From Streptomyces sp. NBC_01716 (GTDB taxonomy: Bacteria > Actinomycetota > Actinomycetes > Streptomycetales > Streptomycetaceae): a stretch of 64,000 bases of DNA. The stretch is from NCBI RefSeq assembly GCF_036248275.1, contig NZ_CP109181.1, positions 4,836,001 through 4,900,000 of the forward strand, read 5' to 3'. The position numbers and the translations under genes are program-made. The notes under the pieces are model-generated. The model saw only the letters and a program-made list of their open reading frames with translations, had not been told where the DNA came from and did no database searches. Positions 1 to 64,000 of this stretch are shown here, piece by piece (the stretch's first letter is position 1; each line of letters starts with the position of its first letter).

Positions 1-215
1 CGCCCTGAGTGCAGGGAGTCGAACAGCGGGCGCCCCGGGTCCGGAGACGCTTCCGTGCGGATCCACGGGTTGCCGTGCTTGTCCCTGTCTTCCGGCCGCA
101 GGTCCTTGTATGTGAGCCGGGGCTGACCGTTGGAAAGGAACTCGATGTCCAGCGCGGATTCGGGCACGCCCTTGTCGGTGCTCCGCGCGACAACGTAAGG
201 GGTGATGAGCGGCAT
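1..215 (-). CDS. Hypothetical protein, N-terminal part, runs off left edge
   Basis: A leftward open frame begins with ATG at 215, seven bases after the stop of the next upstream gene, and stays open to the window edge (71 codons visible). The visible product begins MPLITPYVVARSTDKG and is hydrophilic and charged, with a run like YKDLRPEDRDKHG. I do not recognise a domain. Its tight spacing behind a small HTH-like gene suggests it is the next member of the same operon. The ORF is too truncated to assign a function. Confidence 0.55.
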   Translation of the reverse strand, partial: MPLITPYVVARSTDKGVPESALDIEFLSNGQPRLTYKDLRPEDRDKHGNPWIRTEASPDPGRPLFDSLHSG

Positions 216-222
216 AGGCCGC

Positions 223-465
223 TCACCCCAGCCGGGCATTGGCTCGGGCCATTCGCTGTGCGCGAAGGAGCATCTGGGCGGCGGTCATGTCCCGGCGGGG
301 CTCACCCCACGCGTCGAACTGGCCAGCGAGGAAGTTCGGGCTGACGCCGAAGGCGGCTGCGAGCTTGTTCATGGACTCGCCGTCGCGATACCGCTCGATA
401 ATCCGGCTCATACTTTTCCGCACGCGAGCCCGTGCGGCCTCTCGCTGGCGTGGGGTGCGCGCCAT
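223..465 (-). CDS. Small basic protein with a helix-turn-helix-like segment
   Basis: This encodes about 80 residues and is Arg/Ala rich. The stretch SMNKLAAAFGVSPNFLAGQF reads like a helix-turn-helix: an A-A-F-G-V-S turn followed by a recognition-like helix. I take the ATG at 465 rather than the TTG at 474, because AAGGAG lies about ten bases before that ATG and too close to the TTG. A DNA-binding role is inferred only from the HTH-like spacing. It sits between a DUF6624-like gene and the partial gene at the window edge, all in one orientation. Confidence 0.55.
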   Translation of the reverse strand: MARTPRQREAARARVRKSMSRIIERYRDGESMNKLAAAFGVSPNFLAGQFDAWGEPRRDMTAAQMLLRAQRMARANARLG

Positions 466-519
466 TTCTCTCAATCTCCTTGCGACGTACGGTCGTTCGG
501 GACACGCTTCGGGGGTCGG

Positions 520-1134
520 TTATCGGGCTGCCGCTCCCGTCGGCAAGAGGACTTTCCCTGCCAGGGGTTCGTCCCGGTCGGCGTAGGGCCGGTCCGTTTC
601 CGCTGTTCCGGGCTCGCGGAGGTGGCGACGTCGCAAGGTTTCGTGGGCGACGGCGAAGGGCGGAAGCCCGACGCTGGCCCGGCGGTTGTCCAGGCCGGCG
701 GGTTCCATGACAGGCAGGACCGTCATTCCGGCCGGGCCGTGCTGGTACTGGGTGCCGTAGAGCTGGCGCTTCCCCGCGTTGACGCTGCACCGGTCGTAGA
801 GGTGCGCCCACTGCTGGATCATGGCCTCGCCCCGTTCGACGGCGGTGGCGAGCAATCGCAGTGCGCGGCGCTGGAGTTCGGGCTCGACGTCCGCGTACAG
901 AGCGATGAGCCAGGCGGCGTCCGCGCCGGCGTCGCCGACCAGGGTGCGGCCGGGCCAGCCGTGCTCGGCAACCACCCGCCGCAGGAGCCGGGCGTTGGCG
1001 AAGTCGCCGTGCCGTACACGGTCGATGTCGGAGCGCTCCAGCCGCCCCCGTGTCAGGGGCGCGTGATAACGGCGGGCGGCTTGGGCCCGGTCGACCAGGA
1101 CGCGGGCGATGTCGGGCCGGAGCGGTGCTGTCAT
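520..1134 (-). CDS. DUF6624-like hypothetical protein
   Basis: The product is 204 residues. Features typical of Streptomyces DUF6624 proteins are DAAWLIALYADVEPELQRRAL (an aspartate/tryptophan-bearing helix), followed by W.YL.DR and a LYGTQ motif with a downstream glycine/proline region. The biochemical role of this family is not known to me. The start ATG at 1134 lies one base past the stop of the upstream gene, so the two are probably translated together. The assignment rests on the GD.GADAAWLI...LYGTQ pattern recalled from the family. Confidence 0.6.
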   Translation of the reverse strand: MTAPLRPDIARVLVDRAQAARRYHAPLTRGRLERSDIDRVRHGDFANARLLRRVVAEHGWPGRTLVGDAGADAAWLIALYADVEPELQRRALRLLATAVERGEAMIQQWAHLYDRCSVNAGKRQLYGTQYQHGPAGMTVLPVMEPAGLDNRRASVGLPPFAVAHETLRRRHLREPGTAETDRPYADRDEPLAGKVLLPTGAAAR

Positions 1135-1135
1135 G

Positions 1136-1678
1136 TCAGGCCCCGAACTGGAGGGCCATCAGCAGACGGCGGGCGGCGTTCACATCGATAGCCTTCAACG
1201 ACAGCCCCGCGCGGCCCCGGTGGTAGCGAGGATCCTCGATGTCCTCGATGCGCAGGACTCCGCCGGTGGCTCTCTTGAAGCCTGTACGCAGGCGGTCCGC
1301 GATGGTCTGCGCCCCGATCGCCGAGCCGGGGTCGCGGTCCGGTTCGCCCAGAAGGCGCGCCAAGCGGTCGGCCGCTGGTAAGGAGACGTGGCCGATCGAG
1401 ACCTTGTTGTTCTCCACGCCCAGGTCGGGCAGGTCGAGATCGTGAGCCTCGAAGGCGGAACGTAGGGAGTCGGCGACCTTGTGAGTGCGCGTGAGTGCCT
1501 TACGGATCAGCCGGGCGACCTCAACGGCGGTCTCCGGGTCGATCGCACTCAGGGCGATCTTCGGCGTTCCGCGATCGGTCATGGGCACGACGGACAGTGC
1601 CCCCAGTCCTGCTGCTCGAAAGGCATGGCCCAGTTCGCATGCCGCGCCCTGATGGGCAGCGGCGGTTGTGTCGTTCAT
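1136..1678 (-). CDS. Hypothetical protein (180 aa)
   Basis: An intact 180-residue frame has ATG at 1678 preceded by a CCGGAG ribosome-binding site. It is soluble, has alternating acidic and basic helices, and shows no signal peptide or membrane segment. I do not recognise the family. It ends one base before the DUF6624-like start and follows the GntR-like gene by about 40 bases, so it belongs to the leftward operon. Similar unknowns occur in Streptomyces integrative elements, but that is only an impression. Confidence 0.55.
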   Translation of the reverse strand: MNDTTAAAHQGAACELGHAFRAAGLGALSVVPMTDRGTPKIALSAIDPETAVEVARLIRKALTRTHKVADSLRSAFEAHDLDLPDLGVENNKVSIGHVSLPAADRLARLLGEPDRDPGSAIGAQTIADRLRTGFKRATGGVLRIEDIEDPRYHRGRAGLSLKAIDVNAARRLLMALQFGA

Positions 1679-1718
1679 GAAGTCTCCGGGGGGTGAACCA
1701 GCGGCAGTAGAACTGGGG

Positions 1719-2939
1719 TTAGGCGACGCGTTCGGGCTGGGTGAGGTGCAGGAGATCGAGGAGTGAGGCCCCGATACAGGCGGCTCTCCATACGCGTTCG
1801 ACGGGTTCCGTGGGCAGCTCCGCCAGGGCGGTGACCGCCGCGCGGCGCACTCGCGTTTCGTCTTCCGCGGTGAGCCGGCGGTTGACGGCCAGCGGTATGA
1901 AGTAGCCGACCGAGGCCCGCAGCACTCGTATCTGCTCGCTCACCTCCGTGGTGGAAGGGGAGGAGCGTGTGCGGCACCGCCACCAGGCATGGGAGACCCG
2001 GACGGTATGCCGGACCTCATCCGTGCTCAACCGCACGGCCGACACCTCGCCCTTCAGTACCTGGGCCGCGTTCAGGACCCTGACGGGCGGCCGTAGGGGA
2101 AAGGGGAGATCCGTGCGCACTACGGGGGTGCCCTTGGGGAGGATGGCGAGCGTGCCCTCGCCGGCCATCAGGCGCAGGGCCGCCCTCACGTTCGGCCCCG
2201 ACGACACGAGGCTGCGCGCGACGTCGGTCCTGACGGGCAGAAACGTACGCGGCGGATAGACGCCGTCCGCGATCAGCGTGGTCATCCACTCGGCGATCCG
2301 GCGTGGCCGGTCGGACTGGTCGCCGCCGGGGATCCGTGGGCGCCCGTTGACTCCGAGGGTGATCGTCCTGGCTTCGGCCAGGTCCTGCAGTGCGAGGTGC
2401 ACGCGCGCAGCGGGGATGTTCAGGTCGGCCGCGATGTTTCCGGCGAACGGAGCGGAGCCGGGAGGGTAGGTGCCCGAGTCGATCAGGTGGGTGATGCGCC
2501 GGGCGACCTCGGCGACCGGCACACAGGGCTGCTCCGTCTCGATGAGCGCACGCAGAAGATCCCGCGCCTGCCCGACCAGGACCAGCAGCCCCTCGTACGT
2601 CGCGCCGGCGATGCTGCCGCCGGCCGGGCACTGGACCGCGCTGATCAGCCGCTGCCAACGAGCCGTGTCGCTGAGCGAGTCGGACGACTCCTCAAGACGC
2701 TGGAGGGCAAGGTCGATCCAGGGGCCGGTGACCTGCCAGACGAGCCGGTAGCCCAGCACGACCGCGCCCAGGGACGCGGCACCGTGCACGTTCCCCGCGG
2801 AACGGAGTTGGACAAGAGCCTGCCGCAGCCCGCGCTCACGGAAGGCGGACGCCAGCCCATCGCTGTCCGGCGTCCGGACCGTGACGCCGTCCTCGGAGAG
2901 GTCACGCAGCCGAGGGGCCGCCACGGAATACGGGGTCAT
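1719..2939 (-). CDS. Transcriptional regulator with tandem GntR-like winged-helix segments
   Basis: The 406-residue protein contains two stretches resembling GntR winged helices. Around residues 165-205, RRITHLIDSGTYPPGSAPF is followed by IAADLNIPAARVHLALQDL. Around 215-265, WMTTLIADGVYPPRTFLP is followed by DVARSLVSSGPNVRAALRLM. Each has the GntR-type sequence of an I..G.YPPG turn and a later recognition helix. No effector domain is recognisable. Its ATG overlaps the stop of the DUF5999 gene (ATGA), so it is translationally coupled. Probably it regulates its own operon or element functions; the target is unknown. Confidence 0.6.
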   Translation of the reverse strand: MTPYSVAAPRLRDLSEDGVTVRTPDSDGLASAFRERGLRQALVQLRSAGNVHGAASLGAVVLGYRLVWQVTGPWIDLALQRLEESSDSLSDTARWQRLISAVQCPAGGSIAGATYEGLLVLVGQARDLLRALIETEQPCVPVAEVARRITHLIDSGTYPPGSAPFAGNIAADLNIPAARVHLALQDLAEARTITLGVNGRPRIPGGDQSDRPRRIAEWMTTLIADGVYPPRTFLPVRTDVARSLVSSGPNVRAALRLMAGEGTLAILPKGTPVVRTDLPFPLRPPVRVLNAAQVLKGEVSAVRLSTDEVRHTVRVSHAWWRCRTRSSPSTTEVSEQIRVLRASVGYFIPLAVNRRLTAEDETRVRRAAVTALAELPTEPVERVWRAACIGASLLDLLHLTQPERVA

Positions 2940-3157
2940 GCCGCGACCACTCCCTGCGCCGGCATCGAGAGGGACGAAGGGGCCGGCCGGTGCGGGGCGA
3001 TGACCTGCCCGTCCGGTAGCAGTTCGCCGGTGTCCTCGAACAGCAGGACGCCGTTGCAGAGCAGGCTCCAGCCCTGCTCCGCGCGGGCGGACAGCGTGTG
3101 CGCCGCTTCACGGTCGGAGTCGACGGCCGCCGGGCACGGCGGCTGATGCATACACAT
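2936..3157 (-). CDS. DUF5999 family protein
   Basis: The 73-residue product starts MCMHQPPCPAAVDSDREAA and contains EQGWSLLCNGVLLFEDTGEL, then LPDG.VIAPHRP. This is the recognisable signature of the small DUF5999 family common in Streptomyces. The start at 3157 is supported by AAGGA about seven bases upstream. The stop overlaps the start of the GntR-like gene by ATGA. The function is unknown; the cysteine and histidine content near the N-terminus might bind a metal, which is speculation. Confidence 0.8.
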   Translation of the reverse strand: MCMHQPPCPAAVDSDREAAHTLSARAEQGWSLLCNGVLLFEDTGELLPDGQVIAPHRPAPSSLSMPAQGVVAA

Positions 3158-3173
3158 AAGGGTCCTTACGCGG

Positions 3174-3536
3174 CTAAGTGGCCAGCAGTGAAGGTGTGAT
3201 GGACGCGAGGCAGGGGTCCATGAGCGGCAGGACGGAGACGACTCCGGCAGTCCAGGTCCAGCAGCCCGCCTCGGTGGGCAACACGAACGCGTACGGCCGT
3301 CCGCAGCGCAGTTCCTGCACTGCCACCGCCACGGCCCGGTGATCACCGAGCCAGGCCCAGGCCGTGCCGAAGCTCTCCCGCCCAAGGCCGGGCAGGGCGG
3401 CGCGGACCGATTCCCGCACCCAGTCGACGGCCAGGCCCGGATACGGAGCGGTGGTACCGACGGTCGCGATACGCACGCGCACCGGACCCTGGTAGCCGCG
3501 GTGGCACCAGTACGTGCGGGGCAGCAACTCCGTCAT
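3174..3536 (-). CDS. Hypothetical protein (120 aa)
   Basis: The 120-residue product begins MTELLPRTYWCHRGYQGPVRVRI. It has a mixed beta-rich look, with several Trp and Tyr residues and no membrane segment. It overlaps the DUF6415 gene start/stop by four bases (ATGA) and is followed 16 bases later by the DUF5999 gene, so it is embedded in the coupled operon. I do not recognise its family. Confidence 0.6.
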   Translation of the reverse strand: MTELLPRTYWCHRGYQGPVRVRIATVGTTAPYPGLAVDWVRESVRAALPGLGRESFGTAWAWLGDHRAVAVAVQELRCGRPYAFVLPTEAGCWTWTAGVVSVLPLMDPCLASITPSLLAT

Positions 3537-4003
3537 GGGCGGCCCCCGCCCAGAGCAGCCGACGCCGCACCGGTGTGCCGGTCGTCGTCGCTCACCAGCT
3601 CCAGCACGTCCAGGACGGCCAGCGCCAGGAGCCGCAACTGCCCCCGTGCCGAACCCAGACCACCGGGCGCCGGATCGCCGAGTTGCTGCACGCGCCGCAC
3701 GACGGCAACCAACTGCCCCGCCGCCTGACCGGTGTTGCGCTGCACAGCGATGTTCACCAACTGGCCGATGATCTTCCGTAGCCGGGGCGTGAGCCTGTCG
3801 ATGTCGTCGATCGACAGCGGTGTGTCGGGGTCGAGGCTCGCGTTCAGCACGTCATCCAGCTCGTCGTCCTCAATGAACGATGTATGCAGTCGCGCGAGGA
3901 GGCGTCCGACGGACCACGAGTCGACGGAGAAGCTGGCCGGAGTGTCCAACTCACATCTGCGGTAGGGCTGTTGCGGGGCGATGGGGGAGTCCAGTGCACT
4001 CAT
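3533..4003 (-). CDS. DUF6415 family protein
   Basis: The product is 156 residues. The pattern DTPLSIDDIDRLTPRLRKIIGQLVNIAV, then a helix ending in VLDVLELV, matches the DUF6415 proteins that databases label as natural-product-biosynthesis proteins. That label reflects occasional neighbourhoods and is not evidence of a biosynthetic cluster here. The start codon overlaps the stop of the HATPase gene by ATGA and its own stop overlaps the next gene the same way, so three genes are coupled in a row. Confidence 0.65.
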   Translation of the reverse strand: MSALDSPIAPQQPYRRCELDTPASFSVDSWSVGRLLARLHTSFIEDDELDDVLNASLDPDTPLSIDDIDRLTPRLRKIIGQLVNIAVQRNTGQAAGQLVAVVRRVQQLGDPAPGGLGSARGQLRLLALAVLDVLELVSDDDRHTGAASAALGGGRP

Positions 4004-4440
4004 GCCTCTGCCTCCTTAGAAGTCGTACGGAATGCGATCCACACGCGCTTCCCGTGTCGGCCGGGGGCGAGTTCGCTGCCCCACCGGTCGACCATGGCCG
4101 CGACGAGCTCAAGCCCGCGACCGGACTCGTCCCGTTCACCGGCGAACCTGCGACGCGGCTGGACCGAGGACGGATCACCGACTCCGATCAGCAGCTCGTC
4201 GGCCGTGCACCAGGCAGACACGGTGACCGTCTCGTCGTTGTTCCCACACCCGTGCTGAATGGCGTTCGCCATCAACTCGCCGGCCGCCAGCAGCGCCACA
4301 TCGGCGAAACTCTCCAGCCCCCAGGCGCCGAGCAGTTCACGGACCGCGCACCGAACGGACGCCACATGGGCAACGTCGGCGGCGAACGCCACCTGAAAGA
4401 ACCGCCCACCCGCCTCGGCCGGTGCCTCAACCCCCGCCAC
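4000..4440 (-). CDS. ATP-binding protein, anti-sigma (RsbW/SpoIIAB-like) HATPase
   Basis: This is a small stand-alone HATPase_c_2 domain of 146 residues. The N box is visible as AAGELMANAIQHGC, the G1 region as IGVGDPSS, and the G2-like region as ESGRGLELVAAMVDRWG. I chose GTG at 4440 over the further upstream ATG at 4509 because GGGGAGG lies nine bases before it and the longer N-terminus is Arg-rich and unconserved-looking. Family members in Streptomyces act as serine kinases or anti-sigma factors. No obvious anti-anti-sigma partner is adjacent. Confidence 0.8.
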   Translation of the reverse strand: MAGVEAPAEAGGRFFQVAFAADVAHVASVRCAVRELLGAWGLESFADVALLAAGELMANAIQHGCGNNDETVTVSAWCTADELLIGVGDPSSVQPRRRFAGERDESGRGLELVAAMVDRWGSELAPGRHGKRVWIAFRTTSKEAEA

Positions 4441-4909
4441 AGCCAAGCACCTCCCCGCGGGACCTCCTCGGCTCCAGCAGAAAATGCGCCGTAGCGCCGA
4501 GCGACTCAAGCCGCCGGCGCACGTCCATCTGGTGCCTGCGCTCCAGCTCTATCTGGGCTTCCTTGAGCACCAGTACCGTCTGCGCATCACCATGAGTGAG
4601 CAGCTTCATCACCAACTGCCACTGAGGCCGCTGCGCACCCCGCGTCGCCAACGGGCACAGGTCGTACAGCTCGGCGTGAACCACCCACCCCCGGTCCAGC
4701 GCACGGCTACGCAACAGCCGCAGCGTCGTGACCGGATCACTCAGCTCATGGCACGCGTACAGCACCACCCGGGTACCAGGCCGGCTGACGGGTCCAGAGG
4801 ACTGCGGTAAACCCGGAGCATGGTTCGCCCCATGCGTCGTAGGCCCCAGCGCGAGGGCGGTCCGCTCGCCCGCACGGGCACAGGTCAGAGCATCGTGCTC
4901 AGGCTTCAT
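4427..4909 (-). CDS. Hypothetical protein with resolvase-like fold signature
   Basis: This 160-residue protein is first in the leftward operon. Residues about 45-150 (VVLYACHELSD, then LRLLRSRALDRGWVVHAELYD, then a helix ending in VKLLTHGDAQTVLVLKEAQI) resemble the N-terminal Rossmann-like domain of serine recombinases. However, the catalytic serine and the arginine pattern are not evident, and there is no C-terminal DNA-binding domain, so recombinase activity is unlikely. It overlaps the HATPase gene by 14 bases. The product could be a regulatory derivative of that fold. Confidence 0.5.
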   Translation of the reverse strand: MKPEHDALTCARAGERTALALGPTTHGANHAPGLPQSSGPVSRPGTRVVLYACHELSDPVTTLRLLRSRALDRGWVVHAELYDLCPLATRGAQRPQWQLVMKLLTHGDAQTVLVLKEAQIELERRHQMDVRRRLESLGATAHFLLEPRRSRGEVLGCGGG

Positions 4910-5080
4910 GGGGGATCCTCCGTCATCGGCGAGGAATGGCTGACTTCGACGGCTGCGGCGTCAACTCCGTTAGTCGGCAAGGACCCTGGCTGATTCCGCG
5001 TCTTGACCGTACGGTCGACGCAAATGGAGTAGGACTGACTGCGGGTACGTGTTAGTTAGCTGAGCGCATCGGGGAGCCTC

Positions 5081-6187
5081 ATGGCCGACAAGGCGCCTGC
5101 ACAGCGAAGGGCGGCCACCGGCATCGTCGCCGGGTTCGTGCTGCGCCTGATCAGGGAGAGCGTTCCCCGAACCCAGATCGAGTTGGCGGAAGGACTGGGG
5201 GTCGACCTCGCTACAGTCCAGGGCCGCGAGTCTGGACGTCGCCCGCTGGCCCACATGAAAGCAGGCGCGTTCCTGGATCTGCGCCGCCGGCTCCTGGCTT
5301 TGGGCGCGGACCCCACACTCCTCGGGCTGCTGGACGCCGCCATGGACGCCGATCGCATCATCGGCGCAACGCTTCTCGCCCCGGAAGACGCTCAGCGCCA
5401 TCCGCTCGCCGACTGGGTACATACGCGGGACACCGCGCACATGATCGCCTGGGCACTGAATGGCACGGCTCCACCAGCCGTTTCTAACCATCCGACCAAG
5501 GCCCGCCGCGGCCCCGTGGCTTCCGCACCGCTACTCCCAGCACCCGATCGCAGTCTGTTTTTCTCCCGGCTCCGGAACTCCGCCGAAGCCGCCGAGTACG
5601 TCGGGGAGAACGGCCTTCTGCTGCAGCGCCAGGCGCTCTACCTGAGCTCCTACGACAAAGCGCCGGAAGCCACGTCATGGACTGCCTACGCTCTGCACGC
5701 CCGCCGGGATCTGCTAGCCGCACGAGGTTGGACGCCCCACTGGGCAGCGGCGCGTTCGACCGCAACGGCACTGGCACGCCTGGGTGACCGCCAGCCCCTG
5801 CTCGACTTCATCGAACGGGCGATGGTTGACGACGACACGGCGGAGATCGCGAATCTCAACTACTGGGCCTACTGGTTCGGCGCTCTTCGCCAGCCGCAAG
5901 CGGACGACGGGTTCATGCGCGACTGCGGTCCTTCGGAGTGGGAGCCGGTCGCGTTGATGCGCAGTCTCGTAGAAGGGCTGCATCGAGCACCTGGGTACGT
6001 CGACCTCTACGCCCACTCGCTGTGGGCTCTGCTGACAGCTCACCGGTGGCTTCCGCTCGCATCGCCCGGTCTGGCCGACAGGCTCAGCCGGCGGGCGGAG
6101 CAACTCCTCGACGGCGGACTGATCTCCTCACGAGCAAGGCAGGAACTGACCGCCGTGCATTACGTTTTACGCGAGAACCGCACGTGA
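5081..6187 (+). CDS. XRE-type helix-turn-helix regulator
   Basis: The 368-residue protein has an N-terminal HTH of the XRE kind (residues about 15-55, with RTQIELAEGLGVDLATVQGRESGRR) followed by a long alpha-helical region with Trp-rich helices resembling tetratricopeptide-like packing. ATG at 5081 is preceded by GGGGAG. It is transcribed divergently from the regulator operon across a 171-base gap and lies 20 bases upstream of an HD-domain gene. This XRE-HD pairing recurs in Streptomyces, so the two are probably co-transcribed and functionally linked. Confidence 0.75.
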   Translation: MADKAPAQRRAATGIVAGFVLRLIRESVPRTQIELAEGLGVDLATVQGRESGRRPLAHMKAGAFLDLRRRLLALGADPTLLGLLDAAMDADRIIGATLLAPEDAQRHPLADWVHTRDTAHMIAWALNGTAPPAVSNHPTKARRGPVASAPLLPAPDRSLFFSRLRNSAEAAEYVGENGLLLQRQALYLSSYDKAPEATSWTAYALHARRDLLAARGWTPHWAAARSTATALARLGDRQPLLDFIERAMVDDDTAEIANLNYWAYWFGALRQPQADDGFMRDCGPSEWEPVALMRSLVEGLHRAPGYVDLYAHSLWALLTAHRWLPLASPGLADRLSRRAEQLLDGGLISSRARQELTAVHYVLRENRT

Positions 6188-6207
6188 CAGACCGGAGGAC
6201 ACACCAC

Positions 6208-6786
6208 ATGGCCGATGACACGGGACAGGCAAAAGGCACCGCGGGCTTCCTGCTCGAGATGGGCATGCTCAAGCGTGCCAAGCGAAGCGGATGGTGGATC
6301 GCCGGAGTCAAGGACCCCGAGACGATCGCCGAACACAGCTTCCGTGTCGCCCTCATCGGCTCGGTACTCGCCATGATGGAAGGCGCCGACCCGGCGAAGA
6401 CCGCCCTCCTCGGCCTGTGGCACGACACCCAGGAAACGCGCGTCAGCGACATCCCGCACATCGGCCGCCGCTACCTGGACGCCGCCTCCAACGAAAAGGT
6501 CACCGCGGACCAGGTCTCCGCAGCTCACCCAGCGGTACAGGAGGGCGCCCGGCGCATCGTCGAGGAATACGAGAACGGCGACTCACTCGAAGTGATCTGC
6601 GCGCACGACGCGGACAAGCTCGAATGTCTCATCCAGGCCGTCGAGTACCGGGAGCAGGGCTACTCAAACGTCCAAGGCTGGATCGACAGCAGCCTCCAGA
6701 AGCTCAAGACCGCATCTGCCCAGGCACTCGCCGAAGCCGCGTTGAACATGACATCGGTGGAATGGCAGAAGACCTACCTCCCATGA
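6208..6786 (+). CDS. HD-domain phosphohydrolase (YfbR/HDDC2-like)
   Basis: The 192-residue protein has the metal-binding HD signature in order: AEHSFRVALIG (first His), LWHDTQETRVSDIP (the HD pair), and HDADKLECLIQAVEYRE (the last Asp). This arrangement is typical of 5'-deoxynucleotidases of the YfbR/HDDC2 group, which remove phosphate from nucleoside monophosphates. ATG at 6208 has GGAGGA eight bases upstream. The substrate cannot be read from sequence. Its neighbour is an XRE regulator; a role in nucleotide control of that regulator or of phage response is inference. Confidence 0.8.
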   Translation: MADDTGQAKGTAGFLLEMGMLKRAKRSGWWIAGVKDPETIAEHSFRVALIGSVLAMMEGADPAKTALLGLWHDTQETRVSDIPHIGRRYLDAASNEKVTADQVSAAHPAVQEGARRIVEEYENGDSLEVICAHDADKLECLIQAVEYREQGYSNVQGWIDSSLQKLKTASAQALAEAALNMTSVEWQKTYLP

Positions 6787-6949
6787 CAGGCCCCTGCGCG
6801 AAATGCGCTGCTCGAAAGCACCAGGGACCGGATCCAGCACCCACCCGCCGAGACAGCCAAGCCCTCCCCCAGTGCCACCGAATGTCGCCCCGATCGGAGA
6901 CGATGAGACCCAGATCATCGTCTCCGAGCAATACGCTCGTCGTCCCCAT

Positions 6950-7245
6950 CGGCGCCGGCCGCTCGCTGCTGGGACCGCCACCGTCGGCGACGAGATCGGG
7001 CACGTCAGCCCTTCGCCGGTGACTTGGGCCGCCAACTCCCGCCGCCTCGAAGCCGTCGTGACCGTGACCGACCACGACATCAGCACCGCCGTGGCGTTCG
7101 CATTCAGACACCTGAAAGTCGTAGCCGAACCGAGTGGAGCCTGCGCCCCCAGCTGTACGCCGCGGCCGACCGACGCCGGGTGCAGTCACCCGGCGCGGTC
7201 CAGCGCCTGCGGTGACGGCAACTCATTCAACTCCGCACGTCGCAC
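6950..7245 (+). pseudogene. Remnant of a PLP-dependent threonine/serine dehydratase C-terminal end
   Basis: In one frame (7055-7147) the stretch VVTVTDHDISTAVAFAFRHL continues KVVAEPSGACA. This closely follows the end of the catalytic domain of threonine dehydratase-type enzymes, where a V.V.D.EI..A..FLFER.K.VVEPSGA motif precedes the final glycine-rich loop. Upstream residues (LAAGTATVGDEIGHV) fit the preceding part. No start, no PLP lysine and no downstream SGGN loop survive in frame, so this is a decayed fragment. It directly follows the HD-domain gene. Confidence 0.5.
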
Positions 7246-7363
7246 AGCGCCGCGGCCCTATCGTGCGGGTTGGTGAATGGAGATGGATCCGGTCGTTGGC
7301 TCGCGGAAATAGAGATCAAGTCCGAGTCGAGACCAGCCCGAGCAGAACAACAAGGGAGAATGG

Positions 7364-8206
7364 GTGCCCACCCCACCAACGCTTGGACCTGTCGCACGCC
7401 TGCGTGAACGTAATGAACGGGTCCTGAAGCTGCGGCAGCAGCTCAGGGAGGTGAACCTCCGTCAGCGCCTGATGCGTGGCTTCGGTGCAAGTGTCGTGCT
7501 CGGCGTGCTCGGCGTCGCCGTCCCTACAGCGCTGACGTGGAAGCGCTTCGACCTGGCACCCATCAATACGGTGATCGTCCTCCTGGCCATCGTATCTGCT
7601 GTTGGGTTCGCGGCGTCCGCTTCAATGGAAACGATTAGGCACGCGAGCCCACGGCCTGGAGCGTTTGGGGCTCGGCTGACTCGCGAGGAGCTGGAACTAG
7701 ATCTCGAAATTGCGATCGAGAACCGGCTAATCGACGCCACCCCACTAGACATCCCCATCCGCAATAGGCAGTTCGCCTATAGCGAGTCCGTACCCGAAGA
7801 ACTGGATCAACTCCGCAAGGAGAGCCACCGTTACCGCCGGCGTCACAACTTCTTCCAGCTTCTGATCATCATCGGTTCGATCGCCAACGCCGGGGCGCAG
7901 ACGTTCAGTGACACCACCCAGCCACTCAAATCGATCATCATTGGCCTGACGATGTTGGTCGCCATCTGCGCAGGCGTCACCGGTTACTACAAGTTCCGGG
8001 AACGCAGCTTCAACTTGCAACAGACCGCAGACTCTATCGAAGAGCATGCTAATGCTTTCCACCTCGGTCTGCCGCCCTATGACAGCACCGACCCTGCAAC
8101 CAACCTCGCGCTCCTCACTGCCAAGGTCGAATCCCTCCGCGTGGAACAAAGACGCCGAGAGCAACAACTCGACCAACCGCCAGAAACACGCGATCCGTCA
8201 AACTGA
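7364..8206 (+). CDS. SLATT/DUF4231 membrane protein
   Basis: The 280-residue protein has four likely membrane helices at about residues 39-57, 66-86, 163-179 and 190-209. They are followed by the family mark YYKFRERSFNLQQTADSIEE and a helical C-terminus. GTG at 7364 follows AAGGGAGAA. SLATT/DUF4231 proteins were proposed, in comparative genomics of nucleotide-signalling conflict systems, to form membrane effectors. No nucleotide cyclase is adjacent here. The gene is richer in A+T than the genes left of it, and it is followed 218 bases later by the nuclease-AlbA fusion in the same direction. Confidence 0.75.
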   Translation: MPTPPTLGPVARLRERNERVLKLRQQLREVNLRQRLMRGFGASVVLGVLGVAVPTALTWKRFDLAPINTVIVLLAIVSAVGFAASASMETIRHASPRPGAFGARLTREELELDLEIAIENRLIDATPLDIPIRNRQFAYSESVPEELDQLRKESHRYRRRHNFFQLLIIIGSIANAGAQTFSDTTQPLKSIIIGLTMLVAICAGVTGYYKFRERSFNLQQTADSIEEHANAFHLGLPPYDSTDPATNLALLTAKVESLRVEQRRREQQLDQPPETRDPSN

Positions 8207-8424
8207 TTCCTAGCCTCGCAAGTCGATGAACGCTTCGGCAGAGGTGCGCGCTGCCATGCGACTGGACATGGAGCCGACGCACGCGCCACCGACAAAGGCG
8301 CGTACTGCCCCGCAGGTAAGGCAAGTTCCGTGCCCGCGCGGCACGAGAGATGCCAGGCTGGTGGGCACCGTTACTCGGACATGCCTCCCAACATATGCAC
8401 GATGTAATTCGTTAAGAGGGAAAA
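8207..8424. other. Intergenic spacer between SLATT and nuclease-AlbA genes
   Basis: I see no convincing gene in this spacer. A short open frame at 8226-8441 on the plus strand lacks a ribosome-binding site and overlaps the next gene. There are A+T-rich stretches near 8390-8425 that may hold the promoter of the downstream gene, including AAGAGGGA just before its TTG start. Confidence 0.3.
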
Positions 8425-9717
8425 TTGGAATCAGTAAGTGAGGCAGCGAAGCAGTTCTGGGCCCCAGACGGCGGCTCGGTCGGTCCATACGACCAAGCCG
8501 GGCAACGTCTCGAAGTAGCCCTGGTTACCGAGCTCGTCGCTCGCGGTGTGGACCCGGCTTGGATTAAGCGGGGGCGCGATGCAACCCTTCCGATGGTGCA
8601 AGGTGTTGATCGAAGCTGGGATCTTGTGATCAGCAAGGACAGCGTTCCACTCGCGGCAATAATTTGGAAGGCGAGTTCCGCAGCCTCCTTCAGGAAAAAT
8701 ATGCGGAATCATATGCAGGAACTGAGCGCCATCGCCGTCGACGTAAGAATGCGTTACGGACATCCGGACCTGTACCGCATCCGACCGCACCTTGGCTTCG
8801 TATTCATCGAGGAAGAACGTCAGGAGCGTACTGCACTTCCCGGCAGGGGCAGGCGGCATGCGCGCGTTGAGTTGCGTTCAAGTACCCTCAGTCGCGTTTC
8901 AGACCACTTCTACGAACGGCTCATACAAACTCGCCTCTACGATAATGCTTGCTACATCGTCTCGAATGGAGACCCTAACTCCGCGCCGAGTCAACCGCAT
9001 CGATCGATGGAGTTGGGCAGTTTTATCGAGCAGTTGGCGGAAGATGTACTCGTTCTGGCAGCGCGCCATGAACGAAACGGACTAACTATCAACGCATACT
9101 TCGAGCTGCTCTCCAAAAAGAATGACATCAGTCACCTGCGCACCCAGGGGGACGAAGCCGCTTTTGAGGAGATGTTGTCGAGTAAGCTGACGGAGGACGC
9201 TCTTTTCGAACTCAAGCAGGGATTCTGCACTGTCAACGACCCGATGAAGTTCGATGATAGAAATTTCGACAAGATTCTAAAAATCGCGTCAGCGATGGCC
9301 AATACAGGAACAGGAGCGGAGGGGGTGATCCTTATAGGCGTTGCAGATGATACTCAAGACGCGGCCGCAATCAAGCGATTTTCTTCAGTAAATAGCATTG
9401 AGGTTGGGGGGTTCTATATCACCGGAACGATGCACGAGATAGATCGCCTAGGAAGAAGTATTGATGAGCATTTCCGCTGGCTCGTTAGCAAGATAAGGAA
9501 TGCTAAACTGACGCCTCGGTTCGCTGAAGAAGTGGCCTCGTCGTTGACCCCCTTCACTTATAAAGGGTATCTACTCTGGAGAATCGACATCAGGGCCATG
9601 AACACTCCTGTTACCTATGACGGAAAATTCTATGTGCGTAGTGGCCCAGGTGTGCGCGAGGTAAGCGGGGACGCCATCGTCGATTTGGTCCGCAAATTCG
9701 ACACGCGTGAAGATTAG
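8425..9717 (+). CDS. PaeR7I/XhoI-like nuclease domain fused to AlbA_2 (Schlafen-type) domain
   Basis: The protein is 430 residues, with a TTG start preceded by AAGAGGGA. Residues about 5-205 resemble the PaeR7I/XhoI restriction enzymes: SWDLVISKDSVPLAAIIWK corresponds to the catalytic D...ExK strand pair, and DHFYERLIQTRLYDNACYIV to the later family helix. The acid of ExK appears replaced by Ile (IIWK), so cleavage may be lost. Residues about 225-430 are an AlbA_2 domain: FELKQGFC, AMANTGTGAEGVILIGVADD and KFYVRSGPGVREVS. No methyltransferase is nearby. The base composition is much more A+T-rich than the core genome, suggesting transfer. An anti-phage or regulatory role is inference. Confidence 0.7.
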   Translation: MESVSEAAKQFWAPDGGSVGPYDQAGQRLEVALVTELVARGVDPAWIKRGRDATLPMVQGVDRSWDLVISKDSVPLAAIIWKASSAASFRKNMRNHMQELSAIAVDVRMRYGHPDLYRIRPHLGFVFIEEERQERTALPGRGRRHARVELRSSTLSRVSDHFYERLIQTRLYDNACYIVSNGDPNSAPSQPHRSMELGSFIEQLAEDVLVLAARHERNGLTINAYFELLSKKNDISHLRTQGDEAAFEEMLSSKLTEDALFELKQGFCTVNDPMKFDDRNFDKILKIASAMANTGTGAEGVILIGVADDTQDAAAIKRFSSVNSIEVGGFYITGTMHEIDRLGRSIDEHFRWLVSKIRNAKLTPRFAEEVASSLTPFTYKGYLLWRIDIRAMNTPVTYDGKFYVRSGPGVREVSGDAIVDLVRKFDTRED

Positions 9718-9830
9718 AAGGGAGCCGAGTCTCGGCGTGATCCGCCTGACCGGAAAGTCGCTACCCGCTTCTCAACCTCGTAAGCGGCCCGAGGGTTTGG
9801 GGCCCGCGTTCTGCGAGAGCCACGTGACTA

Positions 9831-10614
9831 TCAGAGTTCTCGAACACTCCGCAGCACTGCGTACCCGACCCATTCACGCGCGTCGAAGACGTAACCAGCC
9901 ACGAAATCCGCATACTCTGCTTCCGTATGCCATCCAAAGCTGTCGTGGTATATGGCTGTTTGCGTCAGGTCCCACTCACGGGGGGCCGTGGCGAATCCGT
10001 CCAGGTCAATTACGCGCGGATGTCCGGCCGCGTCACGCAGGACATTACCCACGTTGAAGTCACAGTGCAGGTGACCCGACGGAAGCGAGAATTCGAGGCG
10101 CTCATACTCGGACTTCAAATCTCTCGCCATCGAGCGATGAAATGCACGAATGCTCTCCGGGATGGCAGTACCCTCCAGGCGGCTCGCGACCTTGTCAAAC
10201 GGCTGGAGTCGCGGCAGTGAAAAGGTGGCGGCTCTAGGTCGTGGAGCCGCCGTAGCAGCACGCCCATTTCCGCCGTACTCGCGTAGGTGTCGCCGTCTGC
10301 GAGCACTTCCCCGAAGGTGACCGGTTGGTCTTCGATCACGATTGGCTGTTCGGCGTCCGTGACGAGATGGGCGGCGGGATACCCCTGGTCCACGAGCCAC
10401 CGGGCAACGGCTAACTCTCGCCGCACCGAGGTAAGGCGGTCGGCGCCCCTTCCCACCCGCGCGATGATCCGGCCACCGTCGACACGGAAGACGGCATGGT
10501 CGCCTAGCCGAAGGATCTCGATGCCGTCCGGCTCCAGGTCGGCGACTGCGCATGCCCGGCGAAGGATGGCTCTGCCGCATCCGCGTCGAACTCCGTGCGT
10601 TCTGTCGTCGTCAT
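9831..10614 (-). pseudogene. Frameshifted aminoglycoside phosphotransferase-family gene
   Basis: Three frames must be joined to read one phosphotransferase-family protein. ATG at 10614 gives MTTTERTEFDADAAE. A one-base deletion near 10570 moves into a frame reading ILRRACAVADLEPDGIEIL and onward to RRLHDLEPPPF. A second one-base loss at the TTTT run near 10221 moves to the frame with SLPRLQPFDKVASRLEG and the catalytic loop HCDFNVGNVL, then VIDLDGFATAPREWDL. Each break is a single base, so it is either a recent pseudogene or carries sequencing errors. Its start overlaps the stop of the GntR gene (ATGA). Confidence 0.7.
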
Positions 10615-11063
10615 GCCGTCTGCGCCTCCCGTTCGGCCGGCAGCGTGAGGACTTCCCTCTCTCGCCCTGCCCCCTTCCCGATCAGCCCTTGACCTTCCAT
10701 CTGCTCGATGGCAGAGCGCACGGCGGTCCGGGACGCGCCAAACCGCTCGCACAGCTTCTTCTCGGTCGGGAAGCGGTCGCCCACCTTCACCCCCTCGCCG
10801 CGCAACAGGTCAGTGCGCCGCTCGACCAACGGCCGGCGGTCGCCAGTCCCGGCCACGAACCATCCGGCGCCCTGTACCGACTCGATCACACCATCGGCCT
10901 TGAGCGCGGCGAGCGCCCGCTCGATGGTGCTGCGGCTCAGCCATACTCGCTCACGAGTGCTGACTGAGACGGCAGCGCTTCAGTGATCTCGCCGTCTCTG
11001 AATCTTCTCGCGGAGGGATTCGGAGACCTCCAGGTACGTACCTCGCGGACTGCCCTGCGGCAC
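10611..11063 (-). pseudogene. Frameshifted GntR-family regulator
   Basis: GTG at 11063 opens PQGSPRGTYLEVSESLREKI, a typical GntR N-terminus. An extra base near 11000 and a missing base near 10942 break the frame. The middle (DGEITEALPS, then ALVSEYG) is in a second frame and the rest (LSRSTIERALAALKADGVIE through a second winged-helix-like region PTEKKLCERFGASRTAVRSA) is in a third. It probably controlled the phosphotransferase gene with which it overlaps by four bases; both are now broken. Confidence 0.65.
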
Positions 11064-11180
11064 GTGGGCTCCCTTCCTCGACCTCGGCGGTGGCCCGTGG
11101 GCACCTAACGGAAACAAGGTTGCCACGTACGCTGCGACTGAACGACGGTCTCGTATCCGGTGAAGCCCCTCGATGGCCGG

Positions 11181-11717
11181 TTAACGGTGCGGACGACCAG
11201 CATCGGCACGGTTGCTGTCATTCCAGATGTGGACAGCGAAGGTTCCTGAGCCGTACCAGCTCTCGGGCCCCACCTCGGCCGTGAGAGACGGGTACTCGCT
11301 GATGAGCTTCCAAATCTCAGCCAGGTTGACCTGCCTGTACGGCTGGTTAAAGACCAGAGCGGGCCTGCTCGTGTGGTCGTAGAACCCCGGCCTGCCGTGG
11401 CAGTCCCTTTTGGCGCAGCGGCCCTTGTCAAGCCAGTGCAGTCCAGACGAACACCCTGTGCTGCCACTCCTGAGGTCGTATCGGTCCGCCCAGTCCAGCA
11501 GGTCCGCGCGCATATAAACGTAGACGTTCGGGCCGAAGGGCCAGTCCACACCTTCGGCATCACGGGTGAGCACGTCCCGGGAGCGGTCATCCAGAGAGCT
11601 GATTAGCTTCTTCTGGCTGGCGCTCTGGCACCGCGAGCACCACCACTTCGCTTCTTTCCCGGAGCCGAAGAACAGCCCCTCCCGGCTGGGACGCCCGCAT
11701 CCCTCGCAGTCATACAT
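11181..11717 (-). CDS. Hypothetical protein with N-terminal zinc-ribbon-like cysteines
   Basis: The 178-residue protein begins MYDCEGCGRPSREGLFFG and continues to WWCSRCQ, giving two CxxC pairs about 24 residues apart as in a zinc ribbon. A second cysteine cluster (GCSSG...GRCAKRDCHG) lies near residues 88-106. The C-terminal half has aromatic and hydrophobic patches without membrane segments. I do not recognise the family. Zinc binding is inferred from spacing only. It stands alone between the GntR pseudogene and the DUF4365 gene. Confidence 0.6.
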   Translation of the reverse strand: MYDCEGCGRPSREGLFFGSGKEAKWWCSRCQSASQKKLISSLDDRSRDVLTRDAEGVDWPFGPNVYVYMRADLLDWADRYDLRSGSTGCSSGLHWLDKGRCAKRDCHGRPGFYDHTSRPALVFNQPYRQVNLAEIWKLISEYPSLTAEVGPESWYGSGTFAVHIWNDSNRADAGRPHR

Positions 11718-11817
11718 AATCCTGCTCCTTCGCTTCCCCGGGGACCATTCGGCGCTGTGAGAATCGGTCGTACCCGCCCGAAATCACCGGGTACGCACAC
11801 GCTAGACCGCAGTTGAC

Positions 11818-12816
11818 TCACATATCGGGTTCGAGCTGCCTTTTCTTGCGGTCACGAGCGAACCCGACGAAACTAATAATCAAGAATTTGAGACCGAACG
11901 ATGGCACGAGGATTCCTGCATAAATCCAAAATGCACCCCACCATCCACCATCGCCGTTAGGGTCCATTATTGGGATCCAAAGAAAGTTGCTCGCAATGAT
12001 AGAGAGCCACCTCCCCGTCTCCCTAGGGACTCGCCCGGCCCTGAATTCGAAGAATATGGTAAGCGCCATGAACAGCATGAAGTGGTAGAGACTGAGCACC
12101 CAGACGACTGGGTTCACCCAGTCTGCGGACCCTTCAGCGAAGCTGATTTGCCGAGGCCACTCCCACAGCATGATGAGAACTAGAACTTGGATGGGGAGGG
12201 ATCGAATTAGATCCTTGCGAAAAACACGGAGACGTTCTTCATGCCGAAGCGCAAAGTCGGCAAGGTCCTCAAATAGCGGGTTGGGTGCCGTTTCAGGATC
12301 TAGCCCATGCCTGGCTCGGACCGCTTCGGTTAGCGCATCCTCCTGGTTCGCCGCGCGAATCCGCATCCTGGCATCACCAGCATAAGCCGCAACCTCCGCA
12401 TAGAAGGTGTCAATCGTGTCAGAGTTAAGCCGCGAGGTGTTGGCTACTTGAACCCATCCGGGGCTCTCATCTAAGGACTGTAACTGTTCAGTAAGGTTTA
12501 CCCAGAACAGTTCCTTCTTTTTCATGTCGTAGACGACGCCAATGATGGGGATGCGACTCTGTCGCCAGTCGCCGAAATGGTCATCTATGGGGATGGCGTA
12601 CCCTTTGACCCTTTTATACTTCTTGCCACTTTTCACCTGAATGGCAATCCAGTAAGGCGTCCTCTTGCTGCCGCGCGTGAAGTTAACGATCATGTCCTCG
12701 CCGTGATCGTTGCCTCCGTCGATCTCCTGAACGAGGTGATCGTGTTCCTCAAGAAGGGCGCGAAGGGCGTTGACGCCCGCCCTCTCGATCTTGCGACTAC
12801 CACGGACAGTTGACAC
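11818..12816 (-). CDS. DUF4365 nuclease-like domain with C-terminal membrane helices
   Basis: The 332-residue protein uses GTG at 12816, four bases after AGGGGGG. Residues about 8-110 match DUF4365, a PD-(D/E)XK-type fold: ERAGVNALRALLEEH, GEDMIVNF (the acidic residue), PYWIAIQVKSGKKYKR (QxK strand), then a strand-rich part ending in KKKELFWVNL. The rest carries about four hydrophobic segments near 207-225, 236-262, 275-290 and 297-325. A nuclease-like domain tied to the membrane fits effector-type defence proteins, but the role is inferred. The gene is A+T-richer than its surroundings. Confidence 0.7.
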   Translation of the reverse strand: MSTVRGSRKIERAGVNALRALLEEHDHLVQEIDGGNDHGEDMIVNFTRGSKRTPYWIAIQVKSGKKYKRVKGYAIPIDDHFGDWRQSRIPIIGVVYDMKKKELFWVNLTEQLQSLDESPGWVQVANTSRLNSDTIDTFYAEVAAYAGDARMRIRAANQEDALTEAVRARHGLDPETAPNPLFEDLADFALRHEERLRVFRKDLIRSLPIQVLVLIMLWEWPRQISFAEGSADWVNPVVWVLSLYHFMLFMALTIFFEFRAGRVPRETGRWLSIIASNFLWIPIMDPNGDGGWWGAFWIYAGILVPSFGLKFLIISFVGFARDRKKRQLEPDM

Positions 12817-13388
12817 TGGCCCCCCTGAAGTCAGCGACCGCCAGGATAACGGCAGGCACCGACAACCCGGGCTGGTCACGTCCGCATAACCACGCGCTGA
12901 CCTGGCCTTCTCAAGGGTCGTTCGTTGTCCTGGTCTTTGTTCAGCGCGCTGACGGCCGGCGTCGTACACTGCCGTCTGCTTACCGTTCTCCCACTACCTC
13001 GTCGACTGATGCGCGCATGGAGGCCCGGAAACCTTTGGCGGTTTCCGGGCTCCGTCGCGCTAATCGGGCTTGGAGCTGGTCTTTAGACCGCACTTGATGG
13101 CGGGTTCATAGCTGTCGATGTCTCATACCTTCCGGGCTCCTCGCCCGGTCCACTACCTGTGCGCAAGTCTCGTCGAACGCAGCGACGACAGTGCCGCGGA
13201 CTTGGGTCTCGATCTCCTGGCCGGGGCGCCGTGTGGTGTGCCACCGGACCGGCAAGTCCGTGTACAGATCGGTCTCGAACTCGCAGGCCAGCGCGGACAA
13301 TTGCTCAGGGCTGCCGATGTTGAGCCGTTCGCCGCCGGGCAGGAACTCGGCATGGGCGTGATGGACGCACCGGCGGTCGGGAATCCGG
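12817..13388. other. Non-coding or decayed stretch between DUF4365 gene and integrase
   Basis: No intact gene is visible. An inverted repeat sits at 13023-13050. On the minus strand about 13140-13350 a readable but start-less segment (FLPGGERLNIGSPEQLSALA and onward) may be the remnant of an unknown gene fused by chance to the integrase tail. I cannot assign it. Confidence 0.4.
13023..13050. terminator. Inverted repeat, possible terminator
   Basis: An 11-bp perfect stem (GCCCGGAAACC pairing with GGTTTCCGGGC) encloses a six-base loop. There is no T-run on either side, so intrinsic termination is plausible only in the GC-rich style of streptomycetes. It lies in a gene-free interval. Confidence 0.4.
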
Positions 13389-13770
13389 TCACGGAGCCCG
13401 GATGCCCTCAGATCGCGGTTCCCAATCCATGATGCGGTCGACGACCGCTTCGGATACGCCGAGGATGAGCAGAACAGTCGCGGCAGTGTGCCGGGCGTCG
13501 TGGAGGCGGCCGTCACGGACTTTCGCCGCCTTGCGTAGATCTTTCCACCGGTGGAGGTCGGTGTTGGGATTGAGCGGCCTGTCGGTCGGCGAGGTGAACA
13601 CGTACCCCTTCTCCACCCAGTCCTAGGCAAGGGACTGCTCCTGCTCCTCCTTGTGCCGCATCAGGAGCTCCTCGGGCATACCGATCGGACGCTTGCCAGC
13701 GCGCGTCTTGGTGTCCTTCGTCTCGCGCCGTTTCCCGTGGTCCATTTGTGGTCCCAGGTCAGTACCGCAG
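13389..13770 (-). pseudogene. Tyrosine integrase remnant with in-frame stop
   Basis: The C-terminal half of a phage-type tyrosine recombinase is readable: TKDTKTRAGKRPIGMPEELL, then, after an in-frame TAG (13622-13624), DWVEKGYVFTSPTDRPLNP and LHDARHTAATVLLILGV. The HxxR box (HDAR.T) is intact, but the reading frame ends at IMDWE without the final catalytic tyrosine helix, and the N-terminal half is missing. This is a dead integrase, consistent with a decaying island whose right end lies at the tRNA fragment near 17.9 kb. Confidence 0.7.
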
Positions 13771-13990
13771 CGGCTTCTAAGCGCCTTTCATGCAGGTCAG
13801 ATGGCATTGTCGTCGCGCGATCCGCACCGTCTTGAAAACCGTCGTGGCACGGAAGGATTGGATCTGGACGGGGTGAGTGTCTTTGCGAGCACGGCGCTTC
13901 AGAACAGGGACGGGGGGAAGATGATGTGGTCAACGGGCCGTCCTCAGCCCAGGATTGCTCGCAACGCAGCCGCCAGCCGTTGCAGCGGCT

Positions 13991-14972
13991 AGGACTTGTC
14001 CGGCCGATCATGTGACTACTCCGCGTCCAGGTCGTTGATGTGGACATGGGGCGGGGTGATCTGAGCGATGCCGAGTGGGAACGGTTGCGGCCGTTCCTGC
14101 CGGTCAGTAATAGGCGTTGTGGCAGGTGGCGGTGCCACCGGCAGGTGATCGACGGGATTCTGCACCGGGTTCGGACCGGCGTGCAGTGGCGTGACCTGCC
14201 CGACCGGTACGGGCCGTGGAAGACCGTCTACGAACGGCACCGTCTCTGGTCCGGTGACGGGACGTGGGAGCTTCTGCTCCAGCAGGTCCAGGCCGCCGCC
14301 GATGCGGCGGGTGAGATCGACTGGGACATCTCGGTTGACTCCACCGTCGTGCGGGCGCATCAGCATGCGGCCGGCGCCCGCACCGACCCGCCGCCGGCCC
14401 CAAAGGGGGCCGAACTGGCAGAACACCAGGGCGAGACCGCGTGGCAGAGCCTGCACGCCCGCCTGGTGGAGGTGGTGCGGGAGGTGAGGGCCTGGGCCGC
14501 TCGCCAAGCTCCACCTGAGCGCGGACGGCCGCTGCCGCCCGCTGTCCCTGATCGTGGCTCCGGGCCAGGGGGCGGACTGCGCCCAGTTCAAGCCCGTCCT
14601 GGACAAGATCCGCGTACCGAAAGCCGGCCCGGGACGGCCCCGCAAGACACTGGACAGCGTCGCGGTGGACAAGGCTTACAGCAACGGCCCCTGCCGCAAG
14701 TACCTGCGGCGCCGGGGCATCCGGCACATGATCCCGGAGAAGACCGACAGCCAGGCCGCCCGCTTACGCAAAGGCTCACGCGGCGGACGGCCACCCGGCT
14801 TCGACGAACACCGGTACAAGAAACGCAACACCGTCGAACGTGCCATCAACAGGCTCAAGCAGCACCGAGCCGTCGCCACCCGCTACGACAAACGCCGCTA
14901 CGTCTACCTCGGCACCGTAACCGCCGCAGCCCTCACCATCTGGCTCCGAACATGATCGGCCGGACAAGTCCT
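13991..14972 (+). mobile_element. IS5-family insertion sequence, degraded
   Basis: The element is about 982 bases, bounded by matched 22-bp inverted repeats at 13991-14012 (AGGACTTGTCCGGCCG...) and 14951-14972. It contains one transposase frame set. The right end interrupts an HTH-type gene at 14973. I see no clear target duplication: the left flank ends GGCT and the right flank starts TTGC. A third perfect copy of the end stands alone at 17737-17758. Confidence 0.8.
14040..14955 (+). pseudogene. IS5-family transposase, frameshifted with internal loss
   Basis: The N-terminal part (frame from 14040: LSDAEWERLRPFLP, then VRTGVQWRDLPDRYGPWKTV and ISVDSTVVRAHQHAAG, which carries the first D of DDE) is continuous to about 14480. 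A short piece in a second frame (GGEGLGRS) leads to a third frame reading KLHLSADGRCRPL onward to VDKAYSNG and NTVERAINRLKQHRAVATRY. The expected RGGFTTK linker is missing about 16 bases. So beyond the frameshift some IS5 members use normally, this copy is damaged and probably inactive. Confidence 0.75.
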
Positions 14973-15258
14973 TTGCGGACTGTGGGACGGCGTCCGGCAG
15001 TCTGGACGCACGCAGGGCCGGTTGCTGGGCGTGCGCGAGGTCCAGGCGGCGGGCCGCCAGGTCGATACGGCGCGCTTCAGTGGCGGCGACCACCTCAGAT
15101 CCGCGCTCGAACGTGAGCGGCGGGTCCATGTCGGCTGCGATCTTCGAGACGGTCGAGCCGGGGCGCTTGATGGCGCGTGCGATCTCGTTCCGCCCCTTGC
15201 CCTGACTGTGCAGGCGGCGCACTGATGCACGGTCTCCGTCGGTGATGGGGCGCGCCAC
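14973..15258 (-). pseudogene. HTH-domain protein truncated by the IS element
   Basis: ATG at 15258 begins MARPITDGDRASVRRLHSQG, followed by GRNEIARAIKRPGSTVSKIA. This is the N-terminal HTH of a small phage-type DNA-binding protein common in Streptomyces elements, which may be related to terminase small subunits. The frame runs straight into the IS right end at 14972, so the C-terminal half is lost; I could not find the missing part on the left side of the IS. Confidence 0.65.
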
Positions 15259-15328
15259 GGTGTGTCACCTCCGTAACGGTGCTCAAGATCAGTCCCCCGA
15301 GTCACATTCGTATGTGCAGCATGGGCAC

Positions 15329-16171
15329 GTGGAGGTTTCAAAGCTTGTTCTTGAATATCTGAAGGTCGTCATTTGGCCCGTGACGGTGATCGGGCTCATG
15401 TGGTTCTTGCGAGCACACCTACGTGAAGCATTTGGACGCTTGACGAGGTTGGAAACTCCGCTTGGAGCCGCGGACTTCGAAGCTGATGCACGTCACCTGC
15501 GACTACGTACCGACGAGTTGCCGGAGCCGGAGCCGGAGCCGGAGCCGGAAGAGTTGCCGGAGCCGGAGCCCGAGTCGGAAGAGTTGCCGGAGCGGGTGCC
15601 GGTGTCGGTGCCGAGAGAGGAGACTGCAGGCACGCGAGTGCGAGCGCGGTTGGCGGCGCTGGTGCGACTGAAGGAGTTGGAGCGAGAGCGGCTGGAAGTG
15701 CTCGAAGCGCTGAAGACCTTTGAGGAGTCGGAAAACCGGCTACAGGCGTCGGGGGCGCGAGCGCGGTTGAGGGCGCTGGAGACACAGGTGCGGGGGCTTA
15801 TACCGGAGCTGGGAGGGTCTTCCAGCTCAACGGAGAGTGCCTGGGCTAGAAGGCTAGATGAAGCGGGCGCCGTGGCCGCCGTATCCCCTGTGGGAGCGAT
15901 CATCACTGCGTGGGAGGCAGTTCGCGATCTGGGTGAGCGCATTTTGCCAGCAGCGTGGTCCGGTCCACGGGCTGGCCGGCCTCGCAACCTCGCGGATGAG
16001 ATGCGTCGTGCGGGTATGCCAGCCTCGTCGGTGAAGAACCTGAGCGAATTGAGAGCGCTCCGAAACCGAGCCGTGCATGGTGAGCCTGTATCAGTGCAAG
16101 GCGCGCTCGATTTTGTTGCGGCTGCGCGCGGATTGTCTTATGAGCTGGAGCTCTTTACGCGCTCTGGTTAA
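15329..16171 (+). CDS. Membrane-anchored protein with Glu-Pro repeats and C-terminal HEPN-like domain
   Basis: GTG at 15329 is my best start, with no strong ribosome-binding site. A single membrane helix covers residues about 10-28 (WPVTVIGLMWFL). A Glu-Pro-rich linker (residues about 62-95) is followed by a long charged, coiled-coil-like stretch. The C-terminal part contains ELRALRNRAVHGEP, whose RNRAVH fits the RX4H motif of HEPN RNases (about 244-249). A HEPN role is therefore possible, but the DUF4145-type family also has RN..VH. It is transcribed opposite to the PIN gene. Confidence 0.65.
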   Translation: MEVSKLVLEYLKVVIWPVTVIGLMWFLRAHLREAFGRLTRLETPLGAADFEADARHLRLRTDELPEPEPEPEPEELPEPEPESEELPERVPVSVPREETAGTRVRARLAALVRLKELERERLEVLEALKTFEESENRLQASGARARLRALETQVRGLIPELGGSSSSTESAWARRLDEAGAVAAVSPVGAIITAWEAVRDLGERILPAAWSGPRAGRPRNLADEMRRAGMPASSVKNLSELRALRNRAVHGEPVSVQGALDFVAAARGLSYELELFTRSG

Positions 16172-16316
16172 TGGCTTCAACGACGTGTGCTGGGGAGTGG
16201 CTTGCTGCCGGTGACGACTAATTGCGGCGCCGCACCCTGCCCCGTCGCGCACGAGACGGCCGGCTCGCCCCCCCCGGCTGTCACAGGCTCCGGCCCTCCT
16301 GTTCACGGGTGCTGCG

Positions 16317-17264
16317 TCAGTCGGCGGCGTCCGTGGAGGCCATGCCGGCCTCCGCGGTGACGGTGATCTCTTCCAGGCCCTCACTCGTCTCCGCCGCTTT
16401 GGCCTGCTGGTCGACGCTGTACTTCGCGTCGAGTTTGCCGGCCTTCAGGCCCCAGGCGAGTGCCCGCGCTCGCATTCCGTTATCCCCGGTGATCACCGTG
16501 ACGGGGGTGGGGGCGATGGCCTGCTGGAGGTAGCTGGCGCGCGCGACGATCTCGTCGTCGTTGTTCGGCAGTCGCACATGGCCGGGCTCATCCCGCAGGA
16601 TCTCGATCACGGTCCCTCCCGGCGTCCTGTACTCCCCCGTGGTCTCGATGGCCGTCATGGTCTCCTCCAGCAGCGAGAACACCGCGCGGGCCCGCTTACG
16701 GACGTTGCCGTTGACGGTGTACGACTTCTTGTCGATCTCGTCCACCACCACATGAGGGATGACCACCACCGTGCCCGGCCTGTACGCCTTCTCCCACGGG
16801 ATCGTGTCGTACCGGGACCAGTGCAGCAGGTCGTTGGTGTCCAGCACGAGAGTCCGGACTCGGTGGTTCTTGTGCCGCTCCTGCATCGCGAACAGGTCGT
16901 TGGTCAGCTCCATGAAGTACGTCCGCAGCTCCTGGATCTCCCCGTGGATCAGCTGCGCCCACCGGTCGGACGGGAACTGTCCGTGCACGATGTAGCTGTA
17001 CCGGTCACCGCGCACCCGGGCCGCGACCGAGCGATCCGCGAACAACTTCAGCAACTGCGTGGAAGCCGTCAACGTCCACTCGTCGTACTTGCGGCGGGCG
17101 TGTCCTACCGCCGCGTCCTGCGCGTGTCTCTCCGAGGTCGACGACACGTTGAAGGGGGTGTAGGGGAAGTGGGGTACGGCGCTCTGGACTCCGTTGAGGC
17201 CGCCTGTGGTCAAGTTCTGCAGAAATTTGATCGCGTCATCACAGTTCGTACCGGGCCGCAGCAT
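16317..17264 (-). CDS. PIN-domain (PhoH-type or RNase-like) protein
   Basis: I take ATG at 17264 with AAGGGA eight bases upstream, giving 315 residues. The PIN domain occupies the C-terminal half, with acidic residues in order: VLDTNDLLHW (about 137-146), PHVVVDEIDKKS, LPNNDDEIVARASYL and VITGDNGMRARALAWGL. These fit the four-acid RNase site. The N-terminal half is a helical region unique to streptomycete members. An alternative reading joins an upstream frame through a two-base loss at 17240, adding MYLVHRNDAAVRANKG from 17319. RNase activity is inferred. Confidence 0.7.
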   Translation of the reverse strand: MLRPGTNCDDAIKFLQNLTTGGLNGVQSAVPHFPYTPFNVSSTSERHAQDAAVGHARRKYDEWTLTASTQLLKLFADRSVAARVRGDRYSYIVHGQFPSDRWAQLIHGEIQELRTYFMELTNDLFAMQERHKNHRVRTLVLDTNDLLHWSRYDTIPWEKAYRPGTVVVIPHVVVDEIDKKSYTVNGNVRKRARAVFSLLEETMTAIETTGEYRTPGGTVIEILRDEPGHVRLPNNDDEIVARASYLQQAIAPTPVTVITGDNGMRARALAWGLKAGKLDAKYSVDQQAKAAETSEGLEEITVTAEAGMASTDAAD

Positions 17265-17708
17265 GGGCCAATCCCTTGTTTGCCCTGACCGCCGCGTCGT
17301 TGCGGTGGACCAGGTACATCGTCGCACCGGCAGGCTCCCGTATACGGCGGTTCTCGGGGGCGGGGAACAGGGATGTCAGATCGTGTACCAAGTCATCCAG
17401 CTCAGGGCTCCGTTGCCCAGTCCTTCACGCGCTCCGAGTGAGCCCTTGGGGAGGATCGGACCGCAGTTTATGAGGGACAGCGACGCACCCGTCGTTGTCC
17501 TGGCCAGCGACGATGCGAGGCTCACCGGCTTCGACGAGTTCCTCGAAACTGCCGCCGACCAGAAGGCATTCCCACTTGACCACAGCCTCTTCGGGATTGA
17601 AGTCCCCAAAGGACAGTGACTCGAATGCCCGCCCCGGTCCGGTCGGGAGGGCCCTAGACCCGCCGACGTGTCGTCCGGCGCGACGAAGAACTTCACGATG
17701 AGACTCAC
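17239..17708 (-). pseudogene. Broken hypothetical gene overlapping the PIN gene
   Basis: GTG at 17708 opens MSLIVKFFVAPDDTSAG, the start of a known small streptomycete hypothetical family. A frameshift near 17660 changes frame to GPGRAFESLSFGDFNPEE and onward (VVKWECLLVGGSFEELVEAG). An in-frame TGA near 17425 precedes a segment SPELDDLVHDLTSLFPAPEN that runs to a stop at 17239. I read it as a pseudogene with at least two lesions. Its tail overlaps the start of the PIN-domain gene. Confidence 0.5.
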
Positions 17709-17736
17709 CCGGGCATCTTGCCCGACAGCTCACAAC

Positions 17737-17758
17737 CATGATCGGCCGGACAAGTCCT
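17737..17758 (+). repeat. Solitary copy of the IS5-family terminal repeat
   Basis: The 22 bases are identical to the right terminal repeat of the IS at 13991-14972, but no transposase lies beside it. It may be the scar of an IS lost by deletion, or the end of a larger composite unit that once ran from 13991 to 17758. Confidence 0.75.
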
Positions 17759-17908
17759 CGGCCGGCCGTGTGCGTGAGCGATGCGTGAGCGGACGATATG
17801 GCACGGGGTTGGACCACGCGTCAGTCTGATCGCGGCTGCACGTCTCTGACCAGGCGAAACAGGATTCGGCGGTACCGCCTAACATCACTCGGGATGATCT
17901 TGCAGGCC

Positions 17909-17950
17909 CTTGTAATGCGTAGGTCGTCGGTTCGAATCCGACAGGGGGCT
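17909..17950 (+). tRNA. 3' fragment of tRNA-Thr(UGU), probable att site (attR)
   Basis: The bases fold as the 3' half of a tRNA: anticodon loop CTTGTAA (anticodon TGT at 17911-17913), 3' anticodon stem TGCGT, variable loop, perfect T-arm GTCGG/TTCGAAT/CCGAC, acceptor strand AGGGGGC and discriminator T. The 5' half is absent; upstream bases (GCAGG) do not pair with the stem. Half-tRNAs of this kind are typical attachment sites left by integrases, so the element lies to the left and the intact tRNA outside the window. Confidence 0.75.
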
Positions 17951-17960
17951 CAACAGGGAA

Positions 17961-17995
17961 CCCCAGGTCACCTTGCCGGTGGCCTGGGGTTTTTT
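17961..17995 (+). terminator. Intrinsic terminator behind the tRNA fragment
   Basis: A 12-bp stem (CCCCAGGTCACC with GGTGGCCTGGGG, one T-G pair) has a five-base loop TTGCC and six Ts. It is a classic rho-independent terminator just downstream of the tRNA 3' end, as in intact tRNA genes. Confidence 0.8.
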
Positions 17996-18044
17996 GAGGT
18001 GCCGGGGGCCGTCGGCCTTCGGGGTGGTGGGTAGCGTCGTGGTC

Positions 18045-18713
18045 GTGAACCTCAACCTCTTCGACGATGTGCCTGATGGTTTGACTCTGCGAGCCCGATC
18101 GTTCGTCCGCGCGCACGGCGTCAAGGCCGATGTCCGGCCGGTGGAGGGGCACAGGCAGTGGTGGCTTGAGCGAGGCGTTCCTGCGGCGGTGATCGACCGG
18201 ATGGCGGCCTACCAGGAGAGATGGGGCGGTCTCGTGCTGCCGCCCGCGCCGCACTACGACGGAGGGCCCAAGTACTTCGATCCGGACTCGCCCGAGTCGG
18301 ATTCCGCGGGGTCGTGGTTCGAGGCCGGGCCGCAGCGGGCCTCGGTTCCCTACTCGTTCATGATCGGTCCGCGTGGTGAGTTCGGAATCCATGGGGATGG
18401 GTGGGTGCCTCTCCACGCGACCGTCGAGGGCTGGGTGGAATCGCTCGCGCTGGCCCACCACGCTTCCATGTGGGCGAAGCAGGTCACCAAACTCGTCGGC
18501 GATGACGTCGACGGGGTCGCGCTGGACGGCTACGAGCCGGTGCGCGAGACAATGGGTCTTGCTGACACGTGGTGGAGAGGCCCTGACTCCCTGGTGGCGT
18601 TCTACAACGGGGAGGCGGAATCCCTCGGCTTCCCTAGAGGCCGAGTCGCGTTGGTCTACTCGGGGCTTGACGAGTGGGGGCTGCGAGGAGGCGTCGAGGC
18701 GGATGGTGGCTGA
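18045..18713 (+). CDS. Hypothetical protein (222 aa)
   Basis: GTG at 18045 is my choice, giving MNLNLFDDVPDGLTLRARSF. The protein is rich in Trp and charged residues with no signal peptide or membrane segment. A run such as MWAKQVTKLVGDDVDGVALDG is conserved-looking but I cannot name a family. It is the first chromosomal gene after the tRNA fragment. It is followed 21 bases later by a phosphotransferase in the same direction. Confidence 0.55.
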   Translation: MNLNLFDDVPDGLTLRARSFVRAHGVKADVRPVEGHRQWWLERGVPAAVIDRMAAYQERWGGLVLPPAPHYDGGPKYFDPDSPESDSAGSWFEAGPQRASVPYSFMIGPRGEFGIHGDGWVPLHATVEGWVESLALAHHASMWAKQVTKLVGDDVDGVALDGYEPVRETMGLADTWWRGPDSLVAFYNGEAESLGFPRGRVALVYSGLDEWGLRGGVEADGG

Positions 18714-18734
18714 GATCGCTGCGGTGTGTGTGTC

Positions 18735-19676
18735 GTGAGTGAGCACGCTGTCCGGCCGTTGACTCTGGCCTGGGTGGGCGAGCACCTGGAGGTCGGTGAG
18801 CGGGTCGTCGGGGTCGAGGCGCTGCGGGGTGGGATCACCGCCGAGATGCGGCGGTTGACCATCGGAGCGCGGGGCGGACGGACCCGTGAGCTGGTGCTGC
18901 GGACCTTCGTCGGCGTGGGGGATGCCGAGGACTCTCTGAAGAGGGAAGCCGGTGCTCTGAGGTTGCTCGTGGGGAGGGGGGTGACGGCTCCTGGGCTGGT
19001 CGCGGTGGACGCGGGCGGGGCGCATTGTGAGTATCCGTCGCTCCTCATGACACATCTCGCGGGGCGGACGGTCCTCGACGACGAGGGGTTGGAGACGCGC
19101 GTCCCTCTGCTGGCCCGTCAGCTCGTGGCGATCCACGCGTTGCGGCCCGCCGAACGGCCCCCGGAGTACGTGGCGTTGACGACCGCCGACACCATCGTGA
19201 CTCCGAAGGGCGCGGACGCGGCGGCATGGGCCGCGGCGATCGACGTGATCCGCAGGCCCGCGCCCTCCTATGAAGGGCGGTTCCTGCACAGGGACTTCCA
19301 TCCCGGCAACGTGCTGTTCGACGTGCCGCCCCCAGGGCGGGCAGGTGTCCGGATCAGCGGAGTTGTCGACTGGGCAGGGGCCTCCTGGGGGCCGGCGGAT
19401 CTCGATGTGGCGCACTGCTCCACCAATCTCGCCCTGCTGCACGGCCCGGGGTGGGGGCCGCGGTTCGCCGAGGCGTACGAGGAGGCCGGCGGGGTCCTGG
19501 CGGCGGGCGCGAGTGAGCGGTTGTACTGGCAGGTGCGGGACGCGCTGGCGTTCTCAGAAGACGTGCGGTTGGTGGCACGGGCATGGCAGGAGACGGGGAG
19601 GGCCGAGCTGACGACGCGGGCCGTGGAGGAGCGACTGGATGCCTACGTCAGCATCCTGATGGACACGTTGGGCTGA
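18735..19676 (+). CDS. Aminoglycoside phosphotransferase-family protein
   Basis: The 313-residue protein uses GTG at 18735 (an upstream GTG at 18726 is also possible). The catalytic loop is HRDFHPGNVLF (about residue 184), followed by ISGVVDWAGASWGPADLDV. This gives the HxDxxxxN and D motifs of the APH/choline-kinase fold. The N-lobe has the expected nucleotide-binding segments. Substrate unknown; family members phosphorylate antibiotics, homoserine, choline and others. There is no resistance context. Confidence 0.75.
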   Translation: MSEHAVRPLTLAWVGEHLEVGERVVGVEALRGGITAEMRRLTIGARGGRTRELVLRTFVGVGDAEDSLKREAGALRLLVGRGVTAPGLVAVDAGGAHCEYPSLLMTHLAGRTVLDDEGLETRVPLLARQLVAIHALRPAERPPEYVALTTADTIVTPKGADAAAWAAAIDVIRRPAPSYEGRFLHRDFHPGNVLFDVPPPGRAGVRISGVVDWAGASWGPADLDVAHCSTNLALLHGPGWGPRFAEAYEEAGGVLAAGASERLYWQVRDALAFSEDVRLVARAWQETGRAELTTRAVEERLDAYVSILMDTLG

Positions 19677-19685
19677 GCCGAAGTG

Positions 19686-21080
19686 TCAGTGGCGGCCCGA
19701 GACGCGGTTCGCCAGGCGGGCCAGGCGGGGGGTTGTGGGGGTGTGGGACGTGGACTCCTGGTGGTCCGCCGTGCGGTAGGCCGCGTAGAGGGTGTGGACT
19801 CCGAGCCAGCGCAGGGGTTCCGGTTCCCATTTGCGGACCTTGTGGTTGACCCAGGGCAGGGTCGTGAGGTCCGTGGGGCCGCCCTGGGCGGAGTCCTGTT
19901 GGATCAGGTCGCGCAGGGTGCGGGCCGCGAGGTTGGTGGTGGCGACGCCCGAGCCTACGTAGCCGCCCGCCCAGCCGAGGCCCGTGGCGCGGTCGAGGGT
20001 GACCGTGGCGCACCAGTCGCGGGGGACGCCGAGGACGCCGGACCAGGCGTGGTCGATGCGGGCGCCCGCCGCGGTGGGGAAGAAGCGGACCAGGATGTCG
20101 CGCAGGGCGGTGATCGTGGCCGGCTGGGTGCGGCCGTCGTTGTCGGTGCGGGAGCCGTAGCGGTAGGGCACGCCCCGGCCGCCGATCGCGATGCGGTCGT
20201 CGGCGGTGCGCTGGGCGTACATGTAGGCGTGCGCCATGTCGCCGAGGGTTTCGCGGCCCTCCCAGCCGATGGTGTCCCAGATCTCGGGGGACAGCGGTTC
20301 GGTGACGATCATCGAGGAGTTCATGGGGAGCCAGGAGCGCTTCTGGCCCTTGAGGTTGGCGGTGAAGCCCTCGGTGCAGCGCAGGATGTAGGGCGCTCGG
20401 ACCGTGCCGTACGGGGTGATCGCGTGTTTGGGCTTGATCTCGGTGACGGGTGTCGACTCGTGGATGGTGACGCCGAGCGCTTCGACGGCCCCGGCGAGGC
20501 CCTTGAGGAGTTTGACGGGGTGGAGCCGGGCGCCGTGCGGGGTCCAGGTGGAGCCGACGGCTCCGGTGACCCGTACGCGCTCCGCCGTCTCGCGGGCGCC
20601 GCGCAGGACGCGATCGGTCTCGCCGAAGGCCGTCTCGGCGGTGTGGAAGTCCTTGAGCCGGGCGAGCTGGGCCGGGGTGTACGCGACTTCGAGCACGCCG
20701 CCCTGGTGGATGTCGGCATCGATGGTCTCTTCGGCGGCGACGCGTACGACTTCGTCCACGGTGGCGTTCATGGCCTGCTGGAGGCGGACGGCGGCGTCGT
20801 GGCCGTGGGTGCGGGCGTAGGTGTCGCGGCCCGCGATGCCGTTGTAGAGCCAGCCTCCGTTGCGGCCGGAGGCACCGTATCCGCAGAACTTGCCTTCAAG
20901 GACGGTGATGTTGAGGAAGGGCGCGGCCTTCTTCAGGTAGTACGCCGTCCACAGGCCGGTGAAGCCGCCGCCGACGACGCACACGTCGGCCGTGGCGTCG
21001 CCGGAGAGGGGTTCGCGGGGCGCCGGTATGCCGTCCTGGGCGTACCAGAAGGAGATGCCGCCGTTGATGGTGCTGCTCAT
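19686..21080 (-). CDS. FAD-dependent amine oxidoreductase (DAO, PuuB/OrdL-like)
   Basis: The 464-residue protein begins with ATG at 21080. The FAD Rossmann motif is DVCVVGGGFTGLWTAYYLKK (residues about 28-47). The middle carries DAO-family features (CGYGASGRNGGWLYNG, and EGFTANLKGQ in the substrate half). A C-terminal GGYVGSGVATTNLAARTL supports FAD binding. The closest known relatives oxidise gamma-glutamyl-putrescine or related amines. The ATG overlaps the stop of the small membrane gene by ATGA. Confidence 0.8.
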   Translation of the reverse strand: MSSTINGGISFWYAQDGIPAPREPLSGDATADVCVVGGGFTGLWTAYYLKKAAPFLNITVLEGKFCGYGASGRNGGWLYNGIAGRDTYARTHGHDAAVRLQQAMNATVDEVVRVAAEETIDADIHQGGVLEVAYTPAQLARLKDFHTAETAFGETDRVLRGARETAERVRVTGAVGSTWTPHGARLHPVKLLKGLAGAVEALGVTIHESTPVTEIKPKHAITPYGTVRAPYILRCTEGFTANLKGQKRSWLPMNSSMIVTEPLSPEIWDTIGWEGRETLGDMAHAYMYAQRTADDRIAIGGRGVPYRYGSRTDNDGRTQPATITALRDILVRFFPTAAGARIDHAWSGVLGVPRDWCATVTLDRATGLGWAGGYVGSGVATTNLAARTLRDLIQQDSAQGGPTDLTTLPWVNHKVRKWEPEPLRWLGVHTLYAAYRTADHQESTSHTPTTPRLARLANRVSGRH

Positions 21081-21538
21081 GGGGGTGTTCGTACACCTCG
21101 CTCCGTGCCTGTGTCCAGGTCCCGGGTACGGGGGAGGCGGCGGGTGAGGGGATAGCAGGCGAGGCCGATGAGGACGGCGGTGAAGCGGCCGATGTCGGTG
21201 AAGTCCGGGCCCGCGATGAGCGGGACGCCGTAGAGGATGACGACGGCTCCTCCGTACGGAGGCCGCCACGGCGGGGCGATCCGGTAGGTGAGGACGGCGA
21301 CGACGCCCGCGAGCGCGTAGCCGCCGCCGACGTCGAGGGTGCCTGCGGCGGCCTCATGGGCGCGGCCCTGCCGGATGGCCCGGTCGAGGGCGGCCTCGCT
21401 GACGAGGGTGGCGCCGAGGTGTGCGGCGACCGCGGTGGTGACGAGGGCCGCGGGCCGGAACATGTGGGCGGCCTTGCGGAGATGGCGGCGCATGGGGTGA
21501 TTCACCCACGGGGGCGGGTTCTTCGCGGGGATCGACAT
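21077..21538 (-). CDS. Small integral membrane protein
   Basis: The 153-residue protein has about four hydrophobic segments (for example PAALVTTAVAAHLGATLV, GYALAGVVAVLTYRIAP, AVVILYGVPLIAG and FTAVLIGLACYPL) and a basic start. It is coupled to the downstream FAD oxidoreductase by an ATGA overlap. I do not recognise the family; a rhomboid-related annotation appears on similar proteins, but the Ser-His pair is not obvious. Confidence 0.6.
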   Translation of the reverse strand: MSIPAKNPPPWVNHPMRRHLRKAAHMFRPAALVTTAVAAHLGATLVSEAALDRAIRQGRAHEAAAGTLDVGGGYALAGVVAVLTYRIAPPWRPPYGGAVVILYGVPLIAGPDFTDIGRFTAVLIGLACYPLTRRLPRTRDLDTGTERGVRTPP

Positions 21539-21573
21539 TCCGGGCGGGGCGTCGCGCCCGTAGGCTCGGTGCG

Positions 21574-22470
21574 GTGGAGATCCCGGCGGAGTTGGTACGG
21601 ACGCAGTCGATGTTTCTGGGTGCGCGGGGGCGTGCGTTCATCGCCGCGCTCCCGGAGCGCGCCGCGGACTTCCTCAAGAGGTGGGAGCTGCGGCGTACGG
21701 GCCCGGCGATGCACGGCATGTGCGCGCTTGTGCTGCCGGTGGAGCGGGCGGACGGTACGCCGGCGGTGCTGAAGTTGCAGAGCCTCGACGCGGAGACGGC
21801 CGGTGAGCCGCTCGCGCTGCGGGCGTGGGACGGCGACGGCGCGGTACGGCTGCTGGAGTACGACGAGGAGTCGGGCACGCTCCTGCTGGAACGGCTGGAC
21901 GCGGCAAGGGACTTGAACGCCGTCGGCGTACGGGACGGGGTCCGGGTCATCGCGGAGCTGCTGGCCCGGCTGACCGCGCGGCCCGCGCCGGCGGGGCTGC
22001 GCGGGTTGGGGGACATCGCGGAGGCGATGCTCGACGAGGCGCCGACAGCGGTGCGTCTGCTCGCCGACAGCGCGGAGCGGCGGCTGCTCCGGGACTGCGC
22101 GGCGGCCGTACGCGAGGTGGCGGGCAAGCCGGGGGACCGGCTGCTGCACTGGGATCTGCACTTCGCGAACGTGCTGGCGCCAACACCCCGTAGGGGTGAG
22201 GACCGTGGGCCCTGGCTGGCGATCGATCCGAAGCCGCTGGGCGGGGATCCGGGGTTCGAGCTGCTGCCGGCGATCGCGAACCGGTTCGACGAGGGCGACA
22301 TCCTTTGGAGGTTCGACCTGATGACGGAGGTCATGGGGCTGGACCGGGAGCGCGCGCGGGCGTGGTCGCTGGGGCGGGTGCTCCAGAACTGTCTGTGGGG
22401 CTTGCGCGAGGGCGAGCGGGCGCTGGCACCGACGTGGGCGGCCATGGGCCGGACTCTGCTGGCGCGGTAG
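21574..22470 (+). CDS. Aminoglycoside phosphotransferase (streptomycin 6-kinase-like)
   Basis: The 298-residue protein resembles the APH(6) family. It has LLLERLDAARDLNAVG in the hinge region, catalytic RLLHWDLHFANVLAP (about residues 187-201), and AIDPKPLGGDPGFELLPA as the metal-binding segment. These are shared by StrA/Sph-type enzymes, including many chromosomal homologues of unknown substrate. No streptomycin cluster surrounds it, so resistance is inferred only from the fold. Confidence 0.75.
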   Translation: MEIPAELVRTQSMFLGARGRAFIAALPERAADFLKRWELRRTGPAMHGMCALVLPVERADGTPAVLKLQSLDAETAGEPLALRAWDGDGAVRLLEYDEESGTLLLERLDAARDLNAVGVRDGVRVIAELLARLTARPAPAGLRGLGDIAEAMLDEAPTAVRLLADSAERRLLRDCAAAVREVAGKPGDRLLHWDLHFANVLAPTPRRGEDRGPWLAIDPKPLGGDPGFELLPAIANRFDEGDILWRFDLMTEVMGLDRERARAWSLGRVLQNCLWGLREGERALAPTWAAMGRTLLAR

Positions 22471-22494
22471 CCGCCGAGAGGGCAGGCTGCGGTC

Positions 22495-23037
22495 ATGATT
22501 CGTACGGCGACGGCCGCTGACGTTCCGGTGATCCACGCGATGATCCGTGAACTGGCGGCATACGAGAAGGCCCCGGACGAGGCGCGGGCGACCGAGGCGC
22601 AGTTGCGGGAGGCGCTGTTCGGGGAGCGGCCCGCCGCGTACGCGCACATCGCGGAAACGGACGGGGGCGCGGTGGCCGGGTTCGCGCTGTGGTTCCTGAA
22701 CTTCTCGACGTGGCGCGGGGTGCACGGCATCTATCTGGAGGACCTGTATGTCCGTCCGGAGCTGCGCGGCGGCGGGCACGGGAAGGCGCTGCTGACGGAG
22801 CTGGCGCGGATCTGCGTGGAGCGCGGGTACGAGCGGCTGGAGTGGTCGGTGCTGGACTGGAACGAGCCGTCGATCGCCTTCTACCGGGCGCTGGGGGCTC
22901 GGCCGCAGGACGGGTGGACGGTGTTCCGGCTGACGGACGGGGAGTTGGCGAAGCTGGGTGCGGCGGGTGCGGCGGGCGCCGCGAGTGCTTCGGGCTCGGG
23001 GAGCGGGGCGGGCTCGGCGGGTGCGCTCGGCGCGTGA
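22495..23037 (+). CDS. GNAT-family N-acetyltransferase
   Basis: The 180-residue protein has the acetyl-CoA motif RPELRGGGHGKALLTEL (motif A), a GI.LEDLYV beta strand before it and WSVLDWNEPSIAFYRALGARP (motif B) after it. This is typical of diamine/spermidine-acetyltransferase-like GNATs. The C-terminal 30 residues are Gly/Ala/Ser-rich and probably disordered. The substrate is unknown. Confidence 0.8.
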   Translation: MIRTATAADVPVIHAMIRELAAYEKAPDEARATEAQLREALFGERPAAYAHIAETDGGAVAGFALWFLNFSTWRGVHGIYLEDLYVRPELRGGGHGKALLTELARICVERGYERLEWSVLDWNEPSIAFYRALGARPQDGWTVFRLTDGELAKLGAAGAAGAASASGSGSGAGSAGALGA

Positions 23038-23124
23038 GGCCGGTGATCGGCGGCTCGATTGTCAGTGGGTGCCTTTACTCTCGGTGACGAGTGCAGATGT
23101 CGCCGATTTTCCAGTGGGGGACCC

Positions 23125-23628
23125 GTGTCCGAGTCGACCGAGACCGTGGAGCAGCAGCCCGATCCCGATCCCGTGATGGCCGAGATCGGGCGCGGTATGG
23201 AGCTGGGGCGGCGGGGGGAACGGGACGCCGCCCGGGGGGTGTTCACCGGCGTCTGGGACCGGCTGGGCGCGGACGGCGATCCGTTCCACATATGCGCGCT
23301 CGCCCACTCGATGGCTGATGTCCAGGACGACCCGCGGGAGGAACTGGTCTGGGATCTACGGGCGTTGGAGGCGGCGGATCTGGTGTCGGACGAGCGGGCT
23401 CGGCGTGCGGGGGTGGTGAGTCCGGTGGCCGCGTTCTACCCGTCGCTGCATCTGAACCTCGGCGATGTGTACCGGCGGCTCGGCGAGTTGGAGCCGGCCC
23501 GGGAGCATCTGGCGCGCGGGCTGGGCGCGGTGGGGGCGCTGGGCGACGACGGGTACGGGCAGTTGATCAGGGGCGGGCTCGACCGGCTGGCCGAGCGGTT
23601 GGAGGCGCCCGGCGCGTCGTCGGACTGA
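23125..23628 (+). CDS. TPR-like helical protein
   Basis: GTG at 23125 follows GGGGGACCC. The 167-residue protein carries TPR-like pairs (IGRGMELGRRGERDAARGVF, and LHLNLGDVYRRLGELEPARE) that suggest a tetratricopeptide fold for protein contacts. It has no membrane segment or signal. Function unknown. Confidence 0.65.
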   Translation: MSESTETVEQQPDPDPVMAEIGRGMELGRRGERDAARGVFTGVWDRLGADGDPFHICALAHSMADVQDDPREELVWDLRALEAADLVSDERARRAGVVSPVAAFYPSLHLNLGDVYRRLGELEPAREHLARGLGAVGALGDDGYGQLIRGGLDRLAERLEAPGASSD

Positions 23629-23670
23629 GCCCGGAAGAGCGCCCGTTCGGGCCGAGCGCGCCCGGCGGGC

Positions 23671-24726
23671 TCAGGCGCCGGTTCCGTTGACCGGCGGCTC
23701 CAGGACCACCTTGCCGATCGTGCCGCGTGTCTCCAGCGCGCGGTGCGCACGGGCCGCTTCGGCGAGCGGGAAGCGCTGTACGGCGGGACGGAGGCGGCCG
23801 GCCGCTGCCTCTTCCAGTGCGCGGATCTCCAGTGCGCGTACGTCGCCGCCCGCCTTCTGGAGCATCACGGGGCCGAGGACGCCCTCGGAGGTGATGCCGC
23901 GCGCCGCCTGCTCCTCCTCCGAGTAGCTCAGCGGCTCCCCGTCGTGCAGGCCCGCGCCCGACCAGCCGAACACGATGTGCTTCCCGCCCTTGCCGAGGAG
24001 GTCGACGGCGGCGCGGGCGGTGTCACCGCCGACCGAGTCGAAGACGACGGTGGCGTGGCGTCCGGCATGGTGTCCGGCGAAGTGTCCGGCGCGGCGTTCC
24101 GCGAGGTGGGTGCGGACCTGCTCGGGCCAGTCGGGCAGCGTGTAGTCGACGGCGAGGTCGGCGCCGTTCTCGGCGACGCGCGCGACCTTGGCGGGGCCGC
24201 CGGCCAGGCCGATGACGGTGGCGCCCGCGTTCTTCGCGTACTGGACGAGGAGCGTGCCGATGCCTCCCGCGGCTGCGGGGACGATCGCGACATCCTCGGG
24301 GCCGAGGGTCGTGAACTGGAGGATGCCCATGGTGGTGCGGCCGGTGCCGATCATGGCGACCGCCTCGGCGGCGTCGAGGTTGCCCGGGATCTCGTGGAGC
24401 CTGGCGGCGTCGGCGACGGCGAGTTCCGCGTAACCGCCGGGGACCATGCCCAGATGGGTGACGACCCGCTTGCCGAGCCAGCCCGGGTCGGTGCCATCGC
24501 CGAGCGCGTCGACCGTGCCCGCCACCTCGCGGCCGGGGATGGTCGGCAGCTCGACGGGCGCGGGGAACGGTCCCGGCATGCCCTCGCGCAGGGCGGTGTC
24601 GAGGAGATGGACCCCGGCCGCGGCGACGGCGATCCGGACCTGGCCGGGGCCGGGGACCGGGTCGTCGGTCCGCTCGTGGAGAAGGTTCTCGGCGGGCCCG
24701 AAGGCGTGGAGGCGGATGGCGTGCAT
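23671..24726 (-). CDS. NADPH:quinone oxidoreductase / zinc-independent alcohol dehydrogenase (MDR family)
   Basis: The 351-residue protein uses ATG at 24726. The N-terminal catalytic part reads MHAIRLHAFGPAENL, then GREVAGTVDALGDGT. The NADPH-binding Rossmann motif is AAAGGIGTLLVQYAKNAGAT (about residues 144-163), followed by a cofactor-binding stretch. No structural-zinc Cys set is visible, which matches the QOR branch of MDR enzymes, typically NADPH-dependent quinone or enone reductases. Substrate unknown. Confidence 0.75.
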   Translation of the reverse strand: MHAIRLHAFGPAENLLHERTDDPVPGPGQVRIAVAAAGVHLLDTALREGMPGPFPAPVELPTIPGREVAGTVDALGDGTDPGWLGKRVVTHLGMVPGGYAELAVADAARLHEIPGNLDAAEAVAMIGTGRTTMGILQFTTLGPEDVAIVPAAAGGIGTLLVQYAKNAGATVIGLAGGPAKVARVAENGADLAVDYTLPDWPEQVRTHLAERRAGHFAGHHAGRHATVVFDSVGGDTARAAVDLLGKGGKHIVFGWSGAGLHDGEPLSYSEEEQAARGITSEGVLGPVMLQKAGGDVRALEIRALEEAAAGRLRPAVQRFPLAEAARAHRALETRGTIGKVVLEPPVNGTGA

Positions 24727-24830
24727 GGCTGGCTCCCTCGTGGTGTCCGGGCGCGGCGCGTGACCGGTGTGCGTGTCCCGGTGCGGTGCCGTGTACGGAA
24801 GCCAGCCTCCGACCTCAAGCGGACTTGAGG

Positions 24831-25997
24831 TCAAGCCGAGCGGCGGAGCCGTACCGACGCGACCCTCCGCATCGCGAGCGAGGCGGCCTCGATCGCGCTG
24901 TTGAACGACACCTCGGACAGCACGCCCGGCGCCGCGACCTGGTCGCCGACGAGAAACACACCGTCGCCCCGGTCGATGCGCGGCCGGTCGCGCCAGGTCG
25001 TGCCCGGCCGGTCGACCGCCCCCGTACGGCCGGCGGCGAGCGACTGGCGCCGCCACACGGCGCGTTCGCGCCAGTCGGGGAAGCCGAGGTCGAGCAGGCC
25101 CTCGGCGCGCGCGATGCCCATGGCCGAGGACTCGTCGGGGCCGACCGGGAACTGGCCCTGGAGCAGTTGTTCACCGGCCGGCGCGAGGGAGGGGTCGGCG
25201 GCGGTGAACCGCTCCAGCCAGCCCGGCGCGTCCAGATCGCAGATGACGAACGGATCGCCCTTGCGCGTGGTCAGCGCGAGATCCAGCAGGGCGGTGCGCC
25301 CGCTCTCCCACCGCAGGCTGTCGTCGCCGAGCAGTTGCCGGGCCGAGTCGAGCGACGTCGCGACGATCACCGGTCCGTCCTCGGGGAGGGTGTCGACGCG
25401 CGCGACCGTCTCGATGCGTACGCCCAGATTCCAGGCCCGGCCGAGCATCCGGTCGATGACCTGGCTCCAGCCGCCGACCGCGACATGGGCCTCCGGCGGG
25501 ATGGTCGCGGCGCGCCGGAGCCGCTCCTGGACGAAAGCGGCGGAGAGCGAGCCCGGGTCGTGGTGGAAGAGCGCGACGGCGGAGTAACGGGCGGCGGCCA
25601 CGGCCGCGTCGTGGCCGTGCCGTTCGGTGGCCCAGGTGTGGAAGTCGACGTCCACGGGCGCCAGTTCGGCCCTCATACGGCTCGCCTTGAGCAGCCCGAA
25701 GGGCGGTGCCTTGCGGAGGGCGCCGTCGCGGCGGAAACGGAAGCGGGCGCCTTCCAGGGCCGGCACGCGCGCCATCGGGCCGAGGAGATCGCGCTGCCGG
25801 AGCCAGGCCCAGTGCGGGCCGCGATGGTAGAAGACGTGCGGGCCCTCGTTGGCGCGGTACGGCCCCTCGGAGGTGCGGGCCCGCCCGCCGAAGGTGTGGT
25901 GCGCCTCGAAGACGGTCACCCTGGCGCCCGACTCGGCCGCCGAGATGGCCGCGGTCAGTCCGGCGAAGCCGCCGCCGACGACGGTGATGTGGTCCAT
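24831..25997 (-). CDS. FAD-dependent protoporphyrinogen/phytoene-type oxidoreductase
   Basis: ATG at 25997 follows a GAAGGG box. The 388-residue protein starts with the NAD(P)/FAD-binding motif HITVVGGGFAGLTAAISAAE, then GGRARTSEGPY, a signature of amine-oxidase-fold flavoproteins such as phytoene desaturases. A late motif DGVFLVGDQVAAPG completes the FAD site. Carotenoid neighbours are absent, so the substrate is unknown. Confidence 0.7.
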   Translation of the reverse strand: MDHITVVGGGFAGLTAAISAAESGARVTVFEAHHTFGGRARTSEGPYRANEGPHVFYHRGPHWAWLRQRDLLGPMARVPALEGARFRFRRDGALRKAPPFGLLKASRMRAELAPVDVDFHTWATERHGHDAAVAAARYSAVALFHHDPGSLSAAFVQERLRRAATIPPEAHVAVGGWSQVIDRMLGRAWNLGVRIETVARVDTLPEDGPVIVATSLDSARQLLGDDSLRWESGRTALLDLALTTRKGDPFVICDLDAPGWLERFTAADPSLAPAGEQLLQGQFPVGPDESSAMGIARAEGLLDLGFPDWRERAVWRRQSLAAGRTGAVDRPGTTWRDRPRIDRGDGVFLVGDQVAAPGVLSEVSFNSAIEAASLAMRRVASVRLRRSA

Positions 25998-26134
25998 GGC
26001 TGATGCCCTTCGCTCGTTCACGGTCTCCATGTGTGCAGAGGTCTCCCAGTAAGTGACGGAACCGAGGGCCTGTTTGTGACACCGCGGAGGCCCTGTTCGG
26101 GGGCGTTGTCAGTGGTGTACGTCACGATGGGGTC

Positions 26135-26863
26135 ATGGCTCGGAGAACAGCGGCAGGGAAGACAGCGGCGGGTAGGACGGGGAAGACGGGAACGGCGGGC
26201 AGGGGTGTGCTGGCGGCGCGGCGGCCGGAGGTCCGGCTGCCGCCACTGGTGTCGTACGAAGGGGAGCTGGAGCCCGACGGGGAGTACGACGGGCAGGAGT
26301 TCGGCGGGCTGGATCTGGCCGACCAGGAGGGTCCGGGGGCGCGGTTCATCGACTGCGCGCTGCGCGAGTGCGGGCTCGACCGGACGGATCTGGGCCGGGC
26401 GCGCTTCATCGACTGCGTCCTGGAGAGCATCCGGGGGGTGGGCACGGATCTCGGGGGAGCGTCGCTTCGCGATGTCGAGGTGGTGGACGCGCGGCTCGGC
26501 GGGGTGCAGTTGCACGGCTCGGTGTTCGAGCGGGTGCTGATCCGGGGCGGCAAGATCGACTATCTGAATCTGCGGAAGGCGAAGCTGACGGACGTGGTGT
26601 TCGAGGGCTGTGTCCTCGCCGAACCGGACTTCGGGGGAGCGGAGTTGGAGCGCGTCGAGTTCCGTGACTGTGTCCTGAAGGAGGCGGACCTCAGCGGCGT
26701 CCGGATGAAGAACGTCGACCTGCGGACCGTCGCCGAGCTGGGCATCGCGCGCGGGGTCGACAGGCTGGCGGGCGCGGTGATCAGTACGTCGCAGCTGCTC
26801 GATCTGGCGCCGGCGTTCGCGGCGCAGATCGGCGTACGGGTGGAGGACGCGCCGGGCGGCTGA
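26135..26863 (+). CDS. Pentapeptide-repeat protein
   Basis: The 242-residue protein contains a run of A(D/N)LXX-like units (for example GLDLADQ, FIDCALREC, RTDLGRARF, GASLRDVEV, DYLNLRKAKL, EADLSGVR) that would fold into a right-handed quadrilateral beta helix. Such proteins can mimic DNA or bind gyrase (Qnr/MfpA type). Gyrase protection is not demonstrated, and a length of about 240 residues fits both groups. It stands alone. Confidence 0.8.
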   Translation: MARRTAAGKTAAGRTGKTGTAGRGVLAARRPEVRLPPLVSYEGELEPDGEYDGQEFGGLDLADQEGPGARFIDCALRECGLDRTDLGRARFIDCVLESIRGVGTDLGGASLRDVEVVDARLGGVQLHGSVFERVLIRGGKIDYLNLRKAKLTDVVFEGCVLAEPDFGGAELERVEFRDCVLKEADLSGVRMKNVDLRTVAELGIARGVDRLAGAVISTSQLLDLAPAFAAQIGVRVEDAPGG

Positions 26864-27008
26864 GCGGGGGGAGCCGGGGGCGCGGGATGCAGGTGGCGCC
26901 CTTGATCCGTACGGTGGAAGGTGGTGGTGATGGTGCGTGCGTGCCGACGGGGCGCCGACCGGCCACCCAGTCGCCCGTAGCGGCTGTGCACCCGACGTGG
27001 AGCCGTCC

Positions 27009-27629
27009 ATGACCACACCACGGGACCTGTTGATCACCACCTTGGGGATGGCGTCCGGCGACCTTCCGGGACAGGGGGATCTGTCGCTCGCGCTCGCCGG
27101 AGCCGAGCTGATCGACCTCCTGAACGCGGGGGTCGCGACGCTGGAGGACGACCGCGTCGTGCCGGGTGAGACCGTGCCGGGTGAGGACGGGGCGATCAGT
27201 GACCGTCTGTTGAACGAGGCGTCGTCCGCGCTCACCCGGCAGGCACCGTACGAGACGGTCGAGGACTGGCTGTGGCGCAGAGGCGGCGGTCTGGCGGCCG
27301 AGTACCTCGCGGCTCTCAGGTCCGAGGGGCTGATCACCCAGCGGCGCCGCTCACGGTGGATCCCCTTCGGGACCAGCCGCCTTGTGCTGACCGTTTCCCC
27401 CGCCCGCCGCTCGGCACTCGACCGCTGGACATCGAACGAGCCGGTCCTCGCCTCGCTCGGTACGGCCCTCCGTATACGAGACGAGCCCGAAGGCCCTCCG
27501 GGTGCGGCCGACGAGCCGACGGCGGCGGTCCTGGCCGCCGTCCACAACGCGCTGAGGGACCTGGAAGCCGAACGGCAGCGGCGCTCCATCGAGCAGGCGG
27601 CCTTCGACAACATCTGGCGAGGCGAATGA
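27009..27629 (+). CDS. GPP34 (GOLPH3) family phosphoprotein
   Basis: The 206-residue protein has the GOLPH3/GPP34 pattern: TTPRDLLITTLGMA, LSLALAGAELIDLLNAGV, then WLWRRGGGLAAEYLAALRSE and RRRSRWIPFGTSRLVL (PI4P-binding-like basic patch). In actinobacteria this family's function is unknown; eukaryotic GOLPH3 binds PI4P at the Golgi. A divergent promoter may lie between it and the pentapeptide gene. Confidence 0.75.
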   Translation: MTTPRDLLITTLGMASGDLPGQGDLSLALAGAELIDLLNAGVATLEDDRVVPGETVPGEDGAISDRLLNEASSALTRQAPYETVEDWLWRRGGGLAAEYLAALRSEGLITQRRRSRWIPFGTSRLVLTVSPARRSALDRWTSNEPVLASLGTALRIRDEPEGPPGAADEPTAAVLAAVHNALRDLEAERQRRSIEQAAFDNIWRGE

Positions 27630-27677
27630 CACCGTCTGTCCGCCGAGGCCAATGACGCCACCTCTGCGGAGAGAGCG

Positions 27678-27716
27678 GAAGACCCCGACCGTGGGGGGGG
27701 GCGGGCCGGGGTCTTC
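27678..27716 (+). terminator. GC-rich hairpin after GPP34 gene
   Basis: Ten paired bases (GAAGACCCCG with CGGGGTCTTC) flank a G-rich 19-base loop. It lies about 50 bases after the GPP34 stop and probably terminates that transcript, although no T-run follows. Confidence 0.55.
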
Positions 27717-27953
27717 AATGTGCTCCGGGGGCTCAGCCATGTGGGGGGTGAACCGGCGTGGCGGTTCCTGGTGGCGACCCGGCACAAGTGCGCCTGCCCG
27801 GCTTCGTTGGTTGTACTCCTGCCAATCCGAAAACGTCCGACAGGGGCGCGAGGGTCCGCCCATCTCACCCCACATGAGGCGATGTCGGACCACGTCGTAG
27901 CAGGTCGGAATGGCGATGCGAATCGGAACGCGACTCGGAATGCGAAGGGGCGG
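27717..27953. other. Gene-free interval
   Basis: I see no ORF with a supporting start and composition. Low-quality frames run through it on both strands. It lies between the GPP34 terminator hairpin and the end of a leftward hypothetical gene. Confidence 0.4.
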
Positions 27954-28451
27954 TCAGACGCGGGGGAAGCGGGCCTGGACATCCCAGATCATCGGGTTGT
28001 CCATCAGCCCCTCGTGCATGTCACCGAGATCGGCCAGCAGATCGTTCAGGAAGTCGCGCGCCTCGCGGCGCAGCAGCCGGTGCCCGAAGGTGAGCGGGGC
28101 CTCGTCGGCCGGCATCCAGTCGGCGGTCACGTCCACCCAGCCGAACCGCCGCTCGAAGAGCAGGCGGTCGGTCGATTCGGTGAAGTCCAGCTCGGCGTAC
28201 TGGCGGTGGGCCGACCGGTTGCCGCGCGGGTCGCGGTCCAGCTGCTCCACGATGTCGCACAGCGCCCAGGCGAAGTCGAGCACCGGTACCCATCCCCAGC
28301 CGGTGGACACCTCACGGTCGGCCTTGGTGTCGGCCAGATACACGTCCCCGCAGAAGAGATCGTGCCGCAGGGTCCGGACGTCGGCGTTGCGGTAGTCGGT
28401 CTGCGGAGGATCGGGGAAGCGACGGGAGAGGGAGTAGCCGATGTCAAGCAC
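27954..28451 (-). CDS. Hypothetical protein (165 aa)
   Basis: GTG at 28451 begins MLDIGYSLSRRFPDPPQTDY. The sequence is acidic and Trp-rich with no membrane segment. The run ESTDRLLFERRFGWVDVTADW suggests a beta-rich soluble fold. The longer open frame upstream of the GTG lacks codon-like composition, so I keep the short start, although it lacks a clear ribosome-binding site. Family not recognised. Confidence 0.55.
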   Translation of the reverse strand: MLDIGYSLSRRFPDPPQTDYRNADVRTLRHDLFCGDVYLADTKADREVSTGWGWVPVLDFAWALCDIVEQLDRDPRGNRSAHRQYAELDFTESTDRLLFERRFGWVDVTADWMPADEAPLTFGHRLLRREARDFLNDLLADLGDMHEGLMDNPMIWDVQARFPRV

Positions 28452-28631
28452 GCACCCGATGGTGTCACGGCGCCGCGCTGCCCCGGCGCGGTGGGGAGCA
28501 CGGCGCCATGGTGAGCACGGCGCCACGGTGAGCACAGTGCCGTCGAGAGCACGGCGCCGCAGTGACACCGCGCCGCGCGGACGAGTTTCCGCCCGCCGGG
28601 GAGCGGGGCGGGCGCGGCCTACGATCACCGC

Positions 28632-30125
28632 GTGCACCAGGACCAGAGCCCGCGCCGGCAGCAGCGCCCACCCGCGCGGCGCCCGCACCGCACCGCCGCC
28701 GCCCCCCGCACCGCCACCCCCCTCGCCGCCGCCCTTCTGATCCTCGCCCCCGTCCTCGGCGGCCTCACGGCCTGCGAGGGACAGAGCGAGCCGGCCGGCC
28801 CGTCCGGTCCCGCCACTCCGGGCGCCGCCGGCCTCGGTGACCCGTACTTCCCCGAGCTCGGCAACGGCGGTTACGACGTCACGCACTACGGCCTGACCCT
28901 CGACTACACCCCCACCACCGGCCGCCTCGACGCCACCGCCCGGATCACCGCCCGTGCCGGGCAACGGCTCAGCTCGTTCAACCTCGACCTCGCCGGGCTG
29001 ACCGTCGGCCGCGTGACCGTCGACGGCGAGCCGGCCCGGGTACGGCGCGCCGACGCGGAGCTGACGCTGGTGCCGCACACGGCCATCGGGCGCGGTGCCA
29101 CTTTCCATACGGTCGTCCGCTACTCCGGTGTCCCGCGGACCATGCTCGACGGCGACGGGGTACGGGAGGGCTGGCTGCGTTCGGGGAAGCGTTCCGTCGC
29201 GCTGGGCGAGCCGAGGGGTTCGATGGCCTGGTTCCCCGGCAACCATCATCCGAGCGACAAGGCGGCGTACGACATCAAGGTCACCGTGCCGAAGGGCCAA
29301 CAGGCCATCTCCAACGGCGAGTTGACAAGGGAGCGGACGGCCGGCGGCCGTACCGCCTTCAGTTGGCACTGTGCCGAACCGATGGCGAGCTATCTCGCGA
29401 CGGTCGCCGTCGGCCCGTACCGGACCAAGACCTTCCGCTCGCGCACGTCGAGCCGGGCCGGCATCCAGATCCACACCGCCGTCGATCCGGCCGTGGCCGA
29501 CGCGGGCGAGAGTCTGCGCAAGCGGATTCCGGCGGTCATCGAGTGGGGCGAGAAGACCTTCGGCCCCTATCCGTTCTCCTCCGCCGGCGTGATCATCGGG
29601 CGTCCCGAGGACGCCGACTACAACCTGGAGACCCAGAACAGGCCGTTCCTGCCCGGCCCCAACGGGGTCGAGATCCTTGTCCACGAGCTGGCCCACCAGT
29701 GGTTCGGCAACTCCGTGACCCCCAAGTCCTGGCGGGACATGTGGCTCAACGAGGGCTTCGCGGAATACGCGGAGTGGCTCTGGGCCGAGTCCATGAACGA
29801 GGTCCCGGCGAAGACCAGCTTCAACCGGGCGTACGACGACCCGGAGAACTGGGGCTTCCCGCCGGCCAGGCCGCCGAACGCCGCCCAGCTCTTGGGGCGG
29901 CCGGTCTACGGGCGCGGCGCGATGGTGCTGCATCAGCTCCGGCGGGCGGTCGGCGACGACGAGTTCTTCGCGCTCGTACGCGGCTGGGCGCGGACGTACC
30001 GGCACGGCAACGCGTCCACCGCCGACTTCACCGCCTTCGCCCAGAAGCGGACGGACCGCGATCTGACGGCTCTCTGGGACACCTGGCTGTACGGCTCCGA
30101 GAAACCGCCGCGACCGGGCGACTGA
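28632..30125 (+). CDS. M1-family metallopeptidase, secreted lipoprotein
   Basis: GTG at 28632 begins an Arg-rich head, a hydrophobic stretch and a lipobox LTAC about residue 48, so the protein is probably lipidated and faces outside. The M1 peptidase core has HELAHQWFGNSVTP (HExxH, near residue 350) and, 19 residues later, LNEGFAEYAEW (the Glu ligand). The substrate anchor reads YNLETQNRPF, a streptomycete variant of the GAMEN loop. It cleaves N-terminal residues from peptides. It converges with terD. Confidence 0.85.
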   Translation: MHQDQSPRRQQRPPARRPHRTAAAPRTATPLAAALLILAPVLGGLTACEGQSEPAGPSGPATPGAAGLGDPYFPELGNGGYDVTHYGLTLDYTPTTGRLDATARITARAGQRLSSFNLDLAGLTVGRVTVDGEPARVRRADAELTLVPHTAIGRGATFHTVVRYSGVPRTMLDGDGVREGWLRSGKRSVALGEPRGSMAWFPGNHHPSDKAAYDIKVTVPKGQQAISNGELTRERTAGGRTAFSWHCAEPMASYLATVAVGPYRTKTFRSRTSSRAGIQIHTAVDPAVADAGESLRKRIPAVIEWGEKTFGPYPFSSAGVIIGRPEDADYNLETQNRPFLPGPNGVEILVHELAHQWFGNSVTPKSWRDMWLNEGFAEYAEWLWAESMNEVPAKTSFNRAYDDPENWGFPPARPPNAAQLLGRPVYGRGAMVLHQLRRAVGDDEFFALVRGWARTYRHGNASTADFTAFAQKRTDRDLTALWDTWLYGSEKPPRPGD

Positions 30126-30206
30126 CGCGCTGCGGACCGCTCCGGCCGCTGCCGCACGCCAAAGGCACGCGAAAGACAACGCCAAGACAGGCCAAGACAG
30201 GCCAAA

Positions 30207-30230
30207 GGCCCCCGGCCGCAGCCGGAGGCC
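30207..30230. terminator. Hairpin between convergent M1 peptidase and terD
   Basis: The stem GGCCCCCGGC pairs with GCCGGAGGCC (one mismatch) around a four-base loop CGCA. It lies in the short gap between convergent genes and probably stops both. Confidence 0.6.
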
Positions 30231-30286
30231 CTTCGCACTCACACGGCCGGCGAACCCACTCGGTCACCGGCCGGGACGTCGGTGAC

Positions 30287-30862
30287 TCAGAGGTTGACGC
30301 CGAAGTCCGTGGCGATGCCCGACAGGCCGGAGGCGTAACCCTGGCCGACCGCGCGGAACTTCCACTCGGCCCCGTTGCGGTACAGCTCACCGAAGACCAT
30401 CGCGGTCTCGGTGGCGGCGTCCTCGCTCAGGTCGTAGCGCGCGATCTCGGCGCCACCCGCCTGGTTGACGATGCGGATGTACGCGTTGCGGACCTGGCCG
30501 AAGTTCTGGCTGCGGGTCTCCGCGTCGTAGATCGAGACGGGGAAGACGATCTTGTCGACGTCGGCGGGCAGACCCGCCAGGTTGACGTTGATCGCCTCGT
30601 CGTCGCCCGCGCCCTCGCCGGTGCGGTTGTCACCGGTGTGGACGATGGTCTGGTCCGGCGTCGACTTGTTGTTGAAGAAGACGAAGTGACCGTCGGAGAC
30701 GACCTTCCCGGTGGGGTTGACCGCGATCGCCGAGGCGTCGAGGTCGAAGTCCGTACCGGTGGTGGAGCGGACGTCCCAGCCGAGGCCGACCGTGACGGCT
30801 GTCAGGCCCGGTGCCTCCTTGGTCAGCGAGACGTTGCCGCCCTTGGACAGGCTTACAGCCAT
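30287..30862 (-). CDS. terD: TerD-family tellurium-resistance-type protein
   Basis: The 191-residue TerD-fold protein has an N-terminus of [20 protein letters not shown], the calcium-binding segments DFDLDASAI and [13 protein letters not shown], and a conserved end [13 protein letters not shown]. TerD proteins bind calcium and, in Streptomyces, are linked to stress and differentiation rather than demonstrated tellurite resistance. ATG at 30862 with AAAGGG upstream. Single-copy here, without terABCEF neighbours. Confidence 0.85.
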
Positions 30863-31008
30863 GGGGATGGTCCCTTTCGTTGTCTACGAACTCTGGTGCG
30901 GGCTTCGATCGGCTCCGAAGCTACCGTCACCCCGCATAACGCAGACAGAGGACTCAGAGGTTCCTTAACGCCTTTGATTTGTCTGTGCGGACACGGGACC
31001 ATGGACAC

Positions 31009-31440
31009 ATGTCCGGTTCCCCGCACGTCATCCGCGGCTCCGTCTCGCTTCCCGAGGCCGAGCTCATGTGGCGTTTCTCGCGCTCGTCGGGACCGGGCGG
31101 GCAGCACGTCAACACCAGCGACTCGCAGGTGGAGCTGCGCTTCGACCTCGGTAAGACGGAGGCGCTGCCTCAGGTGTGGAAGGAGCGGGCGCTGGAGCGG
31201 CTCGCGAGCCGACTGGTGGGCGGCGTCGTGACCGTACGGGCGTCCGAACACCGTTCGCAGTGGCGCAACCGTGAGACGGCCATGGTCCGGATGGCCTCGC
31301 TCCTCGCGGAGGCGACGGCACCGCCGCCCCGGCCGCGCCGGGCCACGAAGATCCCGCGCGGCATCAACGAGCGCAGGCTGCGCCAGAAGAAGCAGCGCGC
31401 GGAGACGAAGCGCGGGCGCAACGGCCGGGATTGGTCCTAG
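31009..31440 (+). CDS. arfB: ArfB-type peptidyl-tRNA hydrolase (RF-like GGQ protein)
   Basis: The 143-residue protein has the catalytic SSGPGGQHVNTSDSQVELRF, the GGQ loop of release factors without their codon-recognition domain, and a basic C-terminal tail (RRATKIPRGINERRLRQKKQR) expected to enter the empty mRNA channel. ArfB (YaeJ) frees ribosomes stalled on truncated messages. ATG at 31009; the longer frame from 30979 lacks support. Confidence 0.85.
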   Translation: MSGSPHVIRGSVSLPEAELMWRFSRSSGPGGQHVNTSDSQVELRFDLGKTEALPQVWKERALERLASRLVGGVVTVRASEHRSQWRNRETAMVRMASLLAEATAPPPRPRRATKIPRGINERRLRQKKQRAETKRGRNGRDWS

Positions 31441-31500
31441 GTCCTGTCCCCGGCCACACCCGCAGCCGAAGTAGCCCCCGCCCTCAGCGGCAGTTCCCGC

Positions 31501-32091
31501 TCAGCTCTTCCCCAACTGCCGGTATTTCCCCCGGAAGTACGTCAGCGGCCCCGCGTCCCCGGTCCCGCCCGGCACCGACGCCGTCAGCACCCGCCCCACC
31601 ACCAGCGTGTGGTCGCCGGTCACGATCCGCTGTTCCGTACGGCACTCCAGCACCGTCAGCGCCCCGTCGATCAGCGGCGCCCCGCTCACCTCGCCACGTC
31701 GGTAGGAGATGTCCTCGAAGAGCAGCCGGTCACTGATCCGGCCCTTCATGGAGAAGCGGCCCGCGATCTGCACCTGCTTCTCGGAGAGCATCGACGCCGC
31801 CCACATCGGCTGCTCGTCCAGCAGGTCGTCCATCCGGGAGCCGGTGCGCAGGCTCACCACCACCAGAGGTGGGTCCAGGGACACGGACATGAAGGCCGTG
31901 GCCGTCATCCCCGCGTCCGCGCCGTTCGGGCCGTCGTCCGGGTCGTACGCGGTGACCAGCACCACCCCGGCGGCCAGCCGGGAGAGCGCGGCACGGAACT
32001 CGTCATTACTCACTTCCTCAGGATGGGGGACGGCCTCGGTAGGGACGGCCTCGGTACCGGGGGCGGTTGTCTTCTGCAGCACGTCGTCCAC
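31501..32091 (-). CDS. Flavin reductase-like domain protein
   Basis: The sequence has the flavin-reductase split-barrel pattern: RAALSRLAAGVVLVTAYDPD, MTATAFMSVSLDPPLVVVSL, WAASMLSEKQVQIAGRFS and GDHTLVVGRVL. Members supply reduced flavin to partner monooxygenases or act as NAD(P)H:flavin oxidoreductases. GTG at 32091 chosen; an upstream start at 32127 is possible. It faces away from cdgB. Confidence 0.75.
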   Translation of the reverse strand: MDDVLQKTTAPGTEAVPTEAVPHPEEVSNDEFRAALSRLAAGVVLVTAYDPDDGPNGADAGMTATAFMSVSLDPPLVVVSLRTGSRMDDLLDEQPMWAASMLSEKQVQIAGRFSMKGRISDRLLFEDISYRRGEVSGAPLIDGALTVLECRTEQRIVTGDHTLVVGRVLTASVPGGTGDAGPLTYFRGKYRQLGKS

Positions 32092-32509
32092 GCTAGCCCC
32101 GGCGGTGGCATACCCGCATCGGGCCACAGGACCAGCCAGGACCTAGGTCCCGGCCGGATCCGGCACCGCGTCGGCGGGCTTCGCCGCGACCGCGCGCCGT
32201 CGTGTGGACCCTCGATGCGCCCCCTTCGTGCGCCCCTGACCCGCCCCCGTACCGCCCCCGCCTCATCCCCGCTCCCGCCCCCGCCGTACGTCCTCCGACC
32301 TCGATATTTGCGTTCATGAAACCTCTGGAGCGCTCCCACGCTCCCACCCAACTCTCCTGCCTCTCATGTGACTTGGCTCACAGGGCCCAGGAATTGTTGA
32401 CCCTGTGTACCGACTGCACAGCTCGCTGTGATTCAGTGGCCGGGATACCGCATCAAGCGAGCCGATGAGAATTCTGGAGTTGCTGTCGAGGTCTCGGGGA
32501 GAGCGAACG

Positions 32510-34399
32510 ATGGAGACCGAGTCGGAGCCGTACGTCCGCCTTGCGACCCTGCGGCAGCTGCACGACGTTGTCGGCGAGCTCAACACCGCGCGCAGCCTGG
32601 CCGACACCTTGCAGACGGTTGCCGACGGCATAGTCAAGGGTCTGGGCTACGAGCTGGCCTGCGTCAATCTCGTACAGCCCGACGGTGACCTGGTCGTCGC
32701 GGCCTTCTCCGGCAACGCATCCGCCGAAGCGCTGATCACCGGCCGCGTCGGCGCGCGCGCCTCCTGGGAACGCCGGCTCAGCATGGGCGAGAGCTGGGGC
32801 GAGCTGCGGTACATCCCCCACACCGAGGGCTGGATCCTGCTGGAGGACGACGTTCCCCAGTGGTACACCGAGGGACCCGATCCGCGCTTCGAGGACGAGT
32901 GGCACCCCCAGGACCGCCTCTACGCGCCGATGTACGCCTCTGGGGGCGGACGTGAGCTCCTCGGGGTCATATCCGTCGACCGGCCGCGCGGCGGACGCCG
33001 TCCGGGCCCCTGGGGCCGTGAGGCGCTCCAGATGTACGCCTCCCAGGCCGCCATTGCGATAAGCAACGCCCGCCTCAGAGCAAACATGCAGCGCGCGCTG
33101 GTCCGGCTTGAGCGTGAGCAGCAGGCGCTGCGCGCCAGCGAGGAGTCCTTCCGGCAGGCCTTCGAGTACGCGCCCAGCGGTATGGCCATCGCCGAGATGG
33201 GCGGGGACCAGCACGGCAGGCTGCTGCGGACGAACGACGCGCTCTGCCGGCTGCTCGGCCGCTCCGCCTCCGCGATCCGCCGCTACTCCTTCTCCGACCT
33301 CGTCCACCCCGAGGACATCGGCACCCTGCTCCGTACCTCCGCCGAGGGCGGGCGCGCCGAACTGCGCCTCGCGCGGCGGGACAACACCTATGTGTGGGTG
33401 TCGCTGCGCAACTCCGTCGTCGCCGACACCACCGACGGCCCCCGCTTCCTCCTCACCCATGTCGAGGACATCGAGGAGCGCAAGCGCAACGAGCTCCAGC
33501 TCGCGCACCGCGCCTCGCACGACTCCCTGACCGGGCTGCCCAACAGCGCCGAGCTGCGCGCCCGCCTCAGCGCGCGTCTCTGTGAGCGGCCCAACGCGAT
33601 CTCGGTGCGGGAGACGGCCGTACAGACCGTTGACAAGGCGTTCGGCGGTTACGACGCCGCGTACGACCCCAACGCGGGCAACGGCAACGGCGGCTACGAC
33701 GAGGCCTCTTACGGAGGCGTCGTCCCGTACGGCTCCGGTCCCGCGGCCTACAACGGCACCAGCGGCGCCTCCTACGCGCCCGTGCCCGCCGCCGGCTACG
33801 GCCAGCCCCCGGCCGGCGCCGGCTACGAAGGCTATGAGCCGTACGAGGCCTACGAACCGTACGAGCCCTATGAGCCGTACGGTGCGGACCCATCCGGCGA
33901 GCGCTCCTTCCACGGAGACGGCTTCGACCGGTCCTCCGGAGTCGCGCCGCTCGACCACCACGTGCACACCGTCGCGCCGGGCGCCGACCCCGACGACGGC
34001 AGCAAGGGTCTCGCCGTCCTCTTCTGCGACCTGGACGGTTTCAAGTCGATCAATGACCGTTTCGGCCATAACACCGGCGACGCCGTCCTCATCGAAGTCG
34101 CCCGCAGGCTGAACACGGGGGTGCGGGACGGCGACACCGTCGCGCGCCTCGGCGGTGACGAGTTCGTCGTCCTGGCCGACGGCCTTGGGGCGACGGACGC
34201 CGCTGACCTGGCGGTTCGGCTGCGGAACGCGATCATCCCGCCGATCAGGGTGGACGGCAGGGCGGTCCGCGTGGGCGCCAGCTTCGGTATCGGCTGGGCG
34301 AGTTGCGGCATGACGGTCGAGGAAGTGCTCAAATCCGCTGACCAGCGGATGTACATCGAGAAGCGCTCGCGGAGCAAGGTCCACCGCCGGGCGGGATAA
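32510..34399 (+). CDS. cdgB: Diguanylate cyclase, GAF-PAS-GGDEF (CdgB)
   Basis: ATG at 32510 follows GGGGAGAG; an earlier ATG at 32465 lacks such a site. Domains: GAF about 12-185, PAS/PAC about 210-325, GGDEF about 335-629. The active-site motif RLGGDEFVVL (about 545) is intact, with a product-inhibition I-site RDGD five residues upstream, so it probably makes c-di-GMP and is feedback-controlled. A Tyr/Gly/Pro-rich insert of about 140 residues (with YEPYE runs) sits within the GGDEF domain between SLTGLPN and LAVLFCDLDGF. The S. coelicolor ortholog controls development, as I recall. Confidence 0.9.
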   Translation: METESEPYVRLATLRQLHDVVGELNTARSLADTLQTVADGIVKGLGYELACVNLVQPDGDLVVAAFSGNASAEALITGRVGARASWERRLSMGESWGELRYIPHTEGWILLEDDVPQWYTEGPDPRFEDEWHPQDRLYAPMYASGGGRELLGVISVDRPRGGRRPGPWGREALQMYASQAAIAISNARLRANMQRALVRLEREQQALRASEESFRQAFEYAPSGMAIAEMGGDQHGRLLRTNDALCRLLGRSASAIRRYSFSDLVHPEDIGTLLRTSAEGGRAELRLARRDNTYVWVSLRNSVVADTTDGPRFLLTHVEDIEERKRNELQLAHRASHDSLTGLPNSAELRARLSARLCERPNAISVRETAVQTVDKAFGGYDAAYDPNAGNGNGGYDEASYGGVVPYGSGPAAYNGTSGASYAPVPAAGYGQPPAGAGYEGYEPYEAYEPYEPYEPYGADPSGERSFHGDGFDRSSGVAPLDHHVHTVAPGADPDDGSKGLAVLFCDLDGFKSINDRFGHNTGDAVLIEVARRLNTGVRDGDTVARLGGDEFVVLADGLGATDAADLAVRLRNAIIPPIRVDGRAVRVGASFGIGWASCGMTVEEVLKSADQRMYIEKRSRSKVHRRAG

Positions 34400-34595
34400 C
34401 GTCGGCGGTGTGCCGGGGCCCGCCGTGTCCTATCTCTCTGTACGGCGGATCACCGCTGTCCACCGATGTCCCCGGAAGTTCATCGTGGGAACGGGCAACC
34501 GCCCACTCCCGTCAAGGCCCGTCCGTATGCTTGCCCAATCGAGGTAGGCTCGGCCGGTCGGCGACGCTGGCGAGATGGTAAGGAGTGACCCAGGG

Positions 34596-35639
34596 ATGAC
34601 GGCCGGGAACAACGGCGCGAGTACACCCGAGGACGACGATCCGTTCGGCTATCTGTACGAGGACGGACAGACGGCGGCGAACGGTGCGCAGGCCCGGCGC
34701 GGCGGCTACGGCTACCCCGGTCCCGCCTCCCAGCCAGGTGTGCCGAGAACGTCGTACAACCAGGTCAGGACGGTCGGCGAGCGCCAGTACGGCCAGGTCC
34801 CGCAGCAGGGTCCCTACGGACAGCAGCCTCAGTACGGAGGACCGCAGCAGGGCCAGCAGCCGTACGGCCAGCAGGCGCCGAACGGCCAGGCACCGTACGG
34901 TCAGTCCCCCTACGGCCAGGCACCCGACGCGCACTACGCGGCGCCCGAGACCGGCGGTGCCCAGACCCGTACGGTTCCCGCCCAGCGCGGTGGCGGCCGG
35001 GGCAGCGGCGGCGGGCCCAACACGAAGGGCCTGCTCATCGGCGCGGTCGCCGTGGTGGCGGTCGTCGTGATCGGAATCACGGCGGCGCTGCTCACCAACG
35101 GCGATGACGACAGCAAGAACGCCGACGGCGGTCCGACGGACGGGCCGACCACGGGCGAGTCCGCGGCTCCCAGCGAGGAACCCGGCAACCAGGACCCCGA
35201 TGAGGACAAGTCGGTCGAGCTGCCGAAGCAGGACGCGGCGACGCTCAAGCTCGGGGCGCCGGCGGTGCTGGCGAAGGACATCCCCGGTGCGAAGGGCGCG
35301 GACGGTGCGTATGTGACGTTCAACGGGCCCGGCGGGTCCGCCAGTTGGACGGTCGACCTGCCCGAGGCCGGTCAGTACACGCTCTTCATCACGTACGGCG
35401 TGCCGGGCAAGGACGCCAAGACGTCGCTCACGATCAACGACGAGAAGCCCCGCTCGGTGAACATGTCCAACTTCGCCAAGGCGAAGGAGGGCGACTGGGA
35501 GAAGGGCTGGACCACCACCTACGCCTACGTCAACCTCGACAAGGGCAGCAACACGCTGAAGCTCTCGTGCGAGGCGGGCGACAAGTGCGAGGCCATCCTC
35601 GACCAGGTCTCGCTGGAGCAGGGCCAGTCGAAGGGCTGA
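34596..35639 (+). CDS. Single-pass membrane protein with CBM-like extracytoplasmic domain
   Basis: The 347-residue protein has ATG at 34596, ten bases after AAGGAG. An N-terminal Gln/Tyr/Pro/Gly-rich cytoplasmic region (PYGQ repeats) of about 145 residues precedes a membrane helix LLIGAVAVVAVVVIGITAAL. After an acidic linker comes a beta-rich domain (SASWTVDLPEAGQYTLFITY, ITYGVPGKDAK, SVNMSNFAKA) resembling carbohydrate-binding (CBM35/CBM6-like) modules. The function is unknown; sugar sensing at the cell surface is a guess. Confidence 0.65.
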   Translation: MTAGNNGASTPEDDDPFGYLYEDGQTAANGAQARRGGYGYPGPASQPGVPRTSYNQVRTVGERQYGQVPQQGPYGQQPQYGGPQQGQQPYGQQAPNGQAPYGQSPYGQAPDAHYAAPETGGAQTRTVPAQRGGGRGSGGGPNTKGLLIGAVAVVAVVVIGITAALLTNGDDDSKNADGGPTDGPTTGESAAPSEEPGNQDPDEDKSVELPKQDAATLKLGAPAVLAKDIPGAKGADGAYVTFNGPGGSASWTVDLPEAGQYTLFITYGVPGKDAKTSLTINDEKPRSVNMSNFAKAKEGDWEKGWTTTYAYVNLDKGSNTLKLSCEAGDKCEAILDQVSLEQGQSKG

Positions 35640-35679
35640 GCCCCGCGCCGGTGAGCCCGCGCCCCGGCGGCGCCCCGGC

Positions 35680-36561
35680 TCATCCGGCGATCACCTTCAG
35701 GAACGCCGCCACCGTCCCGGTCATCGCCTCGCGAGCCGGGACGAGGTATTTCCGGGGGTCGACCGTGCTCGGGTCGGCCTCCAGGAAGGCGCGGACCGCG
35801 CCCGTGAAGGCCGTGTTCAGCGCCGTACCGACGTTGATCTTGACCATGCCCGCCGCGACCGCCCGCCGGATCTCCGCGTCGGGGACGCCCGACGAGCCGT
35901 GCAGCACCAGCGGTACGGGGACGGCCCGGCGCAGCGCGCCGATCAGGTCGTGGTCCAGGGCCGCCGTGCGGTCGGTCATCGCGTGCGAGGAGCCGACAGC
36001 GACGGCCAGCGCGTCGACGCCCGTGGCGCGTACGTACGCGGCGGCCTCGGCCGGGTCCGTACGGACGCCGGGCGCGTGGGCGCCAAGCGCGGGCTCGCCG
36101 TCCTTGCCACCGACCTTGCCCAGCTCCGCCTCGACCCAGATGCCGCGCGCGTGGCCCCAGGCGACCGCCTCCGCCGTGGCGGCGACGTTCTCGTCGTAGG
36201 CCAGTCTCGACGCGTCGAACATCACCGAGCCGAAGCCCTCGCCGTCGGCCGCGCGCAGCAGCTCCGCCGATTCGACGTGGTCGAGGTGGAGCGCGAGCGG
36301 GGCGTCCGAGGCGCGCGCGACGGCGGCGGTGGCGGCGGCGACGGCCGTCAGCCGGCCGCCGTGGAACTTCACCGCGTTCTCGGAGATCTGGAGGATCGCT
36401 GGGCGGCCCGCGCGTTCGGCGCCGGCGGCGATGGCCTCGGCGTGCTCCAGCGTGATGACGTTGAACGCGGCGATGCCGTACGGGCGTTGGCCCGCTCCGG
36501 CGGGCGAAGCCGTACCGGCCGCGGCTGCCGAGACGAGTTCAGCGGTGCTGACGAGTGGCAT
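35680..36561 (-). CDS. Class II fructose/tagatose-bisphosphate aldolase-family protein
   Basis: The 293-residue protein has the class II aldolase pattern, including QISENAVKFHGG, LHLDHVESAELLRA (the zinc His region), a conserved acid, and HGSSGVPDAEIRRAVAAGMV with VKINVGTALN. Relatives such as GatY/KbaY cleave tagatose-1,6-bisphosphate, while others use fructose-1,6-bisphosphate. It shares its start region with the PfkB-kinase stop (23-base overlap), so the pair is one transcript: a kinase makes the bisphosphate and the aldolase splits it. Confidence 0.75.
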   Translation of the reverse strand: MPLVSTAELVSAAAAGTASPAGAGQRPYGIAAFNVITLEHAEAIAAGAERAGRPAILQISENAVKFHGGRLTAVAAATAAVARASDAPLALHLDHVESAELLRAADGEGFGSVMFDASRLAYDENVAATAEAVAWGHARGIWVEAELGKVGGKDGEPALGAHAPGVRTDPAEAAAYVRATGVDALAVAVGSSHAMTDRTAALDHDLIGALRRAVPVPLVLHGSSGVPDAEIRRAVAAGMVKINVGTALNTAFTGAVRAFLEADPSTVDPRKYLVPAREAMTGTVAAFLKVIAG

Positions 36562-37507
36562 GCGGCCCCTGTCCCGGCTGCTCGGACTGCTCGGTCACTT
36601 CGGTCACTTCGACCTGTCGCAACAGGTCCGCGTACGCCTCCCGGTCGAACTCGCCCGCCGCCGGTGCGAGGACCGTCGCCGTCGACAGCGCGACCGCCCT
36701 TGTGAGCCGCTCGGGCCACGGCAGCTCCTCCACCAGACCCGACAGCAGCCCCGCCACCACCGAGTCGCCCGCGCCCGTCGGGTTGCCCCGCACGGTCCTC
36801 GGCGGCGTCGCCCGCCACGCGCCGTCCGCCGTCGCGGCGAACATCCCGGCGGCCCCGAGCGAGGCGATCACGGCCCGGCCGCCGCGCCTGCGCGCGTCAC
36901 GGGTCGCGCGGACCGGCTCGCGCGAGCCGGTGAGCTGCGCGAGTTCGTCGGCGTTGGGCTTCACGAGGTCGGGGCGGGCGGCGATGCCCCGGCGCAGCGG
37001 TTCGCCGCTGGTGTCGAGCAGGACGGGCCGCCCGGCCGCCCGCGCGGCGCGGACCAGTTCGGCGTACGCGCCGACGTGGATGCCGGGCGGCAGGCTGCCG
37101 CAGAGCGCCACGGCGTCGGCGCGGGCGACGAGCCCTTCGTAGGAGGCGAGGAACGCGGCCCACTCGGCGGGTGTGACGGTCGGGCCGGGCTCGTTCAGCT
37201 GCGTCGTGTCGCCGGTCGCCTCGTCCACGACGGCGATGGTGCGGCGTGTGGTGCCCTCGATGGCCACGAGAGCGTCGGTCGGGCCGTCGGCGGCGAGCAG
37301 TTCGCGCACCGCGTCCCCCGTCCGGCCGCCGGCGAATCCGGTCACGACGGTCTCGTGGCCGAGCGCCGACAGCACACGGGCGACGTTGACGCCCTTGCCG
37401 CCGGGCCGCTCGGAGACCTCGGCGACGCGGTTGGTGGTGTGCGGGGTCAGTGCGGGGGTCCGGTAGGTGATGTCGAGGGCGGTGTTGAGGGTGACGGTGA
37501 GGATCAT
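36539..37507 (-). CDS. PfkB-family sugar kinase (1-phosphofructokinase/tagatose-6-P kinase type)
   Basis: The 322-residue protein begins ILTVTLNTALDITYR and has GGKGVNVARVLSALG (substrate region), KPNADELAQLTGS, and the catalytic GNPTGAGDSVVAGLLSGL. These are the FruK/LacC/PfkB marks. ATG at 37507 has GGAGGGAGGGC upstream. The adjacent aldolase suggests phosphorylation of a ketose phosphate to the bisphosphate, then cleavage. Fructose-1-P and tagatose-6-P cannot be told apart by sequence. Confidence 0.75.
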   Translation of the reverse strand: MILTVTLNTALDITYRTPALTPHTTNRVAEVSERPGGKGVNVARVLSALGHETVVTGFAGGRTGDAVRELLAADGPTDALVAIEGTTRRTIAVVDEATGDTTQLNEPGPTVTPAEWAAFLASYEGLVARADAVALCGSLPPGIHVGAYAELVRAARAAGRPVLLDTSGEPLRRGIAARPDLVKPNADELAQLTGSREPVRATRDARRRGGRAVIASLGAAGMFAATADGAWRATPPRTVRGNPTGAGDSVVAGLLSGLVEELPWPERLTRAVALSTATVLAPAAGEFDREAYADLLRQVEVTEVTEQSEQPGQGPHATRQHR

Positions 37508-37748
37508 GCGCCTTGCCCTCCCTCCGGGATACGTCGGGGGAGCGGGCCCGCCTGCCCGCTCCGTTCCGGACCTGATCATGCCAAACGCGAAGCGTCCGGA
37601 GGAGGGGCCGCCCCCGAACACTCGCGCGAGCTCCCGACGAGACGCACGGCGCACCGGCCCTGGACCTGGAAAGTCCCGTCCGGCCCGCGCGCCCGCTGCG
37701 GAGCGGCCGATGACTCGCCGGCACGCGCGCTCTCTTTCCGGGCACCCC

Positions 37749-38936
37749 CTAGCCCAGCTGGGGCTTGACCACCCATTCGCCCCGGCGCAGCACCCCGGCG
37801 ACCGTGAAGTCGCCGTCCAGGATCACCAGGTCGGCGTCCTTGCCCGGTTCCAGTGAGCCCACCCGGTCGTACACGCCCAGCAGCTTCGCCGGGTTCGCGG
37901 AGATCGCGCGCACGATGTCGGCGACCGGCAGCCGGTCGACCGTCACCGCGCGTCTGAACGCCGTGTCCAGGGTGAGCGTCGAGCCCGCGATCGACCCGCC
38001 CACGGCGAGCCGCGCGACGCCGTCCTTGACCTCGACCTCCAGCGGGCCGAGCTGGTAGACCCCGTCGCCGAAACCGGCCGCGTCCATCGCGTCCGTGATG
38101 AAGGCGACCCGGTCCGCGCCCGCCCGGTGGAACGCCAGCTCCAGCGCCGCCGGATGCAGATGCGTGCCGTCGTTGATCAGCTCGACGGTGATCCGCTCGT
38201 CCTCCATCAGCGCGGCGATCGGTCCCGGCGCGCGGTGGCCGAGCGGCGGCATCGCGTTGAACAGGTGCGTCGCGACGGTCGCGCCCGCCTCGATGGCCTC
38301 GACGGTCTGCTCGTACGTCGCGTCCGTGTGCCCGATCGCGGCGATCACGCCGTGCTCGGCCAGCAGCCGTACGGAGTCGATGCCGCCCGGCAGTTCGGTG
38401 GCGAGGGTCACCATCCTGGCCGTGCCGCGGGACGCGTCGAGGAGCTTGCGCACCTCGGCCGGGTCGGGGTCGCGCAGCAGCTCCTCGCTGTGCGCGCCCT
38501 TGCGGCACGGCGAGATGAACGGGCCCTCGAAGTGGATACCGGCGAGGTCGCCCTGCTCGACCAGTTCGGAGAGGAATCCGGCGCGCTGGGCCAGGAAGTC
38601 CATCTCGCCGGTGACCGTGGAGGCGACGAGCGTGGTGGTGCCGTGTTCCTGGTGCGTACGCACGCCCTTGAGGACTGCGTCCGCGTCGCCCGAGGTGAAG
38701 GACGCGCCGCCGCCGCCGTGGTTGTGCATGTCGACGAAGCCGGGCACCACCCAATGACCGCGCAGATCGAGCGCCCCGGCGTCTCCTTCTACGGAGCCCG
38801 CCCCGCTCACGGAGCCCGTCGGTCCCGCCTCGGTGATCCGTCCGCCCTCGACTCTCACCCGTCCGTTCTCCACCACCCCGGTCGGCAGCACCACCCGGGC
38901 GCCGGCGAGAACAGTGCTTTCGGCGCGTGCGGCCAT
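37749..38936 (-). CDS. nagA: N-acetylglucosamine-6-phosphate deacetylase
   Basis: The 395-residue amidohydrolase-fold enzyme contains GHWVVPGFVDMHNHGGGGA (metal ligand), IHFEGPFISPCRKGAHS (catalytic Glu region), AIGHTDATYEQTVEAI and FITDAMDAAGFGDGVY. It converts GlcNAc-6-P to glucosamine-6-P. ATG at 38936 shares one base with the stop of the upstream ROK kinase (TGATG), so the two genes are translated as a unit, kinase first. Induction through DasR is expected. Confidence 0.9.
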   Translation of the reverse strand: MAARAESTVLAGARVVLPTGVVENGRVRVEGGRITEAGPTGSVSGAGSVEGDAGALDLRGHWVVPGFVDMHNHGGGGASFTSGDADAVLKGVRTHQEHGTTTLVASTVTGEMDFLAQRAGFLSELVEQGDLAGIHFEGPFISPCRKGAHSEELLRDPDPAEVRKLLDASRGTARMVTLATELPGGIDSVRLLAEHGVIAAIGHTDATYEQTVEAIEAGATVATHLFNAMPPLGHRAPGPIAALMEDERITVELINDGTHLHPAALELAFHRAGADRVAFITDAMDAAGFGDGVYQLGPLEVEVKDGVARLAVGGSIAGSTLTLDTAFRRAVTVDRLPVADIVRAISANPAKLLGVYDRVGSLEPGKDADLVILDGDFTVAGVLRRGEWVVKPQLG

Positions 38937-39868
38937 CAGGCGGATACCTCCGTGGAGAGTAGATCCCAGGCGAGCAGGCCCGCGCCCAGGCATCCGGCGG
39001 TGTCCCCGAGGGCCGCCGGGACGATCTCGGGCAGCTTCTGGAACGTGACCCGCTCCTCGACCGCGGCCCTCAGGGGTGTGAACAACGTTTCCCCGGCCTC
39101 GGCGAGACCGCCACCGATGATCAGCCTTCGGGGGTCGAGCAGGGTGAGCGCGGTGACCAGCCCGGCGGCGAGCGCGTCGACCGCGTCCGCCCAGACCGCC
39201 ACGGCCCTCGGGTCGCCGGAGGCCACCGCCTTCGCGCAGTCGGCCGCGTCCGCCTCGGGATCGCCGCTGGCCGCGGCCCATGCCCGGGTCACGGCCGCCG
39301 CCGACGCGATGGTCTCCATGCAGCCGGTCTGCCCGCAGCCGCACACGGGTCCGTCGGGCCGGACCACGACATGCCCGATCTCACCCGCGTAGCCGTGCGC
39401 GCCGGCCTCGATGGTGCCGTCGATGCCGATGGCGCCCGCGATACCGGTGCCGAGCGGTACGAAGAAGAACCGGTCCGCGCCCCTGCCCGCGCCGATCCGC
39501 CCCTCGGCGAGCCCGCCGGTGCGTACGTCGTGCCCGAGGGCGACCGGTACGCCGCCGAGGCGCGCGCAGAGCAGATCCCGCAGCGGTACGTCACGCCAGC
39601 CGAGGTTCGCCGCGTACACAGCTGTGCCGCGCTCGGCGTCGACGATGCCCGGTACCGCGACCCCGGAGGCGACCGCGCTCTCGCCGAAGTGCTCGATGCC
39701 ATGGGCGCGCAGATCCGCCGCGAAGCCGAGGATGGACTCGACGATCGCGTCGGGGCCGCGCTCCCTGCCGGTGGCCCGGCGCGCCTCGTACAGCAGCGCG
39801 CCGTCCGTCCCGACCAGGGCGGCCTTCATTCCGGTGCCGCCCACATCCAGGGCGATGACGTGTCTCAC
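38936..39868 (-). CDS. nagK: N-acetylglucosamine kinase, ROK family
   Basis: The 310-residue ROK-family kinase begins MRHVIALDVGGTGMKAALVG (phosphate-binding loop) and has PLGTGIAGAIGIDG, the zinc motif VCGCGQTGCMETIASA with three Cys and an upstream His, and a C-terminal GGGLAEAGETLF. In S. coelicolor the equivalent gene next to nagA encodes GlcNAc kinase, so I infer the same. A DasR-like operator lies about 30 bases upstream of its start. Confidence 0.85.
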   Translation of the reverse strand: MRHVIALDVGGTGMKAALVGTDGALLYEARRATGRERGPDAIVESILGFAADLRAHGIEHFGESAVASGVAVPGIVDAERGTAVYAANLGWRDVPLRDLLCARLGGVPVALGHDVRTGGLAEGRIGAGRGADRFFFVPLGTGIAGAIGIDGTIEAGAHGYAGEIGHVVVRPDGPVCGCGQTGCMETIASAAAVTRAWAAASGDPEADAADCAKAVASGDPRAVAVWADAVDALAAGLVTALTLLDPRRLIIGGGLAEAGETLFTPLRAAVEERVTFQKLPEIVPAALGDTAGCLGAGLLAWDLLSTEVSA

Positions 39869-39895
39869 AAGCGCATTCTCGCGCGAAAACCCGGG

Positions 39896-39911
39896 AAAGG
39901 TCTAGTCCACT
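39896..39911. promoter_or_regulatory. DasR-like (dre) operator in the nagK/SBP divergent region
   Basis: AAAGGTCTAGTCCACT matches 13 of 16 positions of the consensus ACTGGTCTAGACCACT recognised by DasR, the GlcNAc-responsive GntR repressor. It sits between divergent nagK and the sugar-binding lipoprotein gene, fitting control by GlcN-6-P, the known DasR effector. Confidence 0.7.
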
Positions 39912-40113
39912 GTGGTGGATTGTTGCCAGTCCATACAAAGCCTTCATCAAACCCTTCTGGCAAAGAAGTTGCCGAAGCGATACAAGGCCGGCGTAGACCT
40001 CCGGCAGCGCATCGTGGAAAATCGCAGCTCGTCAACGCAGGACGTCACGGGGGACCGACTGGGTGGGAAACGCCGTGCAGACGGCCGAGCGAAAACAAGG
40101 GTGGGAAAAGGCT

Positions 40114-41382
40114 GTGCAGCAGCGCTTCCTCAAGACTTCCGCGGCGATAGCCGCACTGGGCATGACAATGGCGCTGAGCGGCTGCGGCAGCTCCGGCGGA
40201 TCAGGTGACATCACCCTGAAAGTCGTCGCGGCGGACTACGGCAACAGCCCCGCCAACAGCTCGGAGAAGTACTGGAACAGCCTGGCCAAGGAGTTCGAGG
40301 CCGACAACCCGGGCATCAAGGTCGACATCGATGTCCGTTCCTGGAAGACCGTCGACGCCGATGTGGCGAAGATGGTCAGGGAGGGCGAGGCCCCCGACAT
40401 CGCGCAGATCGGCGCCTACGCCGACTACGTGAAGAAGGAAGAGCTCTACAGCGCGGACGAGCTGCTCTCCATCCCCACCCAGGCGAACTTCCTCTCCCGC
40501 TTCGCCGACGCCGGAAAGGTCGAACAGACCCAGTACGGAATGCCGTTCGTCGCCAGCACCCGGCTGCTCTTCTACAACAAGGGCCTCTTCGCGGAGGCCG
40601 GTCTCTCGGCGCCGCAGAACTGGGCCGACATCAAGTCGGACGCCGAGGCGCTCAAGGAGCAGGGCGTACCGACCCCGTTCGCCCTCCCGCTCGGCGCCGA
40701 GGAGGCACAGGCCGAGACCATGATGTGGATGCTCAGCGGTGGCGGCGGCTACACGGACACGGTCGACGACTCGTACGCGCTCGACTCCGAGCCGAACATC
40801 AAGACCTTCGAATGGCTCCGGACGGAGTTGGTCGGCAAGGGCCTCACCGGTCCCGTACCGCCCGGTGAACTGGACCGCGCCGACGCCTTCAAGGCGTTCA
40901 CCAGCGGCAAGGTCGGCATGCTCAACGGGCACCCGACGATGATGCAGGAGGCCGAGAAGGCCGGCGTCCAGGTCGGGATGGTGCCGCTGCCGGGCGCCAC
41001 CGGCAAGTCCAAGTCCACGATGGGTGTCGCCGACTGGATCATGGCCTTCAAGCAGGCCGGGCACCGTAAAGAGGCCGGCAGATTCCTCGACTTCACCTTC
41101 GAGGACAAGAACGTGATGGACTTCGTCGGGCAGTACGACCTCCTGCCCGTCACCTACAGCGCGTCCGAGACGATGGTGGCGGACAGCGAGCACAAGGAGC
41201 TGCGGAAGTTCCTGGAGGCGCTGCCCACCTCGGAGCTGTATCCGTTCGGCAAGACGTCGTGGGCGGGTGTCAGCGAGGACATCAAGAAGAACATCGGCAA
41301 GGCGGTGCAGCCCGGCGCGGTGCCCTCCGAGATCCTGGCGAGGATCGGCCGGGACGCGACCACGGCGGAGAAGTCCGAGTAG
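40114..41382 (+). CDS. Sugar-binding lipoprotein of an ABC importer (orphan)
   Basis: GTG at 40114 (AAAAGG just upstream) gives a short lipoprotein signal, QRFLKTSAAIAALGMTMALSGCG with the lipobox LSGC; the longer frame from 40063 is less likely. The mature protein (about 400 residues) has the solute-binding-protein fold features TLKVVAADYGN, WKTVDADVAKMVREGEAPDI and the F.SGK.GM.NG motif (FTSGKVGMLNGHP). No permease or ATPase follows, so it probably docks on a transporter elsewhere. Its divergence from nagK across a DasR-like site suggests an amino-sugar ligand. Confidence 0.8.
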   Translation: MQQRFLKTSAAIAALGMTMALSGCGSSGGSGDITLKVVAADYGNSPANSSEKYWNSLAKEFEADNPGIKVDIDVRSWKTVDADVAKMVREGEAPDIAQIGAYADYVKKEELYSADELLSIPTQANFLSRFADAGKVEQTQYGMPFVASTRLLFYNKGLFAEAGLSAPQNWADIKSDAEALKEQGVPTPFALPLGAEEAQAETMMWMLSGGGGYTDTVDDSYALDSEPNIKTFEWLRTELVGKGLTGPVPPGELDRADAFKAFTSGKVGMLNGHPTMMQEAEKAGVQVGMVPLPGATGKSKSTMGVADWIMAFKQAGHRKEAGRFLDFTFEDKNVMDFVGQYDLLPVTYSASETMVADSEHKELRKFLEALPTSELYPFGKTSWAGVSEDIKKNIGKAVQPGAVPSEILARIGRDATTAEKSE

Positions 41383-41394
41383 CGTGTCAGCCCT

Positions 41395-41676
41395 ATGACC
41401 GCGCCTACTCCCCAGCCGCAGCCGCAGCCCCAGCCGCAGCCGCAGCCCGAGCCCGAACTGACCGAGCGGGACCGGGCGGTCCTCGCCGTGGAGGCCCGCT
41501 CGTGGCCCGGCCCCGGCGCCAAGGAGCGCGACATCCGGGAGCGGCTGGGCATCTCGCCGACCCGCTACTACCAGCTGCTGGGCGTGCTCATCGACGATCC
41601 GCTGGCCCTCGCTCACGACCCGGTGACCGTCAACCGCCTGCGCCGGATCAGGGACGCCCGCCGCGCCCGCCGCTGA
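41395..41676 (+). CDS. DUF3263 domain protein
   Basis: The 93-residue protein has a Pro/Gln-rich head of PQ repeats, then ERDRAVLAVEARSW, KERDIRERLGISPTRYYQLL and VLIDDPLALAHDPVTVNRLR. This is the DUF3263 pattern with a HTH-like recognition helix (GISPTRYYQLL). It may bind DNA. It starts 12 bases after the lipoprotein stop. Confidence 0.8.
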   Translation: MTAPTPQPQPQPQPQPQPEPELTERDRAVLAVEARSWPGPGAKERDIRERLGISPTRYYQLLGVLIDDPLALAHDPVTVNRLRRIRDARRARR

Positions 41677-41725
41677 GCGGTGTCTTTCGCCGCCCCCGGC
41701 GGCCCCGCGCGGATAGGCTCGGAGC

Positions 41726-42568
41726 ATGGGCAGCCACTCGCACCCCCTGCCGACCCCCGTCACCTCCGCCGGCGCCGAAGGCCTGGCCGCGCTTCTCGCC
41801 CGGCCCGGGAAAGCCGTCGTCGCGCTCGACTTCGACGGCACGCTCGCCGACATCGTCCCCGACCCCGAGAGCGCCCGCGCCCACCCCGGCGCGGTCCCCG
41901 CGCTCGTCGCCCTCGCCCCGCACGTCGCCTCCGTCGCGGTGATCACCGGCCGCCCGGCCGCTGTCGCGGTGCGGTACGGCGGCTTCGCCGGCGTACCGGG
42001 CCTGGAACACCTCGTGGTCCTCGGCCACTACGGCGCCGAGCGCTGGGACGCGGTCAGCGGCACCGTGACCGCTCCGCCGCCGCACCCCGGGGTCGCAGCC
42101 GCCCGTGACGAACTCCCGGGGCTCCTCGAACAGTTCGCGTCCTGGAGCGGTACGTGGATCGAGGAGAAGGGCCAGGCGGTCGCCGTCCACACCCGCAGGG
42201 CCGCCGACCCGCAAGGGGCCTTCGACGCCCTGCGCGGACCCCTCGCAGACCTGGCGGCCCGGCACGGCCTGGTGCTCGAACCGGGCCGCATGGTCCTGGA
42301 GTTGCGCCCGCCCGGCGTGGACAAGGGCGTGGCCCTTCAGGAGTACGTCCGCGAGGTCGGCGCCGAGACGGTCGTCTACGGCGGTGACGACCTGGGCGAC
42401 CTCCCGGCCTTCGCCGCGGTCAACGCCCTGCGCGCACAGGGCCGTCCGGGTCTGCTGCTGTGCAGCGGTACGGGGGACGTCCCCGAACTCGCCGGGCAGG
42501 CCGACCTGGTGCTGCCGGGCCCTGGCGCGCTGGTCGGTTTCCTCGCGTCGGTGGCGGCCCGCCTCTGA
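41726..42568 (+). CDS. otsB: Trehalose-6-phosphate phosphatase (OtsB)
   Basis: The 280-residue HAD-type phosphatase has ALDFDGTLADIVPDPESA (motif I), VAVITGRPAAVAVRYGG (motif II) and VYGGDDLGDLPAFAAV (motif IV), with LGHYGAERW in the cap. It removes phosphate from trehalose-6-P. It converges with otsA, which lies on the other strand 26 bases away. Confidence 0.85.
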   Translation: MGSHSHPLPTPVTSAGAEGLAALLARPGKAVVALDFDGTLADIVPDPESARAHPGAVPALVALAPHVASVAVITGRPAAVAVRYGGFAGVPGLEHLVVLGHYGAERWDAVSGTVTAPPPHPGVAAARDELPGLLEQFASWSGTWIEEKGQAVAVHTRRAADPQGAFDALRGPLADLAARHGLVLEPGRMVLELRPPGVDKGVALQEYVREVGAETVVYGGDDLGDLPAFAAVNALRAQGRPGLLLCSGTGDVPELAGQADLVLPGPGALVGFLASVAARL

Positions 42569-42594
42569 CGGGCGGTAGCCGCCCCCGAGCGCGC

Positions 42595-44031
42595 TCAGCC
42601 GCTCACCAGCGCGTCCAGCTGGTCCAGGAACCACCGCTGCGGCGGCAGTGCCGTCGCAGCGGCGGCCAGGCGCTTCGTGCGTGCCGTGCGGTCGTCGTCG
42701 TCCATCGTCAGGGCCTCGTGCAGCGCCGCCGCCGTGGCCGTCACGTCGTACGGGTTCACCACCAGCGCGTCCTCGCCCAGCTCCTCGTACGCGCCCGCCT
42801 CCCGCGACAGCACCAGCGCGCAGCCGTTCTCGGAGACGACCGGGATCTCCTTCGCGACCAGGTTCATGCCGTCGCGGATCGGGTTGACCAGCGCCACGTC
42901 CGCCAGGCGGTACGCGGCGAGCGAGCGCGCGAAGTCGTCCTTGACGTGCAGCACCACCGGTGTCCAACCGGGCGTCCCGAACTCGGAGTTGATCTCGTCG
43001 GCCACTTCCTGGACCCGCGCCGTGTAGTCGCGGTAGACCGCGAGGTCCTGCCGGGACGGATAGGCGAACGCCACGTGCGTGACCCGCTCGCGCCACTCCG
43101 GCCGGTCGGTCAGCAGCTGCCGGTACGCGAGCAGGCCGCGCACGATGTTCTTCGACAGCTCCGTGCGGTCCACGCGCACGATCGTCCTGCGGGGCGCGTC
43201 GGCGGTCCCGCCGATCTGCTCGCGGAGCTCGGCGAGGCGCTCGTCCACGTCGGGCCGGTTCGCGCGCTCGCGCAGGAAGTCCGCGTCGGCGCCCAGACCG
43301 TGCACGCCGATCCGTGTCTTGCCCGTACCGCCCAGCAGCTCCGTACAGCACGCGGTGAACGCGTCGGCCCAGCGGTGGGTCAGGAACGCGGCGCGGTCCG
43401 CGCCGAGGATGCCGCGCAGCAGCTGGCGCGCGACGTCGTCGGGCAGCAGCCGGAAGTAGTCCACCGGCGCCCACGGCGTGTGCGAGAAGTGCCCGATCCG
43501 CAGGTCGGGGCGGAGCGCCCGCAGCATGCCGGGCACCAGGGCCAGGTGGTAGTCCTGGATCAGGACGGCCGCGCCGTCGCCCGCCTCGTCGGCCAGGGCC
43601 TCCGCGAACGCGCGGTTGTACGCCTCGTACGACGCCCACTGCGCCCGGAACCCGCTGCCGAAGGCCGGCTCCAGCGGTGTCTGGAAGAGCAGGTGGTGGA
43701 CGAACCAGAGCGTGGAGTTCGCGACGCCGTTGTACGCGTCCGCGTACACCTCCGGCGGGATCCCGAGCATCCTGACGCGCTGTCCGCCCGTGTCGGCGGT
43801 GTCCAGCCGGCCGCCGGTGCGCCGGACCGCCTCGCGGTCGCCGTCGCCGAGGGCCGCGCAGACCCACACGGCGTTCGTGTCGGGGCCGATGGCCGAGAGG
43901 CCGGAGACAAGGCCTCCGCCGCCGCGCCCGGCGGTCAGGGCGCCGTCCTCACCGAGCTTGTACGAGACGGGACCGCGATTGGACGCGACAAGGACCTGGG
44001 CGGGCGGCTCGGGGACCATCTCGGAGACCAT
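42595..44031 (-). CDS. otsA: Trehalose-6-phosphate synthase (OtsA, GT20)
   Basis: The 478-residue GT20 enzyme has VLVASNRGPVSYKL at the N-terminus, GDGAAVLIQDYHLALVPGML (the active-site His region), IGHFSHTPWAPVDYFRLLP and DGMNLVAKEIPV (nucleotide-sugar site). It makes trehalose-6-P from UDP-glucose and glucose-6-P. With otsB it supplies trehalose. ATG at 44031 is my choice. Confidence 0.85.
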   Translation of the reverse strand: MVSEMVPEPPAQVLVASNRGPVSYKLGEDGALTAGRGGGGLVSGLSAIGPDTNAVWVCAALGDGDREAVRRTGGRLDTADTGGQRVRMLGIPPEVYADAYNGVANSTLWFVHHLLFQTPLEPAFGSGFRAQWASYEAYNRAFAEALADEAGDGAAVLIQDYHLALVPGMLRALRPDLRIGHFSHTPWAPVDYFRLLPDDVARQLLRGILGADRAAFLTHRWADAFTACCTELLGGTGKTRIGVHGLGADADFLRERANRPDVDERLAELREQIGGTADAPRRTIVRVDRTELSKNIVRGLLAYRQLLTDRPEWRERVTHVAFAYPSRQDLAVYRDYTARVQEVADEINSEFGTPGWTPVVLHVKDDFARSLAAYRLADVALVNPIRDGMNLVAKEIPVVSENGCALVLSREAGAYEELGEDALVVNPYDVTATAAALHEALTMDDDDRTARTKRLAAAATALPPQRWFLDQLDALVSG

Positions 44032-44090
44032 GTGGCGAAACCTAGCCCTTCGCGGAAACGCTCAAACGTACGGTTTCAGGTCGGCGTGGA

Positions 44091-44222
44091 TCAGCCACGG
44101 CCCCTGCCCCTCCCATGGACTGCCGCCAGCGCCACCACCCCCGCGCCGACGAGGGCGAGGGCCATGCCACCCAACAACCAGAGTTGTTCAGAGGTCAGGG
44201 CCGAAACGGCCATCGCGCTCAT
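44091..44222 (-). CDS. Possible small membrane protein
   Basis: A 43-codon frame starting at ATG 44222 gives one membrane helix, QLWLLGGMALALVGAGVVAL, then a basic Arg/Gly tail. Upstream ATGs up to 44291 extend it with an Ala/Thr/Met-rich head that looks like chance. A one-helix stress or accessory protein is possible, but the gene call is tentative. Confidence 0.4.
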   Translation of the reverse strand: MSAMAVSALTSEQLWLLGGMALALVGAGVVALAAVHGRGRGRG

Positions 44223-44321
44223 CGCGGTCGTCGCGGTCGTCGCGGGCATCGCGCTCATCACAGTCATCGACATACCGGGCAATATAGGCAAATCGATACT
44301 TAGATCATACGAACCGAACGG

Positions 44322-45263
44322 CTAGGCCGCGCGGCGCGCCGCGTACTCCGCGATCTCCCGCATCGGCGGCCGCTCCTCGGTGTCCACCGCGTACGTACGC
44401 GCCTCGAAGCCCCCCTCGCCCCGCTCGAACTGCGTCAGCTCCGGCCGCACCAGATGCCCCCGCGACAGCCGCAGCTGCGCCGTCCGGTAGATCGCCGCCG
44501 CCATCCGCCCCAGCGCCTGCCCGTCCTGGTGCCGGTGCCTGCGCACCCCGACGTCGACCTGGCCGAGCGCGTCGAGCCCCACCGTGTGCAGCGCGTCCAC
44601 CAGCAGCCCCAGTTCCACCCCGTACCCCACGGGGAACGGCAGCCGCTCCAGCAGCGAGCGCCGTACCGCGTACTCACCGCCCAGCGGCTGCACGAAGCCC
44701 GCCAGCAGCGGCCAGTGCAGATTCAGCAGCGGACGCGCCACCAGCTCCGTCACCCGGCCGCCCTGCCCCGGCTCGTCGCCGAGCGGGCGGTCGTACATCG
44801 CCTTCACGAACTGCACGTCCGGATCGGTGAGCAGCGGCCCCACCGTCCCCGACACGAACCGCGCCGAGAAATCCCTCAGATCCGCGTCCACGAAACAGAC
44901 GATGTCGCCGCTCGTCACCAGCAGCGAGCGCCACAGCACCTCGCCCTTGCCGGGCACGGCCGGCAGCCTCGGCAGTATGTCGTCCCGGTGCACCACGCGA
45001 GCCCCGGCCGCCGCCGCGAACTCTCCCGTACGGTCGGTCGAGCCCGAGTCGATCACGACCAGTTCGTCGACGAGCGGCGCCGGGCCCGCCATCAGTTCAC
45101 GCCGGATCACCGACACGATCGGGCCGACCGTCGCCTCCTCGTTCAGGGCCGGGAGCACCACGCTGACCCGCGCTCCCTGCTTGGCGGTGGCCAGCCGGTC
45201 GACCGGCCGCTCTGCCGCAGGCCAGGACCGCCGGGCCAGCCAGCGCTCCACTTCTCGCAGCAC
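44322..45263 (-). CDS. gpgS: Glucosyl-3-phosphoglycerate synthase
   Basis: The protein is 313 residues from GTG 45263, which has GGAG about seven bases upstream. It has the GT-A nucleotide-sugar site ARVSVVLPALNEEATVGPI, VIDSGSTDRTGEFAAA, CFVDADLRDF (DxD) and GGEYAVRRSLLERLPFPVGY, all typical of GpgS. It makes glucosyl-3-phosphoglycerate from NDP-glucose and 3-phosphoglycerate, a precursor of glucosylglycerate. It lies beside otsA/otsB, so stress-solute synthesis is grouped here. Confidence 0.85.
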   Translation of the reverse strand: MLREVERWLARRSWPAAERPVDRLATAKQGARVSVVLPALNEEATVGPIVSVIRRELMAGPAPLVDELVVIDSGSTDRTGEFAAAAGARVVHRDDILPRLPAVPGKGEVLWRSLLVTSGDIVCFVDADLRDFSARFVSGTVGPLLTDPDVQFVKAMYDRPLGDEPGQGGRVTELVARPLLNLHWPLLAGFVQPLGGEYAVRRSLLERLPFPVGYGVELGLLVDALHTVGLDALGQVDVGVRRHRHQDGQALGRMAAAIYRTAQLRLSRGHLVRPELTQFERGEGGFEARTYAVDTEERPPMREIAEYAARRAA

Positions 45264-45380
45264 GTGATCTCCATCTCGCGGATCGGACGAGGGTCTCAAC
45301 CGTCCAGGGGTTCGGTTACAGTCTTGAACAACGCGAATGACCGTCGCATGTCGGGGGTCAGGACGCCGATAATCGAATAC

Positions 45381-45508
45381 CGCTCATCCAGAGGGGCAGA
45401 GGGAACGGCCCGTTGAAGCCCCGGCAACCCTCCCGCCGACCGCGAGGTCACGGTGGGGAAGGTGCCAATTCCGTCTCGCGGCGAGATGCGTCGCGAGGAA
45501 GATGAGGA
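45381..45508 (+). ncRNA. SAM-I riboswitch (S-box) upstream of thrC
   Basis: The 128-base leader has the S-box hallmarks in order: CTCATC (45383-45388) closing P1 with GATGAG (45501-45506), GAGGGAACGGCCC, a P3-like hairpin, CGGCAACCCTC and GGTGCCAATTCC. The probable ribosome-binding site AGGAAAGGGC begins inside the closing stem, so SAM binding could block translation of thrC. Homology to Rfam SAM-I was judged by eye. Confidence 0.9.
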
Positions 45509-45523
45509 AAGGGCCTCGCCTTC

Positions 45524-46822
45524 ATGGCTGTGCAGACCGTCCAGCAGAACACTTCCGGCACTGTCGACCTCGGACCCGCCGCCGCCCTCTCGTGCCGCGA
45601 ATGCGGGGAGCGCTTCGAGCTCGGCCCGATCTTCGCCTGTCAGAGCTGTTTCGGCCCCCTCGAAGTAGCCTACGACCTGCCGACGGGCGACCCCGAAGAC
45701 CTGAAGAAGCGAATCGCCGCGGGTCCCGACAACATCTGGCGCTACGCGCCGCTGCTGCCCGTCCCCGCCGACGTCGCGTCGAAGCCGAACATCAACCCCG
45801 GCTTCACCAAGCTCGTCAAGGCCGACAACCTCGCCCGTGAGCTGGGTGTCACCGGCGGCCTGTACGTGAAGGACGACTCCGGGAACCCGACGCACTCCTT
45901 CAAGGACCGCGTCGTCGCCATCGCCGTCGAGGCCGCCCGCGCCTTCGGCTTCACCACGCTCTCCTGCTCCTCCACCGGCAACCTCGCCGGCGCCGTCGGC
46001 GCCGCCGCGGCCCGTGCCGGCCTCCGCTCCTGTGTCTTCATCCCGCACGACCTGGAGCAGGGCAAGGTCGTCATGGCCGCGATCTACGGCGGCGAACTCG
46101 TCGGTATCGAGGGCAACTACGACGACGTCAACCGCTTCTGCTCCGAGCTCATCGGGGACCCGCTGGGCGAGGGCTGGGGCTTCGTCAACGTCAACCTCCG
46201 CCCGTACTACGGCGAGGGCTCCAAGACCCTCGCGTACGAGATCTGCGAGCAGCTCGGCTGGGAGCTGCCCGACCAGCTCGTCATCCCCGTCGCGTCCGGC
46301 TCGCAGCTGACGAAGATCGACAAGGGGCTCAAGGAGCTGATCGCGCTCGGCCTGGTCGAGGAGAAGCCGTACAAGATCTTCGGCGCGCAGGCCGAGGGCT
46401 GTTCTCCGGTCTCGGTCGCCTTCAAGGCGGGCCACGATGTCGTACGGCCGCAGAAGCCGAACACCATCGCCAAGTCACTGGCGATCGGCAACCCGGCCGA
46501 CGGCCCGTACGTCCTGGACATCGCCCGCCGCACGGGCGGCGCCGTCGAGGACGTGAACGACGAGCAGGTCGTGGACGCGATCAAGCTGCTCGCGCGCACC
46601 GAGGGGATCTTCGCCGAGACGGCGGGCGGGGTGACCGTGGGCGTGACGCGCAAGCTCATCGAGACGGGGCTGCTCGACCCGGCGCTCACGACGGTCGTAC
46701 TGAACACGGGTGACGGGCTCAAGACGCTGGACGCCGTCGCGCCGACGACGGGGCCGACCGCGACGATTCCGCCGAGCCTCGACGCGTTCCGCGCCGCCGG
46801 CCTGGCGCGTTCGAGCCGTTGA
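45524..46822 (+). CDS. thrC: Threonine synthase
   Basis: The 432-residue PLP enzyme has an N-terminal CxxC-type zinc-ribbon segment (LSCRECGERFEL, ACQSCFGP) and the PLP lysine in NPTHSFKDRVVAI (about residue 128). Further marks are TLSCSSTGNLAGAVGAAAAR and IPVASGSQLTKIDKGL. It converts O-phosphohomoserine to threonine. A SAM-I riboswitch precedes it. It is followed by a MoaD-like gene 40 bases later. Confidence 0.9.
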   Translation: MAVQTVQQNTSGTVDLGPAAALSCRECGERFELGPIFACQSCFGPLEVAYDLPTGDPEDLKKRIAAGPDNIWRYAPLLPVPADVASKPNINPGFTKLVKADNLARELGVTGGLYVKDDSGNPTHSFKDRVVAIAVEAARAFGFTTLSCSSTGNLAGAVGAAAARAGLRSCVFIPHDLEQGKVVMAAIYGGELVGIEGNYDDVNRFCSELIGDPLGEGWGFVNVNLRPYYGEGSKTLAYEICEQLGWELPDQLVIPVASGSQLTKIDKGLKELIALGLVEEKPYKIFGAQAEGCSPVSVAFKAGHDVVRPQKPNTIAKSLAIGNPADGPYVLDIARRTGGAVEDVNDEQVVDAIKLLARTEGIFAETAGGVTVGVTRKLIETGLLDPALTTVVLNTGDGLKTLDAVAPTTGPTATIPPSLDAFRAAGLARSSR

Positions 46823-46862
46823 GCCCCTCAAGAAGCCGCTACTCCCCGGAAGGCAGAAACCG

Positions 46863-47138
46863 ATGAGCGTGAACGTCCGTATCCCCACCATCCTCCGTAC
46901 GTACACCGGCGGAAAGGCCGAGGTTCCGGCCGAGGGCACGACCCTCTCCCAGGTCATCGAGTCCCTGGAGTCGAACCACCCGGGCATCGCCGCCCGTGTC
47001 CTGGACGACCAGGGCAAGCTCCGGCGATTCGTCAACGTGTACGTGAACGACGACGACGTCCGCTTCGAGCAGGGCCTGGAGACCGCCACCCCGGACGGCG
47101 TGGGGATCTCGATCATCCCGGCGGTCGCCGGCGGCTGA
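46863..47138 (+). CDS. MoaD/ThiS-family sulfur carrier protein
   Basis: The 91-residue ubiquitin-like protein begins MSVNVRIPTILRTYTGGKAE and ends VGISIIPAVAGG, with the C-terminal GG that is activated as thiocarboxylate. GGAAGG lies upstream. It follows thrC; such pairs suggest sulfur donation to an amino-acid or cofactor pathway (for example CysO-like), but the partner is unknown. Confidence 0.8.
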   Translation: MSVNVRIPTILRTYTGGKAEVPAEGTTLSQVIESLESNHPGIAARVLDDQGKLRRFVNVYVNDDDVRFEQGLETATPDGVGISIIPAVAGG

Positions 47139-47208
47139 GCGACGGGCCGGACAGCGGCACCCGGCCGAACGGCAGCGCCCGGCCGAACGGCACGCACAGT
47201 GAACGGTG

Positions 47209-47241
47209 TTGCCCCCTCCGCGAGAGAAGTGGAGGGGGCAA
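47209..47241 (+). terminator. Terminator after thrC-moaD
   Basis: An 11-bp stem, TTGCCCCCTCC with GGAGGGGGCAA, encloses an 11-base loop. It lies about 70 bases after the MoaD-like stop and probably ends that transcript. Confidence 0.75.
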
Positions 47242-47556
47242 TTCCATGAGGTTGAACGCGATAGAGTTGGGGTAGCCCCGCCGCCGCCGGTGTCGCGACC
47301 GTGCCCCGTGCATATGAGTTCGCGACAAGATGCGGTCAAAGTGTGGACGCTGTTTGCGCGGTTCCTTGCGCTTTGCCCGGCCCGACTTGCCCCTGGTAGC
47401 CCGGCATTTCACCTCTTTGCGTGTTGTGGCATGCCCATAATTCTCGTCCGATTGACCTGTTGCAGAGGGCAGTTGGGCAGATACATTCAGCCGCGGTCGA
47501 CGCGTTCCGGCGCGAAGTGCGGTCCCGCGCAGGGGCCAGTAATAGGGGAGTTGGGC
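47242..47556 (+). promoter_or_regulatory. Long 5' leader/promoter region of the cold-shock gene
   Basis: There is no gene in these 315 bases. Cold-shock genes in actinobacteria often have a long 5' untranslated region with A+T-rich stretches near the start, and this one fits (for example ATAATTCTCGTCCGATTGAC near 47437-47456). Any control element there is inferred. Confidence 0.35.
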
Positions 47557-47760
47557 ATGGCTCAGGGCACCGTCAAGTGGTTCAACGCGGAGAAGGGCTA
47601 CGGCTTCATCGCGGTCGACGGTGGTGCGGATGTTTTCGTCCACTACAGCGCGATCCAGATGGACGGTTACCGCACCCTTGAAGAAGGTCAGCGAGTTGAG
47701 TTCGAGATCTCGCAGGGCCAGAAGGGTCCGCAGGCGGACATGGTCAAGCTCGCCGTCTGA
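47557..47760 (+). CDS. Cold-shock protein (CspA family)
   Basis: The 67-residue protein has RNP1 KGYGFIAVD and RNP2 VFVHYSAIQ, with the family start [14 protein letters not shown]. It binds single-stranded RNA or DNA and prevents structure at low temperature or during growth. In S. coelicolor the gene in this position is one of the scoF paralogs, as I recall. It precedes groEL2. Confidence 0.95.
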
Positions 47761-47792
47761 TTCCGGCGCGATCGGCCAACGACGCACTCACA

Positions 47793-47835
47793 CACGAGGG
47801 GCTCGCATCCCAAGAGGGGATGCGGGCCCCTCGTG
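47793..47835 (+). terminator. Strong hairpin terminator after the cold-shock gene
   Basis: A 19-bp stem (CACGAGGGGCTCGCATCCC with GGGATGCGGGCCCCTCGTG, one T-G pair) with a five-base loop closes the cold-shock transcript and precedes the CIRCE region. Confidence 0.8.
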
Positions 47836-47897
47836 CGTGCGCGGTCCGCGCGCGGGGCTGTGCGCGCGGGGTCAGGGGGTGCGCCGCTCGGGAGTCG

Positions 47898-47924
47898 CTT
47901 GCACTCAAGGGGGTCGAGTGCTAA
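47898..47924 (+). promoter_or_regulatory. CIRCE operator 1 (HrcA) upstream of groEL2
   Basis: The half-sites CTTGCACTC and GAGTGCTAA are separated by nine bases, as in the CIRCE consensus TTAGCACTC-N9-GAGTGCTAA (two mismatches in the left half). HrcA is expected to repress groEL2 from here. Confidence 0.75.
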
Positions 47925-47933
47925 TCATTGGCG

Positions 47934-49713
<1,780 letters not shown>

Positions 49714-49775
49714 TCCTGACGGATCGGCGGTTCATGGCGTAGCGGTACGCGCTTCCCGTACGTGCTTGTACGGAC

Positions 49776-49814
49776 CGAGGGCGGCACTCCCTGGAAAGGG
49801 GGGTGCCGCCCTCG
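49776..49814 (+). terminator. Terminator after groEL2
   Basis: A long stem (GAGGGCGGCAC with GTGCCGCCCTC, extended by CCC/GGG) closes about 100 bases after the groEL2 stop. It is probably an intrinsic terminator between groEL2 and the convergent ABC exporter. Confidence 0.7.
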
Positions 49815-49867
49815 GGCGTTCGGCGGGCTCAGCAGCGGGCTGATCGGCCGCAGCGCACTCCGCGCGT

Positions 49868-50701
49868 TCAGCGCCGGAGCTCGCGGTTGAAGACCGCGCG
49901 GGACCAGAAGTAGCCGAGCAGGGCGAGGCCGGTGCACCAGGCGAGCGCGATCCAGCCGTCGTTGCCGATCCCGGTGCCGAAGAACAGACCGCGCAGGGTC
50001 TCGTTGATCGGGGTGAAGGGCTGGTACTCGGCGAACCAGCGCAGGGCGGTCGGCATGGACTCCGGCGGGACGACCGCGCTGCCGAGGAAGGGCAGGAAGG
50101 TCAGCGGCAGCGGGGCGTTGCTCGCGGACTCGACGGTCTTGGCGCCCATGCCCATCGCGGCGGACAGCCAGGCCATGCCGAAGGCCAGGAAGAGCAGCAG
50201 GCCCATGGCGGCCACCCACTCGACGGCCGAGGCGTCGGGCCGGAAGCCGATCGCGAGGGAGACGCCGGTGATCAGGAAGAGCACCGCGGCGACCTGGAGG
50301 ACACTGCCGAAGACATGGCCGGTGAGGATGGCACCCCGGGAGATCGACATCGTACGGAAGCGGTTGACGATCCCTTCGGTCATGTCGGTGCAGACGGAGA
50401 CGGCCGTCGCGACGGCCCCGGAGGTCGCCGACATCAGGATGATGCCGGGTACCAGGTAGTTGATGTAGTCGCCGCGGTCGCCGCCCCCGCCGATACCGGC
50501 GCCGAGGGCGCCGCCGAAGACGTACACGAACAGCAGCAGCATCAGCAGCGGCATCACGAGGATCGAGATGGTCATCGAGGGGTAGCGCCGCATGTGCTTG
50601 ATGTTGCGGCGCAGCATCGTCATGGAGTCGCGCATCGCGTACGAGCGGGCGGACCTGGCGGTCTTCGCGGACTTGGCCGGGGTGAGGGTGGCGGTGCTCA
50701 T
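49868..50701 (-). CDS. ABC-2-type exporter permease (DrrB-like)
   Basis: The 277-residue protein has about six membrane helices (for example MTISILVMPLLMLLLFVYVF, NYLVPGIILMSATSGAVATA, VAAVLFLITGVSLAIGFRP, and a final WCTGLALLGYFWSRAVFNRE) and an ABC2_membrane domain pattern. ATG at 50701 overlaps the ATPase stop (ATGA). With the ATPase it forms a drug-type exporter; the substrate is unknown. Confidence 0.8.
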   Translation of the reverse strand: MSTATLTPAKSAKTARSARSYAMRDSMTMLRRNIKHMRRYPSMTISILVMPLLMLLLFVYVFGGALGAGIGGGGDRGDYINYLVPGIILMSATSGAVATAVSVCTDMTEGIVNRFRTMSISRGAILTGHVFGSVLQVAAVLFLITGVSLAIGFRPDASAVEWVAAMGLLLFLAFGMAWLSAAMGMGAKTVESASNAPLPLTFLPFLGSAVVPPESMPTALRWFAEYQPFTPINETLRGLFFGTGIGNDGWIALAWCTGLALLGYFWSRAVFNRELRR

Positions 50702-51696
50702 CGGTTCGACTCCTTGCGGGCGGCGGGGACGGTGTCGGCGTTCTGGTGGCCGGTCAGGGTGAGGAAGACGTCGTCGAGGTCGGGGGTGTGCACGGTGAGC
50801 GACTCGGCCCGGACCCCGGTGCTGTCGAGGATGTCGAGCAGGGCGCGGAGATTGGCGATCGAGCCGTTGCTGGGGATCTGGAGGGAGAGCGACTCGTCGT
50901 CGCGGGTGGCGACGCCGAAGGCGGAGGCCGCGGTGGCGAGGTTGGTCTCGTCGGCGAACTGGAGGCGGACATGGCCGCCCGGGATCAGCCGCTTCAGCTC
51001 CTCCGACGTGCCCTCGGCGACGAGCTTGCCGTGGTCCAGCACCGCGATGCGGTCGGCGAGTTGATCGGCCTCGTCCAGATACTGCGTGGTGAGGAAGATG
51101 GTCACGCCCTGGTCCGCGACCAGGTTCCGGATGAGCTCCCACATGACGCGGCGGCTGCGCGGGTCGAGGCCGGTGGTCGGCTCGTCGAGGAAGATGACGC
51201 GCGGCCGGCCGACCAGGGTCATCGCGAGGTCGAGCTTGCGGCGCATACCGCCGGAGAAGGTCGCGACGTTCTTGCGGGCCGCCTCGGTCAGCTCGAACCG
51301 CTCCAGGAGTTCGGCGGCGCGGCGGCGGCCCTCGGCGCGGCTCAAGTGGTGCAGGTCGGCCATCAGGAGCAGGTTCTCCTCGGCGGTCAGCAGGCCGTCG
51401 ACGGCGGCGAACTGGCCGGTGACGCCGATCTGGCCGCGTACGGAGTCGGCGTCGGCGGCCACGTCGTGGCCGCCGACCCGCGCCTCGCCCGAGTCGGCGG
51501 TGATCAGCGTCGAGAGGATTTCCACGGTGGTGGTCTTGCCCGCCCCGTTGGGGCCGAGGAGGGCGAAGACCGTGCCTTCGGGGATCCGCAGGTCGATGCC
51601 GTCGAGCACGACCTTGTCGCCGTACGACTTGCGCAGGCCGAGCGCGGAGATGGCGGCTGCGCGGGTGGGGCCGGCCGCTGTGGTCGGGGTGTTCAT
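50698..51696 (-). CDS. ABC exporter ATP-binding protein (DrrA-like)
   Basis: The 332-residue ATPase has Walker A GPNGAGKTTTVE (about 50), the signature FSGGMRRKLDLAMTLV, Walker B VIFLDEPTTGLDPRSRR, and a DrrA-type C-terminal domain. It energises the permease encoded downstream. ATG at 51696; the promoter region upstream holds the phased TGGCGCCA motif. Confidence 0.85.
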   Translation of the reverse strand: MNTPTTAAGPTRAAAISALGLRKSYGDKVVLDGIDLRIPEGTVFALLGPNGAGKTTTVEILSTLITADSGEARVGGHDVAADADSVRGQIGVTGQFAAVDGLLTAEENLLLMADLHHLSRAEGRRRAAELLERFELTEAARKNVATFSGGMRRKLDLAMTLVGRPRVIFLDEPTTGLDPRSRRVMWELIRNLVADQGVTIFLTTQYLDEADQLADRIAVLDHGKLVAEGTSEELKRLIPGGHVRLQFADETNLATAASAFGVATRDDESLSLQIPSNGSIANLRALLDILDSTGVRAESLTVHTPDLDDVFLTLTGHQNADTVPAARKESNR

Positions 51697-51759
51697 GGGA
51701 GCGGGCCCTTCTATTGAGGGGATCGGGACTGCTGGTGGGCGTGGGGTGGTGCCAGGGTT

Positions 51760-51850
51760 TGGCGCCGTGGTGCGCTTGCGTCATTATGATGGCACAAGAG
51801 TGGCGCCATATCGAGTCATTATGGCGCCATCGTGGTTCGGGGTGGCGCCG
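51760..51850 (-). promoter_or_regulatory. Phased TGGCGCCA repeats in the ABC exporter promoter
   Basis: The motif starts at 51760 (TGGCGCCG), 51801 (TGGCGCCA), 51822 (TGGCGCCA) and 51843 (TGGCGCCG). Three are spaced exactly 21 bases apart, two helical turns, and the first is 41 bases away. TCATTATG also repeats nearby. The same core recurs in front of the ribbon-helix-helix gene at 53382-53430, suggesting one regulator binds both. Confidence 0.6.
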
Positions 51851-51852
51851 GG

Positions 51853-51885
51853 GCTCCGGGCCGGCTCGTGCCGCCGGCCCGGAGC
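51853..51885 (-). terminator. Hairpin after the DUF4097 gene
   Basis: A 13-bp perfect stem (GCTCCGGGCCGGC with GCCGGCCCGGAGC) encloses a seven-base loop. It lies just past the DUF4097 stop in the leftward direction. Confidence 0.7.
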
Positions 51886-51891
51886 GGAGCG

Positions 51892-52728
51892 TCAGGCGCG
51901 GCGGATCACGATGTCGCCGACGCTCGTACGGCCGTGGATCTCGACCCTCTCCTCGGACTGCTCGGGGCCCCGCGCGCGTCCGAGTTCGTTGCGGACACGG
52001 CCCGCTCTGGCCTCCATGTCCAGCCAGGCCGCGGTGCCCTTGGCGATGCCGATCTCCAGGCCCCCCGCCGAGGACTCCACGGTGATCCGCCCCCGTATCA
52101 CCTGGTCGATACGGATGGGGCCGTTCGACGTCCTGGCGGTGACCGAGGACTCCGCGCGCACGACGCCGACGGGGCCGTTGGCGGAGGTCACCTCCAACTC
52201 GCCGGTGACCTCGCCGATCGTGGTCTCGCCGTTGTGGTTCCTGACGGTCGCGTCCCCGCCGATCCGGCCGACCCGTACCCGGCCCGACCCGCGAATCTCG
52301 GTCCCGCCCGTCACACGGTCCACCGTGATGTCGCCGTGCGCGGTCTTCAGCCGTACGGTCGTGGCCTCTTCCAGATGGATGTCCCCGGCGCCGGACGTCA
52401 GACGGCAGTTGCCGAACCGGCCCTCGCCGATGAGGTCGCCGAGACCCGTGCTGCCGATCAGCTCCGAGCCGGCGGGCAGTTGGACGGTCACGTCGACCGA
52501 ACCGGTCCTGGTGAAGGGCGAGTGGCTCTTGGGGCCCTTGACGAGCAGTTCGCCGTCCGCGTAAGCGACTTCGGTGTCCTCGGCGGCGAGTACGTCCCGC
52601 TTGTCGCCGGGGTCGCTCGGCGCCACATCGACCACGGTGTCGGTGCGCTTGCCGGCGATGATCCGGGCCCGTCCGACCTCGATCTTGACGGTGGCGGAGA
52701 TGGCTTCGGTGGTGTCGAAAACAGGCAT
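51892..52728 (-). CDS. DUF4097 family beta-helix protein
   Basis: The 278-residue protein is made of repeated strand units (for example GDIHLEEATTVRLKTAHGDI, and GPVGVVRAESSVTARTSNGP) typical of DUF4097, a right-handed beta-helix-like repeat family. No signal peptide is evident at MPVFDTTEAIS. DUF4097 genes next to ribbon-helix-helix regulators occur across Streptomyces. Its biochemical role is unknown. Confidence 0.7.
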   Translation of the reverse strand: MPVFDTTEAISATVKIEVGRARIIAGKRTDTVVDVAPSDPGDKRDVLAAEDTEVAYADGELLVKGPKSHSPFTRTGSVDVTVQLPAGSELIGSTGLGDLIGEGRFGNCRLTSGAGDIHLEEATTVRLKTAHGDITVDRVTGGTEIRGSGRVRVGRIGGDATVRNHNGETTIGEVTGELEVTSANGPVGVVRAESSVTARTSNGPIRIDQVIRGRITVESSAGGLEIGIAKGTAAWLDMEARAGRVRNELGRARGPEQSEERVEIHGRTSVGDIVIRRA

Positions 52729-52843
52729 GGCTGTGCCGTCCTTCTGGCGAGTGGAGGTGGGTGCTCTGGTGAGGTGCGCTGGTGAAGCGCGTTGATACGT
52801 GGGTGAGTTGGCGTGCCACTCGGGCCTTCGGGCCTTCGGGCTT

Positions 52844-53371
52844 TCAGCTGACCCAGCCGGTGAAGCGCTGCCCGGCCGCCGCGCCGATGCCCGTCGTACG
52901 CCGTCGGTCCGCCGTGGTTTCCAGGGCGGCGGCGACGGAGCGGACCAGCCAGGCGTTGACCGACAGGCCCTCGCGGCCCGCGGCCTCCTCGACCCGGTGC
53001 TTGAGCTGGGCGGGCGGGCGGAAGTTGATGCGCGAGGTGCCGCCCTCGTCGGCCTCGTGCGGAACCGGGGGCGCCGGAGGTGTCGGCGCCCGTACCGGGA
53101 TGTCGGCGGCGTCGAAGGCGTCGACGGCCGGTGGCACCGTCACCACGAACTCGGGGTCGCGCCCGCGCAGCCGCAGGTCCACCGAGCCGGGCGCCAGCTC
53201 GCGGGTGACCTCGTCCATCGCGTCGGACAGGGCGTTGAGCAGCGCCAGCCGGACGGCCGATTCGAGCGGGCCGATGAGCCGTTCCGCCAGGGCGCGGGCT
53301 TCGTCATCGCCCGCCTCGGCACCGACTCCCAGCTCGTGGCGGAGGTTGTCGACGTACGGGGTGAGGTCCAT
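52844..53371 (-). CDS. Ribbon-helix-helix (CopG/HicB-like) DNA-binding regulator
   Basis: The 175-residue protein has an unusual order: an N-terminal helical region of about 100 residues, a Pro-rich linker (RAPTPPAPPVPH), and a C-terminal RHH segment TSRINFRPPAQLKHRVEEAA followed by LSVNAWLVRSVAAALE. The RHH matches HicB-antitoxin-type DNA-binding domains, but no HicA toxin is adjacent. Its own promoter carries the TGGCGCCA motifs, so autoregulation is likely, and it may also control the ABC exporter downstream. Confidence 0.7.
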   Translation of the reverse strand: MDLTPYVDNLRHELGVGAEAGDDEARALAERLIGPLESAVRLALLNALSDAMDEVTRELAPGSVDLRLRGRDPEFVVTVPPAVDAFDAADIPVRAPTPPAPPVPHEADEGGTSRINFRPPAQLKHRVEEAAGREGLSVNAWLVRSVAAALETTADRRRTTGIGAAAGQRFTGWVS

Positions 53372-53381
53372 GACGTAATAG

Positions 53382-53430
53382 TGGCACCATCATGGCGCCA
53401 TGGCAAGTTATCTGGCGCCATCGGGCGCCA
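53382..53430 (-). promoter_or_regulatory. TGGCGCCA-type operator array in the RHH gene promoter
   Basis: The array contains TGGCACCA at 53382, TGGCGCCA at 53393 and 53413, and GGGCGCCA at 53423, with 11-, 20- and 10-base start spacings. This falls on one face of the DNA helix and fits cooperative RHH dimers. Confidence 0.6.
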
Positions 53431-53494
53431 ATCTGTTGTCGGGGTGGTGTCAGGGGTCCTTCCTGTGGCGCTATGGAGTCACGGCCTCATGGCT

Positions 53495-54805
53495 TCACGG
53501 CCTCACCGGGCGGTACGGCGGGATCGGGCGGGAGTCCGTCGAGACCGCGACGTACGCCAGGCCGTCGTACTCCTCCGACAGCCGGACCGCAGTGACCTCG
53601 CGCCGGTAGAACCAGCGCGTCACCAGCGCGCCGAACGTCCGCGTCCCGTGCGTGGCGCCGACCCACTCCCGTACGGCGGCGGGCGCGTCGTCCGCCTCGG
53701 CCGCGCGCAGGTCCAGCAGATGGTCCGCCGGTGTGGCGGCGGCGAGTTGGGCCTCCACCGCGGTCTTCGGTGCGGGGCCGATCGGGTTGCCATCGGCGAT
53801 ACGGCCCGTCAGCCCGCCGACGCCGCTCCAGGGCCCCGGCCAGAGGCGGTGGGCACGGAAGGTGCCCTCGCCGAAGAGAAGCCCCATGGCGTAGTACCCG
53901 TCGCCGTACCGCTCGCGCAGGTGGCCGCCGAGCGGCGCCGGTGCCTCGGCGTCGTCCGTACGGCCCTTCGCCACATGGCTGTTGTGGCCCCAGAGCACCA
54001 CCTTGGCCGCCGGGTCGTCCAGGATCTCCCCGACCGCCTCGGCCATGTACCGGTCGCGCGCGGCCAGAACCGTGCGCTCCGGGTCCGGGTGCTGTCCGTT
54101 GCGCGTCACCAGATCGGCGGCGCGGACCAGGATCCGGGCGTGCCGCACCGCCACGGCACCGGCCGGGGTGTCCTCATGGCCGCGTACGTACTCCAGCAGG
54201 TTCACCGCGTCGCGCATCAGCTTCTGCTCCGGGTCCGGGCGCGAGCCCGGATACGCGGTGGCGAGCACGCCGAGCGCGGAGTGCAGGGCGGGCAGCCGGT
54301 CGGGCGCCACGCTGGTCAGGAACGCCTCCAGCACCGCCAGCGAGTCCCCGGCGCGCTGCGGGTCGATGCCGGCGAAGCGGACCTGCTCGCTCTCCGGGCG
54401 GCCGTCGTTGTACGTCCGCATCCACTCGATCGTGTCCAGGACCTCTTCGGTCCGCCAGGTCCAGAATCCCAGCCCGGTCAGTACCTGAGCGGCGTCGCCG
54501 ACACCGCCCCGTACGTACGCGTCGACGGCCGGTCCCGCGGACGCGCTCGCCTCCATGGCCAGCGTCGTGAAGCCCAGCTCGGTCACCAGATACTCCAGCA
54601 GCCGGTGTTTGAGCTGGAAGAACTCGCGTGTGCCGTGCGTGGATTCGCCCAGACCCACGACCCGTACGCCGTCGAGTACCTCCTTCAGCGGCCGGAGGTC
54701 GGTGGTGGGCGCGCCGGCGGTCAGACCGCCGTTCAGGGGCAGGGCGTTCTCCGAGAGCCAGGCCGTCACCTCGCCGGACAGGGTCTCGCGATCATTCGCT
54801 GACAT
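53495..54805 (-). CDS. Erythromycin esterase-family protein
   Basis: The 436-residue protein (ATG 54805) has the family marks VVGLGESTHGTREFFQLKHR (catalytic region with His), TLAMEASASAGPAVDAYVRG, RFAGIDPQ and VVLWGHNSHVAKGR (second His region). Ere-type enzymes open macrolide lactones; many chromosomal homologues have unknown substrates, so resistance is not implied. It faces the RHH gene. Confidence 0.8.
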   Translation of the reverse strand: MSANDRETLSGEVTAWLSENALPLNGGLTAGAPTTDLRPLKEVLDGVRVVGLGESTHGTREFFQLKHRLLEYLVTELGFTTLAMEASASAGPAVDAYVRGGVGDAAQVLTGLGFWTWRTEEVLDTIEWMRTYNDGRPESEQVRFAGIDPQRAGDSLAVLEAFLTSVAPDRLPALHSALGVLATAYPGSRPDPEQKLMRDAVNLLEYVRGHEDTPAGAVAVRHARILVRAADLVTRNGQHPDPERTVLAARDRYMAEAVGEILDDPAAKVVLWGHNSHVAKGRTDDAEAPAPLGGHLRERYGDGYYAMGLLFGEGTFRAHRLWPGPWSGVGGLTGRIADGNPIGPAPKTAVEAQLAAATPADHLLDLRAAEADDAPAAVREWVGATHGTRTFGALVTRWFYRREVTAVRLSEEYDGLAYVAVSTDSRPIPPYRPVRP

Positions 54806-54883
54806 GCCGCCGAGGCTACAGCCGGGCGGGGGCGGTATCGGCACGGGGAACTCGGCCGCGGGTGCGGGGCGTTGTCTGTGCGC

Positions 54884-55064
54884 CCAGGGCGTGTTTTAGA
54901 AGTCCCGTCTGGCCCACGACGCCTGGCACGCACGCTCGCTGCGTTGTCGGAGTCATCCAAGTACGTCCAGTACGAGGATGATCCTCCGCCTTGCGATCGC
55001 ACGCGCCAGACGCCGCGGGCCCCGCCCTGAGGGCGGACGACGCTACTTCTCAAACACGCCCTGG
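54884..55064. repeat. Long imperfect palindrome (MITE-like Streptomyces repeat)
   Basis: The ends mirror each other: CCAGGGCGTGTTTTAGAAGT on the left and ACTTCTCAAACACGCCCTGG on the right. Inner parts match across the whole length (GGAGTCATCC opposite GGATGATCCTCC around a GTAC-centred middle). The whole folds as one hairpin of about 180 bases. From memory, similar repeats occur between genes in many Streptomyces genomes; it may be a non-autonomous mobile repeat or a regulatory fold. Confidence 0.7.
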
Positions 55065-55119
55065 CGCACCGGAGTTGTCCCTGTCCCCAGGCACCCCGAA
55101 GCCCCGGAGGCTCGACGCC

Positions 55120-56127
55120 ATGTCTCTGACACCATCCGACTCTTCCCGCCCCGCCGGCCCCTCGCGCCGGGCCCTGCTCGGCGGCGCGGCAGCCGCCACA
55201 TTGGCGCTCGCCGCGACGGCGGCCGGTGCGGGCGCGGCCACGGCGCACCCGCGCGCCGACCGTCCCGCGCGCCCCGGCCGCGCGTCCTGGCCCACCGACT
55301 TCCCGCTGCCCGACGGCTTCCGCCCCGAGGGCATAGCCATCGGCAACGGCCCGTACGCGTACATGGGTTCGCTCGCGGACGGCTCGATCCGCCGCGCCGA
55401 CCTGCGTACCGGCGAGGGCCGTACCGTCCTGGCGGGCGCGACGGGCGGCGCCGCGACCGGTCTGAAGCTCGACCGGGACGGGCTGCTCTACATCTCGGGC
55501 GGCGTGAGCGGTTCGATCCGGGTGTTCGACACCCGTAGGAACAGGCTCACCGCCACGTATCAGCCGACGACCGTCGGCTTCGTCAACGACGTGATCCTGT
55601 ACGGGGACCGGGCCTGGTTCACGAACTCGAACGCGCCCGTCCTCTACAACGTCCCGCGCGGCGGCAGGCGCCGGGGCAAGGACGACCTGCGCAGCGTGCC
55701 GCTCGGCGGCGAGTGGGAGCAGGCGCCCACGGGCATCAGCGCCAACGGCATCGAGACGACGCCCGACGGCCGCGCGCTGATCGTCGTCAACAGCCCGACA
55801 GGCAAGCTGTTCCGGGTGGACCCGAAGACCGGGCACGCCACGAACATCACCCTCAAGGGCGCGCCCGACGTCGTCAACGGCGACGGTCTCCTGCGCGTCG
55901 GCGACCTGCTGTACGTGGTGCAGAACCGCCTCAACCTGGTCACGGTGTTCCAACTGGACGCCGACGCCCGCAAGGCGACGCTGCGCCGCTCGATCCTCGA
56001 CCCGCGCTTCGACGTCCCGACGACGGCGGCGCGCCTCGGCAACCGCCTCTACCTGGTCAACGCCCGCTTCACGACGACGCCGACACCGGAGACGACGTAC
56101 AACGCGGTCGCGGTCCCGCTCCGATAG
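55120..56127 (+). CDS. Secreted SMP-30/gluconolactonase-like beta-propeller protein
   Basis: ATG at 55120 with CCGGAGG upstream. It has a twin-arginine-like signal (RRALLGGAAAATLALAATAA), then propeller-like repeats (GFRPEGIAIGNGPYAYMGSL, GLKLDRDGLLYISGG, NGIETTPDGRALIVVN, VVNGDGLLRVGDLLYVVQ). The fold matches SMP-30/LRE lactonase or hydrolase proteins. Export by Tat and the substrate are inferred. Confidence 0.7.
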   Translation: MSLTPSDSSRPAGPSRRALLGGAAAATLALAATAAGAGAATAHPRADRPARPGRASWPTDFPLPDGFRPEGIAIGNGPYAYMGSLADGSIRRADLRTGEGRTVLAGATGGAATGLKLDRDGLLYISGGVSGSIRVFDTRRNRLTATYQPTTVGFVNDVILYGDRAWFTNSNAPVLYNVPRGGRRRGKDDLRSVPLGGEWEQAPTGISANGIETTPDGRALIVVNSPTGKLFRVDPKTGHATNITLKGAPDVVNGDGLLRVGDLLYVVQNRLNLVTVFQLDADARKATLRRSILDPRFDVPTTAARLGNRLYLVNARFTTTPTPETTYNAVAVPLR

Positions 56128-56170
56128 ACGTACACGGACGCGCCTGCCGGACCTCACCGAGAAGACGTGC

Positions 56171-56194
56171 ACCGGGCTCCGCCCCGAGCCCGGT
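56171..56194. terminator. Hairpin between convergent genes
   Basis: A nine-bp stem ACCGGGCTC with GAGCCCGGT encloses a six-base loop, in the gap between the propeller gene and the TPR gene. Confidence 0.65.
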
Positions 56195-56208
56195 GTACCT
56201 CAGCGGTG

Positions 56209-57576
56209 TCAGAACGGGGGTTCGGCGGCGAAGGTGCCCGTCCAGAGGTGGGTGGACGGCTCGGGTGCGCGTTGCTGGAGGAGCGTCACGGCGTCCTTGA
56301 CCCGGCCGAGGGTGATGAGGTGGCCGGCTTGTGGGGCCGGGTTGGCGGGGGCGTACGGTTCCAGGACGGCGACGGCCTCCTCGGTGCGGCCGGCCTCGGC
56401 CAGCAGGTCGGAGACGGTCCACGCCGCGTACGGGGAGTCGCGCTCGGGGTGCGTTCGCGCCCGCTCGATCGCCTCGTCGAGCCGGCCGCAGTCGGCCATG
56501 AGCCGCAGCCGCAGCCGGAACAACTCCCATTCCTCTTCGCCGTCTTGAAGAGTCCGGCGTGCGTTCAGTGCGTCCAGGTGGGCCAATCCGTCCTGGGCGC
56601 GGCCCTGGTCGGCGTACAGGGTGCACAGCGTGTCGACCAGCCAGTCGTCCGAGCCGCCGGGGGAGTCCACGAGCGCGGCCATCACCTCGATCGCCTCGTC
56701 GCCCCGGCCGTGCCGGGCCAGGAGCCGCGCCCGTCCCACCGCGGCGTGATGCCGGCGGAGCGGTGAGTCGGCCGATTCCCGGTACACGGTGATCGCGCCT
56801 TCCACGTCGCCGCGCTCCTCCAGCACCTCGGCGAGGCGCCGTGCGGCGTCCCCGAGGGGTGCGGACGCCGCGTACTCGCGCAGTTCCCCGATCCGGTCGT
56901 GCCTGGCCAACAGATCGGCCAGTTCGTCGTGGTTGTTGACGGGGGTGATGTCCTGCCGGGTGCGCAGCAGGGTTATCGCCTCGTCCACGCGGCCCTGGCG
57001 TTCACGGATCGTGGCGAGCAGCCCGATCGCCGTGTCGGGTTGGAGGCCATGGCAGCACCACGGGCTGTCGCACCGGTGCCCGGCCGGGATCCGGGCGGTC
57101 AGCAGGGCGGCGACGGCCTCGTCGTGGGCCGTTCCCCCGGCGATGTCGACCAGGGCGGTGGCAAGGACCCAGTCCTCGATCCCGGCGCTCAGCAACGTGA
57201 CCGCCTCGTCCTCGCGTCCGTGCCGGGCCAGCAGCCGCGCGAAGAACTCCAGCGCGGTCCCCCCGACCGCGGCGTACGGCCGCGCCAGTTCGATGGCCTC
57301 CTCCGCGCGCCCCCAGCTCTCCAGCGATTCCGCCTTGGCGCGGGCGGCGGGCCACCAGCCGGTGGCGACGTACGGAGCGAGTACGTCCAACGCCTCCGCC
57401 TGCCGGTCCCGGTCCCCGAGCAGCCGCGCCCACTCACGCGCGCAGAACCATTCGCCGCGGCCGGCCTGGTACTCCACCTCGTCCTCATGGCCGAGTTCCA
57501 GAAGCCGTGTGACGAGGAGCGGAGGAATGCAGCCGGACTGGGTCCGGGCCCGTTGGTCAAGAACAGCAGCGTCCAT
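56209..57576 (-). CDS. TPR-repeat protein (455 aa)
   Basis: Most of the protein is a series of helix pairs (for example EAIELARPYAAVGGTALEFF, LLARHGREDEAVTLLSAGIE, LARHGRGDEAIEVMAALVDS) typical of tetratricopeptide repeats. It has no other recognisable domain or membrane segment. Streptomycete proteins of this type often work with regulators; no partner is visible nearby. Confidence 0.75.
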   Translation of the reverse strand: MDAAVLDQRARTQSGCIPPLLVTRLLELGHEDEVEYQAGRGEWFCAREWARLLGDRDRQAEALDVLAPYVATGWWPAARAKAESLESWGRAEEAIELARPYAAVGGTALEFFARLLARHGREDEAVTLLSAGIEDWVLATALVDIAGGTAHDEAVAALLTARIPAGHRCDSPWCCHGLQPDTAIGLLATIRERQGRVDEAITLLRTRQDITPVNNHDELADLLARHDRIGELREYAASAPLGDAARRLAEVLEERGDVEGAITVYRESADSPLRRHHAAVGRARLLARHGRGDEAIEVMAALVDSPGGSDDWLVDTLCTLYADQGRAQDGLAHLDALNARRTLQDGEEEWELFRLRLRLMADCGRLDEAIERARTHPERDSPYAAWTVSDLLAEAGRTEEAVAVLEPYAPANPAPQAGHLITLGRVKDAVTLLQQRAPEPSTHLWTGTFAAEPPF

Positions 57577-57709
57577 GAGGGTGCACCCTAGCCACCAGAG
57601 AGCGGATCGTCGCCCCAGGTCACCGGGGGTTACTTAGGGCACCCTTTCCTCTTGTGGGGGATGCCTGGTACATATGGAAGTGTTCCATCGGCACATCGGA
57701 AGTCTTGCC

Positions 57710-57964
57710 ATGAACCAGGAAAACACCGACAACGACCTCACCCCCTTCACGATCGACCTGACCCCCGACGAAGCCCGGCGGCGGGCCGAGGTCCTGGCCG
57801 CGCTGGGGCCCGACTGGGACCCGGTGGAAGCCCTCCGGGGCGAGGACGAGGCGTACGCGCTCCTCTACTCGGGGCTGGACGACGAGCAGCAGCGCATCTA
57901 CGACCGGCTCGTGGCGGCCGGTGTCCTCCCAGGGGACGAGCCGGGCCGTGCGGCTACCCATTGA
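57710..57964 (+). CDS. DUF6400 family protein
   Basis: ATG at 57710 starts MNQENTDNDLTPFTIDLTPD. The core WDPVEALRGEDEAYALLYSG, then LDDEQQRIYDRLVAAGVLP, fits the small streptomycete DUF6400 family of unknown function. It overlaps the next gene by 17 bases. Confidence 0.75.
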   Translation: MNQENTDNDLTPFTIDLTPDEARRRAEVLAALGPDWDPVEALRGEDEAYALLYSGLDDEQQRIYDRLVAAGVLPGDEPGRAATH

Positions 57965-58169
57965 CCCCCAGGCGGATGCCTCCCGCCGCGCCTGGCTCCC
58001 CTGCCCGGTCTGCGACGACGCCCGCCACTGCGAAACGTGCGCGTCCCGCCGCAACTGCGGCGACCACTGGCGCTACCTGATATCCAACAACGGCCCGGTA
58101 CTCCACCTCCAGTGCCCCCACTGCACCCACACCTGGTCCCTCAACACCCGCCCGGACACGGCGCGTTGA
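57948..58169 (+). CDS. Small zinc-binding-like protein
   Basis: GTG at 57948 gives about 73 residues with LPCPVCDDARHCETCASRRNC and a final LQCPHCTHTW, a cysteine/histidine set suggesting one or two zinc sites. Family not recognised. It overlaps the DUF6400 gene by 17 bases. Confidence 0.5.
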   Translation: MRLPIDPQADASRRAWLPCPVCDDARHCETCASRRNCGDHWRYLISNNGPVLHLQCPHCTHTWSLNTRPDTAR

Positions 58170-58191
58170 GACCCGTCGTCGACCGGCAGGC

Positions 58192-58851
58192 TCACGGGTA
58201 GAGGCCCGCGCGGAAGGTGAAGGAGACCAGTTGGGCGCGGTCGCGGGCGCCTACCTTTGTCATCGCTCGGACCGCGTGCGTCTTCACCGTGAACGGTGAC
58301 ACCGACATCTGCGCCGCGATCTCGTCGTTGCCGAGGCCGCTCGCGACCAGGACCACCACGTCCCGTTCCCTGGGCGTCAGAGCGCCGAAGCGGCGGAGCA
58401 GTTCCTTGTCGATCACCGGGGGCGGGCTGTCCGTCATGTGACCGATGAGCGCGGCCGTCGCGGCGGCCGACAGCGCGCCGCCGCCGGACACGACCTCGGT
58501 GATTCCGGCGACGAGTTCGGCGGGGCTCACGGTCTTGCTCAGGAAGCCGTTGGCGCCCGCGCGCAGGGCGGCCAGAACGATGTCGTCCTGGTCGAACGTG
58601 GTCAGCACGATCACCCGCGTCTTCTCCGGTGGATGCTCCGCGCGGATCCGGCGCGTGGCCTCGACACCGTCGATGCCGGGCATCCGGATGTCCATCAGCA
58701 CCAGGTCGACGGGGTGGTCCCGGAGGAAGGGGACGACCTGGAGCCCGTCCGAGAGATCAGCCGCGACGACGAGACTCGGGTCGAGCCGGAGCATCGTCCG
58801 GATCCCGGCCCTGATCTCGGCCTGGTCGTCGACGATCAGAATCCGTGTCAT
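58192..58851 (-). CDS. NarL/FixJ-type response regulator
   Basis: The 219-residue protein has a receiver domain with the phosphorylatable Asp54 in VLMDIRMPGIDG, then a LuxR-type HTH, LTPRERDVVVLVASGLGNDE with EIAAQMSVSPFTVKTHAVRA. Its ATG overlaps the kinase stop (ATGA). It is the partner of the histidine kinase encoded upstream. Confidence 0.9.
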   Translation of the reverse strand: MTRILIVDDQAEIRAGIRTMLRLDPSLVVAADLSDGLQVVPFLRDHPVDLVLMDIRMPGIDGVEATRRIRAEHPPEKTRVIVLTTFDQDDIVLAALRAGANGFLSKTVSPAELVAGITEVVSGGGALSAAATAALIGHMTDSPPPVIDKELLRRFGALTPRERDVVVLVASGLGNDEIAAQMSVSPFTVKTHAVRAMTKVGARDRAQLVSFTFRAGLYP

Positions 58852-60032
58852 CGGACGACGGCCCCCAGCGGGCTGAACTCCGCGTGGACCCGGAACCGCC
58901 CGTCGTCACTGTCGATCGTCAGCCGCCCGCTGGAGGACTCCACGCGCTCCCGCATCCCCACGAGCCCGAGCCCGCTGCCCGGGTCGGCGCCACGGGGCGA
59001 GCGACCCACGCCGTTCTCCACGGTGACGCGGATCCTGCCGTCGTGCTCCCGCACATCCACCGTCGCCGTCCCCTCCCCGTGCCGGTAGGCATTCGTGAGC
59101 GCTTCCTGAACGACCCGGTAGACCGTCACACCGACGCTCGGCTCAACGAAACCGGCCGGGATGTCGAGGGACGGCCGCACGTCGAGGCCGATGCTCTCGA
59201 AAGAGGCGATGAGTCCCTCCAGGCCGCTCAGCGCCGGTGTCGGCCGGAGCGCCTCGTCGCCCGAGACGTCGTCCCCGAGGCGCAGAAGCGCGAGGATGCG
59301 CTGGGTCTCCACGACGACGGTACGGGCGCTGGCCCTGGCCGATACGAGGGCCTGCCGGGAGGAATCGGCGTCATCGGGCAGCCCGATCTCCGCCGCACCG
59401 AGGTGCAGGCTCAGCATCGCGACCTGGTGGCCGATGACGTCGTGGAGGTCCCGGGCGATACGGAGCCGTTCCTCGGTCACCCGCCGGGTGGCTTCGATCT
59501 CGCGGGTGGCGATGGCGATCTCGGCCCGTTCGTCCAGGGTCCACCAGTGCTCCCGGTGGATACGGAGCGCGGCCCCCGTCGCACCTCCCGCCATGGCCGA
59601 GAAGAGGGCGGCGGCTCCCACGACCGCGCCGCCGCGGAATCCTCCGAGCGTCATGAACGCCCCCAGGAAGAACGCCGCCACGATGGCGGTTCCGACCAGC
59701 GGCTGCTTGCCCCTGAGGGTGACCGAGAACAGCACGAGCACGGCCATCATCCACACCGACAGCGGGTCGTGCCCCACCGCCGTGACGGCGAAGGACGCGC
59801 CGCTCGTCACGACCAGTCCCGCCCACGGCTTCCACCACGAGAGGGCGACGCCACCGCCGGCGAGGAGCACGGACAGGGCCGTCGGCCAGTCCGACCCCCG
59901 CACGATCGCCGCCACGATCTGCCCGGTGAACACCAGCGCGGCCACCGAATAGGCGCCCCGGTGCAGCACCTCGGGGCGGCGGACCCACAGCGGTGCCGCG
60001 GGCCCGTCCTGACTGTTCTGCGACGTGACCAT
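58848..60032 (-). CDS. Sensor histidine kinase (DesK/NarX-type)
   Basis: The 394-residue protein has about five or six membrane segments in the first 155 residues. A HisKA_3 helix follows with the phosphorylated His197 (IARDLHDVIGHQVAMLSLHL), then a HATPase domain with EALTNAYRHGEG and GSGLGLVGMRERV. It signals to the response regulator just downstream. No extracellular ligand domain is visible, so it may sense the membrane. Confidence 0.9.
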   Translation of the reverse strand: MVTSQNSQDGPAAPLWVRRPEVLHRGAYSVAALVFTGQIVAAIVRGSDWPTALSVLLAGGGVALSWWKPWAGLVVTSGASFAVTAVGHDPLSVWMMAVLVLFSVTLRGKQPLVGTAIVAAFFLGAFMTLGGFRGGAVVGAAALFSAMAGGATGAALRIHREHWWTLDERAEIAIATREIEATRRVTEERLRIARDLHDVIGHQVAMLSLHLGAAEIGLPDDADSSRQALVSARASARTVVVETQRILALLRLGDDVSGDEALRPTPALSGLEGLIASFESIGLDVRPSLDIPAGFVEPSVGVTVYRVVQEALTNAYRHGEGTATVDVREHDGRIRVTVENGVGRSPRGADPGSGLGLVGMRERVESSSGRLTIDSDDGRFRVHAEFSPLGAVVR

Positions 60033-60065
60033 GAGCCGATTCTCGTTCGCGTGAGCGGTGGCCGT

Positions 60066-60109
60066 GTACTTCGAACGATGTAGACGCGGAAGTACTTCGT
60101 TCGAAGTAC
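60066..60109. promoter_or_regulatory. Palindromic operator in the divergent two-component/membrane-protein region
   Basis: A perfect 18-base palindrome is present at 60092-60109: GTACTTCG, two bases, CGAAGTAC. A 13-base half-copy GTACTTCGAACGA lies at 60066-60078 as an inverted repeat with 18 bases between. It sits between the kinase gene and a membrane-protein gene, a likely site for the paired response regulator. Confidence 0.6.
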
Positions 60110-60186
60110 GCGGCCCCTCCCGAGGCGGCTGAAACTCGTCGTCGAGGCGACCGTCTCACTCCGTCACCATCACAACGGGACACTTG

Positions 60187-60771
60187 ATGACTCAGACCAC
60201 CGTAACTCCGACCCTGGCAACGGCGACGCCCTCCGGGCTCCGCTCGCTCCACCTGATCCGGGTCGCCTTCTCCCTGATCTGGGTGGCACTCGTCTTCTCG
60301 ACCTCCGCCAAGCTCGTGTCGGCGGACGAACCCACCGTGATCGCGGCCGTGCTGCTCTTCGTCTACCCCCTGTGGGACGCCATCGCCACGCTCCTTGAGC
60401 GCCGCCTGGCAGGCACCGACTCCACGGACCGCGTCCGTACCGTGAACCTCGGACTCGGCCTCGCCGCCACCGCCGGAATGGTCGTCGCCGCCTTCTCCAC
60501 CATCGGGACAGCGCTTCTCGTGTTCGGCGTCTGGGCCCTGCTCGCCGGAGCCCTCCAGCTCACCGTCGCGATCCGGCGCCGGCGCACCGTCGGCGCCCAG
60601 TGGCCGATGGCCATCAGCGGCGGACAGTCCGTCCTCGCGGGTGCCGGCATCGCCGCCATGTCCGCCTCGGAGACGAGCAGCCTGTCCACCGTCGCCGGAT
60701 ACTCGGCCTTCGGCGCCTTCTGGTTCCTCGTCTCCGTGATCGCCCTGACCGTCCGCAGCCGGCGCGTCTAG
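60187..60771 (+). CDS. Multi-pass membrane protein (DUF308-like)
   Basis: ATG at 60187. The 194-residue protein has six hydrophobic segments (for example LIRVAFSLIWVALVF, VIAAVLLFVYPLWDAIATLL, GLAATAGMVVAAF, ALLVFGVWALLAGALQ, WPMAISGGQSVLAGAGIAAM, AFWFLVSVIALTV), similar to HdeD/DUF308 proteins. Transcribed divergently from the two-component system; probably a target of it. Confidence 0.7.
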   Translation: MTQTTVTPTLATATPSGLRSLHLIRVAFSLIWVALVFSTSAKLVSADEPTVIAAVLLFVYPLWDAIATLLERRLAGTDSTDRVRTVNLGLGLAATAGMVVAAFSTIGTALLVFGVWALLAGALQLTVAIRRRRTVGAQWPMAISGGQSVLAGAGIAAMSASETSSLSTVAGYSAFGAFWFLVSVIALTVRSRRV

Positions 60772-61652
60772 GAGGCGGCGGAACCGGACAGTTCCCTGAG
60801 CACCCGCGTCGTCACGGTCAGTTCCGGCACCAGCGCGGCCAGTGTCCGTCCGTCCGGGGTGTGTACGTACACCGTGTTGTAGCAGGGGCCATCGGCCCCG
60901 CCCCTGGGGAACGGCAGCCCGGCGACACGCCAGTCGGCGCTCCAGGGCAGATGGCCGCCGTCCGCGTCGTAGATTCCCTCGCGCGTCAGCGTCAGTTCAC
61001 CCAGCCGCACCTTGCCCTCCCGCTCGTACATCTCGCGGATACGCCGGGTGATCCCCTCCCGGGTGCGGTCGACTATCAGGGCCGACAGCTCCTCCTGCCG
61101 GGACGATCCGAGCAGCGGCAACCGCTCGCCGGTGCCCGCCAGGGCCAGCTCGCAGAGAGCGGGGAGGGTCTTCGCGCCGACGCCGGGGAGAGCGGCCCCG
61201 GGGGTGGTGAACTCCTGGCGGTGCCAGACGACTCGTACGGCATCCCAGGGGATCACGAGCCGCCCCTCATGGGTGACGAGTACGAGTCCGTCCGTATACG
61301 CCTTGTACGGCCGCGACTTCGGCGGGAACTCGCGTACCAGCGCACCGGGGTCCGGCCGGTCGCCGCCGTACAACTCCCCGAGCGCGACGTACTGTTCGGT
61401 CCCCTCGTCGGCGTCCTCGTAGGCGGGGGCGGGCGGCGGTCCGCCGAGCGGGTTGGACAGGGGCCGCGCGGCCCGCGCCTGCGCTTCGAGGGCGCGGTGC
61501 TGGGCCCGGCCCAGGAGCCCGAGTGCGGCCATGACCGCACCCCCGGCGATCAGCGCGACCCCGCCGCCCCACCCGAACTGGACCCCCACCGCGGCCCCGA
61601 CGCCCACCAGCAACGTGCCGAAGGCGATGAACCCGGCCAGCATGCGGCGCAT
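60768..61652 (-). CDS. Hypothetical membrane protein
   Basis: The 294-residue protein has two adjacent N-terminal membrane helices (LAGFIAFGTLLVGVGAAVGV and GGGVALIAGGAVMAALGLL). They are followed by a long soluble part with beta-rich segments (for example AYTDGLVLVTHEGRLVIPWD), typical of streptomycete proteins of unknown function with DUF6585-like annotation. The end overlaps the DUF308-like gene's stop by four bases, convergent. Confidence 0.6.
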   Translation of the reverse strand: MRRMLAGFIAFGTLLVGVGAAVGVQFGWGGGVALIAGGAVMAALGLLGRAQHRALEAQARAARPLSNPLGGPPPAPAYEDADEGTEQYVALGELYGGDRPDPGALVREFPPKSRPYKAYTDGLVLVTHEGRLVIPWDAVRVVWHRQEFTTPGAALPGVGAKTLPALCELALAGTGERLPLLGSSRQEELSALIVDRTREGITRRIREMYEREGKVRLGELTLTREGIYDADGGHLPWSADWRVAGLPFPRGGADGPCYNTVYVHTPDGRTLAALVPELTVTTRVLRELSGSAAS

Positions 61653-61742
61653 GAGACGTTCCCCCTGATCCCTGGTTGCCCGATCCCCGGCCGTGACTCG
61701 GTCGCGAAGTATACGAACGTGCTTCCCCGCTCCGGAACGCTA

Positions 61743-61766
61743 AACCTTTCCACTAATGTGAAGGTT
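61743..61766 (+). promoter_or_regulatory. Inverted repeat upstream of the MerR gene
   Basis: AACCTT and AAGGTT bracket an inner CCAC/GTG core over 24 bases, the kind of interrupted palindrome MerR proteins bind in their own promoters. Confidence 0.5.
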
Positions 61767-61813
61767 CAAGCGTGGGCCGTCGCCTGCGCGCATGCCTGGT
61801 GAGGGAGAGCGGC

Positions 61814-62224
61814 ATGAAGATCGGAGAGCTGTCCGAGAAGACGGGCGTCTCGACGCGGTTGCTTCGCTATTACGAAGAGGTCGGCATCCTGACCCCGTAC
61901 CGGAGCGCCAACGGCTACCGCGGCTACGGCGAGCCGGCCATCGACCGTGTCCTTCAGATCCGCGAACTCCTCGAAGTCGGCCTGACGACGGAGATGATCC
62001 GCGAGGTGCTGCCCTGTCTCGGGAAGGCGAAGGACGAACTGCCGCCCGAGGACTGCCCGGCGGCAAAGGACCTGGACGGGCTGCGACGTCAACTCGGCAA
62101 CGTCAAACGACGCATTGACGTGCTCCAGCGCAATCAGCGCGCGATCGAGGTCTATCTGCGCACCTGGGAGCACGCCATGGCCGGTACGCCTCAACCCGCT
62201 GGTGAGGTCCCTGTCTCGGACTGA
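61814..62224 (+). CDS. MerR-family transcriptional regulator
   Basis: The 136-residue protein starts MKIGELSEKTGVSTRLLRYY, the MerR HTH, followed by EEVGILTPYRSANGYRGYGE and a coiled-coil dimer helix (QLGNVKRRIDVLQRNQRAIE). GAGGGAGAG precedes ATG 61814. No Cys-metal site is visible, so it is not a classic metal sensor; it likely controls the SDR gene next to it. Confidence 0.85.
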   Translation: MKIGELSEKTGVSTRLLRYYEEVGILTPYRSANGYRGYGEPAIDRVLQIRELLEVGLTTEMIREVLPCLGKAKDELPPEDCPAAKDLDGLRRQLGNVKRRIDVLQRNQRAIEVYLRTWEHAMAGTPQPAGEVPVSD

Positions 62225-62270
62225 GTGCGCGAACGTTCAGTGACGGCTGTCACGGCCGCCGAGCTTGACC

Positions 62271-62286
62271 TTGACAGTAGTGTCAA
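62271..62286 (+). promoter_or_regulatory. MerR-type operator in the SDR promoter
   Basis: TTGACAGTAGTGTCAA is a perfect inverted repeat with a four-base centre. It lies about 55 bases before the SDR start and could be bound by the adjacent MerR protein, with TTGACA doubling as a -35 box. Confidence 0.65.
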
Positions 62287-62341
62287 TCTTTAGCTTCGGC
62301 TGGGTAGAGCAATCCGCTGAACAGCGCGAGGAGACATTGCC

Positions 62342-63097
62342 ATGCCCACTGCCTTGACAGGAAAGACCGCTCTCGTGACCGGAGGGTCACGGGGCATCGG
62401 TGCGGGGATTGCCCGTGAACTGGCACGCCAGGGCGCGAGCGTTGCCCTCACCTACCGGAAGTCGCGCGAGCAGGCGGAAGAGGTCGTCGCCGAACTGGTC
62501 GCCCTCGGGGTGAAGGCGGTCGCCGTGCAGGCCGACCAGTCCGTTCCCCACAAGGCGTCGACCGCTGTGGAGGAGGCCGCCGAGTTCCTGGGCGGCCGTA
62601 TCGACGTGCTGGTGAACTCCGCCGGAGTCGCCGTGATGGGCACGGTCGACCAACTGGACCAAGACCTTCTCGACGGGGTCCAGAACATGTTCGCCACCAA
62701 TGTGATGGGGACGGTCGTCACCACCCATTCCGCGACCCGGTATCTGCCCGACGGCGGGCGCGTCATTCTGGTGGGAAGCACCGTCGCCGAGCGGATTCCC
62801 ACCCCTGGCGTCGCCGCATACGCGGCGAGCAAGGCGGCGATCGACCAGCTCGGTCGCGGGTGGGCGCGCGACTTCGGCCCGCGCGGCATCACCGTGAACG
62901 TGGTGCGGCCCGGCGCGACCGACACGGACATGAACCCCGCGGACGGTCCGTTCGCGGCCACCCAGGTGGCCATGACGCCGCTCGGGCGCTTCGGCAGGAC
63001 CGACGACATCGCAAAGGCGGTCGCCTTCCTGGCGAGCGAGGAGGCGGCGTTCATCACGGGCGCGCTGCTGACCGTCGACGGCGGATCCAGCATCTGA
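62342..63097 (+). CDS. Short-chain dehydrogenase/reductase (FabG-like)
   Basis: The 251-residue SDR has TGx3GxG as TGGSRGIGAGIARELARQGA, NSAGVAVMG (NAG-type motif with Ser), the active-site YAASKAAIDQLG (Y, K; Ser about 13 upstream) and a C-terminal ALLTVDGGSSI. It uses NAD(P)H on an unknown ketone or alcohol. ATG 62342 with GAGGAGA upstream. Probably regulated by the MerR gene before it. Confidence 0.85.
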   Translation: MPTALTGKTALVTGGSRGIGAGIARELARQGASVALTYRKSREQAEEVVAELVALGVKAVAVQADQSVPHKASTAVEEAAEFLGGRIDVLVNSAGVAVMGTVDQLDQDLLDGVQNMFATNVMGTVVTTHSATRYLPDGGRVILVGSTVAERIPTPGVAAYAASKAAIDQLGRGWARDFGPRGITVNVVRPGATDTDMNPADGPFAATQVAMTPLGRFGRTDDIAKAVAFLASEEAAFITGALLTVDGGSSI

Positions 63098-63122
63098 GCC
63101 AGGTCGCCACACACCACGCGGA

Positions 63123-63148
63123 GCTCCGGTGCTGGACGGCACCGGAGC
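63123..63148. terminator. Hairpin between SDR and DUF397 genes
   Basis: A ten-bp stem, GCTCCGGTGC with GCACCGGAGC, encloses a six-base loop between convergent genes. Confidence 0.7.
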
Positions 63149-63160
63149 CTTGCCGCGTCT

Positions 63161-63421
63161 TCATACGGCAGTGGCGGTACCTGTCTTGAGGCTCGTTACG
63201 AAGGCGGACCAGGCGGCAGCCGGGAAGACGACGCCGGGGAGTTCGGGGGACTTGGAGTCGCGTACGGGGACTATGTCGGGGAGCCCGTCGGCGACTTCGA
63301 GGCAGTCACCGCCGCTGGCGCCGCTGTACGTGGACTTGCGCCACGTCGCCATCTCCAGGCAGTTGCCGCCGCTGGCGTCGCTATACGTGGACTTGTGCCA
63401 CTCAAGGCTGCTGCGCTTCAT
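63161..63421 (-). CDS. DUF397 protein with tandem DUF397 heads
   Basis: The 86-residue protein starts MKRSSLEWHKSTYSDASGGN and repeats the DUF397 head as WRKSTYSGASGGDCLEVADG. Thus W.KSTYS.ASGG.CLE occurs twice, then VRDSKSPELPGVVF. The family usually has one copy. It overlaps the DUF5753 regulator by 20 bases; such pairs form small regulator/partner modules in Streptomyces development. Confidence 0.85.
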   Translation of the reverse strand: MKRSSLEWHKSTYSDASGGNCLEMATWRKSTYSGASGGDCLEVADGLPDIVPVRDSKSPELPGVVFPAAAWSAFVTSLKTGTATAV

Positions 63422-64000
63422 GGTCGTAATCCTCCGCCAACTGGTCGATGAGGGCCAGGGAGTCGCGCGGTGACAGCGCGCTGGCCCCGACCAGATCGTA
63501 TGCCAGCTCGTACTGCGCGACGGAGGCTGGATCGTCTAGCAGTTGGCCTGACCCCATGCTCTGGAGATAGGCGAGCGGAGGGGCGTCGGAGAAGGACATC
63601 AGCTTTAGTGCGCCCTCAAGAGCCATGTGCGCGCCTGCGCTGAACGGCAGCACCTGCACGATGACTCGGTGACGGCGCGCCAGGCTCGCCACACGGCGCA
63701 CTGCCTCCGCCATCACAGCCGCGTCGCCCACCTGCCGTCGCAGCGTCGCCTCATCCAGAATTCCCCAAAACAGTGGGGTAGTTGGATCCGACAGCAGCTT
63801 GGCTCGTTCCAGTCGAGCTTCGACCAGTTCGTCGATCACGTCCTGCGTGGCAGTCGGACGACCCGCACGGAACACCGCTCGCGCGTACGCCTCCGTCTGC
63901 AACAACCCCGGGATCAGCAATGGCGCGTACTCCTTGATTGCCGCTGCGATCGCCTCCGCCTCCGCCGCGTCGGCGAAGTGGTCCGGGTACTTCGACTTCG
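63402..64000 (-). CDS. XRE/DUF5753 regulator, 5' end beyond window
   Basis: The visible C-terminal part holds the DUF5753 domain: IPGLLQTEAYARAVFRAGRP, ILDEATLRRQVGDAAVMAEA, VIVQVLPFSAGAHMALEGAL and a helical end. The HTH lies off the right edge. It is the usual upstream partner of DUF397 proteins. Confidence 0.85.
   Translation of the reverse strand, partial: KSKYPDHFADAAEAEAIAAAIKEYAPLLIPGLLQTEAYARAVFRAGRPTATQDVIDELVEARLERAKLLSDPTTPLFWGILDEATLRRQVGDAAVMAEAVRRVASLARRHRVIVQVLPFSAGAHMALEGALKLMSFSDAPPLAYLQSMGSGQLLDDPASVAQYELAYDLVGASALSPRDSLALIDQLAEDYDHEAQQP

Follow-up and report, generated by a model that had tools for sequence, protein, structure and literature searches.

The window, by which the whole analysed stretch of 64,000 nucleotides is meant, contains at positions 8425-9717 a gene that, as read from its sequence, joins a XhoI-type domain with a broken ExK motif to a Schlafen-type domain whose active site looks intact. 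The product would most likely be an abortive-infection protein. Under the favored reading, to which a probability of about one half is assigned, it would be a single-protein sensor-effector whose dead half senses invasion and activates an RNA-cleaving AlbA_2 half. We infer a chain of sensing, AlbA_2 activation, RNA cleavage and growth arrest, in which the dead XhoI half would no longer cut and would recognize a sign of invasion, most likely the invading DNA itself, through an altered site, a DNA end or a DNA structure and not simply through CTCGAG. This recognition would switch on the AlbA_2 half, which would cleave RNA, probably tRNA, so that growth stops. The features of the gene are as follows.

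8425..9717, forward strand: gene of 430 aa that fuses a dead XhoI module to Schlafen AlbA_2 (open frame, Pfam)
8414..8421, forward strand: SD-like AAGAGGGA before the TTG start (sequence reading)
8425..9078, forward strand: dead XhoI/PaeR7I domain, residues 1-218 (PF04555, model matches)
8620..8622, forward strand: Asp66, the PD-(D/E)XK aspartate, kept in 12/12 fusions (alignment)
8662..8670, forward strand: Ile80-Trp81-Lys82 in the place of ExK, glutamate lost (alignment)
9079..9153, forward strand: linker, residues 219-243 (match limits against relatives)
9154..9708, forward strand: Schlafen AlbA_2 domain, residues 244-428 (PF04326, model matches)
9193..9216, forward strand: E257-x4-E262-x-K264 motif of AlbA_2 (invariant in 10/10 relatives)
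9346..9348, forward strand: D308 of AlbA_2, putative third acidic residue (invariant in 10/10 relatives)

The gene is a single open frame on the forward strand with TTG as the start codon, and the orthologous frames in S. bluensis (92% identity) and Streptomyces sp. LBL (91%) are intact. The presence of two domains and a foreign base composition, both claimed in the original prediction, were borne out. In the Pfam search, XhoI PF04555 matched residues 31-182 with 48.3 bits (cut-off 25, E=1.5e-12) and SLFN_AlbA_2 PF04326 matched residues 275-413 with 32.3 bits (cut-off 25.3, E=1.6e-7), the latter rising to 35.3 bits when the C-terminal half was searched alone. The GC content of the gene is 0.54, compared with about 0.65-0.76 across most of the window. 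The fusion protein also matched PADLOC REase_II (E=1.4e-8), while SduA_C of Shedu was absent from its Pfam matches up to E=1. The join of the two halves is marked by relatives, since proteins with the XhoI half fused to Shedu match up to residue ~240 and proteins with a GmrSD_N half before AlbA_2 match from residue ~232. The structure was predicted from 22 sequences with a mean pLDDT of 78.8 and a pTM of 0.55, and the relative placement of the halves is therefore not fixed by the model.

For residues 1-218, the model predicts a type II restriction enzyme fold. Residues 8-211 aligned to DNA-bound BstEII (Z 10.8; Foldseek E=0.088 before this second structure alignment), residues 1-228 to NucC (Z 9.9) and residues 1-211 to PspGI (Z 9.6). 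The original prediction had staked itself on a PaeR7I fold in this half, and the matches to type II enzymes agree with it. No related-looking solved structure of the XhoI family was found by sequence search at E up to 1, and no second XhoI was found in the window genome.

The protein belongs to the family by its PF04555 match but lacks the catalytic D...ExK of XhoI/PaeR7I enzymes, which in the window protein reads D66, I80 and K82. The replacement of the ExK glutamate by isoleucine had been foreseen, and the aspartate and the lysine are kept; the altered catalytic motif claimed for the fusion thus holds for the XhoI part and not for the AlbA_2 part, where the motif is intact. Among 41 columns invariant in live XhoI proteins, only 8 are kept in all six fusions compared, and in the YRPxK motif the arginine is lost in 6/6 and the lysine in 5/6. 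Other residues are invariant specifically in the fusions, e.g., R40-G41, W46-I47 and P75-L76 in 9/9 rows. The median charge was -3.5 for the dead module and -2 for live XhoI (p=0.15); the dead module is thus no more basic than the live enzyme, and charge gives DNA binding no support.

The C-terminal half is predicted by the model to have a Schlafen-type fold, as residues 244-428 aligned to the AlbA_2 protein 3lmm (Z 11.2), residues 241-427 to the SAMD9 tRNase domain (Z 9.8) and residues 246-428 to SLFN14 (Z 9.3), with Foldseek E < 0.001 for 3lmm only. E257, E262, K264 and D308 are invariant in 10/10 aligned AlbA_2 relatives, and the half appears to keep its putative catalytic residues. The D308 region aligned weakly to SLFN11 (E=0.54), and the other structure rows aligned by sequence at chance level; the mutants SLFN14-E211A and SLFN11-E209A appear in PDB titles. 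From the E-x4-E spacing in SLFN, together with the weak SLFN11 alignment, the window motif is presumed to be equivalent to the SLFN catalytic residues. Judged by the fold, RNA would be the substrate of AlbA_2 in this subfamily.

Matches to the window protein were obtained in 44 of 394 Streptomycetaceae genomes, and 29 loci were fetched besides the window. In 22 of these 29, AlbA_2 stands behind a GmrSD_N-like half (L004-L006, L009-L012, L014-L022, L024-L026, L029, L030 and L032, assigned by eye; for L005 the Pfam test gave GmrSD_N at E=3.3e-21), so that fusions of this kind are common. Among plasmids, 1031 records matched the window protein (Klebsiella 474, Escherichia 410), and it was the AlbA_2 half that was matched among the 40 matches listed.

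The XhoI half was found with other effectors as well. It is carried on Shedu SduA_C in L041, L042 and L127 (Pfam, E 5e-13 to 5e-15) and on a protein kinase in L043, L045, L046 and L129 (Pfam Pkinase, E 2e-27 to 3e-21); by eye, L128 is a near copy of the kinase fusion L043, and L044 (genome G310) is a kinase fusion whose frame is broken by a frameshift. In total, 12 fusion loci in 12 genomes were obtained, namely three with AlbA_2 (the window gene and its two orthologues), three with Shedu and six with a kinase, S. bluensis (L001 = G1021) being counted once. The dead XhoI module is the part shared across the AlbA_2, Shedu and kinase effectors. That relatives carry it on a Shedu nuclease or on a protein kinase points to the module as the sensing part and to the effector as interchangeable. 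The effector motifs are kept throughout: HRDxK in the kinases, ELK in the Shedu domains and E257/E262/K264/D308 in AlbA_2.

The ExK motif is broken in 12/12 fusions (IxK 4, ExT 4, TxT 2, AxK 1, VxK 1) and intact in 64/66 other XhoI-family proteins, i.e., those outside the fusion list, with a longest frame of 355 aa. The two exceptions are L048 (ExR), whose frame is truncated, and L040 (SxK), a weak match. The aspartate partner of ExK is kept in 78/78 rows; these were obtained from 86 aligned rows, of which 84 remained without identical or contained sequences, and dropping six fragments then left the 78 in which each of the three sites has a letter. In a tree of 74 rows rooted at the midpoint, the 12 fusions make up one side of a 100/100 branch. 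The kinase fusions form one clade and the AlbA_2 fusions another, and the Shedu fusions are spread among deeper branches, with a long-branch warning for SDU_G073. This tree may be read as showing an older Shedu form, with at least two exchanges of the effector. The original prediction had named homologues with a standard triad and a neighboring methylase as evidence against itself. Such homologues do exist, but they lie across the 100/100 branch from the fusions.

These alignments bear on two further readings of the broken active site. That the N-terminal domain is still a nuclease, with another residue replacing the glutamate, is very improbable. In some PD-(D/E)XK enzymes the catalytic residues have moved, and Asp66 is kept in all the fusions and Lys82 in 6/12; however, the damage varies by lineage, with the glutamate lost in 8/12 and the lysine in 6/12, and no XhoI-type methylase was detected in hosts. 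Even less credible is a decaying R-M remnant without function. The loss of catalysis and the frameshift in the G310 kinase fusion would suit it, but 11/12 fusion frames are open, omega is below one in both halves and about 0.1 in the AlbA_2 half, and the residues specific to the fusions are invariant.

Evolutionary rates differed between the halves. In the AlbA_2 fusions (n=3), omega was 0.37-0.56 for residues 1-210 and 0.09-0.10 for residues 244-429. In the kinase pair, the dead module reached 0.39, its kinase 0.23 and the live XhoI alongside 0.09, and in the Shedu pair the values were 0.25 for the dead module and 0.07 for the effector, the last two at a saturated dS > 1. This XhoI pair beside the kinase fusions is the sole live control, as no live XhoI pair with dS 0.08-0.35 was found among 14 chosen proteins; the GmrSD_N-AlbA_2 pair yielded no value. 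The rates fit a fast sensor on a slow effector, and they also fit a relaxed constraint after loss of catalysis.

Beyond Streptomycetaceae, no fusions were found in 394 genomes of the class (PF04555 search, 8 matching) or in 396 genomes of the phylum (fusion-clade search, 23 matching), with a limited number of candidates scored per genome in both searches; apart from the window genome, the longest matching frame was <=321 aa. No relatives were found in phage records, and viral contigs scanned with the fusion clade gave no match. Scans of viral contigs with the live XhoI query yielded 15 loci and those with the AlbA_2 query 4, which fed the structure alignment.

As the original prediction had stated, a partner methylase is lacking: no PaeR7I-type methylase was found in the window genome with a query that was positive in 8/8 genomes with known XhoI R-M. 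The same genome contains 291 CTCGAG sites, compared with 8568 sites of GTCGAC, which has the same composition. Judged from the first 100 of the 291 sites, the few sites of the genome seem clustered near 1.016-1.037, 1.564-1.603 and 1.958-1.966 Mb, perhaps in recently acquired islands.

Across hosts, seven genomes with a fusion and without a detected PaeR7I-type methylase (G000, G013, G073, G130, G322, G958 and G972, with a fragment match only in G130, E=7e-4) contain 33-1260 CTCGAG sites each. S. bluensis was left out of this group because it holds its own XhoI-like protein with intact ExK (L101) and a methylase. The median CTCGAG/GAGCTC ratio was 0.304 in the seven hosts and 0.456 in 37 genomes without XhoI genes (p=0.027), in statistics that ignore phylogeny. 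With GTCGAC as the denominator, p was 0.077, and within the genus Streptomyces (5 genomes, S. bluensis included) it was 0.19. Grouping S. bluensis with the R-M-lacking hosts gave p=0.008 and 0.025, and also p=0.027 in another comparison. The control ratio GTCGAC/CAGCTG showed no group difference (p=0.69). In six Streptomyces phages (L155-L161), CTCGAG was absent from all, compared with 18-48 expected in each; this avoidance is not specific, since GAGCTC was absent in 4/6 and CAGCTG totaled 3 in all six.

These counts weigh on the reading in which the dead domain binds unmethylated CTCGAG as a mark of foreign DNA and switches on the RNase. The descent of the module from XhoI in the tree, the rarity of CTCGAG in the host and the lower ratio in methylase-less hosts would all accord with it. 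However, the depletion is weak, fading with the other denominator and within the genus, and the sites in the seven methylase-less hosts would be expected to be lethal, which makes an alarm at any unmethylated CTCGAG unlikely. A plain reader of the site would also miss the six phages, and the YRPxK residues are largely lost. The plain CTCGAG reader was accordingly set low as a candidate and is regarded as quite improbable. Taken together, the site counts, the phage counts and the YRPxK loss favor a changed DNA target or a role as bait.

In the latter role, the dead enzyme would be an integrated decoy for phage anti-restriction proteins directed against XhoI-type enzymes, and capture of the decoy would activate the effector, so that the protein guards restriction. 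The whole clade of restriction enzymes, inactivated at the active site in several ways, would then be an exchangeable bait or sensor for immune effectors, and an attack on restriction would set off the alarm. Both statements are possible, though we hold them unlikely. Such a decoy needs neither cutting nor a methylase, as in the seven hosts, and an Ocr-like antirestriction protein is annotated in phage R4. The bait changes fast beside a slow live XhoI, with effectors swapped, although the fast change may reflect relaxed constraint. Three kinase fusions (L043, L128 and L044) lie inside a XhoI R-M operon or a few kilobases away; in 9/12 fusion loci, however, no live XhoI is alongside. To our knowledge, no inhibitor of XhoI has been described, which also counts against the decoy.

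The favored sensor-effector reading gains from the surroundings of the relatives. Live XhoI genes adjoin an NPPY methylase in 10/10 loci inspected, while the solitary fusions L041, L042, L045 and L046 have one alongside in 0/4. The fusion in G130 adjoins Gabija (GajA E=4.6e-232, GajB E=2.1e-197), that in G322 Lamassu (LmuB E=3.3e-93, LmuA E=2.4e-27), that in G013 the PADLOC candidate PDC-M54A (E=2e-148) and that in G972 an HNH gene (E=4.1e-13), the nine neighbor proteins having been picked by eye and without a background rate. The suggestion that the gene is a candidate for an undescribed defense effector was strengthened by the position of relatives next to Gabija, to Lamassu and to XhoI R-M operons. 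A role outside defense, as a regulator or DNA-repair accessory whose AlbA_2 binds nucleic acid without cleaving it, would draw on the presence of AlbA_2 domains in some proteins that carry a regulator annotation. It is considered improbable in view of the invariant E-x4-E-x-K and D308, the fold closest to 3lmm and then to the SAMD9 tRNase domain and SLFN14, and the relatives that are fused to Shedu or stand beside Gabija and Lamassu. Separately, four loci (L047, L082, L083 and L103) were seen to hold adjacent pairs of XhoI-family genes, both with intact ExK.

When compared with known systems, the window protein shares with PaeR7I/XhoI (PF04555) the sequence family, the PD-(D/E)XK fold and Asp66 with Lys82, but differs in the lost ExK glutamate, the missing methylase, the fused effector and the separate branch. 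Its AlbA_2 half is up to 60% identical to that of GmrSD_N (DUF262)-AlbA_2 proteins, whose N-terminal half is GmrSD_N (L005) instead of XhoI. In relation to Shedu (SduA), relatives bear the dead XhoI module on SduA_C, whereas the window gene has AlbA_2. With the Schlafen/SAMD9 tRNases it shares, according to the model, the C-terminal fold and the E-x4-E motif, but its sensor half would be a dead restriction enzyme.

A further parallel concerns BrxHII of BREX type 3, in which a degenerate PD-(D/E)XK domain is likewise proposed as a sensor (PMC12839542); there it is a Vrr-like small REase within a helicase, and in the window it is a XhoI enzyme on interchangeable effectors. The same paper suggests that inactive REase domains act as nucleotide sensors and, citing a preprint on bacterial Schlafens, describes Schlafen RNases as backup effectors. 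For Shedu, PMC12904381 reports that the N-terminal clamps bind the ends of DNA and presumes that they determine specificity. The literature search, whose scope left most preprints and subscription papers outside, turned up no description of a XhoI/PaeR7I domain joined to a Schlafen, Shedu or kinase effector.

The dead module may be a retired restriction enzyme that now serves as an exchangeable sensor of viruses. If so, a sequence-specific restriction enzyme would have become a sensor and been transferred among three effectors that are unrelated to one another, and the clade would show how type II enzymes can outlive their cutting role. It would also offer a compact test bed for the targets of the variable N-terminal parts in Shedu and Schlafen defense proteins. 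Three loci lend themselves to a direct comparison of this domain in its live and its dead form, which there share an operon or lie within a few kilobases of each other.

Two further features concern the immediate neighborhood of the gene.

7364..8206, forward strand: SLATT membrane gene, a neighbor without a conserved link (SLATT_1 match)
8417..12986, no strand assigned: block shared at ~92% identity, up to 12986 for S. bluensis and up to 11085 for Streptomyces sp. LBL, close to where that contig ends (blastn)

The SLATT gene itself is real (NCBIfam SLATT_1, E=8.5e-23). Homology to both orthologues, however, begins at 8417, 8 nt upstream of the start codon of the fusion gene, and in 2/2 orthologues with flanks read the place of SLATT is taken by a different gene without relation to it (460 or 452 aa). 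The proposed partnership with SLATT did not survive this survey of the neighborhood and was ruled out, as the SLATT gene lies outside the homologous block.

Inside the block, a DUF4365 gene at 11818-12969 on the reverse strand (Pfam E=2.5e-15, membrane-like C-terminus) is kept together with the fusion gene in S. bluensis, and it is the sole neighbor of the window copy with a defense-type match (PADLOC Aga_REase, E=8.6e-8). At 9831-10889 on the reverse strand, a phosphotransferase-like and a GntR-type gene appear in pieces across several frames, and the corresponding place in S. bluensis has a single 346-aa frame together with a GntR-type frame of 171 aa. Just to the right of the shared block, a fragment at 13389-13616 on the reverse strand resembles the terminal part of a tyrosine integrase, and at 14554-14955 on the forward strand lies an IS transposase (DDE_Tnp_1); because of these two, the locus looks like a mobile-element remnant.
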